A stretch of DNA of 64,000 nt, from the NCBI RefSeq assembly GCF_022024055.1, contig NZ_CP091788.1, positions 2,108,001 to 2,172,000 of the forward strand, given 5' to 3'. A model generated the notes under the pieces. The model made no database searches. It saw only the letters and a list, made by a program, of their open reading frames with translations, and was not told the origin of the DNA. This document shows, piece by piece, positions 1 to 64,000 of this stretch. The translations under genes and the position numbers were made by a program. The stretch comes from Prevotella sp. E2-28 (lineage in GTDB: Bacteria; Bacteroidota; Bacteroidia; Bacteroidales; Bacteroidaceae). Position 1 is the first letter of the stretch. Every line of letters begins with the position of its first letter.

Positions 1-2039
1 ATATCCATCATATTATTTGTGGTGTCATAGAGGTTAGCCTCGAAGTCCCACTGGGCAATCATCGCCTGGTCGCTTAACGGAGCCGCTTCTACAATATCAG
101 AAGCCTCTGAGATATTCTGAGAACGGTCAACAGCCTTTACCTTATATATATAAGAGGTATTAGGCTTACAGGTGTTATCTACAAAATAGGTCTCAGTGAG
201 CTGACGGGCAATGGTGTTCCAATCTTCAGTACCCTTAGGAGCACGAACAACCATATAGCCTTCAACGTCTTCCTCTGTATTAGCCGTCCACGAAAGGCGG
301 ACAGAGGCCGACTGTGACTCAGCCAAAAGGCCTGAGGGCTTAGCAGGTGCTATCGTCTCATAGGTCACGTCAACAGGAACGAAACGGAACAGCATACGGT
401 CGTGGTTACTGCCTGTAAGCTTTGGTGTCTGAATAATATTGGCCATCGTAGAAGAGCCTGCTGATGCCAGATAAAGAGCACTCTCGCGATTGCGTACATA
501 ATAATAGCCATTGCCCACATACTTCAGATACCACTGCTCGTTGCTGGTAGGACTATCCTGCGTCCAGGCAATAATCTCAGCCTGCTCCTTAGAGTAGTTT
601 TTCACATTCATGCGGATGTTAGAATTGGCCACAGATTCTATGTCATAGAAACTATAGTCGCCACCAATACGCGGATTACAGGGCTTCACCGTCCACTGCT
701 GAGTCTGTGCACCTGTATATTTTCCCTGATTGACATTACTGCCACTTGATGTATATTTGACAGCATTTCCATTGAGACCAGAAACCTTATTAATCAGCTT
801 ATAGACACCATTGATAGGACAAGGAGGAACATTCTCACCCCAAGTAATATCAATCACGCGTTCGGCATTTGTCTGACCATTCTGATAGCCAGTACCTCCA
901 GGCATCTCCATCACAAACTCGTGTACAGGACCGAAGCCGTCATAATAGACATCGCGCTCGGTAGAGACAAACTGATAAGTAGTGGTCTTTGCCTGACGCT
1001 CGCTAGAACCAACGAAAGCCTTTACGGGGCCATCATCATGACGATAGACGCTAGCTGCTGTCCAGTTATTGCGGTGCTCGCCATAAGCCAGACGCACACC
1101 ATGACGACTAATCTGACAGAACTCACCACGCGCACGGCTATCAAAACCCCACCAAATACCAACATCCATACCATACTCCAGGCCAACCATTGCTTCTCCT
1201 ACATTATGCATCTCGTCTGCATAGCCTGTCTTACCGTCTTTTTCCAACTGTGAGAAGAAACCAGCGAAATTGTCGAACGAGCCAGCCAGCTGATGGGTAT
1301 TACCCCAATCGTAATACTGTTTGCCTGATGTGTACCATTCCAACGCCTTATCATCGTTCAGTGTATTGCCGCCTACCATAGAAATATCAGCGCAACGCGG
1401 ATACTGTTCTTTCAGAATTTTGGCAACCTGCCATTGTTTAGTAGTAGTGGCACCTTCCTCTACAGTCCAATAATCAGGTTCATTGAAAGGAGAAATTCCC
1501 ACCACAGGATGCTTTGTGTTGGCTTGCATCCAATGTACATGACTGTTAATCATTGCGGCCCAATTATTAACATTTGCACTTTTATTCTTAACAAAATACT
1601 CTGGCGGCACCCTGTCAGGATGTTGCTCATTTGGTCCCACTGCCTCTTGGTCGGCTGTAAAGACAAGGGGAAGCGTTGTACTTAACTTATTGAAAATAGT
1701 ATTTCGCTGGCGCATCACATTAATATCAGCAGTACCAAGCACAGAATCATTAGTAAGTGCAACAGAATATCGGAAAGCCGAACGGCCTATGCCAATATTC
1801 TCCTTACCCATATGATTGATACCCTTCAATAAGTTTGACTCGCTAATCCAAGCCTGATCCAAGCCCCATATAGGCTCAAAGCGTTTTCCTTCTGCCGAAA
1901 TAGCGTAAGGAATAGACACATCAGCCTTTGCATAGGCAGGCAGATACATACTTGATGAAGAGCGAACAGGCTCTTGTGAAAAAGCAGTGGTTGCACTAAG
2001 TGCAGCCACTACTAATAATATATTTCTTTTCTTACTCAT
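1..2039 (-). CDS. Secreted glycoside hydrolase with lectin-like and FN3 domains (partial)
   Basis: The reading frame starts at an ATG and runs off the left edge, so at least 679 residues are present and the C-terminus is missing. Residues 1-22 are a signal peptide ending near AFSQ. The catalytic part (about 40-370) looks like a clan GH-A (beta/alpha)8 hydrolase: an FNEPDY motif puts the likely acid/base at Glu187, and the DEMH motif near Glu276 is a candidate nucleophile. About residues 400-560 resemble a ricin-type beta-trefoil (QQW and QWYL motifs), and about 570-660 an FN3 domain. It begins two bases after the stop of the upstream hydrolase, so the two are probably co-transcribed and act on one extracellular polysaccharide. 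The family number and substrate cannot be read from the sequence. Confidence 0.8.
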   Translation of the reverse strand, partial: MSKKRNILLVVAALSATTAFSQEPVRSSSSMYLPAYAKADVSIPYAISAEGKRFEPIWGLDQAWISESNLLKGINHMGKENIGIGRSAFRYSVALTNDSVLGTADINVMRQRNTIFNKLSTTLPLVFTADQEAVGPNEQHPDRVPPEYFVKNKSANVNNWAAMINSHVHWMQANTKHPVVGISPFNEPDYWTVEEGATTTKQWQVAKILKEQYPRCADISMVGGNTLNDDKALEWYTSGKQYYDWGNTHQLAGSFDNFAGFFSQLEKDGKTGYADEMHNVGEAMVGLEYGMDVGIWWGFDSRARGEFCQISRHGVRLAYGEHRNNWTAASVYRHDDGPVKAFVGSSERQAKTTTYQFVSTERDVYYDGFGPVHEFVMEMPGGTGYQNGQTNAERVIDITWGENVPPCPINGVYKLINKVSGLNGNAVKYTSSGSNVNQGKYTGAQTQQWTVKPCNPRIGGDYSFYDIESVANSNIRMNVKNYSKEQAEIIAWTQDSPTSNEQWYLKYVGNGYYYVRNRESALYLASAGSSTMANIIQTPKLTGSNHDRMLFRFVPVDVTYETIAPAKPSGLLAESQSASVRLSWTANTEEDVEGYMVVRAPKGTEDWNTIARQLTETYFVDNTCKPNTSYIYKVKAVDRSQNISEASDIVEAAPLSDQAMIAQWDFEANLYDTTNNMMD

Positions 2040-2041
2040 TT

Positions 2042-5000
2042 TTACTTAATGATTGTCTTATACATACGACCACCGATTACCTTAATATATAAGCCAGGCT
2101 TCAACGACTCATCCTTTACACTACGTCCATCGAGGGTGTAAATACCATCCACATGTAGATTAACAATGCTCGCAGTCTGAATCTTCGTTGATATACGCTC
2201 GTTGTTAGCAGTCTTTTCTTCGTCAGTAACTCCACTGATAGGCATTGTAGGACCAGTCCAACTCTCCATCACAGGAATAGCCTCACTGTTCTTATCGGTG
2301 AACGGACGCATCATACCAGAATAGGCAGGACGCGTAGGACGAGGAGTCGTTGTTACCTTTTCAAAAGCGCCATCTTTCACATAGAAATAATTATTTCCAA
2401 CATTTCCCTGTGTAAATGAACCACGAATATTTCCAGCTCCTTCCTTTATGGAACTAACAGCTTCGCCATATTCCAGGAATTGTGCATCTGCTTCTGATGA
2501 ACGATATATACAGGGAATACCAGCTTCAGAATTTTCTATTTCCTCCAAGCACAACTGGGTATAGTCAGCATTGATACCTACAATCTGATAGAACTTCATA
2601 GTTTCTGAAGAACGGGCAGCATAAGGCAGACAGATGAGGCCATACTCATTAGGAACAACTGTCAGTTTATAAAGCGGAGTATAACGCAATGCGAAGTCAG
2701 TAGCACACCACCATCCCTCACGCTTATCATTTTTCTGATTGCTAGTAACGCCATAAGCTAACCAAGCATTAGCCTGTGCTCCCTTCTTTGAGCCTTCAAA
2801 ACCAATCGTGAAGGTCGTATTGTCTGGCAAATATATTGGAGCAGAATAAAGGGTACCCCATCGGTTCTCAACAGGCATATTCAAATCCAGATAGTCGGCT
2901 TTCAGATTCTGCGTATTCTCCGTCACCGTTCCATCTGTGATATATCCATGCTGATCAGAGAGACAATAGTGCTCAGTAGAAGCCTTTACCTCAAGGGCAT
3001 AAAGTCCATGAGTTGCACTCTTCACACCTTCCTGCTTAATAGCCATAGTCTTCGTCTCGTCAGTAGCATCAACACCTGACCACCAAGCATTCCAGCAAGT
3101 TACTCCATCCTGAGTAGCCACACGCTGATCGCCATCCTGGTAGGTACCACACTTCGTAGTCCAGTCAGAAGCCTTTGCAAAGCTGGGGCTCTTTATCTTG
3201 TCGCTGAGAATTGTCTGTGGCAGATATTCCAGAAGAGCATCCGACAAATCCGCATAAGTGGTCACCACATTATTGATTGTCTGTGCCTTCTTTGCTGCAT
3301 TCAGGATAAGACTTAGAACATCATAACCATGTAACTTCAGGGTAACCAACTTCTCGGCATATGGAATCATGTCTTCGTCAGACAAGTAATTGTATGCCAG
3401 AATAGCGTTTTTCACACTATTTGAAAGCGTTTCCAAAGCCTCTGCATCAGTAGCAGTCACGCTTGTGAGGATGTTATTCAGGTCATCATTCAGATAAGCG
3501 AACTTTGTATTATAAACCTTGAATGCCTCAGCCTTCATACGAGCCTTCTCAATACCGTCGGCAATAGCAGAGTCGCGCGTAGAGAACAACTGACAAAGTA
3601 ACATCTGATCAACCTGTGCTTTAGAACCTAGCGTATAAAGACGTACGCGAGCCTGTGAATACTGTCCGCTATTGAAATTACCAAACTGTGTAATCCAGTT
3701 GGCTGTAGAGTTATTGATATATACCTTGGGGGAAGCAGAAGCTTTTCCCTCTTCACTCACACCTAATTGACATGTATAGCCAGAAGGCATATTGCAGGAT
3801 GCTACAGAAAAATAATAATCTGTATTCGTCTTGATATCAAAAGAAGTATGTACAGCCGATTCCGTAGTCAGTGCACCATTACCGTAAGCCTGAAGGTATG
3901 AACCTCCATCATTGCCGCCACTAGTCACTGCCTGGAAGTAAGGAGCAGACAGCGGCTCGCGCTCGTTTATACCGTTTGTCCATCCTTTACCGTTTGTCCA
4001 TCCATAGAGTCCCATTTCAAAACTGCCGTTCGGAATAATATTTCCACCAAGATAATACGTCTTTTCATTAATTTCAATAGCATCGCCAGCCTGAAGTGTT
4101 GAACTAGCAGCCATCACTGTATTTGTCTTACGCTCGACATTATTGGCATCACTCAAAAGAACCTGATACTGACAACCATTCGTGGCAGCAGAGTCAACAT
4201 AAGTATAGCTGGCTGCATCTTCCTGCAAAGGGATATCAGCAATTGTTACCCACATCTTTCCTGTACCAGCCCTGCGCTGAACAGACATGCTGGCATTCAT
4301 CTCACCATTCTTGTCGGTCCATTTCAGCACTGCCACACCTGTCTTATTATTGAAATCCACAGTCAGGTCTGTGGGGTCATACTGCTTAGGAGTCTTGGGT
4401 ACAAAGTCGTATTTTCCATTGTAACCAACACCAGAGTTCATACTAGCATAATATTCACCTGCAGGAGTAAGCGAACCGTTCTTATACAAACGCGACGGAT
4501 CACGCTCGCCATTCCAATAATAGTAACGCTCTACGTAATCCCAACCGTTCATGTTAGTACAGATACGCTGTAAAGCCTCTTTCACCTGCGACTCAGTAAC
4601 TCCGCTGGCAAAAGCACCATTGCTATTCCATGAAGCACCCCAGCACCACTCTGAAATCCAGATGGGGCGCTTATACTTATCAGACCAATAGTGCATGTTT
4701 CCAAAACTTCCCTCTGCCCAATAGCAATGCAGGTCGATGATGTCGCAACGCCAACCACGTGCATCAATAGAATCGAGGAAGTCAGCCAAGAAACCTGTTG
4801 CGTTCCAGTAGTCACTACCATCCCATGAGGCAGGTGAACAAAGGCGCATACCCGTACGCATCATGTTCTCCCAGTTATTGAGAATCGTTTCCAAAGTCTG
4901 TGGATGGTCATCAGCAGTGTTTCTAGCCTCGTTATTATTCTTGGTATGAGGTGACCACGTAGACCTACCAATAGTGCGTGAAGAGGGATAGTCCTCATAG

Positions 5001-5776
5001 ATATGGTTGGGCACGCACTCATAGTCGGGAGCCATATCTTGACCTTGACTCCAGGTATAGCTGCTCTGAACATTAAGTGTAGCCATCGTAGTAGTATTAA
5101 GGTCGTTGGCGAGCTGTTTCTTACCAGCATCATACCATTTGAATACACGATACGACGAGATACTGTTGTCAAGGATACCTGGAAGAGATGCCATTTCTAC
5201 ATCTTTATCAGCTGCGATGAAACAACGGCTATAGCCGCGACCATCTCCCTTAGTAGAAAAAGTCACCATATAGCCGCGCTTTAGCTTAAACGAACTGATA
5301 CGGTTATTCAGTTTCTCATCTGTCAACGTGTTCATATAGCCATCAGAGTGCTCCAAACCGAAGTCGTTACATGAATCTCCTTCGAAATTCTTCTCTGAAT
5401 AGACAGTCAGCGGTTTGAACTTATCGCCACCTGCATAAGGCAGGATGATACAACCTAGATTATAGAGCTTAATCTGGCAGTTGGTGTTATTCACAGCCTT
5501 TGTGCCATTAATTTGAATGTACTTAAGCCATGTAGATGCTTTTGACGGTTTTACTTTATCAAAAATCAGCACTGCATGTTCAGTGTTAGTAATGTTGATA
5601 AGTCCATCACCAGCAAAGGGTGTTGTACCTGTGATGATATAATCCACATCATCACTCAGCGTCACCGTTGTGGTAACCTGTTCTACTGTTGTTTTTGTGT
5701 TAGCCGCCAAAAGACTGGTCTGGCCCAAAGCCAATAAGACAACAAGTGTCAATATGGCCGAAATTCTTTTAGTCAT
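2042..5776 (-). CDS. Multidomain secreted glycoside hydrolase, GH128/Asl1-like catalytic core
   Basis: A protein of 1244 residues. I chose the ATG that gives a clean signal peptide (MTKRIS...LLAA) rather than one 23 codons upstream that would precede the promoter. The core at about 240-440 resembles the Asl1-like catalytic domain (GH128, known for endo-beta-1,3-glucanases): Glu376 in WISEW fits the nucleophile, and Glu283 in NNNEA occupies the usual NEP acid/base position with Ala in place of Pro. An FN3-like segment, a CBM4/9-like jelly roll (starting near IIPNGSFE) and a long helical/beta region follow. The last 35 residues (GIYTLDGR...PGLYIKV..GRMYKTIIK) are a C-terminal tail common in secreted Prevotella proteins. 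The substrate is inferred only from the fold; beta-glucan is plausible. Confidence 0.75.
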   Translation of the reverse strand: MTKRISAILTLVVLLALGQTSLLAANTKTTVEQVTTTVTLSDDVDYIITGTTPFAGDGLINITNTEHAVLIFDKVKPSKASTWLKYIQINGTKAVNNTNCQIKLYNLGCIILPYAGGDKFKPLTVYSEKNFEGDSCNDFGLEHSDGYMNTLTDEKLNNRISSFKLKRGYMVTFSTKGDGRGYSRCFIAADKDVEMASLPGILDNSISSYRVFKWYDAGKKQLANDLNTTTMATLNVQSSYTWSQGQDMAPDYECVPNHIYEDYPSSRTIGRSTWSPHTKNNNEARNTADDHPQTLETILNNWENMMRTGMRLCSPASWDGSDYWNATGFLADFLDSIDARGWRCDIIDLHCYWAEGSFGNMHYWSDKYKRPIWISEWCWGASWNSNGAFASGVTESQVKEALQRICTNMNGWDYVERYYYWNGERDPSRLYKNGSLTPAGEYYASMNSGVGYNGKYDFVPKTPKQYDPTDLTVDFNNKTGVAVLKWTDKNGEMNASMSVQRRAGTGKMWVTIADIPLQEDAASYTYVDSAATNGCQYQVLLSDANNVERKTNTVMAASSTLQAGDAIEINEKTYYLGGNIIPNGSFEMGLYGWTNGKGWTNGINEREPLSAPYFQAVTSGGNDGGSYLQAYGNGALTTESAVHTSFDIKTNTDYYFSVASCNMPSGYTCQLGVSEEGKASASPKVYINNSTANWITQFGNFNSGQYSQARVRLYTLGSKAQVDQMLLCQLFSTRDSAIADGIEKARMKAEAFKVYNTKFAYLNDDLNNILTSVTATDAEALETLSNSVKNAILAYNYLSDEDMIPYAEKLVTLKLHGYDVLSLILNAAKKAQTINNVVTTYADLSDALLEYLPQTILSDKIKSPSFAKASDWTTKCGTYQDGDQRVATQDGVTCWNAWWSGVDATDETKTMAIKQEGVKSATHGLYALEVKASTEHYCLSDQHGYITDGTVTENTQNLKADYLDLNMPVENRWGTLYSAPIYLPDNTTFTIGFEGSKKGAQANAWLAYGVTSNQKNDKREGWWCATDFALRYTPLYKLTVVPNEYGLICLPYAARSSETMKFYQIVGINADYTQLCLEEIENSEAGIPCIYRSSEADAQFLEYGEAVSSIKEGAGNIRGSFTQGNVGNNYFYVKDGAFEKVTTTPRPTRPAYSGMMRPFTDKNSEAIPVMESWTGPTMPISGVTDEEKTANNERISTKIQTASIVNLHVDGIYTLDGRSVKDESLKPGLYIKVIGGRMYKTIIK

Positions 5777-5815
5777 TATAATTAAGTTTATAGTTAGTAT
5801 ATCGTATATCGTCTG

Positions 5816-5846
5816 CAAAGATAGTTGATTTATATCAAAACACAAA
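5816..5846 (-). promoter_or_regulatory. Promoter of the glycoside hydrolase pair
   Basis: On the minus strand TATCTTTG (5816-5823) fits the Bacteroidota -7 element TAnnTTTG, with TTTG at 5843-5846, 19 bases upstream, as the -33 element. Transcription would start near 5810, leaving a leader of about 34 bases before the hydrolase ATG. Confidence 0.65.
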
Positions 5847-5856
5847 ATAAATTAAT

Positions 5857-7602
5857 TTATTTTTCATTCTTGGGAATCTGTAATTCCAAATTATCTCTAT
5901 GCGCAAAGATGTGTGGCGACATGATTTCTACCCCCGCCTCATGGAAATGGTCTAGGATATTCTGGTGCAACTCCGAGTATATATCCGACAACTTATCGGT
6001 GGAATGGGTAAATGCGTTGATTTCATATTCCACATAGAAGTCATCGAGCGCCGTCACTCGCACATAAGGCAAAGGCTTCTGCAGCAGATGATGGGTAGCC
6101 TTAGCCGATGCCAGCAGCAAGTTTTCTATCAATTCGTGCTTCATATCATAGCCAATGGTCACTTTCGTATGGACAATGATACCGAAATTCTCGGCTGCGA
6201 AGGTAAAATTGGAGGTCTGCGCACTCATCAGATTCGAGTTGGGGATAGTTATCACCTCATTTTTGCGCGTCCTGACTCGCGTAACAAGTGCCGTTTTCTC
6301 AAGAACAAAGCCTTCCACCTCGCCAAAACGAATGAAATCTCCCTCTTTGAACGGACGCATATAGGTCATCACCAGTCCTGCCATCACGTTGCCCACAATC
6401 GACGTAGAGCCCAGAGAGACGATGACACCGATGAAGACCGATACCCCCTGGAATATCTCCGAATTGGAACTGGGAAGCAGAGGCCATATCATGACAAACA
6501 TGAAAGAATACAGCAACAGACGCAGGATCAGGAAGGTTGGCTGAGCCCAGTCGGCATAGAAACCATTGATTTTCAGTTTCCCCGTTGCCACCTCGTTCAG
6601 CAGATAGCGGATAGCCTTCACAATATATCGGAAGCAGATGATGATGACTATTATTTTAAAGAGGTTAGGCAGATAGCCAATCACCGACATCACGATATCC
6701 ACAAACGGATTCCAGATATACCCTAATATAGTAAAGGTAAAGGTCTTTGTCTCAGGGAATACATAGAAGAGCAGAGGCACACTGATGAGCAACTGTATCA
6801 GAATGAGGAAGATACGAAGCAGACGATAGAAGAACAGAAACAGAAGTCCTCTTCTTCGCACGTTCAGCACTTCATAATCCCTAATTCTCAAGGGGATATC
6901 CCATCGCATCACGCGTCTCAGCAGACGATAGCGCCATCTACGGTAGAGCCACAGGGTAAACCTGATCAGCAGCGTTTGTACCACAATGATGATGGCCACC
7001 CACATCAACCCGTACAGTTTCTGACGCAAACCATACTCCTCATGAATCTCAACTATCTTTGTTTTGATGACCTCTGCATACTTTGCTGCCAGTTCCTGAC
7101 GCGTCGTGTTCTGCCACAAGCCGTCCAGATCCGTCACACTAAGAATGACATCGTTGCCAGCCATGATATCACTAAAGAAGTCGCTCTCATAGACATAGAC
7201 AGAATCGGCAAACATCGTCATACGTTTACCTTGAGAAAGGATAATATGATAGGCCTGCTCTACGCGTTTCTCTGCCAGCACACCACCCTTTCGGGCATAA
7301 AGCACCAGTAACGTGTCACCCTCAATCACCAGCGGTGCTCCAGGCGTTATTGTGCGCAACGAATCTATTCGCGCCATTCGTTCGGCCTTTCTGACAGAAT
7401 CCCCCCGTCCTGTCTCAGCCAACCGTTCCTGCATCATGATGCGCTGCAACTGCAGTTCCTGCACTTGAGTACGCAGAACATGTATTAAGGAGTCGCTTTC
7501 TGACAAGACAGAATCCGTAGTCAATACAGCCTGCGCATTCACACCTAAACTAACGAATAAGCCGAAGCAAACAATTAGGATTTTATAGAAATAGGTTCTC
7601 AT
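5857..7602 (-). CDS. MscS-family mechanosensitive ion channel
   Basis: A protein of 581 residues, translated from the ATG giving the signal peptide MRTYFYKI...GVNAQA; longer starts would precede the promoter. A periplasmic segment with a short coiled coil is followed by several membrane helices (about residues 190-400). The MscS pore and beta domain follows: the helix with GSTSIVGNVMAGLVMTYMRPFKEGDFIRFGEVEGFV is the family signature, then the VITIPNSNLM segment and a C-terminal alpha/beta domain. It should gate ion and solute release on hypo-osmotic shock in the inner membrane. Its length, with a large N-terminal extension, is typical of the longer MscS-like branch. It is transcribed divergently from the trp operon. 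Confidence 0.9.
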   Translation of the reverse strand: MRTYFYKILIVCFGLFVSLGVNAQAVLTTDSVLSESDSLIHVLRTQVQELQLQRIMMQERLAETGRGDSVRKAERMARIDSLRTITPGAPLVIEGDTLLVLYARKGGVLAEKRVEQAYHIILSQGKRMTMFADSVYVYESDFFSDIMAGNDVILSVTDLDGLWQNTTRQELAAKYAEVIKTKIVEIHEEYGLRQKLYGLMWVAIIIVVQTLLIRFTLWLYRRWRYRLLRRVMRWDIPLRIRDYEVLNVRRRGLLFLFFYRLLRIFLILIQLLISVPLLFYVFPETKTFTFTILGYIWNPFVDIVMSVIGYLPNLFKIIVIIICFRYIVKAIRYLLNEVATGKLKINGFYADWAQPTFLILRLLLYSFMFVMIWPLLPSSNSEIFQGVSVFIGVIVSLGSTSIVGNVMAGLVMTYMRPFKEGDFIRFGEVEGFVLEKTALVTRVRTRKNEVITIPNSNLMSAQTSNFTFAAENFGIIVHTKVTIGYDMKHELIENLLLASAKATHHLLQKPLPYVRVTALDDFYVEYEINAFTHSTDKLSDIYSELHQNILDHFHEAGVEIMSPHIFAHRDNLELQIPKNEK

Positions 7603-7630
7603 AATATACAAAATGTAACAAATATCACTG

Positions 7631-7663
7631 CAAATATAAGAAAAAAGTTCCATATTGTACAAA
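7631..7663 (-). promoter_or_regulatory. Promoter of the MscS-like channel gene
   Basis: Minus-strand TATATTTG at 7631-7638 matches TAnnTTTG, and TTTG at 7660-7663 lies 21 bases upstream. The predicted start near 7625 gives a leader of about 23 bases. It is back to back with the trp promoter, only 14 bases away. Confidence 0.6.
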
Positions 7664-7677
7664 AAGTTCGAGAAAAA

Positions 7678-7709
7678 TTTGCACATTAAAAGGAAAATAT
7701 CTACTTTTG
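7678..7709 (+). promoter_or_regulatory. trp operon promoter
   Basis: TTTG (7678-7681), 20 bases, then TACTTTTG (7702-7709): a textbook Bacteroidota sigma-ABfr promoter. Transcription should start near 7715, about 24 bases before the trp leader peptide ATG. Confidence 0.75.
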
Positions 7710-7738
7710 CAAGCGAATTAAAGCAAAAAGTACAAAAT

Positions 7739-7789
7739 ATGAAGCAATTGTTCAATGCATGGTGGTGGCGCAACTCAAGATTTAAATAG
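7739..7789 (+). CDS. trpL: trp leader peptide
   Basis: A 16-codon reading frame translating to MKQLFNAWWWRNSRFK, with three consecutive TGG codons at 7760-7768. It lies between the trp promoter and a rho-independent terminator, ahead of trpB. By analogy with attenuators in other bacteria, its translation senses charged tRNA-Trp: a ribosome stalled on the Trp codons leaves downstream RNA free, and a ribosome at the UAG covers it. It is too short for ordinary gene finders. The combination of position, Trp codons and terminator makes the call strong, although the ribosome-binding site is only A-rich. Confidence 0.88.
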   Translation: MKQLFNAWWWRNSRFK

Positions 7790-7868
7790 TCGTGAGAAAC
7801 TTGCCATGTATATGTACATCAACCATAGAAAGAGGCTCGTCAAATCACGACGGGTCTCTTTTCTTTTA
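7789..7868 (+). promoter_or_regulatory. trp attenuator: antiterminator and terminator
   Basis: The terminator pairs 7829-7841 with 7849-7861 (13 pairs including two G-U, 7-base loop) and ends in TTTTCTTTTAAT. A competing 7-bp perfect pairing joins GTCGTGA (7789-7795) to TCACGAC (7845-7851), overlapping the terminator loop and right arm. The left segment begins at the last base of the leader stop codon. A ribosome at the stop would hide it (terminator forms); a ribosome stalled on the Trp codons about 20 bases earlier would leave it free (antiterminator forms). The mechanism is inferred from these pairings. Confidence 0.8.
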
Positions 7869-7897
7869 ATCGAATAACAACACAAAATAATAAATAT

Positions 7898-9100
7898 ATG
7901 AGTTACTTAGTTGACAAACAAGGATTTTACGGAGAGTTTGGTGGAGCCTACGTTCCTGAGATTCTCTACGCTACGGTGAAACGCCTGCAGGAAGAGTATC
8001 TGCCCATCATCGAGTCAGAGGAGTTTAAGCGCGAGTATATGACACTGCTGCGCGACTACGTAGGTCGCCCATCGCCCCTCTATCTGGCTAAGCGCATGAG
8101 CGAGAAATACGGCTGCCAGCTCTACCTGAAGCGTGAAGACCTAAACCACACTGGTGCCCACAAAATCAACAACACCATCGGTCAGATTCTGTTGGCCAAG
8201 AAGATGGGAAAGAAACGTATCATCGCCGAGACGGGTGCCGGTCAGCACGGTGTGGCTACGGCAACGGTATGTGCCTTAATGGATATGCCCTGCGTAGTGT
8301 ATCAGGGAGCGTTGGACGTTGAGCGTCAACACGTTAACGTAGAACGTATGAAAATGTTGGGCGCCGAGGTTCGTCCTGTGAAGACTGGCAACTGGACCCT
8401 GAAAGACGCCACCAACGAAGCCATTCGCGACTGGTGCTGTCACCCCAGTGACACTTTCTATATCATCGGTTCCACCGTAGGTCCTCACCCCTATCCCGAT
8501 ATGGTGGCTCGCCTTCAGAGCATCATCTCCGAGGAAATCAAGAAGCAACTCCAAGAGAAGATAGGCCGCGATTATCCCGATTACCTGATGGCTTGCGTGG
8601 GCGGTGGTTCGAATGCCGCAGGCACCATCTACCATTACATTGATGATGAGCGCGTAAAAATCGTGTTGGCAGAAGCTGGCGGAAAGGGCGTTGAGACTGG
8701 TCATACCGCAGCTACCATTCATGCCGGCCGACTGGGTATCCTTCACGGTGCCAAAACACTGGTGATGCAGACCCCCGACGGCCAAATTATCGAGGCCGAG
8801 AGTATCTCTGCCGGACTGGACTATCCTGGTATCGGACCGATGCACGCCAACCTGGCCACCCAACATCGTGCCACCGTTTATTCTATCAACGACGACGAGG
8901 CCATCCGTGCCGCCTACGAGCTGACCCGATTGGAGGGTATCATCCCCGCCCTTGAGAGTGCTCACGCTATTGCAGCCCTCCAGAAGATGACCTTCAAGCC
9001 CGAGGATGTGGTGGTACTTACCGTCAGCGGACGTGGCGATAAAGACGTAGAAACCTATCTGAACAACAAAGACTTAGCAGGTGAATATGGAAACTTTTAA
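7898..9100 (+). CDS. trpB: Tryptophan synthase beta chain
   Basis: Condenses indole with serine to give tryptophan, using pyridoxal phosphate, in a complex with TrpA. The 400 residues are the normal length. HTGAHKINN carries the PLP lysine (Lys89), and the glycine-rich phosphate-binding loop CVGGGSNAAG is intact, as is ETGAGQHG. It is the first structural gene after the attenuator, which is the usual Bacteroidota order. The frame overlaps the start of trpE, so the two are translationally coupled. Confidence 0.98.
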   Translation: MSYLVDKQGFYGEFGGAYVPEILYATVKRLQEEYLPIIESEEFKREYMTLLRDYVGRPSPLYLAKRMSEKYGCQLYLKREDLNHTGAHKINNTIGQILLAKKMGKKRIIAETGAGQHGVATATVCALMDMPCVVYQGALDVERQHVNVERMKMLGAEVRPVKTGNWTLKDATNEAIRDWCCHPSDTFYIIGSTVGPHPYPDMVARLQSIISEEIKKQLQEKIGRDYPDYLMACVGGGSNAAGTIYHYIDDERVKIVLAEAGGKGVETGHTAATIHAGRLGILHGAKTLVMQTPDGQIIEAESISAGLDYPGIGPMHANLATQHRATVYSINDDEAIRAAYELTRLEGIIPALESAHAIAALQKMTFKPEDVVVLTVSGRGDKDVETYLNNKDLAGEYGNF

Positions 9101-10478
9101 ATATACCACAACCAGTCAGACCATTTTGGCCGACCTATATACCCCCGTTGGCGTTTATATGCGCCTTCGCGACCTCTATCCGCAGAGTGCCCTGATGGAG
9201 AGCTCGGATTATCACGACTCTAATAACTCGCGCTCGTTTATCGGTATCAACCCTATGGCGAGTGTAGCAATAGGTCACGGCCTTGCCAACATCAGTTTCC
9301 CCGATGGAAGCAATGAGCAGCACGAAATCAACAACAACTATGGTTCTGCCGACGCTATCCATGCATTGATTGACCATATCAAGGTCACTGGCGAACATGC
9401 AGACATCTGCGGACTCTTCGGCTACACCTCATTCAACGCCGTGCGTTATTTCGAGAATATCGACGTGAAGGACGAGACACAGGCTAAGAACGACGCCCCC
9501 GACCTGCTGTATATTCTTTACAAGGTAGTGATTGTGTTCGACCATTTCAACAACACCCTCACGGTTATTTCGCTCGATGGCGAGAAGTCACTCAACGATG
9601 TGATGAAGGCCATGAACAAAGCCAACGTCAAGGCTTACGACTTCCATCCTGTAGGCGAGACGACCTCACCCCTCACCGACGAAGAGCATAAGGCAAATAT
9701 CCGCAAGGGTATCCAGCACTGTCTGCGTGGCGATGTCTTCCAGATTGTGCTCTCACGCCGCTTCATCCAGAAGTACGAGGGCGATGACTTCAAGCTCTAT
9801 CGTGCCCTCCGTTCTATCAACCCCTCGCCTTACCTCTTCTACTTCGACTTTGGTGGTTTCCGCATCTTCGGTTCTTCACCCGAGACCCACTGCCGCATTG
9901 AGGGAAACAAGGCTTACATCGACCCCATCGCAGGCACCACCAAGCGTACTGGCGATGCCGAGGCCGACCGCAAGGGAGCCGAATACCTGCGCAATGACCC
10001 CAAGGAGAATGCCGAGCACGTAATGCTGGTGGACTTGGCACGTAACGACCTGTCGCGTAATTGTCACGGCGTGAAGGTTGACTTCTACAAAGACCTGCAG
10101 TATTACTCGCACGTCATTCACCTCGTATCACGCGTATCTGGCGAACTGGATAAGGATGCCGACCCAATCAAGGCTTTCATTGACACCTTCCCTGCCGGCA
10201 CACTCTCTGGTGCCCCGAAGGTTCGCGCCATGCAGTTGATTTCTGAGTACGAGCCTCATAATCGTGGTGCCTACGGCGGTTGTATCGGCTATATCGGTCT
10301 TAACGGTTCGTTGAATCAGGCCATCACCATCCGCACCTTCGTCAGTCGTAACGGTGAACTCTGGTTCCAGGCAGGAGGCGGTATCGTGGCCAAGAGCGAC
10401 GAGGAATACGAGCTGCAGGAGGTTAACAACAAACTGGGAGCATTAAGACGTGCCATCCTCATGGCCGAGAAGATGTAA
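9087..10478 (+). CDS. trpE: Anthranilate synthase component I
   Basis: Converts chorismate to anthranilate with ammonia supplied by TrpG. The protein has 463 residues. The N-terminal LMESSD segment (LLES type) and the SRSFIG segment correspond to the Trp feedback site. The C-terminal chorismate-binding domain has GSSPETH, GTTKRT, DPKENAEHVMLVDLARND and AGTLSGAPK. The ATG is preceded by AGCAGG at a good distance and overlaps trpB by 14 bases; a GTG two codons earlier is less likely. Confidence 0.97.
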   Translation: METFKYTTTSQTILADLYTPVGVYMRLRDLYPQSALMESSDYHDSNNSRSFIGINPMASVAIGHGLANISFPDGSNEQHEINNNYGSADAIHALIDHIKVTGEHADICGLFGYTSFNAVRYFENIDVKDETQAKNDAPDLLYILYKVVIVFDHFNNTLTVISLDGEKSLNDVMKAMNKANVKAYDFHPVGETTSPLTDEEHKANIRKGIQHCLRGDVFQIVLSRRFIQKYEGDDFKLYRALRSINPSPYLFYFDFGGFRIFGSSPETHCRIEGNKAYIDPIAGTTKRTGDAEADRKGAEYLRNDPKENAEHVMLVDLARNDLSRNCHGVKVDFYKDLQYYSHVIHLVSRVSGELDKDADPIKAFIDTFPAGTLSGAPKVRAMQLISEYEPHNRGAYGGCIGYIGLNGSLNQAITIRTFVSRNGELWFQAGGGIVAKSDEEYELQEVNNKLGALRRAILMAEKM

Positions 10479-10508
10479 ATTAATCCATTTATCCCCATTA
10501 GACCCATC

Positions 10509-11072
10509 ATGAAAATAGTTATCATAGATAATTACGACTCATTTACATATAATTTGAGTCATTTGGTTAAGGAACTGGGTGCTGAGGTCACCGTTTACCG
10601 TAACGACCAGTTCGAATTGTCGCAACTGGAGGAGTTCAGCAAGATTATCCTTTCCCCTGGTCCTGGCATCCCCTCTGAGGCTGGTCTGCTGCTCGATGTC
10701 ATTCGCACATATGCCGGCAAGAAGCCCATTTTGGGCGTTTGCCTCGGTCATCAGGCTATCGGCGAGGCCTTTGGTGGTCAGCTTGAGAACTTGAGCGACG
10801 TCTTCCACGGTGTGGCTACGCCCTGCCATCTTACAAGCGACGATGCCCTTTTCTCGGGTATCTCGAAGGAATTTACCGTAGGCCGCTACCATTCGTGGGT
10901 GGTTTCTAAGGAAAACCTCCCCGATTGCCTTGAAATCACGGCCGAGAGCGACGAGGGACAGATTATGGCCTTGAAACATAAGACACTCAACATACGCGGC
11001 ATTCAGTTCCACCCTGAGAGTGTACTCACCCCCGATGGCAAGAAGATGCTGCAAAACTGGATGTTCCTATAA
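10509..11072 (+). CDS. trpG: Anthranilate synthase component II, glutamine amidotransferase
   Basis: A 187-residue class I glutamine amidotransferase. The nucleophile is Cys78 in GVCLGHQA and the His168/Glu170 pair is in FHPES, so the triad is complete. It releases ammonia from glutamine for TrpE. It starts 30 bases after trpE. As in other bacteria it might also serve folate synthesis (PabA role), but its place in the trp operon supports the Trp role. It is separate from trpD, not fused. Confidence 0.96.
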   Translation: MKIVIIDNYDSFTYNLSHLVKELGAEVTVYRNDQFELSQLEEFSKIILSPGPGIPSEAGLLLDVIRTYAGKKPILGVCLGHQAIGEAFGGQLENLSDVFHGVATPCHLTSDDALFSGISKEFTVGRYHSWVVSKENLPDCLEITAESDEGQIMALKHKTLNIRGIQFHPESVLTPDGKKMLQNWMFL

Positions 11073-11106
11073 CCCTAAACATTAAACATTAAAAAATAAA
11101 ACAGAT

Positions 11107-12117
11107 ATGGCACAGACGATGAAAGACATTCTGAACAGGATGCTGAACCACGAGGAATTGTCTCGTGAAGAAATGAAGAATATTCTGATTGGTATCACTC
11201 AGAGTGAGTATCCCAACGAGCAGATCACAGCCCTGCTCACAGCCTTGCAGATGCGTGGCGTCACCGTTGACGAGTTGCTGGGTTTCCGTGATGGTATCCT
11301 TGAGACGGGCGTTCCCGCCATTCTCGATGCCGATCGTTATATCGATGTGGTGGGAACTGGTGGCGATCGCAAGAACACCTTTAACATCTCTACTACGAGC
11401 TGTTTCGTTATCGCAGGTGCGGGTTACAAGGTGGCAAAGCACGGTAATTACGCTGCCACTTCTGTATCAGGTGCCTCTAACGTCATTGCCCATCACGGCA
11501 TTAAGTTCACCGATGATATTGACAAGCTGAACCGCTCGCTCAACGAGGCAGGCATTGTCTATCTCCACGCCCAACTCTTCGCCAAGGCCATGAAGTTCGT
11601 AGGTCCTATCCGCAAGGCCCTGCAGTTCCCTACAATCTTCAACCTGCTTGGCCCTCTGGTCAATCCCTCTCAGCCTCAGTGTCAACTGCTTGGCGTAGCC
11701 AACCTCGACCAGATGCGCCTGTATAATCAGGTTTATCAGAAGATTGGCATCGACTACGGTATCGTGAACAGTATCGATGGATACGATGAAATTTCGCTCA
11801 CTGGCGACTTCAAAGTAACCACCAAGCAGTACGAGCGTATCTTCAAGCCCAGCGACCTCGGCTTCGAGATTGCTAAACCCGAGGAGCTTGTTGGCGGAGC
11901 CACCGAGGAAGAAGCCGCTCAAATCTTCGATTCTGTGCTCGAGAATCGCGCTCTGCCCGCTCAGAAGAATATCGTACTGGCTAATGCCGCCTTCGGTATT
12001 CAGGTGCTCGAGAAGGGCGAGAAGAGCATTGAGGAGTGTATTGCTATTGCCCGCGAAAGTATTGACAGCGGCGCAGCCCTGAAGACGTTTAAGAAGTTCG
12101 TTGAGTTAAACTCGTAA
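11107..12117 (+). CDS. trpD: Anthranilate phosphoribosyltransferase
   Basis: Transfers phosphoribose from PRPP to anthranilate. The 336 residues carry the GTGGDRKNTFNIST PRPP-binding loop, KHGNYAATSVSGASNV and GPIRKALQFPTIFNLLGPLVNP, all diagnostic of the family. Normal length, no fusion to trpG. It is followed by a 62-base spacer with short repeats before trpC. Confidence 0.97.
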   Translation: MAQTMKDILNRMLNHEELSREEMKNILIGITQSEYPNEQITALLTALQMRGVTVDELLGFRDGILETGVPAILDADRYIDVVGTGGDRKNTFNISTTSCFVIAGAGYKVAKHGNYAATSVSGASNVIAHHGIKFTDDIDKLNRSLNEAGIVYLHAQLFAKAMKFVGPIRKALQFPTIFNLLGPLVNPSQPQCQLLGVANLDQMRLYNQVYQKIGIDYGIVNSIDGYDEISLTGDFKVTTKQYERIFKPSDLGFEIAKPEELVGGATEEEAAQIFDSVLENRALPAQKNIVLANAAFGIQVLEKGEKSIEECIAIARESIDSGAALKTFKKFVELNS

Positions 12118-12120
12118 TAA

Positions 12121-12170
12121 CGATATAACGTGATATCGTGATAACGCAACATCGTGATAACGACATAACG
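12121..12170 (+). repeat. Short direct repeats between trpD and trpC
   Basis: ATCGTGATAACG occurs at 12135-12146 and 12151-12162, with related copies CGATATAACG and CGACATAACG on each side, so the spacer is almost wholly built from a CG(A/T)NATAACG-like unit. Every other spacer in this operon is short and non-repetitive. Confidence 0.6.
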
Positions 12171-12179
12171 AAAGAAACA

Positions 12180-12971
12180 ATGGACATTCTCGAAGAAATC
12201 GTAGCCCACAAACGTCTTGAGGTAGAGCGCTTCAAGCAGGAGCTGAGCGAGCGTGAGATACACCGCCGCGTGGAGTCGCTGCTCGACTTCAGCGTGGCTT
12301 CTATGTCGAAGGCACTCACCTCTTCCAGCACAGGCATCATTGCCGAGTTCAAGCGCCGCTCACCCTCAAAAGGCTGGATTAAGGAAGAAGGACAAGCCGA
12401 CATCATTCCCCTCAGTTATCAGCAGAACGGCGCCTCGGCGCTCAGCATACTGGCTGATGAGAAATACTTCGGTGGTTCTGATGAGTTTATCAGCATCGCC
12501 CGCAGGAGTGGCGTGCACATTCCCGTGCTCTACAAGAACTTCGTCATCGACGAGTACCAGCTCTTCCAAGCTCGCCTCTGCGGTGCTTCGGCCGTGCTGC
12601 TGATTGCAGCCGATTTAACGCTGAGCGAATGTCGTTCGCTACTCCACACTGCCCACGATTTAGGCCTTGAAGTACTGTTAGAGATGCACTCTAAAGAAGA
12701 GTTAGAATACGCTGATTTAGAACCTGATATGTGCGGCATAAACAATCGCAACTTAGGTTCTTTCGTGACCGATGTGGAGAACTCTTTCCGCATGGCCGAG
12801 CTACTGCCCAAGGAGGCTGTAAAGGTGAGCGAGAGCGGCATCTCAAACCCCGACACCGTGCGTGCACTGCGTGCAGCCGGCTTCCGCGGATTCCTCATTG
12901 GCGAGACCTTCATGAAGACCCCCGACCCCGGCAAAGCACTTACTGATTTCATCAGGGAAATAGAACTTTAA
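12180..12971 (+). CDS. trpC: Indole-3-glycerol phosphate synthase
   Basis: Closes the ring of CdRP to indole-3-glycerol phosphate. The 263-residue (beta/alpha)8 protein shows the family motifs EFKRRSPSKGWI, GASALSILADEKYFGGS and INNRNL, and the C-terminal SESGI phosphate site. The start MDILEEIVAHKR is the usual N-terminus; an upstream in-frame ATG within the repeat spacer is less plausible. It is not fused to trpF, unlike in enterobacteria. Confidence 0.96.
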   Translation: MDILEEIVAHKRLEVERFKQELSEREIHRRVESLLDFSVASMSKALTSSSTGIIAEFKRRSPSKGWIKEEGQADIIPLSYQQNGASALSILADEKYFGGSDEFISIARRSGVHIPVLYKNFVIDEYQLFQARLCGASAVLLIAADLTLSECRSLLHTAHDLGLEVLLEMHSKEELEYADLEPDMCGINNRNLGSFVTDVENSFRMAELLPKEAVKVSESGISNPDTVRALRAAGFRGFLIGETFMKTPDPGKALTDFIREIEL

Positions 12972-12992
12972 TCAATGAAAAATTGAGCAAAT

Positions 12993-13676
12993 ATGACGAC
13001 CAATCATTTGAGTATTAAGGTTTGCGGGATGCGCGACGGAGAGAATATTCGTCAGGTCAGCGAGCTGGGCGTCGATTATATCGGCATGATTTTCTGGAAA
13101 AAATCGCCCAGAAACGTGACGATGATCCCCACCCACGCAGGCATCATCCCCGACACAACTCGGCTAGTTGACAGCAGTAAAACGCCGAGTTGTTACAAGC
13201 GAGTGGGCGTTTTCGTCGATGAAATGGCGCAGAATATCATCACACGCGTGGTGAATTTCAAGTTGGACGTCATCCAGATGCACGGCCACGAAGAGCCCAC
13301 GCTCATCCGTAACCTGCGCCGGACCATCGACCCCGACCTGCGTCCAGGCATCCAGATTTGGAAGGCCATCGGTGTCGCGAATCGCGACTCCCTTGCATCC
13401 TACAAGCAGTACGAGGACTGCGTTGACGCCTTCGTTTTCGATACAAAATGTACGTGCGTAGGCGGTAGCGGACAGCAATTCGACTGGTCTATACTGGAAA
13501 ACTACGATGGAATCAGGCCTTTTTTGCTCAGCGGCGGCATAGGCCCTGACGACGCAGCCCGCATACACAATTTCAAGCACCCGAAAATGATGGGAATAGA
13601 CCTCAATTCTCGCTTCGAAACGGAGCCCGGAATGAAAAATGTTGAACTTTTAAAGCAATTTCTTACACAATTATGA
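12993..13676 (+). CDS. trpF: Phosphoribosylanthranilate isomerase
   Basis: Amadori rearrangement of PRA to CdRP. 227 residues; IKVCGMRDG near the N-terminus contains the catalytic Cys (residue 11), and a conserved [17 protein letters not shown] segment carries the catalytic Asp. LSGGI forms the phosphate site. Its stop overlaps the trpA start by four bases (ATGA). Confidence 0.95.
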
Positions 13677-14449
13677 ATAAAATAACACGACTTTTCAATG
13701 AAAGAGGCGACAGAAAGCTCCTCTCGCTCTATTTCTGTGCTGGAACTCCAACGCTCGACAGCACCGCCGAAGTGATTAAAACGATGCAGAAACGTGGCAT
13801 CGATATGATAGAAGTGGGCATTCCTTTCAGCGACCCAATGGCCGACGGTCCCGTGATTCAAGACGCCGCTACGAAGGCTTTGAAGAATGGAATGAACCTA
13901 AAAACACTATTCAATCAACTCAAGAGCATAAAGAACGAAGTATCTATACCACTGATACTTATGGGTTATCTCAACCCTATCATGCAGTACGGTATCGAGG
14001 CTTTCTGTCAGTCGTGCGTCGAGTCTGGCGTCAGCGGTGTCATCATCCCCGATTTGCCTTTCAAAGACTACCTTGACGACATTAAACCCGTGGCCGATCG
14101 CTACGATTTGCGCGTCATCATGCTCATCACTCCCGAGACCTCCGAGGAGCGCATTCGCTTCATCGATGAGCATACAGAAGGCTTCATTTACATGGTTTCA
14201 TCGGCCGCCACAACGGGTGCACAACAGTCTTTTGACGAACAAAAACAGGCTTATTTCCAAAAAATTAATGCCATGAACCTGCGTAATCCACGCATGATTG
14301 GCTTCGGAATTAGCAACAAACAGACTCTTGAATCGGCACAATCAAACGCTGCCGGTGCCATTATCGGCTCAAAATTCGTACAACTTCTCGACGAGGAAAA
14401 AGACGCAAACCGCGCTCTGGACAGGCTTTTTGAAGCACTTTCAAAGTAA
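13673..14449 (+). CDS. trpA: Tryptophan synthase alpha chain
   Basis: Cleaves indole-3-glycerol phosphate to indole, which is channelled to TrpB. 258 residues with the signature [18 protein letters not shown]; the catalytic residues are Glu47 and Asp58. It is the last gene of the operon. No terminator is visible in the 31 bases between its stop and the insertion element, so the insertion may have separated the operon from its terminator. Confidence 0.96.
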
Positions 14450-14518
14450 CCCCATCCTCCCCTGTCTTATACTGATATAGGTTGACACATTTAGGAACTT
14501 AACAAATGTGTTAAACTT

Positions 14519-14875
14519 ATGAGAAGAACGTATCAAAGGACTCCAAAGGAGAAAAGAGACGAGATTGTCTCAGTATTTTTAAGTGGTGACAACAGCGCAG
14601 AAGAGCTGGCCGAGTACTACAATGTTAACCCACATACGATAAGAACTTGGGTTAAGAGATATCGATATTCAAAAAAAGTTGTATCTTTGCAGACGGATAC
14701 CAAACCGCTTGAAGATATGGCACGTAAGAAGAAAGAGGAAAAATCTCCTGAGGTACTGGCACTTGAAGCCCGCATTCGCGAGCTGGAGTTGCAGAATCTG
14801 GCCCTGAACACTCTGATTGACGTGGCAGAAAGGAATGGAATTGATATCAGAAAAAAATCTGGGGCCAAGCAGTAG
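14519..14875 (+). CDS. IS3-family transposase OrfA
   Basis: A protein of 118 residues with an N-terminal helix-turn-helix (about 12-48, ending NPHTIRTWVKRYR) that should bind the element ends, followed by a Lys/Glu-rich coiled coil with a leucine zipper (LEARIRELELQNLALNTLID). Near its end is the slippery run A_AAA_AAA at 14851-14857. A -1 slip there leads into the OrfB frame, which is open from the run onward, giving the OrfAB fusion that carries out transposition. Confidence 0.9.
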   Translation: MRRTYQRTPKEKRDEIVSVFLSGDNSAEELAEYYNVNPHTIRTWVKRYRYSKKVVSLQTDTKPLEDMARKKKEEKSPEVLALEARIRELELQNLALNTLIDVAERNGIDIRKKSGAKQ

Positions 14876-14970
14876 AAGAACTTCATGGGCAGCATGGCCT
14901 GACGATAACTGCTGCCTGTAATCTGCTTGGCCGAAGCAGGCAGGCCTATTACAAGAAGAAGACGGACGAA

Positions 14971-15792
14971 GTGGAACAGTTGGCCCGCGAGATACGTATT
15001 TTTGATGCAGTACGTGAGATACGTGATATTGATCCGGGGATTGGAGGAGTAAAACTCTGGTTGATGCTTGGTGTAATGTTTAATACGGGTTGGATGCCTG
15101 GGCGCGATAAATTTATGAATTTACTTCGTCGCCACAAACTGATGCAGAAGCCTCGCAAAAGCCGCTCTACAACGAACTCCAACCATCGATACCACAAATG
15201 GAAGAATCTTATTAAAGGTTTTATTCCTACAGCATCCAACCAACTCTGGGTGAGCGATATTACTTACATTGAACTCAAGAGCGGATGCTGCTATTTGCAT
15301 CTCGTAACGGATGCCTATTCAAAGAAGATTGTTGGCTGGCATCTGGCAGAATCTCTCTCATCTGTATTTACGCTCAAGGCTCTCCGTATGGCTATAGAAC
15401 AGACTGGCGGTGGCGACCTCTCCGGACTCATTCACCACTCTGACCGAGGCGTACAGTACTGCTGCGATTTGTACGTGGAAGAATTGCTAAAACATAACAT
15501 ATTAATATCCATGACAGAGGACTACAAACCTACTGATAACGGCATTGCAGAGCGTGTGAACGAAACAATCAAGTACGAGAGCGTCTATCGTCAGGAAAGG
15601 CGATTCGCAACGTATGAAGAGGCTCTTGAGCAGATAAAGCGCTTCGTTGATTTCTATAACAGCAGGCGTCCTCACTACAGCATCGGCATGCAGACTCCAA
15701 ATGCTGCTCACGAACAGTCTGGTGAACAGAAAAAGATGTGGAAGAATAAAATATATCGCAAAAGAGAACAGAATCTGCAGATTAATCCATAA
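14971..15792 (+). CDS. IS3-family transposase OrfB, DDE integrase domain
   Basis: The DDE (rve) catalytic domain: Asp in WVSDITYI, Asp in HHSDRGVQY and Glu in ERVNETIKYE are all present, so the transposase looks intact. The first internal ATG is not the natural start. The frame is open back to the slippery run in orfA and encodes EELHGQHGLTITAACNLLGRSRQAYYKK there, the normal IS3 linker, so it is made by frameshifting. Stand-alone translation from this coordinate would lack that linker. Confidence 0.9.
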   Translation: MEQLAREIRIFDAVREIRDIDPGIGGVKLWLMLGVMFNTGWMPGRDKFMNLLRRHKLMQKPRKSRSTTNSNHRYHKWKNLIKGFIPTASNQLWVSDITYIELKSGCCYLHLVTDAYSKKIVGWHLAESLSSVFTLKALRMAIEQTGGGDLSGLIHHSDRGVQYCCDLYVEELLKHNILISMTEDYKPTDNGIAERVNETIKYESVYRQERRFATYEEALEQIKRFVDFYNSRRPHYSIGMQTPNAAHEQSGEQKKMWKNKIYRKREQNLQINP

Positions 15793-15877
15793 CTTTGCAG
15801 GCGGAATGCTGGAGGGCACTCTTTGGAGGCTTTGCGCCTCCAGCCGCTTGGCAAACCACCGCAGTGTTTTTCATAGT

Positions 15878-16013
15878 TGTCAACAGTTTCAGGAAAAAGA
15901 CAACCTTTTCAGTAAAGGTGTCAACGTTTCTAGTAAATTGTCAACTAATTCAGGAAATCGACTGTCAACTACATCAGGAAAAAAGCAATAAACTGTCAAC
16001 CAAAATCAGGAAA
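15878..16013 (+). repeat. Degenerate tandem array TGTCAAC-N4-TCAGGAAA
   Basis: Six copies of a unit close to TGTCAACnnnnTCAGGAAA begin at 15878, 15898 (degenerate), 15919, 15939, 15963 and 15994, spaced 20 to 31 bases. The third copy also forms the putative right end of the insertion element. No reading frame crosses the array. Variable spacing and lack of unique spacers rule out CRISPR. Confidence 0.65.
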
Positions 16014-16025
16014 AGACACCCCTGC

Positions 16026-16180
16026 GTGGTCATTTTGGTCATGGTCATTTTGGTCAACATCGAAAACGGAAAGTAAAAATCGTCCACTATTATAATAAAT
16101 ATATATATTTATTTAATAGTGATGAAAAATGTGTTCCCGAAATCGATTTTGACCATTTTGACCTTGACCATTTTGACCAC
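16026..16180. repeat. 155-bp imperfect palindrome
   Basis: The arm 16026-16063 (with GGTCATTTTGGTCA repeated) matches the reverse complement of 16143-16180 at about 30 of 38 positions. A second inverted repeat, CACTATT (16085-16091) and AATAGTG (16115-16121), has exactly the same centre (16103). The AT-rich core and nested symmetry resemble a MITE or cruciform. It holds no gene. Confidence 0.65.
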
Positions 16181-16265
16181 ATTTTTTGTATTTCATTTTT
16201 TCGTATGTCTTGTCGTGAACCGCAAGGGAAATGTTGTACCTTTGCAGAGCAAAGAAGGAAGAAAA

Positions 16266-16297
16266 TTTGGCGGTCTCACATTTCTTTCGTAACTTTG
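16266..16297 (+). promoter_or_regulatory. Promoter of the pectin-degradation genes
   Basis: TTTG at 16266-16269, 20 bases, then TAACTTTG at 16290-16297, with the ATG 26 bases downstream. A second possible -7 element, TACCTTTG, lies at 16237-16244 but lacks a properly spaced -33 box. Confidence 0.65.
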
Positions 16298-16323
16298 CAT
16301 CCAAAATAAACTAAGCTATTAAA

Positions 16324-19300
16324 ATGAAGCAAAAACAACTGATCATCACATTGCTCTGCCTGCTGATGCCCGCCCTGTGCATGGCCATAGGATGGGACGA
16401 GCAGAAGTACAAAGAAATCGAGAACAGCATCCAGCAGCCACAGATTGGCAAGGCCACGGTGCTGATCACCAAGAGCGGCGCCAAGCCCGGCAACAGCGCT
16501 GCCGACAACCAGAAGGCTATCCAGAAAACCATAGACAAATGCTCGAAGAAAGGTGGCGGACGCGTCATCGTTCCCGCAGGTATGACTTTCCAGACGGGTG
16601 CCATTCACTTGAAGAGTCACGTGAATCTGGTCATCGAGGAAGGTGCTGTGCTGAAGTTCGTCTTCCAGCCCGAGCTCTACCCCATCGTTGAGACCGCATG
16701 GGAGGGACTGGACTGCTACAACCTGTCGCCCTGCATTTATGCCTTCCAGCAGACTGACATCGCCATTACCGGCAAGGGTACCATTGATGGTGGCGGTTCG
16801 AAGCAGACTTGGTGGCCTTGGTGCGGTGCAGAGCGCTTCGGATGGAAGCCCGGCATGATAGCCCAGAAGAACGAGGCTCGTCCACGTCTGCTGAAGAACG
16901 GCGAGGACGGTGTGCCGATGACCGACGAGAAGGGCAACCGCACGAAAGAGCGCACCTTCGGACAAAAGGACGGTCTGCGTCCTCAGCTGGTTAACTTCAC
17001 CCAGTGTCAGCGCATCCTCATTGAGGACGTCACCCTGCTCGACTCACCTTTCTGGGTGATTCACCCTCTGAAATCGCAGGATGTCATCGTGCGCGGCGTA
17101 CATATCAACAACGACGGTCCTAACGGCGATGGATGCGACCCTGAGTCATGCGACCGCGTGATGATAGAGAACTGCTTCTTCAACACCGGCGACGACTGCA
17201 TAGCCATCAAGAGTGGACGCAACCGCGACGGGCGTGAGCGTGCGATGCCTTCGCAGAACATCATCATCCGCAACTGTGAGATGAAGAACGGACACGGCGG
17301 TGTGGTTATCGGTTCGGAAATCAGTGGCGGTGCCAAGAATATATTTGCCCACGACTGCGTGATGGACTCACCCAATCTAGACCGTGTGCTCCGCATCAAG
17401 ACCAACTCCTGCCGAGGCGGTATCATCGAGGACATCTTCGTGAAGAATATCACGGTGGGCCAGTGCGGCGAGAGTGTACTGAAAATCAATCTGGACTACG
17501 AGCACAACGAGATTTGCTGTCGCGGCAACTATCCCACGGTGCGCAACGTGCTGATGGAAAATGTCACCTGCCAGAAGTCGCGCTACGGTGTGCAGATCAT
17601 CGGACTGGAAGAAGACACGTTCGTCAACAACATCACCGTCAGAAACTGTCATTTCAACGGTGTGCAGCAGGGCAACACTATCACCGGTAAGACCCGCAAC
17701 ATCACCTTCGACAAGCTCTACGTGAACGGTGGACTGTCGCTCACCGAGATGCCCTACAAGCACTACTCGGAATGGATGACACGCTCGGAGATGAAGCGCT
17801 ATCCGAAGTCCTACCTGCTGGACTTCTCCAATCGTCCGAAATGGAGCTACGTGATGGGTATCGAACTGGAAGGTATACTCGACACCTACCTGCGCTACGG
17901 CGGTCAGGACATCTTTGACTACTGCAAGCTCTACACCGACACGATGATTAACGAGAAGGGCGAGATTCGCGGATACAACATTCTGGACTATAACCTCGAC
18001 AATATCCGCACAGGCCATTTCGTAACCCGCATGTACCAGCAACAGCCCGAGAAGAAAAACCTCATCGCCATGCAGACGCTGATGAAGCAACTGCAAAACC
18101 AGCCCCGCACGGTGGTCGATAAGGTATACTGGCACAAGGCTATCTATGCCTATCAGGTGTGGCTCGACGGAATCTTCATGGGACTGCCCTTCCGCTGTCT
18201 GACAGCTCCTATCACGGAGAAGAACGCGAAAGCTGTGACGAGCATCTACGATGATGCCGTGGACCAGCTCACCATTACTTATAATCGCACGCTCGACCCT
18301 AAGACAGGCCTCAACCGTCATGCCTACGATGAAAACAGGAATATGTTCTGGGCCGACAAGGAAACCGGACTGAGTCAGCATTGCTGGGGTCGCGCGCAGG
18401 GATGGTACACGATGGCACTCATCGAAGTGCTGGATGCTGTGCCTGCCGACTATCAGCGCCGCGGCGAACTCATTGAACTGTTGCAGAAGGACTTTGACGC
18501 CATCTTGAAATGGCAGGATAAGAAGTCGGGCGTTTGGTATCAGGTGATGGATTCCCCAAGCCGTGAAGGAAATTATCTGGAGAGCACCTGTTCGGCTATG
18601 TTCACCTACGCCCTTCTGAAGGCTTATCGCAAGGGCTACGTAGGCACCAAATATCGCGATGCAGGCATCAAGGCCTATCGCGGCATCATCAACAATTTCA
18701 TCAAGATCAATGATGATGAGACTATCTCGCTGACCAACTGCTGTGCGGTAGCTGGGCTGGGCCCTGGCATCAGCACCGAGGTAGAGGCAGCCCTGAAGCG
18801 CATCAACCCCAAGGCAAGTGTCAAGGAAAACAAGCGTCGCGACGGGTCGTACAACTATTACCTCTCTGAGCAGATTCGCGACAACGACGCCAAAGGACTG
18901 GGTCCGTTTATCTGGGCCAGTCTGGAGATGGAGCAGATGGGATTCACCACCGATAACGTGATGAAGCCTATCAGTAGGCAGGCCGTGACGGGGCGCAATA
19001 ACCCCGTGATTACCAAGGCCGACCCTCTGGCTTCGCTCACCGTTGGTAACGGACATTTTGCCACAACGGTGGACGTAACAGGTCTGCAGAGCTTCCCTTT
19101 TGATTATGAGGCTGGTGTGCCCCTGACGGCAATGTCCGACTGGGGATGGCACTCATTTCCTAACACCAGCCTCCTGAAGCCATCTGAAAGCGAGAAAGAA
19201 TTCGATTTGGGGCATGGTCACAAGGAGGTCTATGCCGTAGAATACAAGAAGAAAAGTGTGGTCAGCAATTCCGTTGCTGACAGCGCTTCCCTCGCCCGCA

Positions 19301-21186
19301 GCATCGCTGCCACCGAGTATTTCCGCGTAAACCCTCACCGTCTGAACTTAGGAGTCATCGGCCTCGACATGAAAGACCGCAACGGCAAGGAGATTTCGCT
19401 GAACGCCCTGTCGTATATCCGTCAGGAACTGAAGCTCTACGATGGTGTCATTGAGTCCTCATTCCGTGCCGACAACGAGCCCGTAGAAGTGACTACAGCA
19501 GCCCTGCAGGACAAGGATGCCATGATTTATCGCATCAAGACGGCTCTACTGAAAGACGGTCGCGCCAAGATTCGCATCCGTCTGCCCTATCCCACCGGCA
19601 AACACGCCGATGCCGCTGCCGACTTCACGAAGCCAGAGCGCCATCAGTCGCGCATTGTCCTCAGTGACGGTCATGCAGCTATCATCGAGCACACACTAGA
19701 CTCTACCCGCTATTACCTAAAGCTCAACTGGGCTGGTAAGGGTGAACTCGCACGAATGGCTGAGCACGACTATGCGCTGACCACGACTGATGACGTGCTG
19801 ACATTGAAGGCGGAGTATCTGGCCAACATTAACATCAAGAAAGACAAATACGCTAATTACATTCCTGAACCCGTCATCGTCTATGACCAAGAACTGAAGT
19901 CTGTTCTCAAGGCCTGGAACCGCTGGTGGAACGAGGGTGCTATCGTGGACTTCTCGGAATGTACCGACCCTCGTGCCAAGGAATTGGAGCGTCGTGTGGT
20001 GCTGTCGCAGTATCTCACGCAGGTGAACTGTGCCAACAACATGCCGCCTCAGGAGACAGGACTGACCTACAACTCATGGTTTGGTCGTCCGCATCTGGAG
20101 ATGACGTGGTGGCACATGGTGGACTTCTCGCTCTGGAACCGTCCGAAGGTACTGGAAAACGTGCTGAAATGGTATAACGCCACCGCCTATCCCGTAGCCA
20201 AGCAGATTGCCGAGCGTCAGGGGTTCAAGGGCATCCGCTGGATGAAGATGACCGACCCTTGGGCTGGCGAGGCTCCTTCAAACACGGGTTCGTTCCTGAT
20301 CTGGCAGCAGCCACATTATATATATATGGCTGAGGAGATGTATCGTGCCTATCCCAGTCAGGAGACGCTGATAAAGTATGGTAAGCAGGTAGAGGAAACG
20401 GCCGAATTCATGGCCGATTTCGTCAGTCGCGATGCCAAAAGCAAGAAATATTTCCTGCAGGGTGCTACGGCAATGCAGGAGAGCATGTCAAAGGACTTTT
20501 CCTATAATCACCCTTTCGAACTGGCGTATTGGCAGTACGGCCTCAGCGTGGCAAACCAATGGCGTGAGCGTCAGGGCATAGAGCGCAACAACCAATGGGA
20601 CGAGATTATCAAGCATCTCTCTACCCTGCCTGTTCAGAAAGGCATCTACACCGCCGGTCTGCCCAAGGGTAAGACCGACAACCTGACGAGTTTCGATCCC
20701 TTTGATGCGGTAGCCAGTGGTGCAAAACCCACCCTTGCCACCGAAACCTTCACAGAAAAATGTCGCAATGACCATCCTGCTGTGCTGGGTGCCTGCGGCA
20801 TGTTGCCAGCCTCTACCGTCAATCCGCTGTATTCACAGGAGACGATGAAAGCCACGCTCGATGACGTGATGCAGAACTGGAACTGGGCTACGACCTGGGG
20901 ATGGGACTACGGAATGGTGGCAATGACGGCAGCCCGCTTGGGTCAGCCCGAGACGGCGCTGAAAGCCCTCCTCATCGACACGCAGAAGAACACCTACCTG
21001 AAGAACGGACATAACTTTCAGACATCAGACCGTCTGCGTCTCTACCTGCCTGGCAACGGTGCCCTTCTCTCGGCTATCGCTATGATGTGTGCCGGATGGG
21101 ACGGAAGCGAAAAGTCCTTCAATCCCGGTTTCCCGCAGGACGGCACTTGGAATGTGCGTTGGGAGAACCTGCAACGTATGCAATAA
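16324..21186 (+). CDS. Secreted GH28-GH105 pectinase fusion with a third six-hairpin-like domain
   Basis: A protein of 1620 residues with signal peptide 1-21. Residues about 45-480 form a GH28 polygalacturonase-type beta-helix with all family motifs: NTGDD (Asp290/291), GHGG (His324) and RIK (357-359). Residues about 515-880 are a GH105-like unsaturated rhamnogalacturonyl hydrolase domain, with the YteR-type aspartate in QVWLDGIFMG (Asp615) and an ENRNMFWADKETGLSQHCWGRAQGW segment. Residues about 890-1620 look like an (alpha/alpha)6 six-hairpin glycosidase domain (PPQETGLTYNSWFGRPHLEMTWWH, FLIWQQPHYIYMAEEMYRAY) that I cannot assign. It could cut a galacturonan backbone and process the product. 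GC and codon use are higher than in the prophage. The pectate lyase gene follows after 28 bases. Confidence 0.85.
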   Translation: MKQKQLIITLLCLLMPALCMAIGWDEQKYKEIENSIQQPQIGKATVLITKSGAKPGNSAADNQKAIQKTIDKCSKKGGGRVIVPAGMTFQTGAIHLKSHVNLVIEEGAVLKFVFQPELYPIVETAWEGLDCYNLSPCIYAFQQTDIAITGKGTIDGGGSKQTWWPWCGAERFGWKPGMIAQKNEARPRLLKNGEDGVPMTDEKGNRTKERTFGQKDGLRPQLVNFTQCQRILIEDVTLLDSPFWVIHPLKSQDVIVRGVHINNDGPNGDGCDPESCDRVMIENCFFNTGDDCIAIKSGRNRDGRERAMPSQNIIIRNCEMKNGHGGVVIGSEISGGAKNIFAHDCVMDSPNLDRVLRIKTNSCRGGIIEDIFVKNITVGQCGESVLKINLDYEHNEICCRGNYPTVRNVLMENVTCQKSRYGVQIIGLEEDTFVNNITVRNCHFNGVQQGNTITGKTRNITFDKLYVNGGLSLTEMPYKHYSEWMTRSEMKRYPKSYLLDFSNRPKWSYVMGIELEGILDTYLRYGGQDIFDYCKLYTDTMINEKGEIRGYNILDYNLDNIRTGHFVTRMYQQQPEKKNLIAMQTLMKQLQNQPRTVVDKVYWHKAIYAYQVWLDGIFMGLPFRCLTAPITEKNAKAVTSIYDDAVDQLTITYNRTLDPKTGLNRHAYDENRNMFWADKETGLSQHCWGRAQGWYTMALIEVLDAVPADYQRRGELIELLQKDFDAILKWQDKKSGVWYQVMDSPSREGNYLESTCSAMFTYALLKAYRKGYVGTKYRDAGIKAYRGIINNFIKINDDETISLTNCCAVAGLGPGISTEVEAALKRINPKASVKENKRRDGSYNYYLSEQIRDNDAKGLGPFIWASLEMEQMGFTTDNVMKPISRQAVTGRNNPVITKADPLASLTVGNGHFATTVDVTGLQSFPFDYEAGVPLTAMSDWGWHSFPNTSLLKPSESEKEFDLGHGHKEVYAVEYKKKSVVSNSVADSASLARSIAATEYFRVNPHRLNLGVIGLDMKDRNGKEISLNALSYIRQELKLYDGVIESSFRADNEPVEVTTAALQDKDAMIYRIKTALLKDGRAKIRIRLPYPTGKHADAAADFTKPERHQSRIVLSDGHAAIIEHTLDSTRYYLKLNWAGKGELARMAEHDYALTTTDDVLTLKAEYLANINIKKDKYANYIPEPVIVYDQELKSVLKAWNRWWNEGAIVDFSECTDPRAKELERRVVLSQYLTQVNCANNMPPQETGLTYNSWFGRPHLEMTWWHMVDFSLWNRPKVLENVLKWYNATAYPVAKQIAERQGFKGIRWMKMTDPWAGEAPSNTGSFLIWQQPHYIYMAEEMYRAYPSQETLIKYGKQVEETAEFMADFVSRDAKSKKYFLQGATAMQESMSKDFSYNHPFELAYWQYGLSVANQWRERQGIERNNQWDEIIKHLSTLPVQKGIYTAGLPKGKTDNLTSFDPFDAVASGAKPTLATETFTEKCRNDHPAVLGACGMLPASTVNPLYSQETMKATLDDVMQNWNWATTWGWDYGMVAMTAARLGQPETALKALLIDTQKNTYLKNGHNFQTSDRLRLYLPGNGALLSAIAMMCAGWDGSEKSFNPGFPQDGTWNVRWENLQRMQ

Positions 21187-21214
21187 CCACAAACTATAAA
21201 CAAACAACTACAAA

Positions 21215-22906
21215 ATGAAGAAACAAATCATTACAGCAGTCATCCTTGCTACTGCATCACTCACAACATCGGCGCAGGCTCCAGCCTTCCCCGGTGCTGA
21301 AGGTCACGGACGCTATGCTACTGGCGGACGTGGCGGTACCGTTGTTCATGTAACCAACCTCAACGACTCTGGAACGGGTTCTTTGCGCTCTGCCGTGAGT
21401 TCCAAGAACCGCATCGTGGTATTCGATGTAGCAGGCCAGATAGACCTCAAGTCAGACCTTGTCATCAAAGACAATGTCACCATTGCCGGACAGACGGCTC
21501 CCTACCCAGGCATCACGTTGCGTTATTATACGGTACGCCCCGGTGCCAACAATATCATCCGTTTCATCCGTATTCGTCGCGGCGAGGAGAAGGATGTCAA
21601 CGAGGGGGCTGATGCATTGTGGCAGCGAGAGAAGACCCTTATGATGCTCGACCACTGTTCTTTCTCATGGAGTATCGATGAGGTAGCTTCGTTCTATGAC
21701 AACAACAATTTTACGATGCAGTGGTGTACCATTGGCGAGAGTCTTAACAATGCAGGGCACGGTAAAGGCGCTCACGGCTATGGTGGTATCTGGGGCGGAA
21801 AACTGGCTTCGTTTCATCACAACATGATTCTGCACGTTAACAACCGTTCTCCACGATTCAATGGTGCACGTTATAACTGGAACGGCTATACCAGTAACAA
21901 GCTCTACAGCACTTACAACTGGCAAAACACGTTGCAAGCTGAAAATGTAGATTTCCGCAACTGCGTCATCTATAACGCAGATGGTTGTTACGGCGGTCCT
22001 GGCGGTGGGCAGATAAATATGGTGAACAACTACTACAAGAGTGGACCTGCCGCCAATGTGACCCACCTCACGCAAGTCACTATTGCTGCCGATGGTAATG
22101 CGGGCAACGACCAAACCTTCTGGGGACTATGTAGTCGCTACTTCGTAGATGGCAACCTCATTGACGAGAATCCTGCGGGGTGGGAAAAGTTCATCTACGA
22201 CAACGGCACGATGACAAAAGATGGTGATCACTATATCCCCGACCCTAATCACTACTACGGCAACAATGTTAACTACCTAACCAGCGGCGGTACTGACTAT
22301 GTGCGTATCCGCATGGACGAACCGGCACCTATTGGCGACGTAACCACTCACAGCGCTACAGACGCCTACGAGAGAGTGTTGGCGTATGCAGGTGCCTCGC
22401 TTTATCGCGACCAGGTAGACGAACGTTATGTTGAGGAAACGAAAACAGGCACCGCCCTGTATAAGGGCTCTGTCACGAATAAATACGGACGTATTGACCG
22501 CGTGGCAGATCAAGGGGAATACGTACTGGAATCAGCAAAGCGTCCTTCCGGATTCGATACAGACCAGGATGGTATGCCTGATGAATGGGAACTTGCCAAC
22601 GGACTGAACCCCAATAGTGCCGCCGACGGAAAGACCTATACACTGGACAGCGAGAAAAGATGGTACACCAATCTGGAAGTCTATATGAACTCGCTCGTTG
22701 AGAACATTATGAAAGCAGGTAATTCGAATGCCCAAACGGGTATTGATGAATACTACCCACAATATATGAGCACCAACGGAATCCATACCGTTTCAACATC
22801 TAATCCAAGTATCGATGACGCCTACTACGACTTGCAAGGTCTTCGGGTAGATACACTCAAGAAAGGTATCTATATCAGAAACGGACACAAAATCATCGTA
22901 CAATAA
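21215..22906 (+). CDS. Pectate lyase, PL1-like, secreted
   Basis: 563 residues with a signal peptide (to TTSAQA). FPGAEGHGRYATGGRGG starts a right-handed beta-helix typical of PL1 pectate lyases. Successive strands carry RYYTVRPG, FIRIRRG, DHCSFSWSIDE and HHNMILHVNNRSPR. It should cleave polygalacturonate by beta-elimination outside the cell, giving the unsaturated ends that a GH105 enzyme removes, which fits the upstream fusion. A DTDQDGMPDEWE segment suggests calcium binding. The last residues, YYDLQGLRV..LKKGIYIRNGHKIIV, are the same kind of C-terminal tail as in the hydrolase at 2042-5776. Confidence 0.88.
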   Translation: MKKQIITAVILATASLTTSAQAPAFPGAEGHGRYATGGRGGTVVHVTNLNDSGTGSLRSAVSSKNRIVVFDVAGQIDLKSDLVIKDNVTIAGQTAPYPGITLRYYTVRPGANNIIRFIRIRRGEEKDVNEGADALWQREKTLMMLDHCSFSWSIDEVASFYDNNNFTMQWCTIGESLNNAGHGKGAHGYGGIWGGKLASFHHNMILHVNNRSPRFNGARYNWNGYTSNKLYSTYNWQNTLQAENVDFRNCVIYNADGCYGGPGGGQINMVNNYYKSGPAANVTHLTQVTIAADGNAGNDQTFWGLCSRYFVDGNLIDENPAGWEKFIYDNGTMTKDGDHYIPDPNHYYGNNVNYLTSGGTDYVRIRMDEPAPIGDVTTHSATDAYERVLAYAGASLYRDQVDERYVEETKTGTALYKGSVTNKYGRIDRVADQGEYVLESAKRPSGFDTDQDGMPDEWELANGLNPNSAADGKTYTLDSEKRWYTNLEVYMNSLVENIMKAGNSNAQTGIDEYYPQYMSTNGIHTVSTSNPSIDDAYYDLQGLRVDTLKKGIYIRNGHKIIVQ

Positions 22907-22918
22907 GAAAAAAGAAAA

Positions 22919-22950
22919 GCGACGGGAGAATCAATTCTCGTCGCTTTTTT
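22919..22950 (+). terminator. Terminator of the pectin operon
   Basis: GCGAC-(GG)-GAGAA pairs with TTCTC-GTCGC (ten pairs with a two-base bulge), followed by six T. The hairpin overlaps the last codons of the convergent channel gene. Confidence 0.8.
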
Positions 22951-23563
22951 CTTCACCTTTTAATATTGGTAATGAAATATGATAACGCACAGCTAAGAAA
23001 CGTATCAGGCACGTCACCACGAAACTTACCACAGCCGTAATTCCTACAGGTACGCCTAACTCTATGCCTCCCCAATAAGCCAATCCGCCAACGACACAAG
23101 CCATAGCATAAATCTCCTTATGGAAAATGACGGGCTCGTTGTTCAGCAGTACGTCACGAATCACCCCGCCGGCAGCACCCGTGATACAGCCCATGATGAT
23201 TGCCACCCAGAAAGCCTGTCCGGCATCAAGGCTTCGCTGGATACCAGCTATGGTAAAGAGGGCAAGACCAAAGGTGTCAAAAACGAACCACGCATTCTTC
23301 AACGGTTCCATCCATTTGCTCATAAAAGCCACCGTGAGCAGCGCCACCGCCGTACATATCATATAAATAGGTGTTGTCATCCAGAAGATAGGCACGTCGA
23401 GTATCACATCACGTATCGTACCACCGCCAATAGCTACGGCAATGCCACACACATAACCGCCAAACCAGTCGAAATGCTTGGCTGCTGCATGACGGATTCC
23501 TGAGACTGCAAAGGCAAATGTACCCAGTAATTCTATGATTTTTATGATGATATCCTGATTCAT
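22931..23563 (-). CDS. TRIC-type (UPF0126) trimeric cation channel family protein
   Basis: 210 residues, seven predicted membrane helices formed by two repeats of the family unit. Each repeat has the glycine-rich GGGTIRD / GGVIRD signature. Bacterial members (YadS/YicG type) are thought to be monovalent cation channels of the inner membrane, similar to TRIC channels. Normal length. Its 3' end lies inside the terminator hairpin of the pectin operon. On the minus strand TACCTTTG (plus 23581-23588) just upstream of the ATG is a probable -7 element, so the mRNA would have very little leader. Confidence 0.85.
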   Translation of the reverse strand: MNQDIIIKIIELLGTFAFAVSGIRHAAAKHFDWFGGYVCGIAVAIGGGTIRDVILDVPIFWMTTPIYMICTAVALLTVAFMSKWMEPLKNAWFVFDTFGLALFTIAGIQRSLDAGQAFWVAIIMGCITGAAGGVIRDVLLNNEPVIFHKEIYAMACVVGGLAYWGGIELGVPVGITAVVSFVVTCLIRFLAVRYHISLPILKGEEKSDEN

Positions 23564-23630
23564 AACGCAAAATTTGCGTGCAAAGGTACAATTTTTTTCG
23601 TTTTTTTATACGCGTTTTTATATTTTTTAT

Positions 23631-23638
23631 TATATTTG
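23631..23638 (+). promoter_or_regulatory. -7 element for the sensor kinase gene
   Basis: TATATTTG matches the Bacteroidota -7 consensus 37 bases before the chosen ATG. The -33 position is only a T-run, so strength is unclear. Confidence 0.5.
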
Positions 23639-23675
23639 CAACCGAAAATCATCATTAGCCTTTACCGAATTCTAC

Positions 23676-25337
23676 ATGAAACAAGGCATAAAACATATCA
23701 GAAGTTGCTTCCTGGCATTATTTGTCGGGCTTTTATTCGTGTCATGTGATAGCAACGACGACAATACGATGCAGCCTTCGGAACTGGCCACCCAGTTGGG
23801 GTTCAACCGTGAAAATCCTCTGATTTTTGGTATCGACCACGACTATGCCCCATTGGAATACGTTGACGATAGAGGCACACCTCAAGGATATGACGTAGAG
23901 TTCACCCGCATCCTGATGCATCGTTTGGGTATTCCGTTTACTTTTCACCCTAATTCATGGAAGAATCTTGCGCCCGACGTGCTTCACGGCAACGTTGATC
24001 TGGGAATGATGATTTATTCGCCCTACCGAAAGGACAGCACAAACTATTCGCGTGCCGTGTTCCGCCTCTACTATCAGGTGGTCTATCCCAAGGTTAGCGA
24101 CGACGAGCGCTTCGACTTCCGTAATTTGGAAGGAAAACGCATTGCCTATATGAACTCACGTCCTGTTGGTGAGATGCTCGCTAGCGAGAATGCCAAGAAA
24201 TTTAGTGTGACCAACCTTGAAGAGGCAATGTTTGACCTTGTAGAGGGCAAGTACGATGCCGTTATCTGCTACCGCTATCAGGCTCGCTACCTCATTGATC
24301 ATCACCATTTCAAGAATCTTCTTACCGATGATATCTCCCTGCCCCCACGCGAATACTGCTACGTGGGTTCTAACAAAGAGCTCATCAATGCCATTGACCA
24401 CGAGCTGCTCAAGATGGAGACTGAGGGCGTGACTGATGATGTTTATACCATTAAGTCAACATTTAATGGTATTCGCATCCCCACGTGGGTTTGGTATCTG
24501 CTTGGAGGAATTACCATTCTCTCACTCCTCATAATCAACATCATCTACCGTATTTCCCGTAAACGTCTGGCTCAGGCTAATGCTGTGCTCGAGAAAGGCA
24601 ATTTGGAACTTAAACAACGCAACGAGGAACTCGTTATCGCTCGCGAACGAGCTTTGGAGTCTGACCGCATGAAGACAGCCTTTATCCGAAACATGACCCA
24701 TCAGATACGCACGCCGCTAAATATCGTCACAGGGTTTGCACAGGTCATCAACGACGACTACGAGACGCTCTCACGCGACGACATGAAAATGATGGTAAGC
24801 CAAATGATGAAGAACACCGACGCCATCACCGCTATTGTCAACAAACTGATTTCGCTTTCCATTATTCAGAGTCGTTACAAACTGACAAAGGACGATTGTA
24901 TGACCTGCAATCAATTATGCCAGGAAGTTTCGCTTGCGCTGCGACTCTCGCATCCCGATGAGGTGGCATTCAAGATAGAGTCTTACGTGCCTGATGACCT
25001 CTATATTCAAACAAACAAAAGTAGTCTTCTAAACATCATTGGCGAACTACTTCACAATGCCGATCAGTTCACCGAAAAAGGCAGCATCACCTTGAGTTGC
25101 TATCAACCCAACGACACAAATGTTTGCTTCTGCGTCACCGATACAGGAAAGGGTATTCCCGCACAAGACAGACAGAACATCTTCAACCAGTTCTTCAAGT
25201 TGGATGAATTCTCAGAAGGTCTTGGTTTAGGCCTCACGCTCTGCAAGATAGCCACAAATCAATTGGGAGGCGATATCCAGATTGACAATAACTATAATAA
25301 CGGTACGCGCGTTATTGTCACCCTGCCTTTGAATTAA
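23676..25337 (+). CDS. Hybrid sensor: solute-binding domain plus histidine kinase
   Basis: 553 residues, starting at the ATG that gives a lipoprotein-like signal (FVGLLFVSC, Cys near 24). Residues about 40-260 resemble a family 3 periplasmic solute-binding domain (FGIDHDYAPLEYVDDRGTPQGYDVEFTRIL). A single membrane helix (about 270-292) and a coiled coil follow. The HisKA helix carries the phosphorylated His342 in RNMTHQIRTPLN, and the ATPase domain has ELLHNA (N box), DTGKGIP and EGLGLGLTLC. No receiver domain is present and no response regulator is adjacent, so the partner is elsewhere. The ligand is unknown; an amino acid or similar small molecule is the family expectation. Confidence 0.85.
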   Translation: MKQGIKHIRSCFLALFVGLLFVSCDSNDDNTMQPSELATQLGFNRENPLIFGIDHDYAPLEYVDDRGTPQGYDVEFTRILMHRLGIPFTFHPNSWKNLAPDVLHGNVDLGMMIYSPYRKDSTNYSRAVFRLYYQVVYPKVSDDERFDFRNLEGKRIAYMNSRPVGEMLASENAKKFSVTNLEEAMFDLVEGKYDAVICYRYQARYLIDHHHFKNLLTDDISLPPREYCYVGSNKELINAIDHELLKMETEGVTDDVYTIKSTFNGIRIPTWVWYLLGGITILSLLIINIIYRISRKRLAQANAVLEKGNLELKQRNEELVIARERALESDRMKTAFIRNMTHQIRTPLNIVTGFAQVINDDYETLSRDDMKMMVSQMMKNTDAITAIVNKLISLSIIQSRYKLTKDDCMTCNQLCQEVSLALRLSHPDEVAFKIESYVPDDLYIQTNKSSLLNIIGELLHNADQFTEKGSITLSCYQPNDTNVCFCVTDTGKGIPAQDRQNIFNQFFKLDEFSEGLGLGLTLCKIATNQLGGDIQIDNNYNNGTRVIVTLPLN

Positions 25338-25345
25338 GTAATAAG

Positions 25346-26617
25346 CTATTCCTCAAAACGTTTTCCCCAGTAGTTCACCATCCGCTGATACAGCTTTTCT
25401 TCAGCGGGGTTGTGCTGTCCGTGCCACAGACGTTTGTCTGTCAACGCATCGGGCATATATTGCTGAGGGGTGAAATGTCCTGGGTAATCGTGCGGATATT
25501 TATAACCGTCATGATAGCCAAGCTCCTTCATCAGCTGAGTTGGCGCATTACGGATGGGCAGCGGCACAGGCTGATTACCAGTCTCGCGCACCAAGGCCAA
25601 AGCGGCATCAATACCCAGGTAAGCCGAGTTGCTCTTAGGCGATGTAGCCAGATATACAGCGCATTCTGCCAGCGCAATACGCGCTTCCGGCCAACCTATT
25701 TTCATGACCGTATCAAAAGCAGCATTAGCTAACAGCAGTGCGTTGGGATTAGCCAATCCAATATCTTCCGATGCTGAGATAACCAAGCGGCGGGCTATGA
25801 ATTGCGGGTCCTCACCACCTTCAATCATGCGCGCCATCCAATAGAGGGCTGCATCTGGATCACTGCCACGTATGCTCTTGATGAAGGCCGATATAATATC
25901 GTAGTGCATCTCGCCATCCTTGTCGTAAGCCAATGGATTTTGTTGTAATCGAGCAACAACCAGTTCATCAGTTATAGTTACATCTCCACTTTCGGATTCA
26001 ACAACCAACTCTAATATATTCAATAACTTACGAGCATCGCCTCCACTATAGCGAAGTAGCGCATCAGTCTCTTTCAGTTCTATCTTGCGCTCTTTTAATA
26101 TCAGGTCTTTCGTGATGGCACGTTCAAGAAGTTTTAGCAAGTCATCTTTCTCTAATGACTTCAAAACATAGAGCTGGCATCGCGACAGCAAAGGACGTAT
26201 AACTTCAAAAGAAGGGTTCTCTGTCGTAGCACCTATCAGAGTCACGATACCACGCTCCACAGCACCCAACAATGAGTCTTGCTGAGACTTCGAAAAACGA
26301 TGAATCTCATCAATAAACAAGATTGGAGAAGCTTCATTAAAGAAACGACCTTTCTGAGCCTTCTCTATCACATCCCTCACATCCTTTACACCACTGGTTA
26401 CGGCAGAAAGGGTGTAGAAGGGCGTTTCCAACTTATTGGCAATAATCTGCGCCAGTGTGGTCTTTCCAACTCCCGGAGGTCCCCACAGGATAAACGACGA
26501 GATGCGCCCCGAATCAATCATTCTTCGAAGCACAGCACCTTCGCCAACCAAATGCTGCTGACCAATATAATCATCCAGCGTGCGCGGTCTCAGTCTTTCT
26601 GCTAACGGTTCTGCCAT
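25346..26617 (-). CDS. rarA: Replication-associated recombination protein A (MgsA/RarA), AAA ATPase
   Basis: A 423-residue clamp-loader-like AAA+ ATPase acting at stalled replication forks. MAEPLAERLRPRTLDDYIGQ is the usual N-terminus. Walker A is GPPGVGKT (46-53), Walker B is LFIDEIHRF, and sensor and arginine-finger regions follow (GATTENPSFEV, LLSRCQ). The C-terminal tetramerisation region with YKYPHDYPGHFTPQQYMPD is intact. I rejected an upstream start 26 codons earlier because it would lie before the promoter. It is convergent with the sensor kinase gene. Confidence 0.94.
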   Translation of the reverse strand: MAEPLAERLRPRTLDDYIGQQHLVGEGAVLRRMIDSGRISSFILWGPPGVGKTTLAQIIANKLETPFYTLSAVTSGVKDVRDVIEKAQKGRFFNEASPILFIDEIHRFSKSQQDSLLGAVERGIVTLIGATTENPSFEVIRPLLSRCQLYVLKSLEKDDLLKLLERAITKDLILKERKIELKETDALLRYSGGDARKLLNILELVVESESGDVTITDELVVARLQQNPLAYDKDGEMHYDIISAFIKSIRGSDPDAALYWMARMIEGGEDPQFIARRLVISASEDIGLANPNALLLANAAFDTVMKIGWPEARIALAECAVYLATSPKSNSAYLGIDAALALVRETGNQPVPLPIRNAPTQLMKELGYHDGYKYPHDYPGHFTPQQYMPDALTDKRLWHGQHNPAEEKLYQRMVNYWGKRFEE

Positions 26618-26626
26618 AATTGAGTG

Positions 26627-26658
26627 CAAAGGTAATAAAAAGGGGGGAGAAACGCAAA
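26627..26658 (-). promoter_or_regulatory. rarA promoter
   Basis: Minus-strand TTTG (26655-26658), 20 bases, TACCTTTG (26627-26634). Transcription should start only a few bases before the ATG, giving a nearly leaderless mRNA. Confidence 0.7.
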
Positions 26659-26710
26659 GGAAAACTGTTTTTCTTTTACATAAAAAACACACCATGTCAG
26701 TTTGTAAGCT

Positions 26711-26753
26711 ACAAATAGCCCATTTACGGGTTACAAATAGGCCACTTATGGGT
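26711..26753 (+). repeat. Two direct 21-base repeats upstream of rpsA
   Basis: ACAAATAG(C/G)CCA(T/C)TTA(C/T)GGGT occurs at 26711-26731 and again at 26733-26753. The surrounding region, about 26.66-26.90 kb, has no gene. Function unknown. Confidence 0.55.
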
Positions 26754-26902
26754 ATTAACTTGGCTAGTTATTCCGCTAGAATGATTTATGTTTTGCAGTT
26801 CCACAAAGGGGATAACAGACAACTAAAAGCACTTACAGGTTAAAAAAACTTAAATAACAATTCAAGTAGGAACGCAAAGTGCTCATTCTCAATTATTTTG
26901 AG

Positions 26903-27048
26903 TACCTTTGCAGCCGCTTTATCCCCACACTGGGGAAATAGGTGCCGGAACAGGCGCTGACACCTATCGATTATTAACTAATTAAAATGTCTGAGAAACG
27001 TCTGTTCAGACAAAAAAAAATGCCCACTAAAGGGCGCAAGAAAATTTT
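26903..27048 (+). promoter_or_regulatory. rpsA promoter and structured leader
   Basis: TACCTTTG at 26903-26910 is a -7 element. The roughly 130-base leader holds three inverted repeats: TCCCC-ACACT-GGGGA, ATAGGTG...CACCTAT, and GTCTGA...TCAGAC, followed by an A-run before the rpsA start. A long folded leader in front of the S1 gene suggests autogenous control of translation, as known for ribosomal protein S1 in other bacteria; this is inference. Confidence 0.55.
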
Positions 27049-27061
27049 ATGTCAGAATTAA
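26987..27061 (+). CDS. Possible basic upstream peptide overlapping rpsA start
   Basis: A 24-codon frame (starting MSEKRLFRQKK) whose stop lies 13 bases inside rpsA in another frame. It starts after an AT-rich stretch typical of Bacteroidota translation starts and has ten Lys/Arg residues. It might couple or gate rpsA translation. The poly-A tract makes a chance Lys-rich frame quite possible, so the call is weak. Confidence 0.3.
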   Translation: MSEKRLFRQKKMPTKGRKKILCQN

Positions 27062-28830
27062 CAAAGAACGTTCAGCCGTTGCAGGACTTCAACTGGGACG
27101 AGTTTGAAAATGGCACCGTAAGTGGCGTAAGCAAAGAAGAGCTTGACAAGGCTTACGATGAGACCCTGAACAAAGTAGCCGATCATCAGGTTGTTGAGGG
27201 TAAGGTCATCTCAGTTGACAAGAAGGAAGTTGTAGTCAACATTGGCTACAAGAGCGACGGTATCATCCCCGCTGGTGAGTTCCGCTACAACCCCGACCTG
27301 AAAGAGGGTGACGTAGTAGAAGTCTATGTGGAGACCGCTGAGGACAAGAAGGGCCAGTTGGTACTTTCTCACAAGAAAGCTCGTCTTAGCCAGGCTTGGG
27401 ACCGTGTGAACCAGGCTCTCGACGATCAGGAGATTGTACAGGGCTACATCAAGTGCCGCACAAAGGGTGGTATGATTGTAGACGTATTTGGTATCGAGGC
27501 CTTCCTGCCCGGCAGTCAGATCGACGTTCATCCCATACGCGACTACGACCAGTTCGTTGGCAAGACTATGGAGTTCAAGATCGTGAAGATCAACCAGGAG
27601 TTCCGCAACGTAGTTGTAAGCCACAAGGCCCTCATCGAGCAGGAGCTCGAGGCTCAGAAGCAGGAGATCATCTCTCGCCTGGAGAAGGGTCAGATCCTCG
27701 AGGGTACTGTCAAGAACATCACCTCTTACGGTGTGTTTGTTGACCTCGGTGGTGTTGACGGACTGATTCACATCACAGACCTGTCTTGGGGCCGCATCGA
27801 CGATCCTAAGAAGGTTGTTGAGCTCGACCAGAAGATCAACGTTGTTATCCTCGACTTCGATGAGGAGAAGAAGCGTATCGCTCTCGGTCTGAAGCAGCTC
27901 ACTCCTCATCCTTGGGATGCTCTGGACGCTGACCTCAAGGTTGGTGACCACATCAAGGGTAAGGTTGTCGTTATTGCCGACTACGGTGCATTCGTTGAGG
28001 TTCAGCCCGGTGTTGAGGGTCTGATCCACGTTTCAGAGATGTCATGGAGCCAGCACCTCCGTTCAGCTCAGGAGTTCCTGAAGGTTGGCGACGAGGTAGA
28101 GGCTGTTATCCTGACTCTGGATCGCGAGGAGCGCAAGATGTCTCTGGGTATCAAGCAGATGAAGGAAGATCCTTGGGAGGCTATCGAAGTTAAGTACCCC
28201 GTTGGCAGCAAGCACGTTGCAAAGGTTCGCAACTTCACCAACTTCGGTGTATTTGTTGAACTGGAAGAAGGCGTTGACGGCCTGATTCACATCAGCGACC
28301 TGAGCTGGACCAAGAAGGTTAAGCACCCCAGTGAGTTCACACAGGTTGGTGCACAGATTGACGTTATCGTACTCGACATCGACAAGGAGAACCGTCGTCT
28401 GAGCCTCGGTCACAAGCAGCTTGAGGATAATCCTTGGGACGCATTCGAGGAGAAGTACACTGTAGGTTCTGTTCACACTGGTAAGATCACAGAGGTTCTG
28501 GAGAAGGGCGCCGTTGTTTCTCTCGAAGAGAACGTTGAGGGCTTCGCAACTCCTAAGCACCTCGTTAAGGAGGACGGCTCACAGGCTCAGCAGGGCGAGG
28601 AGCTCGAATTCAAGGTAATCGAGTTCAACAAGGACAGCAAGCGCATTATCCTCAGCCACAGCCGCACCTTCGAGGATGCACAGCGTGAGGAGAAGCGTGC
28701 AGCTCGCAAGACCGCAGCTCCTAAGAAGAAGGACGACGCAGTGAAGATTGAGAACGTTGCAGCTAGCACCACACTTGGTGACCTCGATGTTCTGGCTAAT
28801 CTGAAAGCTCAGATGGAGAAGGGCGAGTAA
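27049..28830 (+). CDS. rpsA: 30S ribosomal protein S1
   Basis: 593 residues with six S1 RNA-binding repeats, starting near residues 49, 137, 215, 301, 386 and 471 (for example VEGKVISVDKKEVVVNIGYKSDG, LEGTVKNITSYGVFVDLGGVDGLIHITDLSW). Repeats 3-5 are the best conserved. It helps the 30S subunit bind and unfold mRNA; Bacteroidota S1 is important because they lack strong Shine-Dalgarno use. The C-terminus is Lys/Ala-rich. The codon use is strongly biased, as expected of a highly expressed gene, which explains the long spurious antisense frames. Confidence 0.97.
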   Translation: MSELTKNVQPLQDFNWDEFENGTVSGVSKEELDKAYDETLNKVADHQVVEGKVISVDKKEVVVNIGYKSDGIIPAGEFRYNPDLKEGDVVEVYVETAEDKKGQLVLSHKKARLSQAWDRVNQALDDQEIVQGYIKCRTKGGMIVDVFGIEAFLPGSQIDVHPIRDYDQFVGKTMEFKIVKINQEFRNVVVSHKALIEQELEAQKQEIISRLEKGQILEGTVKNITSYGVFVDLGGVDGLIHITDLSWGRIDDPKKVVELDQKINVVILDFDEEKKRIALGLKQLTPHPWDALDADLKVGDHIKGKVVVIADYGAFVEVQPGVEGLIHVSEMSWSQHLRSAQEFLKVGDEVEAVILTLDREERKMSLGIKQMKEDPWEAIEVKYPVGSKHVAKVRNFTNFGVFVELEEGVDGLIHISDLSWTKKVKHPSEFTQVGAQIDVIVLDIDKENRRLSLGHKQLEDNPWDAFEEKYTVGSVHTGKITEVLEKGAVVSLEENVEGFATPKHLVKEDGSQAQQGEELEFKVIEFNKDSKRIILSHSRTFEDAQREEKRAARKTAAPKKKDDAVKIENVAASTTLGDLDVLANLKAQMEKGE

Positions 28831-28859
28831 TTCGCACTTAACCATAGCAAAACATACCA

Positions 28860-28902
28860 AATGAAGCCTGGCTCAAAAAGAGAGCTAGGCTTCATTCTTT
28901 TT
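28860..28902 (+). terminator. rpsA terminator
   Basis: A 15-pair stem (AATGAAGCCTGGCTC with GAGCTAGGCTTCATT, one G-U pair) followed by CTTTTT. Confidence 0.92.
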
Positions 28903-28954
28903 AAATATTCGTTAAAACTATAGGCCGATGAACACCTAATTCATTTTTTATTAC

Positions 28955-28962
28955 TAACTTTG
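28955..28962 (+). promoter_or_regulatory. -7 element for recJ-recQ
   Basis: TAACTTTG lies between the rpsA terminator and recJ, 64 bases before the recJ ATG. No clear -33 box is seen. Confidence 0.5.
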
Positions 28963-29026
28963 TATGCTATTTTGCCGTAATAGGCGATTTTGGCCCCTAA
29001 AGCGAAAACAAAAAGAAAACAATATA

Positions 29027-30751
29027 ATGAATTTTAAATGGAATTACGAACCGCCTACACCCGATCGCAAGCAACTGGCTGAGGAACTGGCCGAAAAAAT
29101 AGGAATGAGTCCTATTCTGGCAGAATTACTCATCCAAAGAGGCATCAAGACTGAAAGTGCTGCAAAGCGATTCTTCAGGCCCATGCTCAACGAGCTTATA
29201 GATCCATTCTTGATGAACGATATGGATATAGCCGTTGACAGGCTGAACGATGCGATGGGGCGTAAAGAGCGCATCATGATTTATGGCGACTATGATGTGG
29301 ACGGCTGTACGGCTGTAGCACTGGTCTATAAATTCCTGTTGCAGTTCTATTCTAACATTGAGTATTATATTCCCGATCGTTATGAAGAAGGCTACGGCAT
29401 CAGCCGTAAGGGGTTGGATTATGCGGCAGAGACAGGAGTAAAACTGATTATCGTACTTGACTGCGGCATTAAGGCTATTGACGAGATTGCATACGCGAAA
29501 TCCCTTGGCATAGACTTCATCATCTGTGACCACCACGTTCCAGACGACGAATTGCCATGCGCAGTAGCTATTCTGAATCCCAAGCGAGCAGATTCTACAT
29601 ACCCATTTAAGCATCTATGTGGCTGTGGCGTAGGCTTTAAGTTCATGCAGGCTTTTGCCAAGAACAATGGCATCCCTTTCTCGCAACTGATTCCCCTACT
29701 CGATTTCTGCGCCGTCAGCATCGCTGCAGACATCGTACCCGTGACCGGTGAGAATCGCATAATGGCTTTTCACGGTCTGAAGCAACTGAATCAGAATCCA
29801 TCCGTAGGCCTGAAAGCTATCATCGAGATATGCGGTTTGACAGGACGCGAACTGACTATGAGCGATATCATTTTCAAGATAGGACCTCGCATTAACGCCA
29901 GTGGACGCGTGCAGAACGGAACTGAGACTGTAGATCTGCTAGTAGAGAAAGATATGCAGAAAGCACTGGCCGAAGCAATCCATATCAACGAATATAACGA
30001 TCAGCGTCGAGACATAGACAAGCAGATGACAGAAGAGGCCAACCAAATTGTGGCGCGCCTGGAAAGTCAGGAACATCAGTCTGCTATCGTACTATATGGT
30101 GAAGGTTGGAAAAAAGGCGTTGTAGGTATTGTTGCTTCTCGCATGACAGATATGTATTTCCGTCCAACAGTAGTACTTTCATGCAACAACGGAATAGCCT
30201 CTGGTTCTGCGCGTAGCGTAGCTGGTTATGACGTATATGATGCTATTAAGAACTGCCGTGATTTGCTTGAGAACTTTGGTGGCCATACCTATGCCGTAGG
30301 CCTCACACTTCGCGTAGAAAATATTCCAGAATTCCGCCGTCGATTCCAACAATATGTTAGCGAGCATATTCATACGCGTCAGACTGAAGCTTCACTTGAC
30401 ATAGAAGCAGAAATCGACTTTAAAGACATTACGAAGAAATTACAGAATGATCTTAAGAAGTTCGCGCCTTATGGCCCCGAAAACCCCAAGCCCCTATTCT
30501 GCACACGTGGTGTATATGACTACGGCACATCAAAGGTAGTAGGCAAGCAACAAGAGCATATCAAGTTAGAACTAGTCGATTCACGTTCCAGCAATGTAAT
30601 GAATGGCATCGCTTTTGGCCAAAGTCAAGCTGCACGTTATATCAAATCAAAGCGTTCATTTGACATTTGCTATACTATAGAAGAGAATATCTACAAGCGG
30701 GGCGAGGTACAGCTACAGATAGAAGATATCAAACCCTCCGAAGAGATTTGA
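29027..30751 (+). CDS. recJ: Single-stranded-DNA-specific exonuclease RecJ
   Basis: A 574-residue DHH-family 5'-3' exonuclease used in recombination and repair. The motifs are YGDYDVDG (87-93), DCGIKA, CDHHVP and, after the linker, the DHHA1 domain with GRVQNGTETVDLL and ASGSARSV. The start MNFKWNYEPP is a typical N-terminus; a start 21 codons upstream would sit at the promoter. recQ follows with a 19-base gap, so the two repair genes are probably one transcript. Confidence 0.95.
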   Translation: MNFKWNYEPPTPDRKQLAEELAEKIGMSPILAELLIQRGIKTESAAKRFFRPMLNELIDPFLMNDMDIAVDRLNDAMGRKERIMIYGDYDVDGCTAVALVYKFLLQFYSNIEYYIPDRYEEGYGISRKGLDYAAETGVKLIIVLDCGIKAIDEIAYAKSLGIDFIICDHHVPDDELPCAVAILNPKRADSTYPFKHLCGCGVGFKFMQAFAKNNGIPFSQLIPLLDFCAVSIAADIVPVTGENRIMAFHGLKQLNQNPSVGLKAIIEICGLTGRELTMSDIIFKIGPRINASGRVQNGTETVDLLVEKDMQKALAEAIHINEYNDQRRDIDKQMTEEANQIVARLESQEHQSAIVLYGEGWKKGVVGIVASRMTDMYFRPTVVLSCNNGIASGSARSVAGYDVYDAIKNCRDLLENFGGHTYAVGLTLRVENIPEFRRRFQQYVSEHIHTRQTEASLDIEAEIDFKDITKKLQNDLKKFAPYGPENPKPLFCTRGVYDYGTSKVVGKQQEHIKLELVDSRSSNVMNGIAFGQSQAARYIKSKRSFDICYTIEENIYKRGEVQLQIEDIKPSEEI

Positions 30752-30770
30752 GGTTGGAGATTTGAGGTTT

Positions 30771-32474
30771 ATGGATGACTTCAAAAAAATCTTGAAGAAA
30801 TACTGGGGCTACGATGATTTTCGAGGAATACAAAAGGAAATCATTGAGTCCATAGGTGCTGGTTACGACACGCTGGGATTGATGCCAACCGGTGGCGGAA
30901 AAAGCATCACCTTTCAGGTTCCTGCTATGGCTCAGGAGGGTGTATGCATTGTCATCACACCACTCATTGCCCTGATGAAAGACCAGGTTAGCAACCTGCG
31001 CAAGCGCGGAATACAGGCATCTGCCATATATTCTGGCCTGTCGCATGATAATATCCTGACAATCTTAGAGAACGCTGTCTTCGGGGGTGTCAAGATTCTG
31101 TATGTATCGCCAGAACGACTCTCGGCACCGCTGTTTCAGGAAAAGCTACGCCACATGAAGGTCAGCTTCATTTGTGTAGATGAAGCCCACTGCATTAGCC
31201 AATGGGGATATGACTTTCGGCCTTCTTACCTCTCTATCTCAGACATCAGAAAAGAACTGCCCGACGTTCCCATCTTAGCGCTTACAGCTACAGCTACTCC
31301 AGAAGTCATAGACGACATACAAGAACGTCTGGGCTTTCGTGAGAAACGTGTATTCAAGATGAGTTTTGTTCGAAAGAATCTAGCATACGTAGTCAGGCAC
31401 ACATCAAACAAAATAGCACAACTCACCCATATTCTGAACAGTATCAACGGCTCTGCAATTGTCTATGTAAGAAGCCGGCAGAGAACTAAAGAGTATGCCG
31501 ACATGCTGAATAGTACAGGTATCAGTGCCACTTTTTATCACGCGGGACTAGAGAACACAGAAAAAGATAAGCGTCAGAAAGCATGGCAGGAAGACTGTGT
31601 GCGCGTAATGGTAGCTACCAATGCGTTTGGAATGGGGATCGACAAACCTGACGTACGTTGCGTTATCCATATTGACTGTCCTGATTGTATAGAAGCCTAT
31701 TTCCAAGAAGCTGGTCGCGGAGGACGTGACGGGAAAAAGGCATATGCAGTATTACTTTATGACCATAGTGACAGAGCAAAACTACAAAGACGCATCACCG
31801 ACACATTCCCAGACAAGGAGTATATCAGACAAATATATGACCAATTGGCATATTTCTATCAGATAGCTGTCGGATCTGGTTATAATGCTACATTTGAATT
31901 TCCTATTGAAAGATTCTGTCGAACCTATAAGCGGTTTCCTATCCCAACCGTATCTGCTCTTAACATCCTGACTCGTGCCGGATACATAGATTTTAAAGAA
32001 GAGGAAGACGCACAGGCACGACTGATGTTCTGTATTGGTCGTGATGACCTTTACAAACTACGCGGCAACGAACCACAAGAAGACGCAATAATAGTTGCCC
32101 TTCTACGCAACTACTCAGGTTTATTCCAAGGATATCAGTATATTGACGAAGGTGTACTGGCAGAACAATGTGGCTACACACAACCACAAGTTTATATGAT
32201 TCTGCGTTCACTAACCCAAAAGCGCATCCTGGATTTCATACCACAGAAACACATTCCCTTTATCCGCTATACCCAACGTCGCGAAGAATCTGAGCATTTA
32301 GTCTTCCCTGCTGCCATCTATGACGACTTAAAGACCCGCTTCTCACAACGCATAGACAAAATGCTTGAATACGCCAATTGCGAAAAGATCTGCCGTAGCC
32401 GTATGCTACTCAGATATTTCGGAGAAGCAAAATCAGAGGACTGTGGTCAATGTGATGTCTGCCTGCAAACTTAG
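30771..32474 (+). CDS. recQ: ATP-dependent DNA helicase RecQ
   Basis: A 567-residue 3'-5' helicase. Walker A is PTGGGKS (39-45), the DEAH box is [11 protein letters not shown], motif VI is [10 protein letters not shown]. The RQC zinc site ([16 protein letters not shown]...CGQCDVC) is complete, but the protein ends there and lacks the HRDC domain found in E. coli RecQ (about 610 residues). The gap before it contains a perfect duplication of GATTTGAGGTT. Its last bases overlap the convergent panD stop. Confidence 0.94.
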
Positions 32475-32815
32475 GCAAGACGATTGTCACGAGGGAATAC
32501 CACCGTAGGTTTGAAGCTTTTAGCCTCTTCAAAATCCATCAAAGCATACGAAATAATGATAACCGTATCACCAACTTGAACCCTACGGGCGGCTGCGCCA
32601 TTCAAACATATACATCCACTTCCACGTTCACCCTTGATAATATAGGTCTCAAAACGTTCGCCATTATTATTGTCAAGAATCTGCACCTTCTCACCCGCAA
32701 TCATATTAGCAGCATCCATCAAATCTTCATCAATGGTGATACTGCCCATATAATTCAAGTTCGCTTCAGTCACCTGCACACAGTGCAACTTGGATTTCAT
32801 CACTTCTATCATCAT
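32471..32815 (-). CDS. panD: Aspartate 1-decarboxylase
   Basis: Makes beta-alanine for pantothenate and CoA synthesis. The 114-residue proenzyme self-cleaves between Gly24 and Ser25 (NYMGSITID) to make the pyruvoyl cofactor. [12 protein letters not shown] and the ISY segment are conserved. It lies five bases downstream of panC, so beta-alanine production and its use are encoded together. Confidence 0.95.
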
Positions 32816-32820
32816 GGTGC

Positions 32821-33672
32821 TTATTCCTTATATTTTATATGGTCAATCAAACGAATGGGTGTTTTACCACAATAGACAGTTATACATCCTACGACATAAG
32901 GAGAATCTTCCCATTCTGCCAAATCCTGCAAAGTATTGCCATCAACGATAGAGAAATATTCCACATCAAGGCCATCCACTTTATTAATATCAGCTACAAC
33001 TTTATCATGAGTCTCCTTCAGCGTATGCTTCTTCGCATAGACAACACTATCCTTCAAGGCTTTATAAATAGCAGGAGCAATAGCTCTTTCATCTGGTGCC
33101 AACAGACTGTTACGACTACTACGTGCCAACCCATCATCATCACGAACAATAGGACATTCTACTATCTGTACCGCGATACCTAATTGACGTACCATAGCCT
33201 TCACAACAGCAATCTGCTGCCAGTCTTTCTCACCAAAATAAGCTCTATCTGGTCGAACGATATAAAATAAACGGCTAACTACCTGACAAACACCATTAAA
33301 ATGGCCTGGACGATGAGCGCCCTCCATTACCGTAGAAACTGGCGGAAATTCAAAATGACGCGTATCAGGAGTTGGATACATCTCTTCCACCTCTGGAGCT
33401 AACACATAATCGGCGCCACATTCTTCCAATAATCGGCAGTCAGCCTCCAAGTCACGAGGATAGTTTTTTAAATCATTCTTATCATTAAACTGAGTGGGAT
33501 TTACAAAGACTGACACTACAGTCACTCCATTTTCACTCACACTACGTCTTACCAACGATGCGTGACCCTCATGTAAAGCCCCCATCGTAGGTACTAAACC
33601 AATTTCCTTTCCCTGTTTGCGTTCTTCAAAAAGCGCATTTTGCAGGTCAACAATCTTTTTAAAAACCTTCAT
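32821..33672 (-). CDS. panC: Pantothenate synthetase
   Basis: Joins pantoate and beta-alanine with ATP. 283 residues from the ATG giving [26 protein letters not shown] holds the HIGH-type motif (HEGH 34-37) and DGLARSSRN the KMSKS-like loop. GEKDWQQ and the pantoate site FVNPTQF are intact. Normal length for the family. Confidence 0.95.
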
Positions 33673-33790
33673 TTTTAATAGACACCAATTAATTTGGCGG
33701 TGCAAAATAACAACAATTTTCTCAAATATGGAAAAAAAACACTAAAAATAAGCCTATAAAATGTCACTTTTTCCTAAAATCACACATTTC

Positions 33791-33823
33791 TTGCCGTTAT
33801 TTCCAAATTATTTCGTACCTTTG
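33791..33823 (+). promoter_or_regulatory. Promoter of the glycogen synthase-like gene
   Basis: TTG at 33791-33793, 22 bases, TACCTTTG at 33816-33823; the ATG is 22 bases downstream. Confidence 0.6.
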
Positions 33824-33844
33824 CAAAGCATTAATTACAAAAAG

Positions 33845-34654
33845 ATGGCAAAGAAGAAGATTCTATTCATCAACCAAGAAATATCCCCATACGTTCCAGA
33901 AAACGCTATGTCGGTTATGGGACGCGAGTTACCTCGCACCATGCAAGAGAGAAATCATGAGATACGTACATTCATGCCCAAATGGGGCACTATCAATGAA
34001 CGTCGCGGACAGCTTCACGAAGTCATCCGCCTTTCTGGTATGAACCTCATTATTGATGACACGGACCACCCGCTTATCATCAAGGTTGCATCTATCCCAA
34101 CATCTCGTGTACAGGTATATTTTATTGATAATGATGACTATTTCTCTAATCGTCAGATGACTGTCGATGAAAATGGCATAGATTATCCCGACAACGGAGA
34201 ACGCGCTATTTTCTTTGCACGTGGTGTGTTAGAGACGGTAAAAAAGCAGTGTTGGGTGCCTGATATTATCCACTGTCAAGGATGGATGAGTGGCGTTGTT
34301 CCTTTTTATATAAAAACTGCCTATAAAGACGAGCCCTCATTTGCCAACACAAAAGTAGTTACTTCACTTTTCGCAAAGGATGCAAAAAGCGACTTTGGCA
34401 CTAATTTCAAGCAGTGTGTAGAGTTCCGCGATGCGAAAGCCGATATGCTGTCAGACTATAGCGATCAATTTACATTCGACGAGTTCTGGAAACTTGCTAT
34501 TGATTATAGCGATGGAGTTATTCTTGCCGACAAAGATTCCGATAAGGCTCTGCAGAAATATGCAAAAGACAAGAATATACCTTTATTAGGTTTCCAAGGC
34601 GAGGATTTTGGTGATGCATACGAAGCATTTTACGACCAGATAAGTCCCGAATAA
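33845..34654 (+). CDS. Glycogen/starch synthase-like protein (GT5 N-terminal domain only)
   Basis: 269 residues that match only the N-terminal Rossmann half of GT5 glycogen synthases (KKKILFINQEISPYVPENAMSVMGRELPRTMQERNHEIRTFMPKWG). The C-terminal nucleotide-sugar domain of a full enzyme (about 480 residues) is absent, and there is no remnant after the stop, so this is a natural short form seen in Bacteroidales rather than a broken gene. Whether it has transferase activity is doubtful. It is followed after 19 bases by the DUF4270 lipoprotein. Confidence 0.75.
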   Translation: MAKKKILFINQEISPYVPENAMSVMGRELPRTMQERNHEIRTFMPKWGTINERRGQLHEVIRLSGMNLIIDDTDHPLIIKVASIPTSRVQVYFIDNDDYFSNRQMTVDENGIDYPDNGERAIFFARGVLETVKKQCWVPDIIHCQGWMSGVVPFYIKTAYKDEPSFANTKVVTSLFAKDAKSDFGTNFKQCVEFRDAKADMLSDYSDQFTFDEFWKLAIDYSDGVILADKDSDKALQKYAKDKNIPLLGFQGEDFGDAYEAFYDQISPE

Positions 34655-34673
34655 CCGTTAGAAGACAACAGAT

Positions 34674-36176
34674 ATGAAAATTCTCAACTATTATATGGCC
34701 GGTGTCGTATTAACGGCAATGGCCTTTTCTTCTTGTGACGAGAATACGGCCTCAATAGGACAGTCACTGACAAGTGATGAGGACCAACTTGATGTTACTG
34801 CTGAAGTATTTGATGTTCAAACACGCACCGTGATTGCCGATACAATATTTGACAATACAAGTGACGAGCATCTTGGCTCTGTTTTTACACAAGGCGGAAC
34901 TTGCTATTTGGGAATGGTTCGTGATCCGGAAACACAGGCTGACGTCAAAAGTGAATTTGCCACACAGTTCCATATACTTGATGTCACTACGATTCCCGAG
35001 GCAAAGAAATTTCTCAGTATAGCCGATGGTAAACCGATTGCAGATTCTTGCGATTTGATTCTTTACGTCAGCAACCCTTTTAATACAGAAGACACATTAG
35101 CCTCCGTAAAGATGACCGTCCACGAACTGGAACAGACATTGGAGCCAGGATTAAAATACTATTCAGACTTCAATCCTATCAAACTTGGCATGGTTAGACA
35201 AGAAGGACTCAACAAGAACAAGATGTTCTCATACAGAAACCTCCAAGATAAAGATAGTCTTCGCGGCACATCAAGCTATCTTAATAATATCCGCATTTCG
35301 CTCAACGAGCCTTATACAGATAAGGAAGGTTTGATGTATAACAACTATGGAACATACATTATCAGAAAGTATCATGAGCACCCTGAATATTTCAACAACT
35401 CGTATGCTTTCAGTCATCATGTATGCCCAGGTTTCTTCTTTGAGATTACCGATGGCTATGGTTTTCACGCGAAAGTCTCGAACATCGGCCTGCGCCTCTA
35501 TTACACAATACAAGGTGACACTTCCGTAGTCAATAGCGGAATTACACTGGCAGGAACACGTGAGGTTCAGCAGAGCACACTTATCACCAACAACAAACAG
35601 GCAATCAAGAAACTCGCAGAAGAGACCACCCATACTTATATCAAGTCACCTGCCGGTCTATTCACAGAAGTTACTTTACCTATTAAAGATATTAAGAAAG
35701 ATCACATTAGTGACTCTCTCATTGCCGCAAAGATTTCGTTCCAACGTATCAACGATGAATCAAACGATAGTCGTATGTTCGGCATACCTAATACTCTTTT
35801 GATGGTTCAAGAGGATAGTCTTAAGAGTTTCTTCGAGGGAAACAATGTGCCAGACCTCACCTCTTCATTCTATGCCAATTACAACTACATCAGTTCAACA
35901 TACAGCGCGACAAACACTTACAACTTTGTCAACATATCTTCACTCATTTCAAAGATGTGGAACCAGTACCAAGAAGGCATTAAGAATGATGCAGGATGGG
36001 AATTAAAGCATCCCAACTGGAACAAAGTACTACTCGTCCCGATTTCCTACGAGAGTGGCTCTTCTACAAATGCTCAACATGATATGTCGCTCACAAGCAC
36101 ACGTCTTGTTGGAGGAGCAAACAACCCCTACGATGCAGTAAAGATTAATATTGTATACGCTAAATTCAAGAGATAA
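34674..36176 (+). CDS. DUF4270 family lipoprotein
   Basis: 500 residues with a lipoprotein signal peptide (MAFSSCDEN, lipobox Cys21). The rest is beta-rich with the family start DENTASIGQSL...DVTAEVFDVQTRTVIADT. DUF4270 proteins are outer-membrane or surface lipoproteins of Bacteroidota with no assigned function. No membrane segments. It is probably co-transcribed with the preceding synthase-like gene, an arrangement that recurs in the order. Confidence 0.85.
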   Translation: MKILNYYMAGVVLTAMAFSSCDENTASIGQSLTSDEDQLDVTAEVFDVQTRTVIADTIFDNTSDEHLGSVFTQGGTCYLGMVRDPETQADVKSEFATQFHILDVTTIPEAKKFLSIADGKPIADSCDLILYVSNPFNTEDTLASVKMTVHELEQTLEPGLKYYSDFNPIKLGMVRQEGLNKNKMFSYRNLQDKDSLRGTSSYLNNIRISLNEPYTDKEGLMYNNYGTYIIRKYHEHPEYFNNSYAFSHHVCPGFFFEITDGYGFHAKVSNIGLRLYYTIQGDTSVVNSGITLAGTREVQQSTLITNNKQAIKKLAEETTHTYIKSPAGLFTEVTLPIKDIKKDHISDSLIAAKISFQRINDESNDSRMFGIPNTLLMVQEDSLKSFFEGNNVPDLTSSFYANYNYISSTYSATNTYNFVNISSLISKMWNQYQEGIKNDAGWELKHPNWNKVLLVPISYESGSSTNAQHDMSLTSTRLVGGANNPYDAVKINIVYAKFKR

Positions 36177-36187
36177 TATCACGGAAT

Positions 36188-36316
36188 ATGGCCGATGGAT
36201 ATCTAGAGAAACGACAACAAGACTACGAAACACGTAAAGCCGAATATCTTAGAAAGAAAAAACATCTTCCAAAGATTAGTCGAAGAATTGAAAGGCCAGA
36301 AGATGAAGCTTTATAA
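36188..36316 (+). CDS. Small basic protein of 42 residues
   Basis: The frame encodes MADGYLEKRQQDYETRKAEY followed by a Lys/Arg-rich tail ending RRIERPEDEAL. The start MAD.YLEK resembles a group of short Bacteroidales proteins that I recall only loosely. It lies 12 bases after the DUF4270 stop and ends just before a strong terminator, so it is transcribed. Likely soluble and helical. Function unknown. Confidence 0.55.
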   Translation: MADGYLEKRQQDYETRKAEYLRKKKHLPKISRRIERPEDEAL

Positions 36317-36318
36317 CA

Positions 36319-36359
36319 ACAAAGAATGGGAAGTCGTTTAACGACTTCCCATTCTTTGT
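36319..36359. terminator. Bidirectional terminator, 19-bp perfect stem
   Basis: Bases 36319-36337 pair perfectly with 36341-36359 around a TTA loop. T-rich stretches flank it on both strands. It separates the small basic protein gene from the convergent methyltransferase gene, whose stop codon lies in the loop. Confidence 0.85.
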
Positions 36360-37135
36360 CTAACTGCTTCAAACAATAATATTGCTGCCGATACCGAAAC
36401 ATTCAATGAATCTAATTGTCCAAGCATCGGAATACGTATATGAGCATCAGCCGCCTCACGCCATTGATTTGTCAAACCAGTAGCCTCTGTACCCATTACT
36501 ATAGCTGTTCCGCAACACATATCTGTATCATAATACAATTTTGAATCCTGCAGTTGAGCTGTAAGAATTCTTATTCCGCGAGCTTTCAGATAACGTATAC
36601 ATTCTTCTGAAGAAGCGGCGACAGTAGGAACAGTAAACAATGCACCAATACTTGCACGAATCAGATTCGGATTATACAAGTCTGTCAAAGGGTCGCAAAC
36701 TATCACAGCATCTGCACCTGCAGCATCAGCAGAACGCAATACAGCCCCAAGATTGCCTGGTTTCTCGACACTCTCTAATACAACAATTAACGGATGTTCT
36801 GATAATGGCAAATTCTCCAGATGCATATGTTTCATACGCATTACAGCCACTACGCCTTCTGTACTATCACGATAAGCAATCTTTTCATATACCTGAGGCG
36901 TCACTTCATACGATTGGCTGACTATCAAATCATCTATTGATTCGCCTAGAAGTGAACGACAAAAGAAAAGACTTTCAATTTCATAGCCCTTACTCACACA
37001 ATGGCGCAACTCACGCAATCCCTCAACGACAAACTGGTCGGACTTTCTACGCTCCGACGATTTTTGCTGAAGCAACACCAGTTGCTTCACTTTCTGATTT
37101 TGCAAACTTGAAATAAAGAGATTCTCTGTTGCCAT
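36338..37135 (-). CDS. SpoU/TrmH-family RNA 2'-O-ribose methyltransferase
   Basis: 265 residues. An N-terminal substrate-binding domain (SSLQNQKVKQLVLLQQKSSERRKSDQFVVEGLRELRHCV) precedes the SPOUT knot: VLESVEKPGNLGAVLRSADAAGADAVI is motif 1, IVMGTEATGLTNQW motif 2 and IPMLGQLDSLNVSVSAAILLFEAVRQR motif 3. It uses SAM to methylate a ribose in rRNA or tRNA; which one is not clear from sequence. Its start is five bases from the 3' end of the interrupted tRNA-Gly, so integration of the prophage removed its native upstream region. Confidence 0.9.
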   Translation of the reverse strand: MATENLFISSLQNQKVKQLVLLQQKSSERRKSDQFVVEGLRELRHCVSKGYEIESLFFCRSLLGESIDDLIVSQSYEVTPQVYEKIAYRDSTEGVVAVMRMKHMHLENLPLSEHPLIVVLESVEKPGNLGAVLRSADAAGADAVIVCDPLTDLYNPNLIRASIGALFTVPTVAASSEECIRYLKARGIRILTAQLQDSKLYYDTDMCCGTAIVMGTEATGLTNQWREAADAHIRIPMLGQLDSLNVSVSAAILLFEAVRQRMGSR

Positions 37136-37140
37136 TTTCG

Positions 37141-37183
37141 AGCGGAATACGGGACTCGAACCCGCGACCCTCGGCTTGGGAAG
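37141..37183 (-). pseudogene. tRNA-Gly(CCC) 3' fragment, prophage attachment site
   Basis: On the minus strand this reads from position 31 of a tRNA, through the anticodon loop TTCCCAA (anticodon CCC), variable region and T arm (GCGGGTTCGAGTCCCGT), to the acceptor strand ATTCCGC and discriminator T. The matching D arm and 5' acceptor strand (which would be GCGGAAT) are absent: sequence beyond 37183 cannot pair. This is the displaced 3' piece left when an element integrates in a tRNA gene. The restored tRNA should be at the other prophage end, outside the window. Confidence 0.85.
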
Positions 37184-37239
37184 TTTGGCACTGTGTCTGA
37201 AACACCCGTAACAAAGGGCTTTTTAAGAAGTTAATAATT

Positions 37240-37263
37240 ATTGCTGTACTGATTGCTGTACTG
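37240..37263 (+). repeat. Tandem 12-base repeat next to the attachment site
   Basis: ATTGCTGTACTG occurs twice without a gap, 57 bases inside the prophage junction. Tandem repeats near an att core are often integrase or excisionase arm sites; here this is inference. Confidence 0.5.
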
Positions 37264-37264
37264 G

Positions 37265-37915
37265 TTATAGTATTCTCAGAACACCGACGAGCCTGTAGTA
37301 ACCGAATATCATGTTCTTTGGAACAGTGAAGTCGGTGTACTCCTCGCGGTTGTAAGATACACATCTTACACAATCCTTTTCGTCGTATATCTTTTTGAAC
37401 TTAGGCCCTTCTGGTGTGTCAAGCAGGTAGTCGTTACCCCACTCTATGATGGTAGACTTCTTGAACGCAAGTTCGTCTCCTCTGTCATACTTTGGCGACA
37501 TTCTGTTGTTCTTGAGTATAAGAGTAAAATCATAGTCTGCAAACTGAGTGATAATTGGCTTCTCTTGACAGAGTTTCCTTTTGTCACCCTCGTAGTAATC
37601 GGATAAGTGGCCACCAGACATGGATTTAGGTAGGCGCGGGCGCGTATCTCCGACAATACGTGAAGCTTCCGACTTATCGCCATACATTGTACCCTCACCG
37701 AACACAAGCCAATCCTTATTTATCTTAGGAAAGGTTTTGAGAATATCAGAACAGAATCCTCGCGGGAAATGTCTCTCACCAGACATAACTTGATGCACGT
37801 TAGCAGGCTGTCTACCAATAGCAATGGCAAACGAACGCTGTGTGTGGCCTTCTTGGTGTATCAGATTGTTAATTCTTTCCCTAAGTTGGTTTTCTTCATA
37901 TTCAGTTCCATTCAT
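37265..37915 (-). CDS. CI/LexA-like prophage repressor (HTH plus S24-type domain)
   Basis: 216 residues from the ATG MNGTEYEENQ; longer starts would run through the operators. Residues about 8-50 form an HTH (TQRSFAIAIGRQPANVHQVMSGE). The C-terminal half has the S24 fold pattern with Ser in NRMSPKYDRGD (catalytic-serine position) and a lysine in GPKFKKIYD, so it may self-cleave upon RecA activation. It should keep the prophage silent by binding the TTACCAA/TTGGTAA operators just upstream. It is transcribed away from the early genes, as in lambda-type switches. Confidence 0.85.
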   Translation of the reverse strand: MNGTEYEENQLRERINNLIHQEGHTQRSFAIAIGRQPANVHQVMSGERHFPRGFCSDILKTFPKINKDWLVFGEGTMYGDKSEASRIVGDTRPRLPKSMSGGHLSDYYEGDKRKLCQEKPIITQFADYDFTLILKNNRMSPKYDRGDELAFKKSTIIEWGNDYLLDTPEGPKFKKIYDEKDCVRCVSYNREEYTDFTVPKNMIFGYYRLVGVLRIL

Positions 37916-37961
37916 AGCACGGTTGAAATAATGTAAATATAACCAAATAAATATTAATATA

Positions 37962-38021
37962 TTACCAAATAGTTTTGCTATTTTGGTAAAACTTTGTATA
38001 TTTGCATTACCAAGTTGGTAA
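37962..38021 (+). promoter_or_regulatory. Prophage early promoter with repressor operators
   Basis: The rightward promoter is TTTG (37974-37977), 19 bases, TATATTTG (37997-38004). Operator 1, TTACCAAGTTGGTAA (38007-38021), is a perfect 15-base palindrome over the transcription start. Operator 2 pairs TTACCAAATAG (37962-37972) with CTATTTTGGTAA (37978-37989) and covers the -33 box. Half sites (TTTTTGGTTAAA, ATCACCAAA) occur further right near 38128 and 38153. Both sites would block RNA polymerase when occupied. Confidence 0.75.
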
Positions 38022-38160
38022 AACAACAAGGCAGCAAAAAGTAATCAACCACGTAAGTAAAACTCCGTAGCGCAAGTGACGATGCAAATATACGGTAAAA
38101 TCACATAAGTTGGAACTTTTTGGTTAAACTTTTAAGTAAAATTATAAATTTATCACCAAA

Positions 38161-38400
38161 ATGGTTGCTAATAAAATAGGCACAGAAGACATTACAAATA
38201 TTGGAGCTTTCGGTCGGCTCAAAGTCACACTCCCCGACTTTGCAGCCGTAGAATCAGCCAAAAACTTAGTAACAAGAGTTAAATCAAGATACCCAAGAAA
38301 CGATGGTTTAACATATACAACGGGAGTAGATAAAAAAACCAACACCTTAACCATCGAGGTCGTAAGACCAGAGGATGTAAAGAGAAAGAATAAGTCGTAG
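38161..38400 (+). CDS. Prophage early protein, unknown (79 aa)
   Basis: First gene after the repressed early promoter. The sequence (VTLPDFAAVESAKNLVTRVKSRYPRNDGLTYTTGVDKKTNTLTIEVVRPEDVKRK) suggests a small alpha/beta fold with a basic tail. I see no helix-turn-helix, so it is not an obvious Cro; it could be another regulator. Confidence 0.7.
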   Translation: MVANKIGTEDITNIGAFGRLKVTLPDFAAVESAKNLVTRVKSRYPRNDGLTYTTGVDKKTNTLTIEVVRPEDVKRKNKS

Positions 38401-38402
38401 GA

Positions 38403-38648
38403 ATGGAGCAAATGAGAACTGCCAAGGTTGATGCGAGGAAATTATGGATGTCCCAAAAGGAAGCCATGAAATACCTCGGTGTAGGCAAGGACTGGCTAAA
38501 GGAACGTAGACTTAACGGAAGTCTGCACTATTCAATGGTCGGAAATACAGCTTTCTATATCAAATCAGAGATTGACAACATTATCATAGACAATGCAGTC
38601 TCTGGCAGGCAGCTATTCAAAAAGGAAAAGAACAACTCTCTTAAATAA
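38403..38648 (+). CDS. Excisionase-like small HTH protein
   Basis: 81 residues with a winged-helix type motif: WMSQKEAMKYLGVGKDWLKERRLNGSLHYSMVGNTAFYIKSEIDNII, the pattern of excisionase/MerR-like domains in which a helix-turn-helix is followed by a beta-wing. Separated by two bases from the preceding gene. It could be the directionality factor for excision or a second regulator. Confidence 0.65.
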   Translation: MEQMRTAKVDARKLWMSQKEAMKYLGVGKDWLKERRLNGSLHYSMVGNTAFYIKSEIDNIIIDNAVSGRQLFKKEKNNSLK

Positions 38649-38688
38649 TTTGGTTAGTTTTAAGCTTTTAGTTTTGATTTTTTCAGCC

Positions 38689-38717
38689 GCCAAGTACCGC
38701 AGTGATGCGCGAACGGC
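38689..38717 (+). ncRNA. Loop-E/GNRA hairpin 4 bases before tRNA-Lys
   Basis: 29 bases: GCC, AAGTA, helix CGCA/TGCG closed by GTGA, GAA, then CGGC. The AGTA/GAA internal loop has the form of a bulged-G (loop E) motif and GTGA is a GNRA tetraloop. The same outline with a different helix precedes the third tRNA. It ends exactly four bases before the tRNA. Confidence 0.6.
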
Positions 38718-38721
38718 AATC

Positions 38722-38793
38722 GGGCCGTTAGCTCAGTGGTAGAGCAATAGGCTTTTAACCTATGGGGCGAGAGTTCGAATCTCTCACGGCTTA
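38722..38793 (+). tRNA. tRNA-Lys (anticodon TTT)
   Basis: Cloverleaf: acceptor GGGCCGT/ACGGCTT (two G-U pairs at the end), D arm AGCTCAGTGGTAGAGC, anticodon stem ATAGG/CCTAT with loop CTTTTAA (TTT), T arm GAGAG-TTCGAAT-CTCTC, discriminator A. No encoded CCA. Phage-borne. Confidence 0.9.
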
Positions 38794-38806
38794 CGAATAA
38801 TATACG

Positions 38807-38829
38807 AGTTCTTTGACATATTGAACACA
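38807..38829 (+). promoter_or_regulatory. Possible boxA-like antitermination element
   Basis: GTTCTTTGACATATTGAACA resembles the boxA region of bacterial rRNA leaders (TTCTTTGAAAACTGAA type). It lies 14 bases after tRNA-Lys, inside the tRNA transcript. No antiterminator protein is visible, so this is tentative. Confidence 0.3.
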
Positions 38830-38948
38830 AAGTATTACATTCAACGAGAATATTAACGCTGATACGTCAGCAAGTAACAAACTTATATAAACAACGCAAA
38901 AGGACGTTGTGTAGGTGAAAGTCCTACGGAAGTATTACCAAGACCAAT

Positions 38949-38968
38949 AGCCCTCAAGTGAGAGGGCT
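38949..38968 (+). ncRNA. Hairpin 3 bases before tRNA-Trp
   Basis: A seven-pair perfect stem AGCCCTC/GAGGGCT with loop AAGTGA, ending three bases before tRNA-Trp. It occupies the position of the loop-E hairpins of the other two tRNAs but has a different internal structure. Confidence 0.5.
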
Positions 38969-38971
38969 GAT

Positions 38972-39044
38972 GTACCCTTAGTTCAGTAGGTAGAACGCTG
39001 GTCTCCAAAACCAGAGGTCGCATGTTCGAGTCGTGCAGGGTATG
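38972..39044 (+). tRNA. tRNA-Trp (anticodon CCA)
   Basis: Acceptor GTACCCT/AGGGTAT, D arm AGTTCAGTAGGTAGAAC, anticodon stem CTGGT/ACCAG with loop CTCCAAA (CCA), T arm GCATG-TTCGAGT-CGTGC, discriminator G as expected for Trp. No CCA encoded. Confidence 0.9.
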
Positions 39045-39127
39045 CAATGTTCTTTTCATAAATCACGAAAGCCCACAGGTGTGTGAGCATCAGAAATGAC
39101 TTTTGATTGTCATACTTTTTTACTTAT

Positions 39128-39156
39128 GCCAAGTATCTCTGTGAAGAGAGAACGGC
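39128..39156 (+). ncRNA. Second loop-E/GNRA hairpin 4 bases before tRNA-Met/Ile
   Basis: 29 bases: GCC, AAGTA, helix TCTCT/AGAGA closed by GTGA, GAA, then CGGC. Identical to the hairpin before tRNA-Lys outside the helix, and the helix differs by paired changes. Ends four bases before the tRNA. Confidence 0.6.
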
Positions 39157-39160
39157 TAAC

Positions 39161-39234
39161 GGACTTGTAGCTCAGTCGGTTAGAGCAGAACACTCATAAT
39201 GTTAAGGTCACGGGTTCGAGTCCCGTTGAGTCCA
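39161..39234 (+). tRNA. tRNA with anticodon CAT (Met or Ile2)
   Basis: Acceptor GGACTTG/TGAGTCC, D arm AGCTCAGTCGGTTAGAGC, anticodon loop CTCATAA (CAT), T arm CACGGG-TTCGAG-TCCCGT, discriminator A. Acceptor C1 mismatch typical of initiator tRNA is absent, so it is elongator Met or lysidine-type Ile; sequence alone does not decide. The first anticodon-stem pair (G27-A43) is mismatched. Confidence 0.85.
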
Positions 39235-39249
39235 CTAAACAGATTTAAT

Positions 39250-39417
39250 ATGGATATAAATGTTAGTAAGTCTGACTACAAATCTCTTCTCTCACTGATT
39301 GACAAGTCTGTCAACATCATAAGGTCTAAATCGCCAACAACGAGAGAATATAATGTAGCACGACAACTCTGGAATATCAAAAAGAAAGTTGAACGTAATA
39401 ATAACCAAAAACAATGA
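39250..39417 (+). CDS. Small prophage protein, unknown (55 aa)
   Basis: MDINVSKSDYKSLLSLIDKS...: helical, Lys-rich at the end. The start chosen lies after the tRNA. Its stop overlaps the next start (ATGA). Function unknown. Confidence 0.6.
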   Translation: MDINVSKSDYKSLLSLIDKSVNIIRSKSPTTREYNVARQLWNIKKKVERNNNQKQ

Positions 39418-39605
39418 CAAGTAATTTATTTACAACTGCCCAACACAGCAATCATGTGAGGCAGATTGAATGTTATCCAGAATGCGGAAGGGAGAATGAC
39501 GAGTTTGAAGAACTGGAAGAAGATGACGATGAAGTATGTAATGACGGCTATCGTCTTGACCCCGCTTTCGGCTCATGGGAAGAAGTGAACGGAATGTTTT
39601 TATAG
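39414..39605 (+). CDS. Small acidic prophage protein, unknown (63 aa)
   Basis: 63 residues with an acidic run (FEELEEDDDEVC) and three Cys. Overlaps the preceding gene by four bases. No family recognised. Confidence 0.55.
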   Translation: MTSNLFTTAQHSNHVRQIECYPECGRENDEFEELEEDDDEVCNDGYRLDPAFGSWEEVNGMFL

Positions 39606-39640
39606 AAAAATGGTAAAACATCTATCAAAAGAAAAAGAAA

Positions 39641-40504
39641 ATGGAAAACGAATTGACGATTATGGATGCCCAAGTTGAGGTTATTCAACCAAATCAAGGA
39701 AACAGCTATGGCGCACTTGAAGTTCTTAATCGCTCCGAGGTTGACTCTCAGATTGCTACAGCAAAGCAATATCCGAGAAATCTTGCCCGTGCGCTCAACA
39801 ACATTGAGACATTGGCAACTATGGACGAAGAAACCGCAGAGTCGTGCTTCTACGCCCTAAGACGCGGCGGTAAGTTACTCGAAGGCCCTTCTGTAAGAAT
39901 GGCAGAGATTGTAGCATCCGCATACGGCAATCTACGTGTTCAAGCCCGTATTATTGCCAATGATGGAAAGTTTATCACTGCACAGGGTGTTTGTCACGAT
40001 TTGGAAACCAACTACGCTGTTTCGGCAGAGGTAAAACGCCGCATCACTGACAGCAAGGGGCATACTTTCTCCGAGGACATGCAGGCTGTTACAGGAAACG
40101 CAGCATGTTCTATTGCAATGCGTAATGCCGTGTTCAAGGTTGTTCCAATGGCTATGTTCAAGAATGTCATGGGAAAGGTTAAACAAGTATCAATCGGCAA
40201 GTCGCTTTCTCTTGAAGAGAGCAGAGGTCGCATGATTGACTACTTCGGGAAACTTGGTGTTGATAAGCAACATATCTTTGATTACTTGTCGGTTGACAAG
40301 ATTGACGAGATTGACATTGATATGGTGTGCGAACTTCGAGGTCTTGCCAACGCAATCAAGGACGGTCAAACAACAATTCAAGAAACATTCTATCCAAAAC
40401 CAGTCGATACGGCAAATAATGTAGAGGCAAAGCCAAATGCAGACTTGTTTAGTGGCGGTGCGCAAGATGACAAGCCGAAGACTGAAAAAAAACAAAAAAT
40501 CTAA
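39641..40504 (+). CDS. Putative phage ssDNA-annealing/recombination protein
   Basis: 287 residues. The first 200 (QYPRNLARALNNIETLATMDEETAESCFYALRRGGKLLEGPSVRMAEIVASAYGNLRVQARI..) are well structured and the last 50 are a disordered Lys-rich tail, as in phage annealing proteins. This type of protein sits beside YqaJ exonucleases in Bacteroidota phages, as here (three bases before it), which suggests it anneals single strands in a two-component recombination system. It is not a clear RecT or Erf, so the role rests on context. Confidence 0.5.
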   Translation: MENELTIMDAQVEVIQPNQGNSYGALEVLNRSEVDSQIATAKQYPRNLARALNNIETLATMDEETAESCFYALRRGGKLLEGPSVRMAEIVASAYGNLRVQARIIANDGKFITAQGVCHDLETNYAVSAEVKRRITDSKGHTFSEDMQAVTGNAACSIAMRNAVFKVVPMAMFKNVMGKVKQVSIGKSLSLEESRGRMIDYFGKLGVDKQHIFDYLSVDKIDEIDIDMVCELRGLANAIKDGQTTIQETFYPKPVDTANNVEAKPNADLFSGGAQDDKPKTEKKQKI

Positions 40505-40507
40505 GTG

Positions 40508-41272
40508 ATGGAACAACGTTCGCAAGAGTGGCAGTTGGCACGACTAGGAAAACTGACTGCCTCTGAAATACACGTCCTGATGAATGACAGGACGGAGAAA
40601 ATGACAGACGAGGAGTTGGTGGCTTTCAAGGCCGCCAACCCTAAGTCAAGAGTCTCAACGAAGAAAGTGCCGTTCAACGACAGCACTTTCGCCTATCTCA
40701 ACCGAAAGGTGATGGAAAACTATCTACCTGTCAACTCCAGCAACCAGGAGGCCGTGAATGCAGTTGACGAGTATATAGAGCAACATTCATACTCTTCCCG
40801 TGCTACCGACCACGGTGTGTTTTGGGAAGATACGGCAAGAAGCTTGTATGCCGAGAAGATGGGATACGAGGTACTGCAAGTAGGATTTGTTCCGTACGAA
40901 AAATACCCAAATCTGGTAGGTTGTTCTCCAGACGGAATGATTCGCCAAGAGAACGGTGGACTTGAATGCAAGTGCCCTTTCACACTCGAAAAGCACTTGA
41001 AGCATTTCCTGTACACTTCCGCAGAAGAGTTGCGTGAGGAAGAACCTGAATACTACTGGCAATGTGTCATGGGTATGCTTGATACTGGATGCACGTTCTG
41101 GGACTTCGTATCTTACAACCCCTACATCAGCAAGTCTAAGCAGATGAAGATTCTCAGAATAGACCGCAATTCTGACGACATTAACCTTCTGGCAGATAGG
41201 ATAGACCTTGCGGTAGATTATATGAAGAAAAAGTTCGAGGAAATCGAACAAGCACAAATAATAATTAAATAA
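40508..41272 (+). CDS. YqaJ-type viral recombinase exonuclease
   Basis: 254 residues. The PD-(D/E)XK core is visible: HGVFWEDTARSLYAEKMGYEV with the conserved Glu, GCSPDGM with the Asp, and LECKCP with the E-x-K pair. YqaJ/lambda-Exo family enzymes digest one strand from double-strand ends to give substrate for an annealing protein. I chose the ATG after GTG because of the RBS-like AAG upstream. Partner of the preceding gene. Confidence 0.85.
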   Translation: MEQRSQEWQLARLGKLTASEIHVLMNDRTEKMTDEELVAFKAANPKSRVSTKKVPFNDSTFAYLNRKVMENYLPVNSSNQEAVNAVDEYIEQHSYSSRATDHGVFWEDTARSLYAEKMGYEVLQVGFVPYEKYPNLVGCSPDGMIRQENGGLECKCPFTLEKHLKHFLYTSAEELREEEPEYYWQCVMGMLDTGCTFWDFVSYNPYISKSKQMKILRIDRNSDDINLLADRIDLAVDYMKKKFEEIEQAQIIIK

Positions 41273-41280
41273 TTACAATT

Positions 41281-41589
41281 ATGAAAGAAGAGAAAAAAAT
41301 GGAAAGTGAATTATTAAAGAAAGTTGATAACTTCACAAAAGAGATTGAGTCGGTTTTTACCGACGATGAAAAACAGCACAAGGCAGTGCTTCTTATCGCA
41401 ATCGACGAAGATGTTGATGCCGAAAACTGTATAATTCAAGGTGTGATGCGAGGCAAACGTTCCGTGTTATGCCGCGGCATTGCTGGGGTGATGAAAGAGA
41501 ACAAAGATGTAAGCAATGTTCTTGAAGAGGGTGTTGATTTTTATCATTTCACACAGAACCCATTAAAGACAATTAAAAGACTCTTTTGA
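41281..41589 (+). CDS. Prophage protein, unknown (102 aa)
   Basis: 102 residues with a Lys/Glu-rich N-terminus and an alternating beta pattern (AVLLIAIDEDVDAENCIIQGVMRGKRSVLC). Located between exonuclease and SSB-like genes, so probably part of the replication module. No family recognised. Confidence 0.6.
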   Translation: MKEEKKMESELLKKVDNFTKEIESVFTDDEKQHKAVLLIAIDEDVDAENCIIQGVMRGKRSVLCRGIAGVMKENKDVSNVLEEGVDFYHFTQNPLKTIKRLF

Positions 41590-41599
41590 AGATTTGTAA

Positions 41600-41935
41600 A
41601 TGGAAGACATTAAAAATCTCTTTGGCCAGTTAGACCTAACGGTGTTGGGTCAACTGTGCCGCCAACACCCACAGCTCATAAAGAAAGTGAATTTTCGTGA
41701 TGGCGAGCACCAGTTATTGAATATTGACGTTCTTGCAAAACAGCAGGCAGACCAATATGGCAACGCGGCTGTTATCAAAGCATCTTGCAAGAAAGACGAC
41801 AGAAAGCAGAACGTAAACTACTATATTGCCAACCTTAAAGTTTCAAACTATCAGGATAACGGCAATCAGCAGCAGACATCAAATCAGAACGGTGGTAGTC
41901 AGCAGCATACAGACGCAGACGATTTGCCATTCTGA
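41600..41935 (+). CDS. Small SSB-like protein with DDLPF tail
   Basis: 111 residues. The last residues (DADDLPF) are the acidic tip with terminal aromatic used by single-stranded DNA-binding proteins to recruit partners. A Gln/Asn-rich linker (QQQTSNQNGGSQQ) precedes it, as in SSBs. The N-terminal 75 residues do not read as a normal OB fold by eye, so it may be a distant SSB analogue. Gene context (exonuclease upstream, initiator downstream) supports this. Confidence 0.5.
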   Translation: MEDIKNLFGQLDLTVLGQLCRQHPQLIKKVNFRDGEHQLLNIDVLAKQQADQYGNAAVIKASCKKDDRKQNVNYYIANLKVSNYQDNGNQQQTSNQNGGSQQHTDADDLPF

Positions 41936-41945
41936 TGTGTAAAAC

Positions 41946-41975
41946 AAAACAGGTGTGTAAAAGCACCTGTTTTTC
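41946..41975 (+). terminator. Terminator after the SSB-like gene
   Basis: AAAACAGGTG pairs with CACCTGTTTT (ten pairs) with an 8-base loop; the T-run is in the 3' arm and continues TTTTCTCTT. Confidence 0.7.
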
Positions 41976-42031
41976 TCTTATTGAGTCGGTGTTCAATTTG
42001 ATTATTCATTAACAATCTAAATTCATATTTT

Positions 42032-42226
42032 ATGGAAAAAGAGAAGAACATTAAAGACCTCGGATGCGCAAACGTATGGTGGGGTAATGAGGATTCGCTT
42101 GAGTTCCGACTTATTGAAATGACAAGAAAGGCGGGCTTGAAATTTACGGAAGAACGTATTGATTCAAACAATTTTAGGTACATCTGTAAGGAAGCGGGGT
42201 TGACCTATCGTACTATTCGCTCTTGA
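42032..42226 (+). CDS. Prophage protein, unknown (64 aa)
   Basis: 64 residues with charged N-terminus and a helical end. It lies one base before the replication gene, so it is likely co-translated with it. No family recognised. Confidence 0.55.
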   Translation: MEKEKNIKDLGCANVWWGNEDSLEFRLIEMTRKAGLKFTEERIDSNNFRYICKEAGLTYRTIRS

Positions 42227-42227
42227 C

Positions 42228-42956
42228 ATGAATAAGATTATCCGTAAGAAGAACGAGAACTATACGATTATCAGTAACGTAATATTGCGTGATAGCCGTA
42301 TAAGCCTCAAGGCAAAAGGTCTAATGGCACTTGTAATGTCATTACCACCTAACTGGGACTTTACTATCCGAGGGCTTATAGCAATCGTAAAAGAGGGCCG
42401 TGATGCCATTTACGCCTCTATTAAGGAGTTGAAGCAGTTCGGGTATTGTGACGTGATTGTGTGTCGTGACGAAAGAGGTAAGCTATTGGGAAACGACTAC
42501 GTTTTCTACGAAGAGCCTCAGCTTGCATCAATGGTAAGTTTGCATCCATATACGGAAAACCCGTATCTGGATAATCCCGATACGGCAAACCCGCCACAAA
42601 TAAGTATAGAAGAGAATAATAACTTAAATAATAACACTACAGCAAGAAAGGTACGTCGTTTTACAAAACCTTCGGTTGAAGATATTGATGCTTACTGCAA
42701 AGAGAAAGGTTATAATATCGATGCAGAGCATTTTTGGAACTACTACGAATCAAAAGGATGGGTAGTTGGTAAGTCACCGATGAAGAGTTGGAAAGCAGCG
42801 ATAGCCACTTGGATAAAGACAGACAAAAATGGGAGAACCAAAGAAATTAAACAGCCTAATCTCTTTACCGAAAACCCTTCCGACGACCAAATGGTCAGAG
42901 ACGCAGCTAGCCTTATCGACAGCCTTGCAGCAAAGAGGCGCAATGGTTGTCAGTAG
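42228..42956 (+). CDS. Phage replication initiation protein, winged-helix and DnaD-like tail
   Basis: 242 residues. The first 100 form a winged helix (SLKAKGLMALVMSLPPNWDFTIRGLIAIVKEGRDAIYASIKELKQFGY), the pattern of phage replisome organisers. The C-terminal part (EHFWNYYESKGWVVGKSPMKSWKAAIATWIK) is the common C-terminal domain found in these initiators. It should bind the phage origin and load helicase. An origin may lie inside this gene or near, but I see no clear iteron array. Confidence 0.75.
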   Translation: MNKIIRKKNENYTIISNVILRDSRISLKAKGLMALVMSLPPNWDFTIRGLIAIVKEGRDAIYASIKELKQFGYCDVIVCRDERGKLLGNDYVFYEEPQLASMVSLHPYTENPYLDNPDTANPPQISIEENNNLNNNTTARKVRRFTKPSVEDIDAYCKEKGYNIDAEHFWNYYESKGWVVGKSPMKSWKAAIATWIKTDKNGRTKEIKQPNLFTENPSDDQMVRDAASLIDSLAAKRRNGCQ

Positions 42957-43473
42957 GTTTGGTGATGACAAGAGTTTTATGATGAAAGCCAACCCGTCTG
43001 CGCAGGTGGCATTTGGCGCAAACCCAAAGGCTGCACTCATGGGTGACTATCCAACCCTTCAAGACATCAATACGGCTTACGGGAACGGGTTCTCTACAGA
43101 GTGGCTCATTCCAAGCCTTGTAAACCTTTCGCAACATTCTGGCGCAAAGAATCTTACTCAGAATCAGATAATAGAACTGGCAAATATTATATCTACTGAG
43201 TATAGACACCTAAAGATTACAGAGGTTCTTTTGTTCTTTTATAGATTCAAGAATGGCTGTTACGGACGCTTCTACGGGCAGGTAGACCCAATGGTTATCA
43301 CCTGCGCTTTTAGAGAGTTTATGAAAGAACGTAATGCGATGCTCGATAAGTATTACAGAGAGCAACAGGAAGAACGTGAGCGTGAAGAAAGAAAGAAACC
43401 AACTATATCTTACGAAGAGTGGCTTGAACTCAAGAGGGAGCGCGAGAGTCAGCAATCCAAAACTGATGAATAA
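42943..43473 (+). CDS. Prophage replication-module protein (176 aa)
   Basis: 176 residues from an ATG overlapping the initiator end by 14 bases. Earlier in-frame starts would overlap by over 100 bases and are unlikely. The middle (FYRFKNGCYGRFYGQVDPMVITCAFREFMKERNAML) and the Glu/Arg-rich helical end resemble accessory replication proteins seen after initiators in Bacteroidota phages. Role unproven. Confidence 0.55.
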   Translation: MVVSRFGDDKSFMMKANPSAQVAFGANPKAALMGDYPTLQDINTAYGNGFSTEWLIPSLVNLSQHSGAKNLTQNQIIELANIISTEYRHLKITEVLLFFYRFKNGCYGRFYGQVDPMVITCAFREFMKERNAMLDKYYREQQEEREREERKKPTISYEEWLELKRERESQQSKTDE

Positions 43474-43475
43474 GT

Positions 43476-43715
43476 ATGATACCAAATAAGAGATATATTC
43501 CCATCAATAAAATATTCACCTTTGGTGGGATGCAACTGATAGTTGCTGCAACAGAAAATAATACACCATCATGTGCCAAGTGCGTGTTCAGTGACAGTGA
43601 GCGCAAGAAGAAAAAACTTAGTAGTTATTCTTGCTATCTACACCGACTCGATTGCTCGGCACATTCTAGAAAAGATAAACATCATGTCGTTTTTAAAGAG
43701 TATTGTCCATCATGA
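43476..43715 (+). CDS. Cys-rich small prophage protein (79 aa)
   Basis: 79 residues with five Cys, including CAKCVF, and three His near the end, which suggests a zinc-binding fold. Two bases after the preceding gene. No family recognised. Confidence 0.55.
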   Translation: MIPNKRYIPINKIFTFGGMQLIVAATENNTPSCAKCVFSDSERKKKKLSSYSCYLHRLDCSAHSRKDKHHVVFKEYCPS

Positions 43716-43785
43716 ATTTTAATGTAGGAGACAAGATAAAGAGTGTGACAAGTATGGATGCGAATAAATTAAAGGAGAATAGACT

Positions 43786-44184
43786 ATGACAACAATTAAG
43801 AGTTATGCAGACCTTTCTCAGAGTAAGACTCTGAGTAAAATACTTTCGCATGAGAGTGCGGATTTTGGTTGGAATGTATTTGTAGATGGTACATCAAGAA
43901 TCCTACCTATTAATGACTGGGATTTGGTTAAGGATGGTAGTGGTAATGTAAAGTTCTTCCACGCTTGGAGTTTGGCTGCATTGCTTGAACAACTCCCTTA
44001 TGAGCTGTGTGACGATGATGGTAATTCATCGTACTTGCAAATCAACAAAGAGGATGATGTGTACCAAATTGTATATACAGACCCTTACGGGGATTTTGAA
44101 AGTATAGAAACTGATAGGTATGATGATTTTGTTGATGCTTGCTACGAAATGATATTAAAGTTGAATAAATTAAATTTGTTGTGA
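43786..44184 (+). CDS. Prophage early protein, unknown (132 aa)
   Basis: 132 residues, acidic, with alternating beta and helix (AWSLAALLEQLPYEL, DRYDDFVDACYEMILKL). No DNA-binding motif. The start follows AAGGAG at a good distance. Function unknown; first of a run of closely packed small genes. Confidence 0.6.
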   Translation: MTTIKSYADLSQSKTLSKILSHESADFGWNVFVDGTSRILPINDWDLVKDGSGNVKFFHAWSLAALLEQLPYELCDDDGNSSYLQINKEDDVYQIVYTDPYGDFESIETDRYDDFVDACYEMILKLNKLNLL

Positions 44185-44186
44185 TT

Positions 44187-44405
44187 ATGAAAGCAAACGA
44201 AATGCCTAAGAGAATTTACCTCTTCGATTACAATGATGCAATGGTGACACCCATTGAATGTGACACCGTGTATGTTAGGGAGGATGCCTTTATTGAGAAG
44301 GCTATCGAATATATGATTACACATAATATGCAAGCACTTGGGATTAGTTGTAAAATGGATGAATGTATTATTGAGGACTTTAGAAGATATATGAAAGGAG
44401 AGTGA
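44187..44405 (+). CDS. Prophage early protein, unknown (72 aa)
   Basis: 72 residues: KRIYLFDYNDAMVTPIECDTVYVREDAFIEKAIEYMI. Two bases after the preceding stop. No family recognised. Confidence 0.55.
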   Translation: MKANEMPKRIYLFDYNDAMVTPIECDTVYVREDAFIEKAIEYMITHNMQALGISCKMDECIIEDFRRYMKGE

Positions 44406-44409
44406 TGGT

Positions 44410-44502
44410 ATGAAAGATTACATAGACGTAATATATTTCCTAAGCATAGCGATACTTTGTGTACAGATTATCACTCTTGTAATAACATTGAAAAATAGAT
44501 AA
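44410..44502 (+). CDS. Single-pass membrane peptide of 30 residues
   Basis: The frame encodes MKDYIDVIYFLSIAILCVQI followed by ITLVITLKNR: a short soluble start, one membrane helix and a basic end. It has a GGAGAG-like element upstream and ends two bases before the next gene, which fits the packed operon. Too short for standard gene callers. Function unknown. Confidence 0.5.
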   Translation: MKDYIDVIYFLSIAILCVQIITLVITLKNR

Positions 44503-44504
44503 TT

Positions 44505-44852
44505 ATGGAACAGTATATACCGAAATCTGCTTTAGTAGCAAAGATAGAGAGAAGGATAGAGCATAATACAGAATGGAAAGATGCTTGTAAGACTCTTGCT
44601 GTCCTTGCTGCTAATCAAGCTATAGAAGAGGATAAGAAAATTCTCTCTATTATTAACTCTCTTGAAGTGAAAGAGGTGAATTTGGAGTTTATCACAGGTT
44701 GGTTTGACCATATTGCTCAGATTGCTGATGATAGAATGACACTCACCAATCAGAGAATGACAGATGCTCATGCCCTTGATGAAATTAAATGTCTGGCAAA
44801 GAACAGCTCTGAGTTTATAACAAAGCACTATAAAGCACAGAAAGGAGAATAG
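44505..44852 (+). CDS. Prophage protein, unknown (115 aa)
   Basis: 115 residues, predicted all-helical (IERRIEHNTEWKDACKTLAVLAANQAIEEDKKILSIIN). No family recognised. Ends six bases before the next small frame. Confidence 0.55.
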   Translation: MEQYIPKSALVAKIERRIEHNTEWKDACKTLAVLAANQAIEEDKKILSIINSLEVKEVNLEFITGWFDHIAQIADDRMTLTNQRMTDAHALDEIKCLAKNSSEFITKHYKAQKGE

Positions 44853-44856
44853 TAAG

Positions 44857-44931
44857 ATGAAACAAATGTCTTGGAGATACAGAACATGGCTGTTGTCTGG
44901 AGTATGGATGGCAGTCTGGTGGATAGATTAA
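44857..44931 (+). CDS. Trp-rich 24-residue peptide
   Basis: MKQMSWRYRTWLLSGVWMAV then WWID: six Trp in 24 residues and a hydrophobic core, so likely membrane-associated. An AAAGGAGAA element lies 7-15 bases upstream, a strong ribosome site. Function unknown. Confidence 0.45.
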   Translation: MKQMSWRYRTWLLSGVWMAVWWID

Positions 44932-44951
44932 AAATGGAAAGAAGAATAAGT

Positions 44952-45725
44952 ATGACAAATCAAGAAGCTATCAAATATCTTCAGCAGATTTACCCCAACG
45001 GTGGTCATTGTTGGCTTGATGAACAGCGCATAGAGGCTATTGGTATGGCTGTAAAGGCTTTGCAAGAAGAGCCTGCAAGCAAAGATAAGTTTACTTTTAC
45101 TTCACTTCCTCGCCTGCTCGATAGGATAAAGCCTACAGACAGAGTGAAATGGTATTCTAGTAGACTTGCATATGCCTTAGAGAAAGAAGGCTATATTACT
45201 GATGCTAAAATCGTCAGAGAAAGCATTAAGCTTATGAATGGCGAGAAAGTTCCAATGGCAACTATGGATGAAGAGCCTGTAAGCGAGGACTTGAAAACAG
45301 AACTCAATAAGTATATCAAAGGTCATTTTACTATTGACACAGAACAACTTGATAGGTTTGGTATTGAAGAGAAGGATTATATGTATTCAATGGACAAGAG
45401 TGATATGCTTGCGTTGGTCGAATATTTCACTAACTGGCAGAAACAGCAGTTTGAAAAGAACCGCCTTGCTGCCTGTGATGCACAGACAGAGGAAGAGGCA
45501 CAGGTAGAGCGTGACTTTGTTATGGGTATCATCGAGAAAGAACATCGACAGCCTACCTTTGACGATGCCATCAAGTATGGAATGAGGTTAATGAAAGAGC
45601 AGATGATGAAAAAAGCAGTTATGACTGCATTCAATGTTTCATTGCCATGTGGTGTGTATGACAAACTCAAAGCAAAAGGATGCAAAGATGGGGATAAGTT
45701 GTTAATCGTAATTAAGGAGGACTGA
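44952..45725 (+). CDS. Prophage protein, unknown (257 aa)
   Basis: 257 residues starting MTNQEAIKYLQQIYPNGGHCW; an ATG six codons earlier is an alternative. Helical and acidic, with an N-terminal domain of the type MTNEEAI..L common in phage small proteins. Repeats PVSEDLK.. and PASKDKF.. look like linkers between modules. No function assigned. Confidence 0.6.
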   Translation: MTNQEAIKYLQQIYPNGGHCWLDEQRIEAIGMAVKALQEEPASKDKFTFTSLPRLLDRIKPTDRVKWYSSRLAYALEKEGYITDAKIVRESIKLMNGEKVPMATMDEEPVSEDLKTELNKYIKGHFTIDTEQLDRFGIEEKDYMYSMDKSDMLALVEYFTNWQKQQFEKNRLAACDAQTEEEAQVERDFVMGIIEKEHRQPTFDDAIKYGMRLMKEQMMKKAVMTAFNVSLPCGVYDKLKAKGCKDGDKLLIVIKED

Positions 45726-45728
45726 CAT

Positions 45729-46172
45729 ATGAAGATTAAGAAACTATTTGATTTCATGCTGTTGAAGTGGCGTATAGGTCTCAATATGGTAGAGGTCAAT
45801 GAGACGATGGCATTGAAAGAGGTGAGCGAGACTTATGCGAAGTACGTCTGCAAGATGCACGGATGGGAACCTCGATGGTTTGACGATTACACCGCCCACT
45901 TCTGCGCTATTAGCTTTGCCCTCGTGGACGGTTATATCAAGGCACTGCACGACAACGGGCTGGAGTTCCAGAACGGATTGGTGAAGAAGCGCGACATCAT
46001 GAATGAAATGCCGTGCGGTGCGCTCGACTACTACCGCAAGGATGCAATCGCAGAGACGAAGGAAAAGGCCGTCGATGTGCTGAAACAAGTAATGGAGAAG
46101 TACGAGACATCGAAGCAGAACATCAACGTGATAGTGAACGCTTTCGAGAAGGAAATAAATAAGGAGGACTGA
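45729..46172 (+). CDS. Prophage protein, unknown (147 aa)
   Basis: 147 helical residues (VSETYAKYVCKMHGWEPRWFDDYTAHFCAISFALVDGYIKALHDNG). An internal start MVEVNE is an alternative. From about 45.8 kb GC content rises sharply relative to neighbours and stays high through the next gene, a sign of separate origin. No family recognised. Confidence 0.55.
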   Translation: MKIKKLFDFMLLKWRIGLNMVEVNETMALKEVSETYAKYVCKMHGWEPRWFDDYTAHFCAISFALVDGYIKALHDNGLEFQNGLVKKRDIMNEMPCGALDYYRKDAIAETKEKAVDVLKQVMEKYETSKQNINVIVNAFEKEINKED

Positions 46173-46175
46173 CGT

Positions 46176-46514
46176 ATGACCATCGACGAACTGAAAGCCA
46201 TCCCGTTCTACTTTGTATGCAGTGTGGCTTGGGAGCATGAGCACACGCTAACCTACGAGAGCGAGGACGGGAGACTCGGCTATTGCGACCATACACCGAA
46301 GCACAAGAACGGCGACTTCGGAAAGGGCTACAGGCATTGGCACATTGACGGCAAGGTGTATAAGACCAAGGAGAAGTTCATTGCGGCACTCGCAGACTTT
46401 AGCCCGAACGTCCTGCCAATCAATCACCGACCCTATCAGAACCCAGTGGCTCGCATGAAGCATGAGCAGAAAGAGAAACCGAAGGCTACCGTTGTGGATA
46501 TGCCTAAGCGGTAG
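46176..46514 (+). CDS. Prophage protein, unknown (112 aa)
   Basis: 112 residues with many His and Trp (GDFGKGYRHWHIDGKVYKTKEKF) and a Lys/Pro tail. Shares the higher GC with the preceding gene. No family recognised. Confidence 0.5.
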   Translation: MTIDELKAIPFYFVCSVAWEHEHTLTYESEDGRLGYCDHTPKHKNGDFGKGYRHWHIDGKVYKTKEKFIAALADFSPNVLPINHRPYQNPVARMKHEQKEKPKATVVDMPKR

Positions 46515-46561
46515 CAAATTCTTCACTCTTCACTTAAAAACATCAAAAACAAAATAGAACT

Positions 46562-46816
46562 ATGAGTAAGGCAGCAAAATTTATAGATGATTGCACAAGG
46601 AATTGTAGTAATGAAATAGGATATTGTCATAATAAAACACGTAGCCATAGTCATGTATTTTATAATTGGCTCACTCCAGACCAAGCAAGAAGGGCTGTGG
46701 AGATAGCAAGGGAAGAAACGTTACTTGAGGTTGCCGCGTGGATAAATGATACTTTCATTTTCAGCAAGCGAGCAAAAGAGGATTTTAGTCAAACATTTAA
46801 TATAAAGCTATTATGA
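46562..46816 (+). CDS. Prophage protein, unknown (84 aa)
   Basis: 84 residues; TPDQARRAVEIAREETLLEVAAWINDTF forms a long amphipathic helix. Overlaps the next start by four bases. Both this and the next protein begin MSKA, suggesting related translation starts. Confidence 0.5.
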   Translation: MSKAAKFIDDCTRNCSNEIGYCHNKTRSHSHVFYNWLTPDQARRAVEIAREETLLEVAAWINDTFIFSKRAKEDFSQTFNIKLL

Positions 46817-47055
46817 GTAAGGCAGAAGATTTGGCAAAAGAATATGCAGAAAAGTTCATTTTAACCGTAGACCATCAAAACGATGTTGAAGAAGCGTATA
46901 TAGATGGCTACCACCAAGCAGAGAAAGACCTGGAACTGACTTGGGAGGACATAAAGACCATTGATAAGTTACTAAACCAATGTGTTGATTATAGTAATCC
47001 ATATCAAGAAGTATTAAAACGCTTTAAAGATTTTAAAGAAAGGAAAGAGAAATGA
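46813..47055 (+). CDS. Prophage protein, unknown (80 aa)
   Basis: 80 acidic helical residues (EDLAKEYAEKFIL, VEEAYIDGYHQAEKDLELTWEDIKTIDKLL). YHQAEKDLELTWEDI resembles a motif often seen in Bacteroides phage small proteins. Overlaps the following gene by four bases. Confidence 0.55.
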   Translation: MSKAEDLAKEYAEKFILTVDHQNDVEEAYIDGYHQAEKDLELTWEDIKTIDKLLNQCVDYSNPYQEVLKRFKDFKERKEK

Positions 47056-47327
47056 GAGAGTTTACAATTAAAGTAAAGTACAACATCGGTGATAAGGTGT
47101 GGATAATGCTTGACAATTATCCAATATGCTTAAAGATTATACGTATAAGCATCCAAGGAGGTGAAGAGAACGAAGATGGTGCAACATCGGACTTTGGTAA
47201 AGTCTGGTATTTTCTTAGTAACGACAAGTACAAATCATACACGGAAGAAGTGTTATGTGACACTTTTGAAGAGCTGAGAGACCGAGTGTTTAGTGAAGCT
47301 ATGAGGGAAAACGTAGAGAAGGATTAG
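47052..47327 (+). CDS. Prophage protein, unknown (91 aa)
   Basis: 91 residues, mainly beta (REFTIKVKYNIGDKVWIMLDNYPICLKIIRISIQGG), resembling a small barrel. No family recognised. Confidence 0.5.
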   Translation: MREFTIKVKYNIGDKVWIMLDNYPICLKIIRISIQGGEENEDGATSDFGKVWYFLSNDKYKSYTEEVLCDTFEELRDRVFSEAMRENVEKD

Positions 47328-47330
47328 GTT

Positions 47331-47669
47331 ATGAAACGGAGAATCAGAAATAAAGCGTATGATTGTGCGCACCACGTAGAGAATAGTTTCATGGTTACTG
47401 ATGACCCATATCCTATGTACCAAATAGAGGATTATTGCAAGTTAGGAAAGTATGACTTTACTGACCCACCTTATGCGAATGTTGATATTCATCCATGTAT
47501 TAATTGCAAAAGGTATTGTGCAAGCCGTCCTATGATACGCAAGCAACGTGAAAGAAAAGCCTTTCTTAAAGAGGTTGAGCGTGATTGGAATAGAAACTAT
47601 TGTGCGGCTGTACGTGCTGGGGTAGCGCAAGAAGATAACGGTGTAATTAGTTTGGATCTGGTGTTGTGA
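47331..47669 (+). CDS. Cys-rich prophage protein, unknown (112 aa)
   Basis: 112 residues, basic, with Cys at several positions (CAHHVEN, YCKLGKY, CINCKRYCASR), so metal binding is possible. No family recognised. Confidence 0.5.
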   Translation: MKRRIRNKAYDCAHHVENSFMVTDDPYPMYQIEDYCKLGKYDFTDPPYANVDIHPCINCKRYCASRPMIRKQRERKAFLKEVERDWNRNYCAAVRAGVAQEDNGVISLDLVL

Positions 47670-47674
47670 AAGTA

Positions 47675-47809
47675 ATGCGTTGTAAGAAACTTGGTGGCCG
47701 AAAAGTGCCACGAAGTTTTCACGTTCTCAATGGACGCAAAGATAACTGTGATAGCTTGTTTGAAACTGATGAAAAAGAAGAAATAAATGATAAACTATTG
47801 ATAATATGA
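47675..47809 (+). CDS. Small prophage protein (44 aa)
   Basis: A basic start (MRCKKLGGRKVPRSFHVLNG) followed by an acidic end. Its TGA overlaps the next ATG (ATGA), indicating translational coupling, which is the main evidence that it is a gene. Confidence 0.45.
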   Translation: MRCKKLGGRKVPRSFHVLNGRKDNCDSLFETDEKEEINDKLLII

Positions 47810-48309
47810 AGAAGATATATCAAAGAATAGACGACCCAAGACACGGTGATTGTTACAAGTGTGCCATTGCAAGCATACTTGACTTGGAATATGAGGAAGT
47901 ACCTCACTTTATAGAGTTTGGAGAAAATTGGCTGCTTGAAGCACAGAAGTTCTTTAAGGAACATGGATATGATTATTCAGGCAGAGAACTATTCAATCCA
48001 AGAGTTGCCTTCCTTGAAGACCCGACGTGGAATGTATGGGAAAAAGTATGGCCATCAGACGAATGCACATTTAATGTTTTAACACCAGACATGGGTATTA
48101 ACGGATTGTTTCTTGCATCTGTGTATTCGCCAAAGTACACAAATCCGAATGAACACCCTATTGACCACCTGCATAGCGTGCTTTGTGACATCAATTTCAA
48201 CATCGTTTTTGACCCACAGCCAGAATATGCAAAGGTTGTAAACTATCCATACTCTCGCCTTATTGACTATAACGGAATACGTTCAATAGACATCATCAAG
48301 AAATTGTGA
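47806..48309 (+). CDS. Papain-like-fold phage protein (167 aa)
   Basis: The segment GDCYKCAIASILDLEYEEVPHF places a Cys at the start of a helix, and HSVLCDINFNIVFDPQPEY provides a His and an Asp downstream. This is the Cys/His/Asp layout of papain/C39-like peptidase folds, which often occurs in small phage proteins near the end of the early region. Activity is not proven; a bacteriocin-leader or host-protein cleavage role is only a possibility. Last gene of the early operon. Confidence 0.45.
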   Translation: MKKIYQRIDDPRHGDCYKCAIASILDLEYEEVPHFIEFGENWLLEAQKFFKEHGYDYSGRELFNPRVAFLEDPTWNVWEKVWPSDECTFNVLTPDMGINGLFLASVYSPKYTNPNEHPIDHLHSVLCDINFNIVFDPQPEYAKVVNYPYSRLIDYNGIRSIDIIKKL

Positions 48310-48336
48310 AGAAACGAATATACAAGAAATGGTTAA

Positions 48337-48365
48337 AGGAGCCTCGATGACTCCTCTTTTTCTTT
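48337..48365 (+). terminator. Early operon terminator
   Basis: AGGAG / CTCCT stem around a 9-base loop, followed by CTTTTTCTTT. Short stem, so moderate strength. Confidence 0.6.
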
Positions 48366-48392
48366 ATCTCAACAATATTTCCTACAACATCC

Positions 48393-48424
48393 TTGTCGTT
48401 TTTCATTTTTTATTAATACCTTTG
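48393..48424 (+). promoter_or_regulatory. Promoter of an intergenic small RNA
   Basis: TTG (48393-48395), 21 bases, TACCTTTG (48417-48424). No reading frame follows on this strand; a hairpin-rich RNA does. Confidence 0.65.
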
Positions 48425-48426
48425 CA

Positions 48427-48498
48427 TTGCCGAAAATCGGCAAGGTTTCGAGGTTTACATGAGTGCGGTTGGCCGTGAGGTTTGCCGCATTTTTTTTA
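48427..48498 (+). ncRNA. Candidate phage small RNA, about 70 nt
   Basis: Starts right after the promoter with a seven-pair hairpin TTGCCGA-AAA-TCGGCAA and ends with TGCGG...CCGCA and eight T, a rho-independent terminator. In between is GGTTTCGAGGTTTACATGAG. The segment CCGTGAGG is complementary, with one wobble, to the arm of the opposite-strand terminator at 48511-48520. No coding capacity. Confidence 0.5.
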
Positions 48499-48501
48499 CA
48501 C

Positions 48502-48537
48502 AAAAAAAGTCCTCACGACCTTCTCAGGCAATGAGGA
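48502..48537 (-). terminator. Lysis operon terminator
   Basis: On the minus strand TCCTCA pairs with TGAGGA around a 16-base loop, followed by CTTTTTTT. Confidence 0.65.
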
Positions 48538-48624
48538 ACACCAATAACTAAAATTTGAACCATGACTACATAAAAACAAATTCGTTCCATCCTCTGATGG
48601 ATAATGCGAAATACAATATATAAT

Positions 48625-49125
48625 TTACAACTTCTTCATTTTCTTTCTTATCCAGATTACAATCCAGATTATAATTATCACCGCAAAAAGAATAGTTCCG
48701 CCCATCCATAACTTACCGTAGTCTAAGCATACCTGTTCCCAACGGCTCAGTTTCCTTTCCGCAGGTACGGGGACTTGTGTTGCGTCAGACCTCACACTAT
48801 CCTTGTTGTGTACCTCCTTCAACTCATTGGTAAGGTCGCTAATCTGTTGCTGCTGCAATATCAGTAATCGCTCGTTGGCTGACAACTTAATGCCCAGCTT
48901 TGCAAGCAACACAGAATCCTCTGGCCTACCCTCGCGGATAATGGTATTTGTCTCCTTGTTTGTCTCCACCTTCTTCTCAACGGTGTCTGTCTGATGGACA
49001 ATCTCTTTCTTTACGACCTCATAAGGCACATACTCCACGTTCTTGCAGCCGCAAAGCATAGTGATTATAACAAAAATCACAACACCTACGATATATGCGA
49101 CATAATTTTTCGTTAACTGCTTCAT
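48625..49125 (-). CDS. Candidate unimolecular spanin (lipoprotein plus C-terminal membrane helix)
   Basis: 166 residues with a lipoprotein signal (MLCGC, lipobox Cys27) at the start and a membrane helix at 141-159 followed by RKKMKK at the end. The periplasmic part is Glu/Lys-rich and coiled-coil-like (LLILQQQQISDLTNELKEVHNKDSV). One protein tethered to the outer membrane by lipid and to the inner membrane by a helix is the design of single-chain (T1 gp11-like) spanins, which fuse the two membranes in the last step of lysis. It is the third gene of a cassette with holin and a DUF5675 protein. Confidence 0.6.
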   Translation of the reverse strand: MKQLTKNYVAYIVGVVIFVIITMLCGCKNVEYVPYEVVKKEIVHQTDTVEKKVETNKETNTIIREGRPEDSVLLAKLGIKLSANERLLILQQQQISDLTNELKEVHNKDSVRSDATQVPVPAERKLSRWEQVCLDYGKLWMGGTILFAVIIIIWIVIWIRKKMKKL

Positions 49126-49126
49126 G

Positions 49127-49582
49127 TTATCCTATATTAATAAATACGTCTTCCCCTTTATTTATTGCGTCCTTAATAAGGTCAGTCACAATATTCGTCC
49201 AATAGCGCGAATTGCTTATCCAACCCACTTTGTCATTAACGCCAAACAGCAGGCATCCTTCTGTGTCCTTATTGCTGTTGCCTGAATGAATGCGAATCCC
49301 GTCAAAGCCAGGCACACCAGACACAAGTGGCATCTGTTTCTTATATTTAGGACTGTACGTAAAAATAATTCTGTAGCGACCTGCAGGTATGGCCGTCTGA
49401 CCCTTTATCTTCACGGCCTTGATTTTGTCCAGCGGCATATCCTGTTTCAGTCCCCTGTCTTCATCCTCAAGGAGGTTACAGTACTTCTTTCCGTCACCAA
49501 AACGCTCTCCATTAAGAAAGACCCTAGATATTGTATATCCTTTCTTCTTAAACGCCCTGTCTATTCTCCATTCCTGTGCCAT
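49127..49582 (-). CDS. DUF5675 family protein of the lysis cassette
   Basis: 151 residues. MAQEWRIDRAFKKKGYTISRVFLNGERFGDG, then AIPAGRYRIIFTYSPKYKKQMPLVSGVPGFDGIRIHSGNSNKDTEGCLLFG: the HSGNS..DTEGC segment is the family hallmark and could hold catalytic His/Cys residues. In such a position it may be the endolysin. The start is set by GGAGG seven bases upstream; overlap with holin is 35 bases. Confidence 0.7.
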   Translation of the reverse strand: MAQEWRIDRAFKKKGYTISRVFLNGERFGDGKKYCNLLEDEDRGLKQDMPLDKIKAVKIKGQTAIPAGRYRIIFTYSPKYKKQMPLVSGVPGFDGIRIHSGNSNKDTEGCLLFGVNDKVGWISNSRYWTNIVTDLIKDAINKGEDVFINIG

Positions 49583-50096
49583 TGTTATCCTCCTTTTGTA
49601 TCTCTTCAAACAACTTCTGTATCTTATGCTGTGTATTTGCCTTGTTTGCATCCATAAACTCCTTTAAGTAAGGAATCTTCTCTACAAATTTTAAGCTAAT
49701 AGTAAAATGCAAGAAACTAACAAATATGTAAAGAGTACTACCTTCTGGCAGAATTTTTTTCCAGTTATTCAAAATGTTGACAGCATAAAACCACATCGCT
49801 GCCAAATAAATGACGCTGAGACATTGTACTGCCGCTGTATCTTTGTGCATAAAGTGTCCGATTGTAAACACACATGCGCCAATGCCAACCATAACCAAGC
49901 ATTCATAAAATGTTTTGAATGCCTTCCTCCATTTCCATCCCTGACCGTGAATTTCATCCTCAATCCATCCAGAAAGAAAATTTACACCGAGTAGTATCAG
50001 TATTGCCACCATAAAATCTGTGACAGGAAAGAAGAAACCACCCAACGCACTGATAATAGCCACTAATGCTGCCCTAATTTCTACCATGTAATCCAT
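49548..50096 (-). CDS. Phage holin family protein
   Basis: 182 residues, with about four membrane helices (ALVAIISALGGFFFPVTDFMVAILILLGVNF, CLVMVGIGACVFTIGHFM, VIYLAAMWFYAVNILNNW, LYIFVSFLHFTISL). Small multi-span protein at the head of the lysis cassette, so it should form the inner-membrane hole. The hydrophilic tail (KANTQHKIQKLFEEIQKEDNN) faces the cytoplasm. Confidence 0.8.
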   Translation of the reverse strand: MDYMVEIRAALVAIISALGGFFFPVTDFMVAILILLGVNFLSGWIEDEIHGQGWKWRKAFKTFYECLVMVGIGACVFTIGHFMHKDTAAVQCLSVIYLAAMWFYAVNILNNWKKILPEGSTLYIFVSFLHFTISLKFVEKIPYLKEFMDANKANTQHKIQKLFEEIQKEDNNGTGMENRQGV

Positions 50097-50136
50097 TTTT
50101 TTTGTTGTTATCCTGATTATTTAAATTTACCTGCTA

Positions 50137-50144
50137 CAAAGATA
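50137..50144 (-). promoter_or_regulatory. Lysis cassette -7 element
   Basis: Minus-strand TATCTTTG, 41 bases before the holin ATG. It lies between the terminator of the tail operon and the holin, which gives lysis genes their own start. Confidence 0.55.
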
Positions 50145-50198
50145 AGAAAAATATTTATTCGTTTTATATAATTAAGAAAAAAAATTACAAAATACGCA

Positions 50199-50238
50199 TA
50201 AAAAAGCGGGATGTACAAAAAGAAACGCACACCCCACC
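50199..50238 (-). terminator. Tail operon terminator
   Basis: Reading the minus strand, GTGGGGTGT pairs with ACATCCCGC (two G-U pairs) and is followed by TTTTTTAT. It separates tail genes from the lysis cassette. Confidence 0.65.
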
Positions 50239-50261
50239 CTTCTAATATAAACAAATGGCAA

Positions 50262-52133
50262 TTATTCTAATCTTTCCTCAAAATCATCCTTAATCTGCCC
50301 GTCTACCAACTGTTCGATAAGATACATAGCATCTTCTTTTATTTTCTCACAATCAATATTATTGAGATACAAGTCTGAGAGTTCCTTGATGTATTTGTAT
50401 ATTGTAGTCTCAAGGCCAGTATTGATAACAAGCTTATTGTCGTACTGTCTATAACCTCCCTTAACTACATTGGCAGACATCGTAACATTGTCCGCATCAG
50501 TAACAGGAATATTGATAGTCAATTCTCCAAGGAACTGGTGTTTCGGATAGCGAGGTAGGATAATGTCAAAAGATAAGCGTCCGTTTACGTAAGTTCTGTT
50601 TACGATATGCGCATTATTGACATTGTGATAATACTCCCAAAGCTCGTCCGTAGAGCATACCCAAATATCATCTTGGTCTTCTGCGAGAGCACGGAGCCTG
50701 TCCTTGCAATCATCGTTGAATCCGTGTGTGCCACCCATAATAATTGACGGCGGGTTCGCAGACTGCAGTGCAGCCTCAACAGCATCAAAGAAATTCGTTT
50801 CTCCGCCTTGGAAGAAAATGCGCTCAAATGCGCCATTCGGCTTATGAAGCCATCCGTAAATATCACGTCCGTTAGACCAGTCGCTTATCAACTTCGAATT
50901 GCTCGGATATTGCTCAGTACCATTCTGGAATATAGGCAGGCACATTTCCTCGCTCTCCTGTGTTGCTTGAACATATCTATGGTCTCCATTAGGTTCTACC
51001 ATCACTTTCAAACCTTGCGGAATGTACTGTTTCCATGATATGTTATTTGCTGCAAACTCGTTGATAATATCTTGTACCGTAGTCTGATTGAAACAGTCGT
51101 GATGCGCGAAACTCCAACCTGTTCTCTGCATTGTTACAGTATCAATGCCGAACATTTTTGTGTAGTCGGAAGTCTCTGCGGCAAATCCAAATACAGCGGA
51201 AGTGGCCGCAAATCGCCTTGTTGCGCCAGTCCCATCAGTATATGTCAATGCAGCATGTTTGCCCATATAGGCTCTTGCTGTATCTTGCTCAAGTAGATAC
51301 AAATCACCTCGAAGCGTACTTGGAACATCCTCACTGATACTAAGACTGGTAGTTGGATAACCGTTACAAACTGCCCATGCAGAAATGAAATCAGAACGTC
51401 CTTGGTCATCACTTGTAAGACATAACGGGAATTTCTTGTTGTACTTTACCGTGGCAATCTCTGGAACCGCAGTGGAATTTTCTGTGTCAAGTTCAATGTG
51501 AATGCAATCATACATAGAATCATCGAATGCGGTAAAGTCTAGCCTTGCCATTACGTCTTGTGCAGCAGAAGTAGTGGTGAAAGTAACTGTGATTGATGTA
51601 TCAGTAAAAGTGACAGAGTTTACGGTTGACGGTACATTTAGCCTGCACTGAACATAGTCCTTCATCGGGATGTTGGGAGTGTCGATAGAGAACGAATGTT
51701 GCCCAGACGCCAAATCTCCAAGCCTTACAAGTTGTGAATACAGATTAGTCGTAATGCGACCGTGGTCTGTAAGACGAGTAAGTGTGCCAGTCCTAGAGGC
51801 CTGTTTGTCGTTAATAGTCAGAGTAGGCTGTGATGAAATAGCAGTATCAACCATACCGCGTATTTCATCGGCCAACTCTTCCCCGACCAAAGCGTCAAGG
51901 CCTTCTTCTGTCACTCTTGCCATAACATATCCAGAACAGTCAACAATGGTAAAACCATCCTCTTCTGTCTCAGCAAAGAACTCAATACTTTCGTTTGGAT
52001 TTGGATGGAGCAAGTTGTAGATAATGCCAGTCAGAGCTTCACCGTTGTACTTTACAGCATCGGTTATAGTCTGAGGCATTACCTCTTGCTTGGTTTTCTT
52101 ATTCTTAAATTGAACTATTACGGGTTGTGGCAT
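50262..52133 (-). CDS. Tail fibre/receptor-binding protein with deacetylase-like domain
   Basis: 623 residues. Start is tail-like (MPQPVIVQFKNKKTKQEVMPQTITDAVKYNGEALTGIIYNLLHP). From about 230 on it resembles a NodB/CE4 polysaccharide deacetylase: FPLCLTSDDQG (Asp242/Asp243) is the metal/catalytic motif 1, SFAHHDC (His344/345) the histidine motif, then THGFNDDC and IWVCSTDELWEYY. A tail protein with such a domain could trim capsule polysaccharide at the cell surface. Last gene of the tail operon. The order and spacing of motifs is only approximate, so the enzyme call is tentative. Confidence 0.55.
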   Translation of the reverse strand: MPQPVIVQFKNKKTKQEVMPQTITDAVKYNGEALTGIIYNLLHPNPNESIEFFAETEEDGFTIVDCSGYVMARVTEEGLDALVGEELADEIRGMVDTAISSQPTLTINDKQASRTGTLTRLTDHGRITTNLYSQLVRLGDLASGQHSFSIDTPNIPMKDYVQCRLNVPSTVNSVTFTDTSITVTFTTTSAAQDVMARLDFTAFDDSMYDCIHIELDTENSTAVPEIATVKYNKKFPLCLTSDDQGRSDFISAWAVCNGYPTTSLSISEDVPSTLRGDLYLLEQDTARAYMGKHAALTYTDGTGATRRFAATSAVFGFAAETSDYTKMFGIDTVTMQRTGWSFAHHDCFNQTTVQDIINEFAANNISWKQYIPQGLKVMVEPNGDHRYVQATQESEEMCLPIFQNGTEQYPSNSKLISDWSNGRDIYGWLHKPNGAFERIFFQGGETNFFDAVEAALQSANPPSIIMGGTHGFNDDCKDRLRALAEDQDDIWVCSTDELWEYYHNVNNAHIVNRTYVNGRLSFDIILPRYPKHQFLGELTINIPVTDADNVTMSANVVKGGYRQYDNKLVINTGLETTIYKYIKELSDLYLNNIDCEKIKEDAMYLIEQLVDGQIKDDFEERLE

Positions 52134-52145
52134 AATCTTTACATT

Positions 52146-53489
52146 TTAAAGGTCGTTAATCTCACTCAGCATCAATGTACCGCAAGAACCTGCGTTGTAC
52201 GGCTGCAAATTCTGGTCAAACTGAATATCAACCCAAGCGTTAGCTCTAGCAGCCTTCACCTCTGCCATAGTAGCATAAGTGCCAGGAACTATAATAAAGC
52301 TAGCAAGCTTGATATTGGGGCCAGGGTTGAAGTTTGAAGAGACGCCCATATCGTACACTTCCTTGGCTGTTGCATATCCAGACGCAAGCGTCGCATCACG
52401 GCTCGAACAGAATCCGAATGTAAGATACATCATCTGGAATGGCGGGGTCGTATTCGTTGTGTTATCGTACTCGTAATCCGTATTATTCCAACGGAAATTA
52501 TCTTTATTGATTAGCATGTAATCACCTGCGGCAGGATTTAGACCACTACCATAGGCATATCTCGTATGGACTTGTGCAGCACCATTACCCCAAGCGTTCT
52601 TCATTGGAGTATAGTTAGCCTTTAAGCTATTGCTAATCCATGCAAGCGAAGGAACTGGAGGATAAAGACCGAAACCGTCAGGAACGCAAGACGAACCGCT
52701 AAAGATACAGAGGTTGGCAACTTGTCTGTTTATACCTCCTGACTTTGGAGATAATTCAACAAGAATTGTGTATGCATTAGCATCATTCATTGCAGCACCG
52801 AGTCCACTTGCCGTCATGTCAATTGCACCTATATACTTAGACAGGTCGAATGTTGGCGGAATTACGTATGCTACAGTAATCTGCTTTTCGTAAGTGATTG
52901 TTGGGTCGTGCTGAGACGTAGCGCGAACCGTGATATTAATATTTCCTTCGACTTGTTGCTCCTTTACAGTGATAGCACCAGTAGAGGAATCGATTGTTAC
53001 ATAAGAACCACCACTAATTACAGCCCATGTGACTCCAGTGTAGCTTGTGTTCTCAGGGTCGAATGAAGCGGATAATTGGTAAGCATTAACACCAACATGT
53101 GTACATGTGATGTCCGTAATATTGTTAAGAATATCGACACTTCGCTTGTATGTAAGCTTGAATGTCGCATCAGCGTACACAGACGGATTTTCCGTAGAAG
53201 TTGCACGCACGACAACAGTCGAATTATCGCCATTGGAGTTAATGGTCAACACGCCAGTATTAGCACCGATGCTTGCGCAGTTGTCAGCATCTGATGTTAT
53301 TGCCCATGTACATCCTCTCTCTTGAGTAATAAGAGGAAGGTATCGAACGGAAAGTTGAACGGTTCTGGCCTCGTATGTACGTGGGCCGTTAATAACCATT
53401 GCTTGAAGTTCGGCAGTCTCGCTAAATGTTACTCTTCCAAGATTGTTCTGCGAGAAGTCTGCTTCTGGAATAATAATTGCAAGTCCCAT
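52146..53489 (-). CDS. Tail protein with Ig-like (BIG2) domains
   Basis: 447 residues. Two or three BIG2-like repeats (LSVRYLPLITQERGCTWAITSDADNCASIGANTGVLTINSNGDNSTVVVRATS; GVTWAVISGGSYVTIDSSTGAITVKE) followed by a C-terminal domain (RWNNTDYEYDNTTNTTPP). Ig-like domains on tail fibres mediate weak surface binding. Thirteen-base gap to the preceding gene. Confidence 0.65.
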   Translation of the reverse strand: MGLAIIIPEADFSQNNLGRVTFSETAELQAMVINGPRTYEARTVQLSVRYLPLITQERGCTWAITSDADNCASIGANTGVLTINSNGDNSTVVVRATSTENPSVYADATFKLTYKRSVDILNNITDITCTHVGVNAYQLSASFDPENTSYTGVTWAVISGGSYVTIDSSTGAITVKEQQVEGNINITVRATSQHDPTITYEKQITVAYVIPPTFDLSKYIGAIDMTASGLGAAMNDANAYTILVELSPKSGGINRQVANLCIFSGSSCVPDGFGLYPPVPSLAWISNSLKANYTPMKNAWGNGAAQVHTRYAYGSGLNPAAGDYMLINKDNFRWNNTDYEYDNTTNTTPPFQMMYLTFGFCSSRDATLASGYATAKEVYDMGVSSNFNPGPNIKLASFIIVPGTYATMAEVKAARANAWVDIQFDQNLQPYNAGSCGTLMLSEINDL

Positions 53490-53521
53490 ATTGTTTATAT
53501 TTTTTTTATTTTGTACAATGT

Positions 53522-54181
53522 TTAAGAGTCGCTTACTACGTCGTATTCTAAATCGCTAACCCCATCACTTATAGCCGTCATTAGATGTGTGGATATTTCG
53601 GCAACATCAAGTCCTGACGAAGTGTAAGATAGTGCAATGTTTCCAGCTTGGTCAACTAGAAAGATTCCCGGCTCCTCTGTTTCTATGAAATAACTCACAC
53701 TTGGTGTTAGTGAGCCAGAAGTAAGGAACTCTTGTCTAGATACAGCGTAATTATTGCTAGCATCCCCAGTTACAATGTAATAGGAATCTCCGAAGTAGAA
53801 CACCATTTTAAACGAACTGCCGTTCTCCGTAATAACAGCAGGAACGTAAGTTGTGGTTGTTCCGCTATTATTATCGTAAGGAAGTATGACAGAATCATTG
53901 CCTCCCACATTTGTTCTTAGCGCAACAATCTTATCTATAACGCTAGATGTAAGACTGTCCGCAAGCAGCTCTGTTACAGTAACGGTAGCCTTGTATGTGT
54001 CTTCACTGCCACCGCTTCCACCTCCTCCACTCTCAATGGTAATATTCCCACTACCAAGTATTGAAGCGTTATTTATTGTTTTGATGTTTACCCCAGATAC
54101 CAATTTGGGTTGGTATTTCAAGAGGAACCCAAAAAGTTCCTCTTGAAAGGCATCCATCCATTCTTTACTTATAAATGACAT
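53522..54181 (-). CDS. Tail fibre-like protein with shared N-terminal module (219 aa)
   Basis: Starts MSFISKEWMDAFQEELFGFLLKYQPKLVSGVNIKTINNASILGSGNITIE, the same plan as the 532-residue protein upstream. A Gly/Ser linker (ESGGGGSGGSEDTY) precedes a beta domain. Likely attaches to a common site on the tail through its N-terminus. C-terminus is acidic. Confidence 0.65.
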   Translation of the reverse strand: MSFISKEWMDAFQEELFGFLLKYQPKLVSGVNIKTINNASILGSGNITIESGGGGSGGSEDTYKATVTVTELLADSLTSSVIDKIVALRTNVGGNDSVILPYDNNSGTTTTYVPAVITENGSSFKMVFYFGDSYYIVTGDASNNYAVSRQEFLTSGSLTPSVSYFIETEEPGIFLVDQAGNIALSYTSSGLDVAEISTHLMTAISDGVSDLEYDVVSDS

Positions 54182-54191
54182 AACAGTATTT

Positions 54192-54668
54192 TTAAATCGC
54201 TAAGCCGCCATCATAAAACTCAGTTGGCCAGCCATCAATATCTCTAGCCGTACCACCACTTGAAAGAGTATATACACCAGTCGGAACTTTACCGTCACCA
54301 GACAATTGTATATTGTCGCTTATAAACGCAGCAGAAAGAGAGCTTCCGCACCACTGGATGCCACCGTCTATATCTATAGTGATATTACTATTTCCCCATG
54401 CGACACCAGCGGCAACAGCCTTGTTTATTCTCGCATAAGCAGTACTTATGGTGCCGCTTGGCTTTGTTGTGCATTGAGCATCAACAAATATTTCCATAAT
54501 TGGTTGCCACATACTCTCTGCGCTACTAGTAGGCTCAATTCCGCCAGACATCATTTGGTTTATCTCTGCCTGAGTCTTACCTAAAGCCTCGTCTTTAATC
54601 TCTGTTGCTTTGGCAACAGGGTCTCCAGTTACATTGTGTAACGTACCAAAAATATTAATATCTGCCAT
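54192..54668 (-). CDS. Tail-associated protein (158 aa)
   Basis: 158 residues with Gly-rich beta structure in the second half (GVYTLSSGGTARDIDGWPTEFYDGGLAI). Shares the motif EPTSSAESMW with the C-terminus of the protein encoded at 56283-56891. Lies between the two proteins with the shared N-terminal module, so part of the fibre set. Confidence 0.6.
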   Translation of the reverse strand: MADINIFGTLHNVTGDPVAKATEIKDEALGKTQAEINQMMSGGIEPTSSAESMWQPIMEIFVDAQCTTKPSGTISTAYARINKAVAAGVAWGNSNITIDIDGGIQWCGSSLSAAFISDNIQLSGDGKVPTGVYTLSSGGTARDIDGWPTEFYDGGLAI

Positions 54669-54670
54669 AA

Positions 54671-56269
54671 TTATACAACTTTAAATGTGTTAGTACCAGT
54701 TTCCTGAACTGCTGATGTTGAACGATAACAGTTATATCCATCAACAACGGCTACGGCCTGCATTGGAACGCCAAACCCACTTGATGTTACAGAAGAAAGC
54801 GTCCCAGTTCCACAGAACCATATATACTTACCCGTAGTAGCTGCGTTGATGGTATAATCTCCAGCCATCGTACTCTTCTCTTCGCTTCCACCGCCTGTTA
54901 AGGCTTTTATTGCGGCCTCATTAGCAAGTGATGCAGCACCCATTCCGTAGTAGAACAGCTTCTTGTTTAGAACAAATGCAGCACTCTTCTTTATATCGGC
55001 ATCAGCATATCCGCTCTTCGTTGCCTTGACCTGATATTTGTTTGCACTCTGAGAATTTGTTTCTGTGAGTTGCACTGTAGAAGAGAATGTAGTCCAATTG
55101 ACTCCACCATCCTGACTGTACATACTTTCCGCGCCCTTGCTAGCAGATGGCGTAAGAGTAATAGTAGCCTGTGTGCTGTAGTCGTTGTTGTTGCCGTTGC
55201 GTGTAATACTTACGCTGCCTGCCGCAACCTGTGGGTTGATGGTAACCGTTACAGTTGTAACGTCACTCTCTTCGCCATTTTTAACGGACTTCAATTTGAT
55301 AACCTGTGACTTCGCAGTATTATCTGCATTGTTAGCGAATCCTGATGCTACAGTGATGGTTGAGCCGTTACTCCATGTACTACCGTTATCGAGACTATAC
55401 TTGATGGTTGCGCCACTTGTTGAGCAAGCCGCTGTAAACGTAGCATTACCAGTGACAACAGTTGCCGTAACAACACTTATAGTTGGCGCAGCAGGCTTGC
55501 TGAGTTCTGTCAACTGAGCAAAGAATCTAGTACCGCCTTTTGTTAAAACCAATCTGTTGCTTGCATCAATATCGAGTGTCGCATTGTCAAGCATTTCATT
55601 GATTTCCTCTTTGGTATAATAGTCCTCTAAGTTAATCCTAGTAGAGCCTACAATCTCCCAATAGTAGCTTGTTCCAACTACAACACCAGCCTGCTCCATG
55701 GCCGCGTCGGTATCTTCTATCCATCCAGATGCAGTAAATACGTATGCAGTATTACCAATAACGTAACTGTCGCCTAATTCGGCAGTTGAAGACATCCAAG
55801 CACCATCATCCCATACCTTGATTGCATTTGTTGATGATACACCATCCACAATGGAACCCTCCCAATTAGAGTACAGGTAAGTCTCACCGTCCTGCGTACC
55901 TTCGGATGGCGCGTTTGCCGTAAATCCAGCTGCTAAACCCTTGTCCTCTATCGTGTAGTCATTATCGTTATAGGTGATATAACGTCTAATAGCCGTTATG
56001 TACTCGTCCTTAATGTTGTGAGCAGCCTCGTCAGGTTTTGCGGAGGGAGTTAAGAAAATCTTACCCGTAGTCTGCACACTTGGTTGTGGCAGGGGATTTG
56101 CATAGACAAAACTTGTGTTGTCTATATCAATATTTCCACTACCAAGTATTGACTGGCCGTTAATGCTCTTGATGTTGATTTGATTTCTCAAGATAGCCTG
56201 CTTTGCGGCTAGGCTTTCTATCACATGCGCGTGATAGGCATCCATCCATTCTTTATCAATTAAACTCAT
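54671..56269 (-). CDS. Tail fibre-like protein with Ig-like repeats (532 aa)
   Basis: Begins MSLIDKEWMDAYHAHVIESLAAKQAILRNQINIKSINGQSILGSGNIDID. Then a mixed region and three beta-sandwich repeats (GATIKYSLDNGSTWSNGSTITV..; AESMYSQDGGVNWTTFSSTVQL.., resembling chitobiase/Ig folds) with a C-terminal domain rich in Gly/Thr. Likely host recognition. Two-base spacing to next gene. Confidence 0.65.
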   Translation of the reverse strand: MSLIDKEWMDAYHAHVIESLAAKQAILRNQINIKSINGQSILGSGNIDIDNTSFVYANPLPQPSVQTTGKIFLTPSAKPDEAAHNIKDEYITAIRRYITYNDNDYTIEDKGLAAGFTANAPSEGTQDGETYLYSNWEGSIVDGVSSTNAIKVWDDGAWMSSTAELGDSYVIGNTAYVFTASGWIEDTDAAMEQAGVVVGTSYYWEIVGSTRINLEDYYTKEEINEMLDNATLDIDASNRLVLTKGGTRFFAQLTELSKPAAPTISVVTATVVTGNATFTAACSTSGATIKYSLDNGSTWSNGSTITVASGFANNADNTAKSQVIKLKSVKNGEESDVTTVTVTINPQVAAGSVSITRNGNNNDYSTQATITLTPSASKGAESMYSQDGGVNWTTFSSTVQLTETNSQSANKYQVKATKSGYADADIKKSAAFVLNKKLFYYGMGAASLANEAAIKALTGGGSEEKSTMAGDYTINAATTGKYIWFCGTGTLSSVTSSGFGVPMQAVAVVDGYNCYRSTSAVQETGTNTFKVV

Positions 56270-56282
56270 AGCTAATTATTTT

Positions 56283-56891
56283 TTAATTGTTCCACATATC
56301 TTCTACACTACTTGTTGGCTCTACGTCATTGAGTGCATCCATCGCCTCTGGTATAGTGTCAATTTTGTCATCCTGATTGCGCCCTTCGACGAGTTCTTTA
56401 AATTCGTCACCAGTCATGTCAAGTACAACATTTCCATTGCTTCTCACAAACTGTATCTTGTTGCCGTCAGATGTGCAAATAGCATTACCGTCTCTGTCGC
56501 ACAAATATTCTTCACCGTCAATATTCACGGTCCATACCTGTTCATATTGTATTATGTTCGAATCGCAGCACCCGAAGTTGTTGTAATTCTTGCAATCACA
56601 ACCACCGATGGTTATTAAATGCTGAACATCTGTGACATTGCGAGACGATTTTTCGTAATCATTATCGTCTATGCTACCAGAAAAGTATGCGTAGAACACA
56701 CCGGATGGCACATTTTCCATTGTGAAGTAATAGTTACCATCAGAATCTACGAAGCAGTCTTCTTTTGCTATCTCGTAGAGAACTTTCCCCCATCTATTCT
56801 TAATGGCGATAGTAAAGTCGTTATCGGAAAGCACAAGGTATTCAACAGTCGATGTTACCTTGTATTTTAAGTCTGTTCCTGCGTATTTCAT
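56283..56891 (-). CDS. Tail-associated protein (202 aa)
   Basis: 202 residues with a Cys cluster (GGCDCKNYNNFGCCDSN) and a C-terminal EPTSSVEDMW. The first half is beta-rich (KYKVTSTVEYLVLSDNDFTIAIKNRWGKVLYEI). Possibly a connector between the large tail tip protein and the fibre set. Confidence 0.6.
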   Translation of the reverse strand: MKYAGTDLKYKVTSTVEYLVLSDNDFTIAIKNRWGKVLYEIAKEDCFVDSDGNYYFTMENVPSGVFYAYFSGSIDDNDYEKSSRNVTDVQHLITIGGCDCKNYNNFGCCDSNIIQYEQVWTVNIDGEEYLCDRDGNAICTSDGNKIQFVRSNGNVVLDMTGDEFKELVEGRNQDDKIDTIPEAMDALNDVEPTSSVEDMWNN

Positions 56892-56905
56892 ATATTTTCG
56901 TAAAA

Positions 56906-56962
56906 TTAATACATAAACCAGTAATAAACGTCCTCACCTTCTATAGGGTCATATTTCGTCAT
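56906..56962 (-). CDS. Possible 18-residue peptide in the tail operon
   Basis: The frame MTKYDPIEGEDVYYWFMY begins two bases after the stop of the large tail gene and fills most of the gap to the next gene. An unusually aromatic, acidic peptide. It may be chance; no other evidence. Confidence 0.25.
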   Translation of the reverse strand: MTKYDPIEGEDVYYWFMY

Positions 56963-56964
56963 TT

Positions 56965-59900
56965 TTATACGTTTCTCTTTACTGCATTAACTACAACCCA
57001 TTCTCCCATTGAACTGTCACTACCTGTACCAGACCTTACTCCCTCAACGGCACGAAGTGTTATTGAAGAGTAGTCTGTGATAACGAGGTTGTTGTATGTT
57101 CGTGAATAAGAGCCATTCTTCTCAATAGGCCAGAAGAAGCCATATCCAGTATCTCCGTATGCCCATGTAGGAGTCAGTTCCTCGAATTCGTATGGGTCAA
57201 CAAGAACCAACTTCACTGTAGGGTAAGGATTTGACTGGTCTACGCTGTTGTAAACGGCATTTATAACAGTCAGTTCCTGTCCTACCATATCCTTTGCAGG
57301 TGGCAGACAAATAACCACAGGTGCTGTTCTATTAATCTGCAATGGAGTGTAAAGCACAATCATGTCAGACAATGCACGGATAGTCTGTAGCGTGTACGCT
57401 GTTCCTACTACCTTGAATATCGGTTTGAACCATGCACCATAGGTAATCTGAGTATTATCCGTAATGGATAGCATCGTCGTTACCCTTCTTAGCATTGCGC
57501 CCTGTATAGGCGCACCATCAGGAGAGGTCATTGCACCAAAGGTATCTATACCAAACGTCTGCTCTGCCCCATAGTCATTCTCTACAATATCATCGTTAAT
57601 AAACTTCCTTGTAACATACCCATCTTTCACTGTTACGTTATTATGGATAGAGAAGTTGTTTGTACTTGCCTTGATGCTATTATTCTCAATGCTGATACCA
57701 GTCTTTATAAGTCCATCGATAGCATCGTAAGACAATACGGTAGGTACACCGCCTTCCTCTAACTTTACTCCAGCGTATATTGCATAGAAGTTATATTTTC
57801 GTGCGCCAACATCTAACAGTGGTATCCAAGTAAGATACTCATATCCTGATGCCACAGTAAATGTGACAGCATACTGAACAAATCTTTTTGACGCATTACC
57901 TGTTGTGTTGACAAGCTTAATTGGCTTCATCGTACGCGAACTGCCAGTAGCAGAACTATAGAACGAAAGTTCTGCAATACGCTTATCTCCACCTAGATTA
58001 TTAGATAGATTTATTCCTGCTACATATACAGAGAATGTGTATGTTTTTCCTGCCGTTAGATGAACACGCGGATTGCTTACATAGCTATTCTCTGCGTACA
58101 CCGACTGCGTAGATGCGTTTGTATTGGAGTTGATGCCAATCTTTACCAACATACCACCGTATCGCTCCCAAGGAGAATGGAAGTCAGAGGTATCACCTGT
58201 ATTTCTGATATATGCAAGTCCTGAACTGATTCCCGTTATTGAGTTCGTACCATGAGTGAATGGGTTGTATTCAGCAAAGATAGGATTAGGCATCAAGTTC
58301 TCATTAGTAGTCTCTGAGACAAAGAGGTTGATATCATCTACTCTCTGACTTATCTCTGATGTCTTTTTAACAAGACCGCTATCTTCATCACCAACAGTCT
58401 GCTGTAGGGTTGTTATATTCTCAGCCGATGAACGGACATACCTACCAATCTGCTCGAATGATGTCATCTGACCTGATGGGTCTATGGCATTTCCGATACT
58501 TTTTGCAACGCTTGTCTCCACATCACCCTCGATAGTGGTCTTGAACTCACCCATGAGGTTTATACCAACAGAGATGCTGAATGCTAGTGATGCACTGCGT
58601 CCGTTGTACGACAGAGGGATATTGCAAGTGATAGTTCCTCGTGTCTTATACTCGTTGTCTATCTTCGATATTTCACTTATGGTGAGTTTTCCACTACCTG
58701 CGGTTATAGTGAGGCCAGCATTATTGCTTACGGATGTTGGAGTACCTACGGTAGCAACACCATCACCACACTTAGCCGTGAGGTTTATATCAAGAGGAAG
58801 CCCGAATGTGGTTGTCCCACCTGTACCGCTGAGTGCCTGTGTGAGAATAAGAGGGTTGGGGCTTGCTATCACAGTCCAAGCATCAGCACCATCTTCACCG
58901 TTAGCACCATCTTTACCGTTAGTACCATCCCATTGCACAGGAGTACTCCAAGAGCCAGACAACACATTATTCTCAAAGGTGGCCACGGATGCCCATATCT
59001 TATTATCCTCAATCTCCATGGTGACACCAGAAGGTATGGTATACTTATACCAACCTCTGTCAAGATTGGTACTTGCGCTACTATCCTTTGAATAGACGAC
59101 ATCAATGAAGTGCTCACCTGCTGTCAGTGATATATCTATGCTCTTTGACTCCGTACCACTGGCCTTATTCGCAGTCGGAAGTGACGTTACGTTTGAACGT
59201 GTCTCAATAGGCGTGTTGAGGCTTCCTACTGCCATGAAGTCATAATTACTTTCACTGCTTGCAGCGAACTCTAGTGTCAGTGTCGTTGCCTCCGTTGCTT
59301 TGATAAGGATGCGCTCCTTGACGAATGCGTTGTTTACGTTATTTCCTTTCAGTTCTCGCCATGCGGCGTGAGTGCCGTCCGTGCCATTGCCGAACACACT
59401 GGGACTTAGAGACCATCCAGCAGGAGGTACGGTGTTTCCTGTCGGTGTGGTAGGCTGTTTGATGGAAGGACAGAAAACGGTAACGGTCTTGATAGTCTTT
59501 CCGTCATCGCCCTTAATGCCCTTCTCCTCTATCCAGTTTGCTGGCGTAGTGCCAGGGGCTTCCGTGGTAGTGCCGCTTGACAGACAGCAGGTATATCTCT
59601 TGTTGTTATAATTCCAAGAGTCACCCCAACGGCTAGTCGTCCCGACAACCCAGTCTCCACGATATATTGTAGGAGGTTTAGGTGTGCTTCCTGCCGTAGT
59701 CCACATGAACTTGTCTGCACGCATTCTCACAGCGTCCTTTCCGAAGTAATGAACCTCATAATCTGAAAGAGTTCCGTAGTCGTTAATACCATCGTATATA
59801 CCAATACTTCCAATTCCCTCAGAAGAGATTTGTATTATCGCCTGCCTGCTTGTATCACTCTGAGAACCAAAAGCCACAACCTTGTCACCCTCAGATGGAA

Positions 59901-62900
59901 TAGATTGCTCAAAACCTACCGTCTGCTGATAGCCTTTGAATAGAAGTGAGCCTTCTGTATTTAGAATCGGTTCATCTTCGTCATCGTAAAGGTAAATATT
60001 AATTACGTTTGCAAGGTCGGCATAATGATACACTACGTCATCAATTGTCATTTGACCAACACGACAAACGAGTCTCCAGTAATGTTTGTTGGAGACGTTA
60101 TCGTAATGTCCTGCTTCCGAAATATTAAATGTATGACAATATGCTTGGTCGCCCTGCTTCCAATAGTTCATTGTAGATACCGAACCATCATCGGCTTTCC
60201 ATAGCAAACGATAACCGACAACATCACCACTGCCTTCGGTAGTCCATTCTTTTGTTATTTTTGTATCATTGTTCTCTGTGTAAAGTGGTAGTACTCCGAA
60301 TACGGTAGAACCAGCTGGTGTCAACATATACACACCGCCAATATAATTCACCTCACGGATATTAAGGCTGTTGACTATCATCTGTCCTAGAACAACTAGA
60401 TTGTCGGTCTGCATCGTAGCACTACCGTCTGACAGACTAACTCCAAAGCCCTTACCAATCATACCTCTTGCTTCTACAAACTCAGGAGATTGAAGTATGG
60501 ACGCAATAAGTTCAGCGGCAGTAACACGACCGTTGGAGTCAAAGCCATATCGGTATTTCTCCTTTACATACAAGCCTTTATTGAATACTATTGGACTTTG
60601 GGCGGAGTCTTCCTTCTTTTTTGACAAAAACAAGTCTTCACCATACCCATCAACAATGGCTCTTACTTGCTCATTATTAAGGCCTGCGCCTCCACCTGCA
60701 ATTATGCTTGATACTGAATTTATCTTGTTCTGTATGCGCTCAAGGGTTCCAACCTGCTTGTCATTTCTCAGGACAACATCATAAGAAGGAATGCCGCCAT
60801 CACTATTCTCGTTTATTGACAGGGAGTCTATAAAGATTTTGCCGTCAACAGCAAGGTCGCTATCACTAAATTCCATGATGTAACCCGCCTTTAACTTATC
60901 GTGAAGACTAGTCAGGTTGTAAATCTCAGCCTCCTCCTGCTGACGCGCCATGTAAATGTTGTCAACCTTTGGCGTGTATGTAAAACGAGTAAAATCGTTA
61001 TTAACTAGCCATAATATAGCCTTTCTGAGTGCTTTTACACTTGCGGCCCATATATACGTAGTATCTTCTATGTATATCTCTGTAAGTACAAAATGGTCCC
61101 CCTGCCTTATCTGGTAAGGCTCATTTGCCTTAGCCGACTCGCCATGAGCAACAGAGTCAGAGTAAGGAAAGAACAACTCAAGAGAATCGTCCGCACAACG
61201 CTCAACATTAAGTCTCCATGTTCCGTTGTCTGCCGAATGTACGCCCTTAACATTAAAGTCGCGGCCACCACAATATCCATCCTTTAACGAGATAATCATT
61301 CCCTCGCCAGACTTCTCATAAGCCTTTTTGAGGTCAAAACCAACATTTTTTAGGTAAATGTTGAAATTTGGAGCGGCCGAATCTTCGCCAATATAGACTC
61401 CATCGTCAGCAATCGTGTCAACAGAAAGTATTTCGTCAATTCTTTCCGTAGACGACGTGCCGCTGATGTCTCCAACTGTCATACCCTCAATGCTTGGATG
61501 AACATCCTCAAGACCGTTATCATCATCCTCCTCAGTGAAGAATATGTCACCTTCTTTGATTCCTATTTCTGCCGCATTAGGGCTGATAAGGTACGGTCTC
61601 AACGCCTCATTCGAGAATTCAATCAGATGACTACCGTCAACGACGACAAAAGGCTCTAGCGGCCAACTGTCTTCGTTTGTTTTGCGGATATAGAACTTAG
61701 TTACGTCGTTCTGGGAATCGTAGACGCATTTGCATAGGTCATTTAGTGAATAATGAGGGAATCCTGGCAGCATCAGGACATTTACCGCCATATTATTTGG
61801 TATAACAGGCTGTAGAATGTTTTCCTTATGGTCAGAAGGAAAATTGATGCCGTCCGAATAGTCGTCAAAAGCAAACACTATCTTCTGGTTGTAAACGTTT
61901 GTCTGCCCTATGACAAATGTACCTGACAGCACGCTTTTTATTTCAAGCGCAACTTTTCCATCGGAATTTAAATATGCCTGACGATTGTGGTCTGGATTCG
62001 GGTCGTCATCTGGCCAAATCCATCTTATACTTGGGTTGGCATACATTTCTCTCGGAGTCGCTACTACGACACTATCGCCGATAGCTAACTTTACATCATC
62101 CTCAAAGAAAAGGTCGTCTTTCCAATCAATATCAACTACGAGAAGATGTAGCGCAGGCACGTCCTCACTGTCGAATAATGCCCTATCCTGATATATCACA
62201 GTTGCAGATGTCTCGTATGGCACTGTTGCATAGTAACGCAAAGGCAGGTTTTTGTTCGAGCCGTATGCGTACAATTTAGTTACGACCTGCTGACTATCTT
62301 CCGATAAACGCTCTATAGAAGTTAATCCGTTACCCTTTCCATACTGAAATATGTGGCCAGTCGGGATTCCTTCGCCACCAACCACAACGACTCTATCCCT
62401 ACGGATGAAATTCAAGCCGAAGTTTTTGTTGATGAAGGACATAGCATCCCATACACTTATTTTGTCTGCACTGATATTTACGTTTTGCTTAACATAATCA
62501 GGTTCGGTATGCGTACTACCAAACGTATTCTCCCATAGAATAATAGCTGTTGCCTGTGCAGCAAGGTTATCAGAATACCTCTGCACAGTTCTATTATACG
62601 AAGGACTTATAAAGAACCACTGCCTGCCTGTTAACTTGTTGGCGTTTGCCTGCAACCTATCAAGAAGGTCATCAACAGTAGCACAGTAAAACGAGAATGT
62701 AGGCAGTGTGGTGTAATGTATGTCGTTATCGTTTAGAACAATGTCATGAAATCTCACGTCAGCAAGTTCTGCACCTAACGAAGACAGCTTTACATTATCG
62801 CACACAAAAGCCTCACCATAAGAACCACTCCTTGCTTGTTTTAACGCAGAAGGGACGTTAAAAACGCTATATGTAAGGCCGCGATATATCAGGTAGTCTC

Positions 62901-63039
62901 CAATTTCCAAGTTGATAGGAGTGGGAGAACTTACACGTACCATAACGTATTCTTCACCCATCCACTCGTCCTTGTACTCCAGCTTATCTACCGTGTACTT
63001 CTCAGTGCCATTCTTGCTATATATCTTCCACTTACCCAT
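56965..63039 (-). CDS. Large tail tip/baseplate-like protein (2024 aa)
   Basis: 2024 residues. The N-terminal 500 look like a baseplate hub (KWKIYSKNGTEKYTVDKLEYKDEWMGEEYVMVRV...). A central region has repeats ending in GIYDGI/GIKGDDGKTIK, a segment with Gly-Asp-Asp-Gly and Gly-Lys-Asp-Gly triplets (NGKDGANGEDGADAW) that is collagen-like, then Ig-like and CBM-like beta domains (NLMPNPIFAEYNPFTHG). Its size and place right after the distal-tail-like gene fit the tail tip protein of siphophages. It probably carries host binding and penetration functions. No peptidoglycan hydrolase motif was recognised. Confidence 0.75.
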   Translation of the reverse strand: MGKWKIYSKNGTEKYTVDKLEYKDEWMGEEYVMVRVSSPTPINLEIGDYLIYRGLTYSVFNVPSALKQARSGSYGEAFVCDNVKLSSLGAELADVRFHDIVLNDNDIHYTTLPTFSFYCATVDDLLDRLQANANKLTGRQWFFISPSYNRTVQRYSDNLAAQATAIILWENTFGSTHTEPDYVKQNVNISADKISVWDAMSFINKNFGLNFIRRDRVVVVGGEGIPTGHIFQYGKGNGLTSIERLSEDSQQVVTKLYAYGSNKNLPLRYYATVPYETSATVIYQDRALFDSEDVPALHLLVVDIDWKDDLFFEDDVKLAIGDSVVVATPREMYANPSIRWIWPDDDPNPDHNRQAYLNSDGKVALEIKSVLSGTFVIGQTNVYNQKIVFAFDDYSDGINFPSDHKENILQPVIPNNMAVNVLMLPGFPHYSLNDLCKCVYDSQNDVTKFYIRKTNEDSWPLEPFVVVDGSHLIEFSNEALRPYLISPNAAEIGIKEGDIFFTEEDDDNGLEDVHPSIEGMTVGDISGTSSTERIDEILSVDTIADDGVYIGEDSAAPNFNIYLKNVGFDLKKAYEKSGEGMIISLKDGYCGGRDFNVKGVHSADNGTWRLNVERCADDSLELFFPYSDSVAHGESAKANEPYQIRQGDHFVLTEIYIEDTTYIWAASVKALRKAILWLVNNDFTRFTYTPKVDNIYMARQQEEAEIYNLTSLHDKLKAGYIMEFSDSDLAVDGKIFIDSLSINENSDGGIPSYDVVLRNDKQVGTLERIQNKINSVSSIIAGGGAGLNNEQVRAIVDGYGEDLFLSKKKEDSAQSPIVFNKGLYVKEKYRYGFDSNGRVTAAELIASILQSPEFVEARGMIGKGFGVSLSDGSATMQTDNLVVLGQMIVNSLNIREVNYIGGVYMLTPAGSTVFGVLPLYTENNDTKITKEWTTEGSGDVVGYRLLWKADDGSVSTMNYWKQGDQAYCHTFNISEAGHYDNVSNKHYWRLVCRVGQMTIDDVVYHYADLANVINIYLYDDEDEPILNTEGSLLFKGYQQTVGFEQSIPSEGDKVVAFGSQSDTSRQAIIQISSEGIGSIGIYDGINDYGTLSDYEVHYFGKDAVRMRADKFMWTTAGSTPKPPTIYRGDWVVGTTSRWGDSWNYNNKRYTCCLSSGTTTEAPGTTPANWIEEKGIKGDDGKTIKTVTVFCPSIKQPTTPTGNTVPPAGWSLSPSVFGNGTDGTHAAWRELKGNNVNNAFVKERILIKATEATTLTLEFAASSESNYDFMAVGSLNTPIETRSNVTSLPTANKASGTESKSIDISLTAGEHFIDVVYSKDSSASTNLDRGWYKYTIPSGVTMEIEDNKIWASVATFENNVLSGSWSTPVQWDGTNGKDGANGEDGADAWTVIASPNPLILTQALSGTGGTTTFGLPLDINLTAKCGDGVATVGTPTSVSNNAGLTITAGSGKLTISEISKIDNEYKTRGTITCNIPLSYNGRSASLAFSISVGINLMGEFKTTIEGDVETSVAKSIGNAIDPSGQMTSFEQIGRYVRSSAENITTLQQTVGDEDSGLVKKTSEISQRVDDINLFVSETTNENLMPNPIFAEYNPFTHGTNSITGISSGLAYIRNTGDTSDFHSPWERYGGMLVKIGINSNTNASTQSVYAENSYVSNPRVHLTAGKTYTFSVYVAGINLSNNLGGDKRIAELSFYSSATGSSRTMKPIKLVNTTGNASKRFVQYAVTFTVASGYEYLTWIPLLDVGARKYNFYAIYAGVKLEEGGVPTVLSYDAIDGLIKTGISIENNSIKASTNNFSIHNNVTVKDGYVTRKFINDDIVENDYGAEQTFGIDTFGAMTSPDGAPIQGAMLRRVTTMLSITDNTQITYGAWFKPIFKVVGTAYTLQTIRALSDMIVLYTPLQINRTAPVVICLPPAKDMVGQELTVINAVYNSVDQSNPYPTVKLVLVDPYEFEELTPTWAYGDTGYGFFWPIEKNGSYSRTYNNLVITDYSSITLRAVEGVRSGTGSDSSMGEWVVVNAVKRNV

Positions 63040-63044
63040 CTTGC

Positions 63045-63575
63045 TTATACTCTTTGAACGAGACTACCGCCAGAATATACAATGTCTGTTGAAGGGTCAT
63101 TAACCTTCATAACAATTTTGAATATCAACCATTCCTCACCATTATCATTTTTCCACGTCGCGTCATCAGGTACGGATTCGAGTCTCACGTATTGCCTGCC
63201 TATCTTTGTGTGAGTACTATACAGCTTTATCATGCCCGCAGACTGCAACCATCCGATAAAGGCTGCAACCTTGTCACGCACATCATTAACAGATACGTCA
63301 TATTTTGTTGAATCGGAAGCCGTTAGCTTTTTGCACCCCAATTCAATCTCGATGGTGTAACTCTCACGAAGAAGGCCAGTAGAAGGTATGAACTCTTCAT
63401 CACCGTCCTCGTCAAGCCACGTTTGACATGCTGGTTTCTTAACACTGCCCATCAACTTGAATGGGATTGTTTTGCAAAATATACCCCATTCTGTAACAGA
63501 TTCCTTGACAGGCCACTGTACACCTTGCCCATCAAGTCCCATACGTTGTACATAGAAAGTATTCCAGTTAGACAT
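63045..63575 (-). CDS. Distal-tail-like protein (176 aa)
   Basis: 176 residues, beta-rich (ESYTIEIELGCKKLTASDSTKYDVSVNDVRDKVAAFIGWLQSAGMIKLY). It precedes the large tail tip gene by five bases and follows the tape-measure-like gene, the usual place of a Dit protein. Its own promoter lies just upstream. The family is assigned by position. Confidence 0.55.
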   Translation of the reverse strand: MSNWNTFYVQRMGLDGQGVQWPVKESVTEWGIFCKTIPFKLMGSVKKPACQTWLDEDGDEEFIPSTGLLRESYTIEIELGCKKLTASDSTKYDVSVNDVRDKVAAFIGWLQSAGMIKLYSTHTKIGRQYVRLESVPDDATWKNDNGEEWLIFKIVMKVNDPSTDIVYSGGSLVQRV

Positions 63576-63610
63576 TGTTACCCTGAACGATTAAAATAAA
63601 TTCTCCGTTG

Positions 63611-63618
63611 CAAATATA
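63611..63618 (-). promoter_or_regulatory. -7 element of the tail-tip operon
   Basis: Minus-strand TATATTTG, 36 bases upstream of the ATG. The upstream region is very AT-rich; no clear -33 element. Confidence 0.5.
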
Positions 63619-63713
63619 CGAATAATTATTGAATATAAATACATATTTACCGAATATTTATTCGGTTTCAATATTTTTTTGTATAAAAAGAATGCCGTTT
63701 GCGCAAAAATAAG

Positions 63714-63799
63714 TACATTTGCAATATAAAAGTAAGATATTCTTTACTTTTAATTGGTTAAAATCAAGGTGTCTGTTCGTAAGAACTGGCACCTTTTTT
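63714..63799 (+). ncRNA. Second candidate phage small RNA
   Basis: TACATTTG (63714-63721) is a -7 element; from about 63727 a stem AAAAGTAA/TTACTTTT is followed by a terminator: AGGTGTC-T-GTTC-GTAA-GAAC-T-GGCACCT, then TTTTTT. The total is about 73 bases and has no coding capacity. It opposes the tail operon direction and has the same two-hairpin layout as the RNA near 48.4 kb. Confidence 0.5.
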
Positions 63800-63843
63800 A
63801 TACAAAAGGAAAACGAGGCGGTTTGATTGCCGCCCCGTCTCAT

Positions 63844-64000
63844 TTACTTCACCTGAATCCTTGTTCCGTCAGGCGCAAGGTTGTGCAATAGATTATATAT
63901 CAACTCTACGCTTGCCGCATTACGACTGGTATTACCTGCGATTAATTGCAATTGAGTCAATTGGGCCTGTGCAATGCTCGAAAGTTCCCCAGTTAACCCT
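63844..64000 (-). CDS. Tape-measure-like protein C-terminus (partial)
   Basis: The last 52 codons before a TAA: helical, Leu/Gln/Ala-rich (LSSIAQAQLTQLQLIAGNT...LLHNLAPDGTRIQVK). The place, just upstream of the distal-tail-like gene, and composition suggest the C-terminus of the tail tape-measure protein. The rest is outside the window. Confidence 0.5.
   Translation of the reverse strand, partial: GLTGELSSIAQAQLTQLQLIAGNTSRNAASVELIYNLLHNLAPDGTRIQVK

Follow-up and report, generated by a model that had tools for sequence, protein, structure and literature searches.

Leader hairpins in the tRNA cluster of a Prevotella prophage

The window, which is the whole stretch of 64,000 nucleotides that was analysed, belongs to the 3.76-Mb genome (two contigs) of Prevotella sp. 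E2-28, and its right part is a prophage. To the right of the CI-like repressor gene, the early genes are encoded on the plus strand and include those for an HTH-type protein, a RecE-like exonuclease and a replication-initiation-like protein. Three tRNA genes, identified by both ARAGORN and Rfam, follow the first early genes and precede the recombination genes (Table 1). Neither of the two inter-tRNA spaces contains a plus-strand ORF of 60 codons, and two of the three RNAs upstream of the tRNAs therefore look non-coding. The gap between tRNA-Lys and tRNA-Trp (38795–38971) measures 177 bases. Its segment 38880–38971 folds strongly (z −3.8), and the gap displays a weak likeness to the Rfam DUF2693 RNA (E 0.067, below threshold).

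Table 1. Position, strand and description of the features discussed in the text
Position	Strand	Feature	Evidence or remark
37265–38029	−	CI-like repressor gene	left border of the early region
38403–38648	+	small HTH-type phage gene	stop codon 40 bases 5′ of hairpin copy 1
38689–38717	+	loop-E/GNRA leader hairpin, copy 1; 4 inner pairs and a C.C mismatch, GUGA tetraloop	sequence, covariance model
38718–38721	+	4-base spacer AATC	copy 1 to tRNA-Lys
38722–38794	+	tRNA-Lys (UUU)	ARAGORN, Rfam
38806–38823	+	boxA-like GAGTTCTTTGACATATTG	between tRNA-Lys and tRNA-Trp; close to the rRNA-leader element
38949–38968	+	tRNA-Trp leader hairpin AGCCCTC-AAGTGA-GAGGGCT	3 bases before the tRNA; unlike the loop-E hairpins
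38972–39045	+	tRNA-Trp (CCA)	ARAGORN, Rfam
39128–39156	+	loop-E/GNRA leader hairpin, copy 2; 5 inner pairs	sequence, fold, covariance model
39157–39160	+	4-base spacer TAAC	copy 2 to CAU tRNA
39161–39235	+	CAU tRNA; Met according to ARAGORN, could be Ile2	ARAGORN, Rfam
39641–40504	+	early gene phrog_3657	query for related prophages
48510–48537	−	GAGA-loop hairpin followed by the T-run CTTTTTTT; weak likeness to the two-part hairpins (22.5 bits, E 0.013)	two-part model

The first-pass annotation had described a 29-base hairpin repeated in front of tRNA-Lys and the Met/Ile tRNA and ending four bases before each of them. The sequence and the tRNA starts given by ARAGORN (38722 and 39161) agree with this, the spacers being AATC and TAAC. 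The observation is thus real and was correctly described. Both copies contain GCC-AAGUA, GUGA and GAAC-GGC, in which GCC and GGC form the outer stem and AGUA and GAA the two loop-E strands. AGUA opposite GAA between two helices is the sequence of the G-bulged loop-E (sarcin-ricin) motif, which in three dimensions is further characterised by a bulged G, a trans U.A and a sheared A.G pair. In the prophage these strands are flanked by an outer stem that is paired in both copies and by an inner helix with 9 of 10 cells paired. Over the 29-mer and its spacer the copies are identical, ungapped, at 25 of 33 positions, and their flanks differ. Six of the eight differences lie in three pairs of the inner helix and the remaining two in the spacer. 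The compensatory changes that had been described for the helix are confirmed: two of these pairs are altered on both sides (G-C to U-A and A-U to U-A). The third, left unmentioned in the annotation, is the outermost pair of the inner helix; it is U-A in the Met copy and C.C in the Lys copy, so that the latter has four of the five inner pairs. The covariation count does not reach significance with two sequences, 128 of 500 shuffles giving as high a count. The Lys copy can also form a shifted outer stem, GCCG at 38686–38689 with CGGC, in the centroid fold.

The pattern AGTA-N3-9-GNRA-N3-9-GAACGGC is found twice in the window against 0.02 expected, and none of 100 shuffles reaches two. A looser, helix-free pattern is not rare: it has four matches in the whole genome and nine in the reversed control. 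The separate seven-pair hairpin reported in front of tRNA-Trp, AGCCCTC/GAGGGCT, is likewise real. It can alternatively be drawn with eight pairs, one of them U.G, ending two bases before the tRNA. The distance from the leader hairpin to the 5′ end of the tRNA is 4, 2–3 and 4 bases for the Lys, Trp and CAU tRNAs, respectively, and the proposed RNA-structure element at a fixed spacing is supported.

A search of the whole window with Rfam 15 at the gathering score returned the three tRNAs only, and no description of the motif was found in searches of the open-access PMC literature, in line with the earlier remark that no motif of this kind was known to the annotator. The same open-access searches yielded no description of fixed-distance leader hairpins of phage tRNAs. 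In the sarcin-ricin loop of 23S rRNA, AGUA and GAA strands likewise lie beside a GNRA-capped helix. The hairpins of the prophage, compared here by sequence alone, differ from it in being located outside rRNA, in a tRNA leader, and in having five inner pair positions. T-box leaders carry an AGUA/S-turn in stem I, an element of the loop-E type that both structures share. The hairpins of the window, however, precede tRNA genes, and a T-box leader was rejected, as no T-box model matches 38400–39300 at E ≤ 10. Rho-independent terminators also place a hairpin at an RNA boundary, but neither hairpin of the window is followed by a U-run: AATC or TAAC comes next and the tRNA begins four bases on. An intrinsic terminator was rejected on these grounds, and a terminator scan of 37800–39700 listed none on the plus strand.

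The boxA-like site between tRNA-Lys and tRNA-Trp resembles an element of the rRNA leaders of the same genome, where GAGTTCTTTGAAAGATTT is present in all four operons (L240–L243), 230–246 bases before the 16S gene. A second, weaker boxA-like site, GTTCTTTTCATA, lies at 39049, and none is clear before copy 1. Of 749 tRNAs, 38 have a site of this type in the 200 bases upstream and 19 have one downstream, where 2.8 are expected; these counts are not independent, since several tRNAs can share one site.

Search for the exact motif in other genomes

A covariance model of both copies recovered these two and no third when run against the own genome at E ≤ 10. None of the 66 IMG/VR matches to GCCAAGTA-N3-8-GNRA-N3-8-GAACGGC has a tRNA at the match, and none of the 17 and 58 IMG/VR matches to looser patterns 5′ of a tRNA-like TAG-box is followed by an ARAGORN tRNA. 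The full inner helix is absent from all of these 66, 17 and 58 stretches. The four pattern matches in GTDB contigs are also without a tRNA, the best of them having four of five pairs. Among 398 genomes of the genus, the own genome included, 45 contain a match to covariance model R1 at E ≤ 1 under strict filters, with which weak copies can be missed. The top score outside the own genome is 27 bits against 50, and no tRNA was found in the 29 non-own loci examined (about 2.5–3 kb each). By matched strings alone, the looser pattern is present in 11 of 60 related genomes, the own genome among them.

Related prophages were sought through the early gene phrog_3657, which at E ≤ 1e-40 has relatives in two other genomes of the 398 and in eight IMG/VR loci. 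None of the loci with such relatives that were examined contains a tRNA cluster like that of the window. One of them (L237) has a single tRNA-Val some 3.6 kb away, which is taken as a host gene, and L118 and L120 contain one tRNA each, without an R1 match. Viral relatives of the HTH gene were sought and none was found, and the DNA search of the 398 genomes was swamped by host tRNAs. The expectation that further copies would precede tRNAs in other phages or congeneric genomes was not borne out for the exact motif within the IMG/VR, GTDB and 397-genome matches examined. The exact motif looks private to this prophage.

Hairpins in the leaders of other phage tRNAs

The position of leader hairpins was counted before tRNAs of other phages. 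A set of 409 unique isolated leaders was taken from record L480 and from IMG/VR loci. These loci had been obtained through tRNA patterns, a protein search and loop-E patterns, the last without a tRNA at any match. Stems had to be free of mismatches, with at least six pairs and one G-U allowed, and one leader could be counted at two distances. Such stems end exactly four bases before the tRNA in 20 of the 409 leaders against 2.2 in shuffled sequences; two of the 20 come from L480, which was found with a hairpin-holding query. Distances 3 and 5 yield 6 and 10 leaders (1.2 and 1.4 shuffled), distances 10 and 11 yield 10 and 13 (1.0 each), and the other distances up to 12 are mostly raised. Stable folds were counted in nine phage records, comprising four crAss-like genomes, Prevotella phage Lak-A1, Bacteroides phage DAC19 and three uncultured phages; they end at four bases in 5 of 53 leaders against 0.3 shuffled, and at five bases in three against 0.7. 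These records were found by similarity to tRNA regions, several of them with hairpin-bearing queries, and L480 supplies two of the five. A set of 148 leaders has 18 hairpins at four bases (1.45 expected) and 3 and 4 at distances 3 and 5; it is biased by contigs added for showing hairpins, and 2 of the 18 precede doubtful tRNA-Pyl calls (L577, L605).

In the widest set, 510 isolated viral leaders, the highest count is again at four bases (28 against 6.3), followed by 20 and 15 at distances 3 and 5 (7.9 and 7.1 expected). Distances 7–10, with 10, 12, 11 and 8 leaders against 3.3, 2.7, 2.1 and 1.9, show a rise of similar fold to that at four. This set, the 747-leader set used below for the two-part hairpins and the stop-codon-distance set also hold contigs chosen for showing hairpins. 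The 409-leader, nine-record, 148-leader and stop-codon-distance sets exclude leaders that follow another tRNA at less than 60 bases. Duplicates were merged on the last 45 bases of the leader, which leaves relatives in the sets, and the counts are not independent. The four-base peak is clear in the counts and in the two smaller sets and weaker as a ratio in the widest set. On the host chromosome 2 of 40 isolated leaders have a hairpin at four bases against 0.4 expected, and the four-base hairpin may thus not be specific to phages. The placement of different hairpins near this distance in other phages is supported statistically with these caveats. The wider positional idea therefore survives the loss of the exact motif, and the spacing can be explained without invoking a loop-specific binding site.

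Several of these hairpins combine a conserved loop with a changing stem. Among 13 picked sequences with a ACAGCGGU loop, six of seven pairs change on both sides, with 12 such cells against 2.6 in shuffled data. When CACAGCGGTG was sought shortly before TAGCTCAG in IMG/VR, 8 of 10 matches had a stem longer by three to five pairs; the eight represent seven distinct matches (L482 and L488 are the same in sequence), one of them on the contig where the loop was first sighted. A tRNA follows the extended stem after three to four bases, as called by ARAGORN in five of the eight and read by eye in the other three. Eight IMG/VR contigs of about 100 kb, chosen for leader hairpins or for containing the same tRNA, have ACAGCGGT at 24 sites. 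At least four extra pairs are present at eight of these sites. Six of the eight are found in tRNA leaders, where two form the outer hairpin of a tandem, and the other two are found elsewhere. The contigs of about 100 kb are probably crAss-like, a putative assignment from size and tRNA similarity. A GAAGUAUAGUA loop is located four bases before two tRNA-Met genes and a similar GAAUAAUAGUA loop five bases before a tRNA-Arg gene; their stems differ. The members of alignments A3 and A5 were picked for pairing, so their pair counts lean to structure.

The nearest architecture to the hairpin of the window is a two-part hairpin, which also consists of an outer stem, an internal loop and an inner stem, with a GUGA or GGGA tetraloop. 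It ends two to six bases before the tRNA in 9 of 747 leaders, whereas 20 shuffles give a mean of 0.3 and a maximum of 1, and six other distance windows give 0–1 of 738. Five two-part hairpins align without gaps, 8 of 11 pairs being changed on both sides and 98% of the cells paired against 65% in shuffled data; the scan that chose them required pairing, and the result leans to structure. Their internal loop is unlike the loop E of the window, and for this reason the two are not called one family. The two-part-hairpin model matches many intergenic places, with a top non-seed E of 4e-7. Among 38 places examined, the five directly 5′ of ARAGORN tRNAs are all seeds of the model itself, three fall within ORFs of 60 codons or more, and 11 lie 23–55 bases past the stop of such an ORF. 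A T-rich tail stands behind 9 of 36 places; some weak or duplicate matches were left out of both the 38- and the 36-place sets. A strictly tRNA-specific GUGA family was rejected on account of the intergenic places without tRNAs. The two-part hairpin seems to be a more general phage hairpin of RNA ends or boundaries, found before tRNAs and not only there. The weakly similar GAGA-loop hairpin at 48510–48537 is possibly an intrinsic terminator of the same prophage.

Other structured RNAs were noticed around these places. One place of the two-part model is separated by four bases from a type-I hammerhead match behind it, a weak one with 23.6 bits against a gathering score of 34. In six IMG/VR contigs the GUGA hairpin is followed by a common stretch around ATAGAA...GGAAACCTCAAG, with GAGAGGGT further on (L551:4244, L549:6410 on the minus strand, L543:14921, L559:18540, L577:16622 and L539:6786 on the minus strand). 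The stretch probably forms a structured RNA, and Rfam gave no match for its L551 copy at E ≤ 1. A tRNA-like sequence, recognised by eye and uncalled by ARAGORN, begins a few bases behind a GUGA-type hairpin at L490:18041–18068. The same Bohxovirus record (L490) contains RAGATH-12, RAGATH-15 and a permuted tmRNA, and permuted tmRNAs are also present in three IMG/VR loci (L539, L543 and L549). In cr131_1 (L535), RAGATH-1 hammerhead ribozymes lie upstream of tRNA-Gln and tRNA-Met.

A possible boundary at the RNase P site

Of the functions suggested earlier, namely 5′ processing, protection of the precursor and binding of a protein, 5′ processing is predicted to be the likeliest. We propose, with a probability of about 0.38, that the hairpin marks a boundary next to the RNase P site, where it would hinder the leader from joining the tRNA fold and give the upstream RNA a compact 3′ end. 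The proposal takes up the observed sequence of the structure, its fixed spacing, the pair changes between the copies and the peak that unrelated hairpins of other phages show at this spacing. RNase P as the landmark and the role of the hairpin beside it are what we infer from these. The agreement of the two leaders at 25 of 33 positions between differing flanks, the lack of a T-run behind the copies, and the conserved-loop and two-part hairpins of other phages also speak for the proposal. As part of the 5′ leader of a phage pre-tRNA, each copy would be an RNA element that folds co-transcriptionally into a compact hairpin with the loop E under the GUGA-capped helix. Its base would be held four nucleotides from the RNase P cut, near it and with the bases beside the cut left uncovered, and the four free nucleotides may be a compromise between closeness and blocking of RNase P. 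The hairpin would prevent the leader from pairing with the tRNA. The 3′ arm of copy 1, AACGGC, can pair with GCCGUU of tRNA-Lys, and does so in the minimum-energy fold of leader and tRNA, calculated with an energy model that gives no credit to loop E; a hairpin that forms first could thus protect the tRNA. After the cut, the upstream RNA would keep the hairpin as a protected 3′ end with a four-nucleotide tail, which may be a poor start for 3′ exonucleases.

The closest published case is the valVW pre-tRNA, which likewise carries inhibitory leader stem-loops near the RNase P site (PMC10731613). In that study of RNase P specificity, the enzyme is reported to be slowed about 10-fold when a stable stem-loop lies two nucleotides from the leader start, which indicates that distance matters, and leader stem-loops are reported to set the order of valVW processing (PMC10731613). 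Compared with valVW, the prophage has one hairpin before two tRNAs at exactly four bases, and the loop-E/GNRA core of this hairpin is conserved. The published inhibition of RNase P by close leader hairpins counts against the boundary reading. So do the absence of the exact motif from the matches examined elsewhere, the rise at most other distances, the occurrence of the GUGA family away from tRNAs, the non-coding look of two of the three upstream RNAs and the four-base hairpins of the host chromosome. No benefit for the 3′ end is seen in the stop-codon distances either: 25 hairpin-bearing tRNAs (distance 3–5) lie no closer to a stop codon upstream than do 123 others (p = 0.64), with medians of 231 and 255 for the 18 and 90 that have such a stop within 800 bases.

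The inhibition of RNase P could itself be the function. The hairpin would then act as a brake or timer that frees the tRNAs in a set order, or once a factor melts or binds it. All three tRNAs of the window have a leader hairpin two to four bases away, which suits such a role, but four free bases may escape most of the inhibition, and we regard the explanation as doubtful. An unlikely reading is a protein-binding or antitermination site, by which the polymerase would read through the untranslated tRNA segments. The boxA/boxB pairs of rrn leaders and lambda nut sites similarly combine a GNRA-type hairpin with a nearby boxA-like sequence, and the conserved loop bases, the likeness of GAGTTCTTTGACATATTG to the element of all four rRNA operons and the excess of boxA-like sites before tRNAs, in counts that are not independent, agree with this. 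In the prophage, however, the boxA-like site comes after tRNA-Lys with no convincing one just before copy 1, the hairpin stands four bases from the tRNA, a fixed distance that to our knowledge is not a feature of nut sites, and the loops differ between phages.

The hairpin could also mark a mobile cassette, having been copied within a DNA unit with or ahead of tRNA genes and having little function of its own. Such copying is suggested by the recurrence of one hairpin in front of two different tRNAs, by T-rich stretches of weak similarity 5′ of both copies and by the tandem ACAGCGGT hairpins of L460 and L464. Neutral copies should vary in their loops too, but here the differences are confined to inner-helix pairs and spacer, two pairs being changed on both sides, and we consider this origin improbable. 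A functionless chance similarity or recent local duplication of a short sequence would fit two copies that are private to one prophage as far as searched; it is very improbable in view of the 0.02 copies expected in the window and the coincidence of loop-E bases, pair changes and exact spacing. In the hairpin promoters of the virion polymerase of phage N4, a short fixed distance separates the hairpin from the RNA start. A promoter of this geometry, with transcription starting at the first base of the tRNA, is highly improbable: six of the eight extended ACAGCGGT sites lie in tRNA leaders and not before genes generally, and no phage RNA polymerase was found among the 30 window proteins scanned.

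The boundary reading can be extended, although doubtfully, to a general device of Bacteroidota phages. Interchangeable covarying hairpins (loop-E/GUGA, ACAGCGGU, two-part GUGA/GGGA and GAAGUAUAGUA) would stand four bases before tRNAs, the RNase P cut would yield a ready-capped 3′ end with the tRNA doubling as a processing terminator, and at other places the GUGA hairpin would serve as this cap too, combined with a U-tract or next to further structured RNAs. The rise at distances 7–10 in the widest set, as many-fold as that at distance 4, lowers the odds of both the boundary reading and its extension.

Phage tRNAs have mostly been studied for decoding, and their excision from long phage transcripts is less clear. 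The hairpins near the same spot hint at an undescribed way of marking the excision point of a tRNA in a longer transcript. If true, a hairpin at a fixed distance from the RNase P site, reached several times with different sequences, would provide a direct handle on tRNA maturation and on RNA 3′ ends in crAss-like and related phages.
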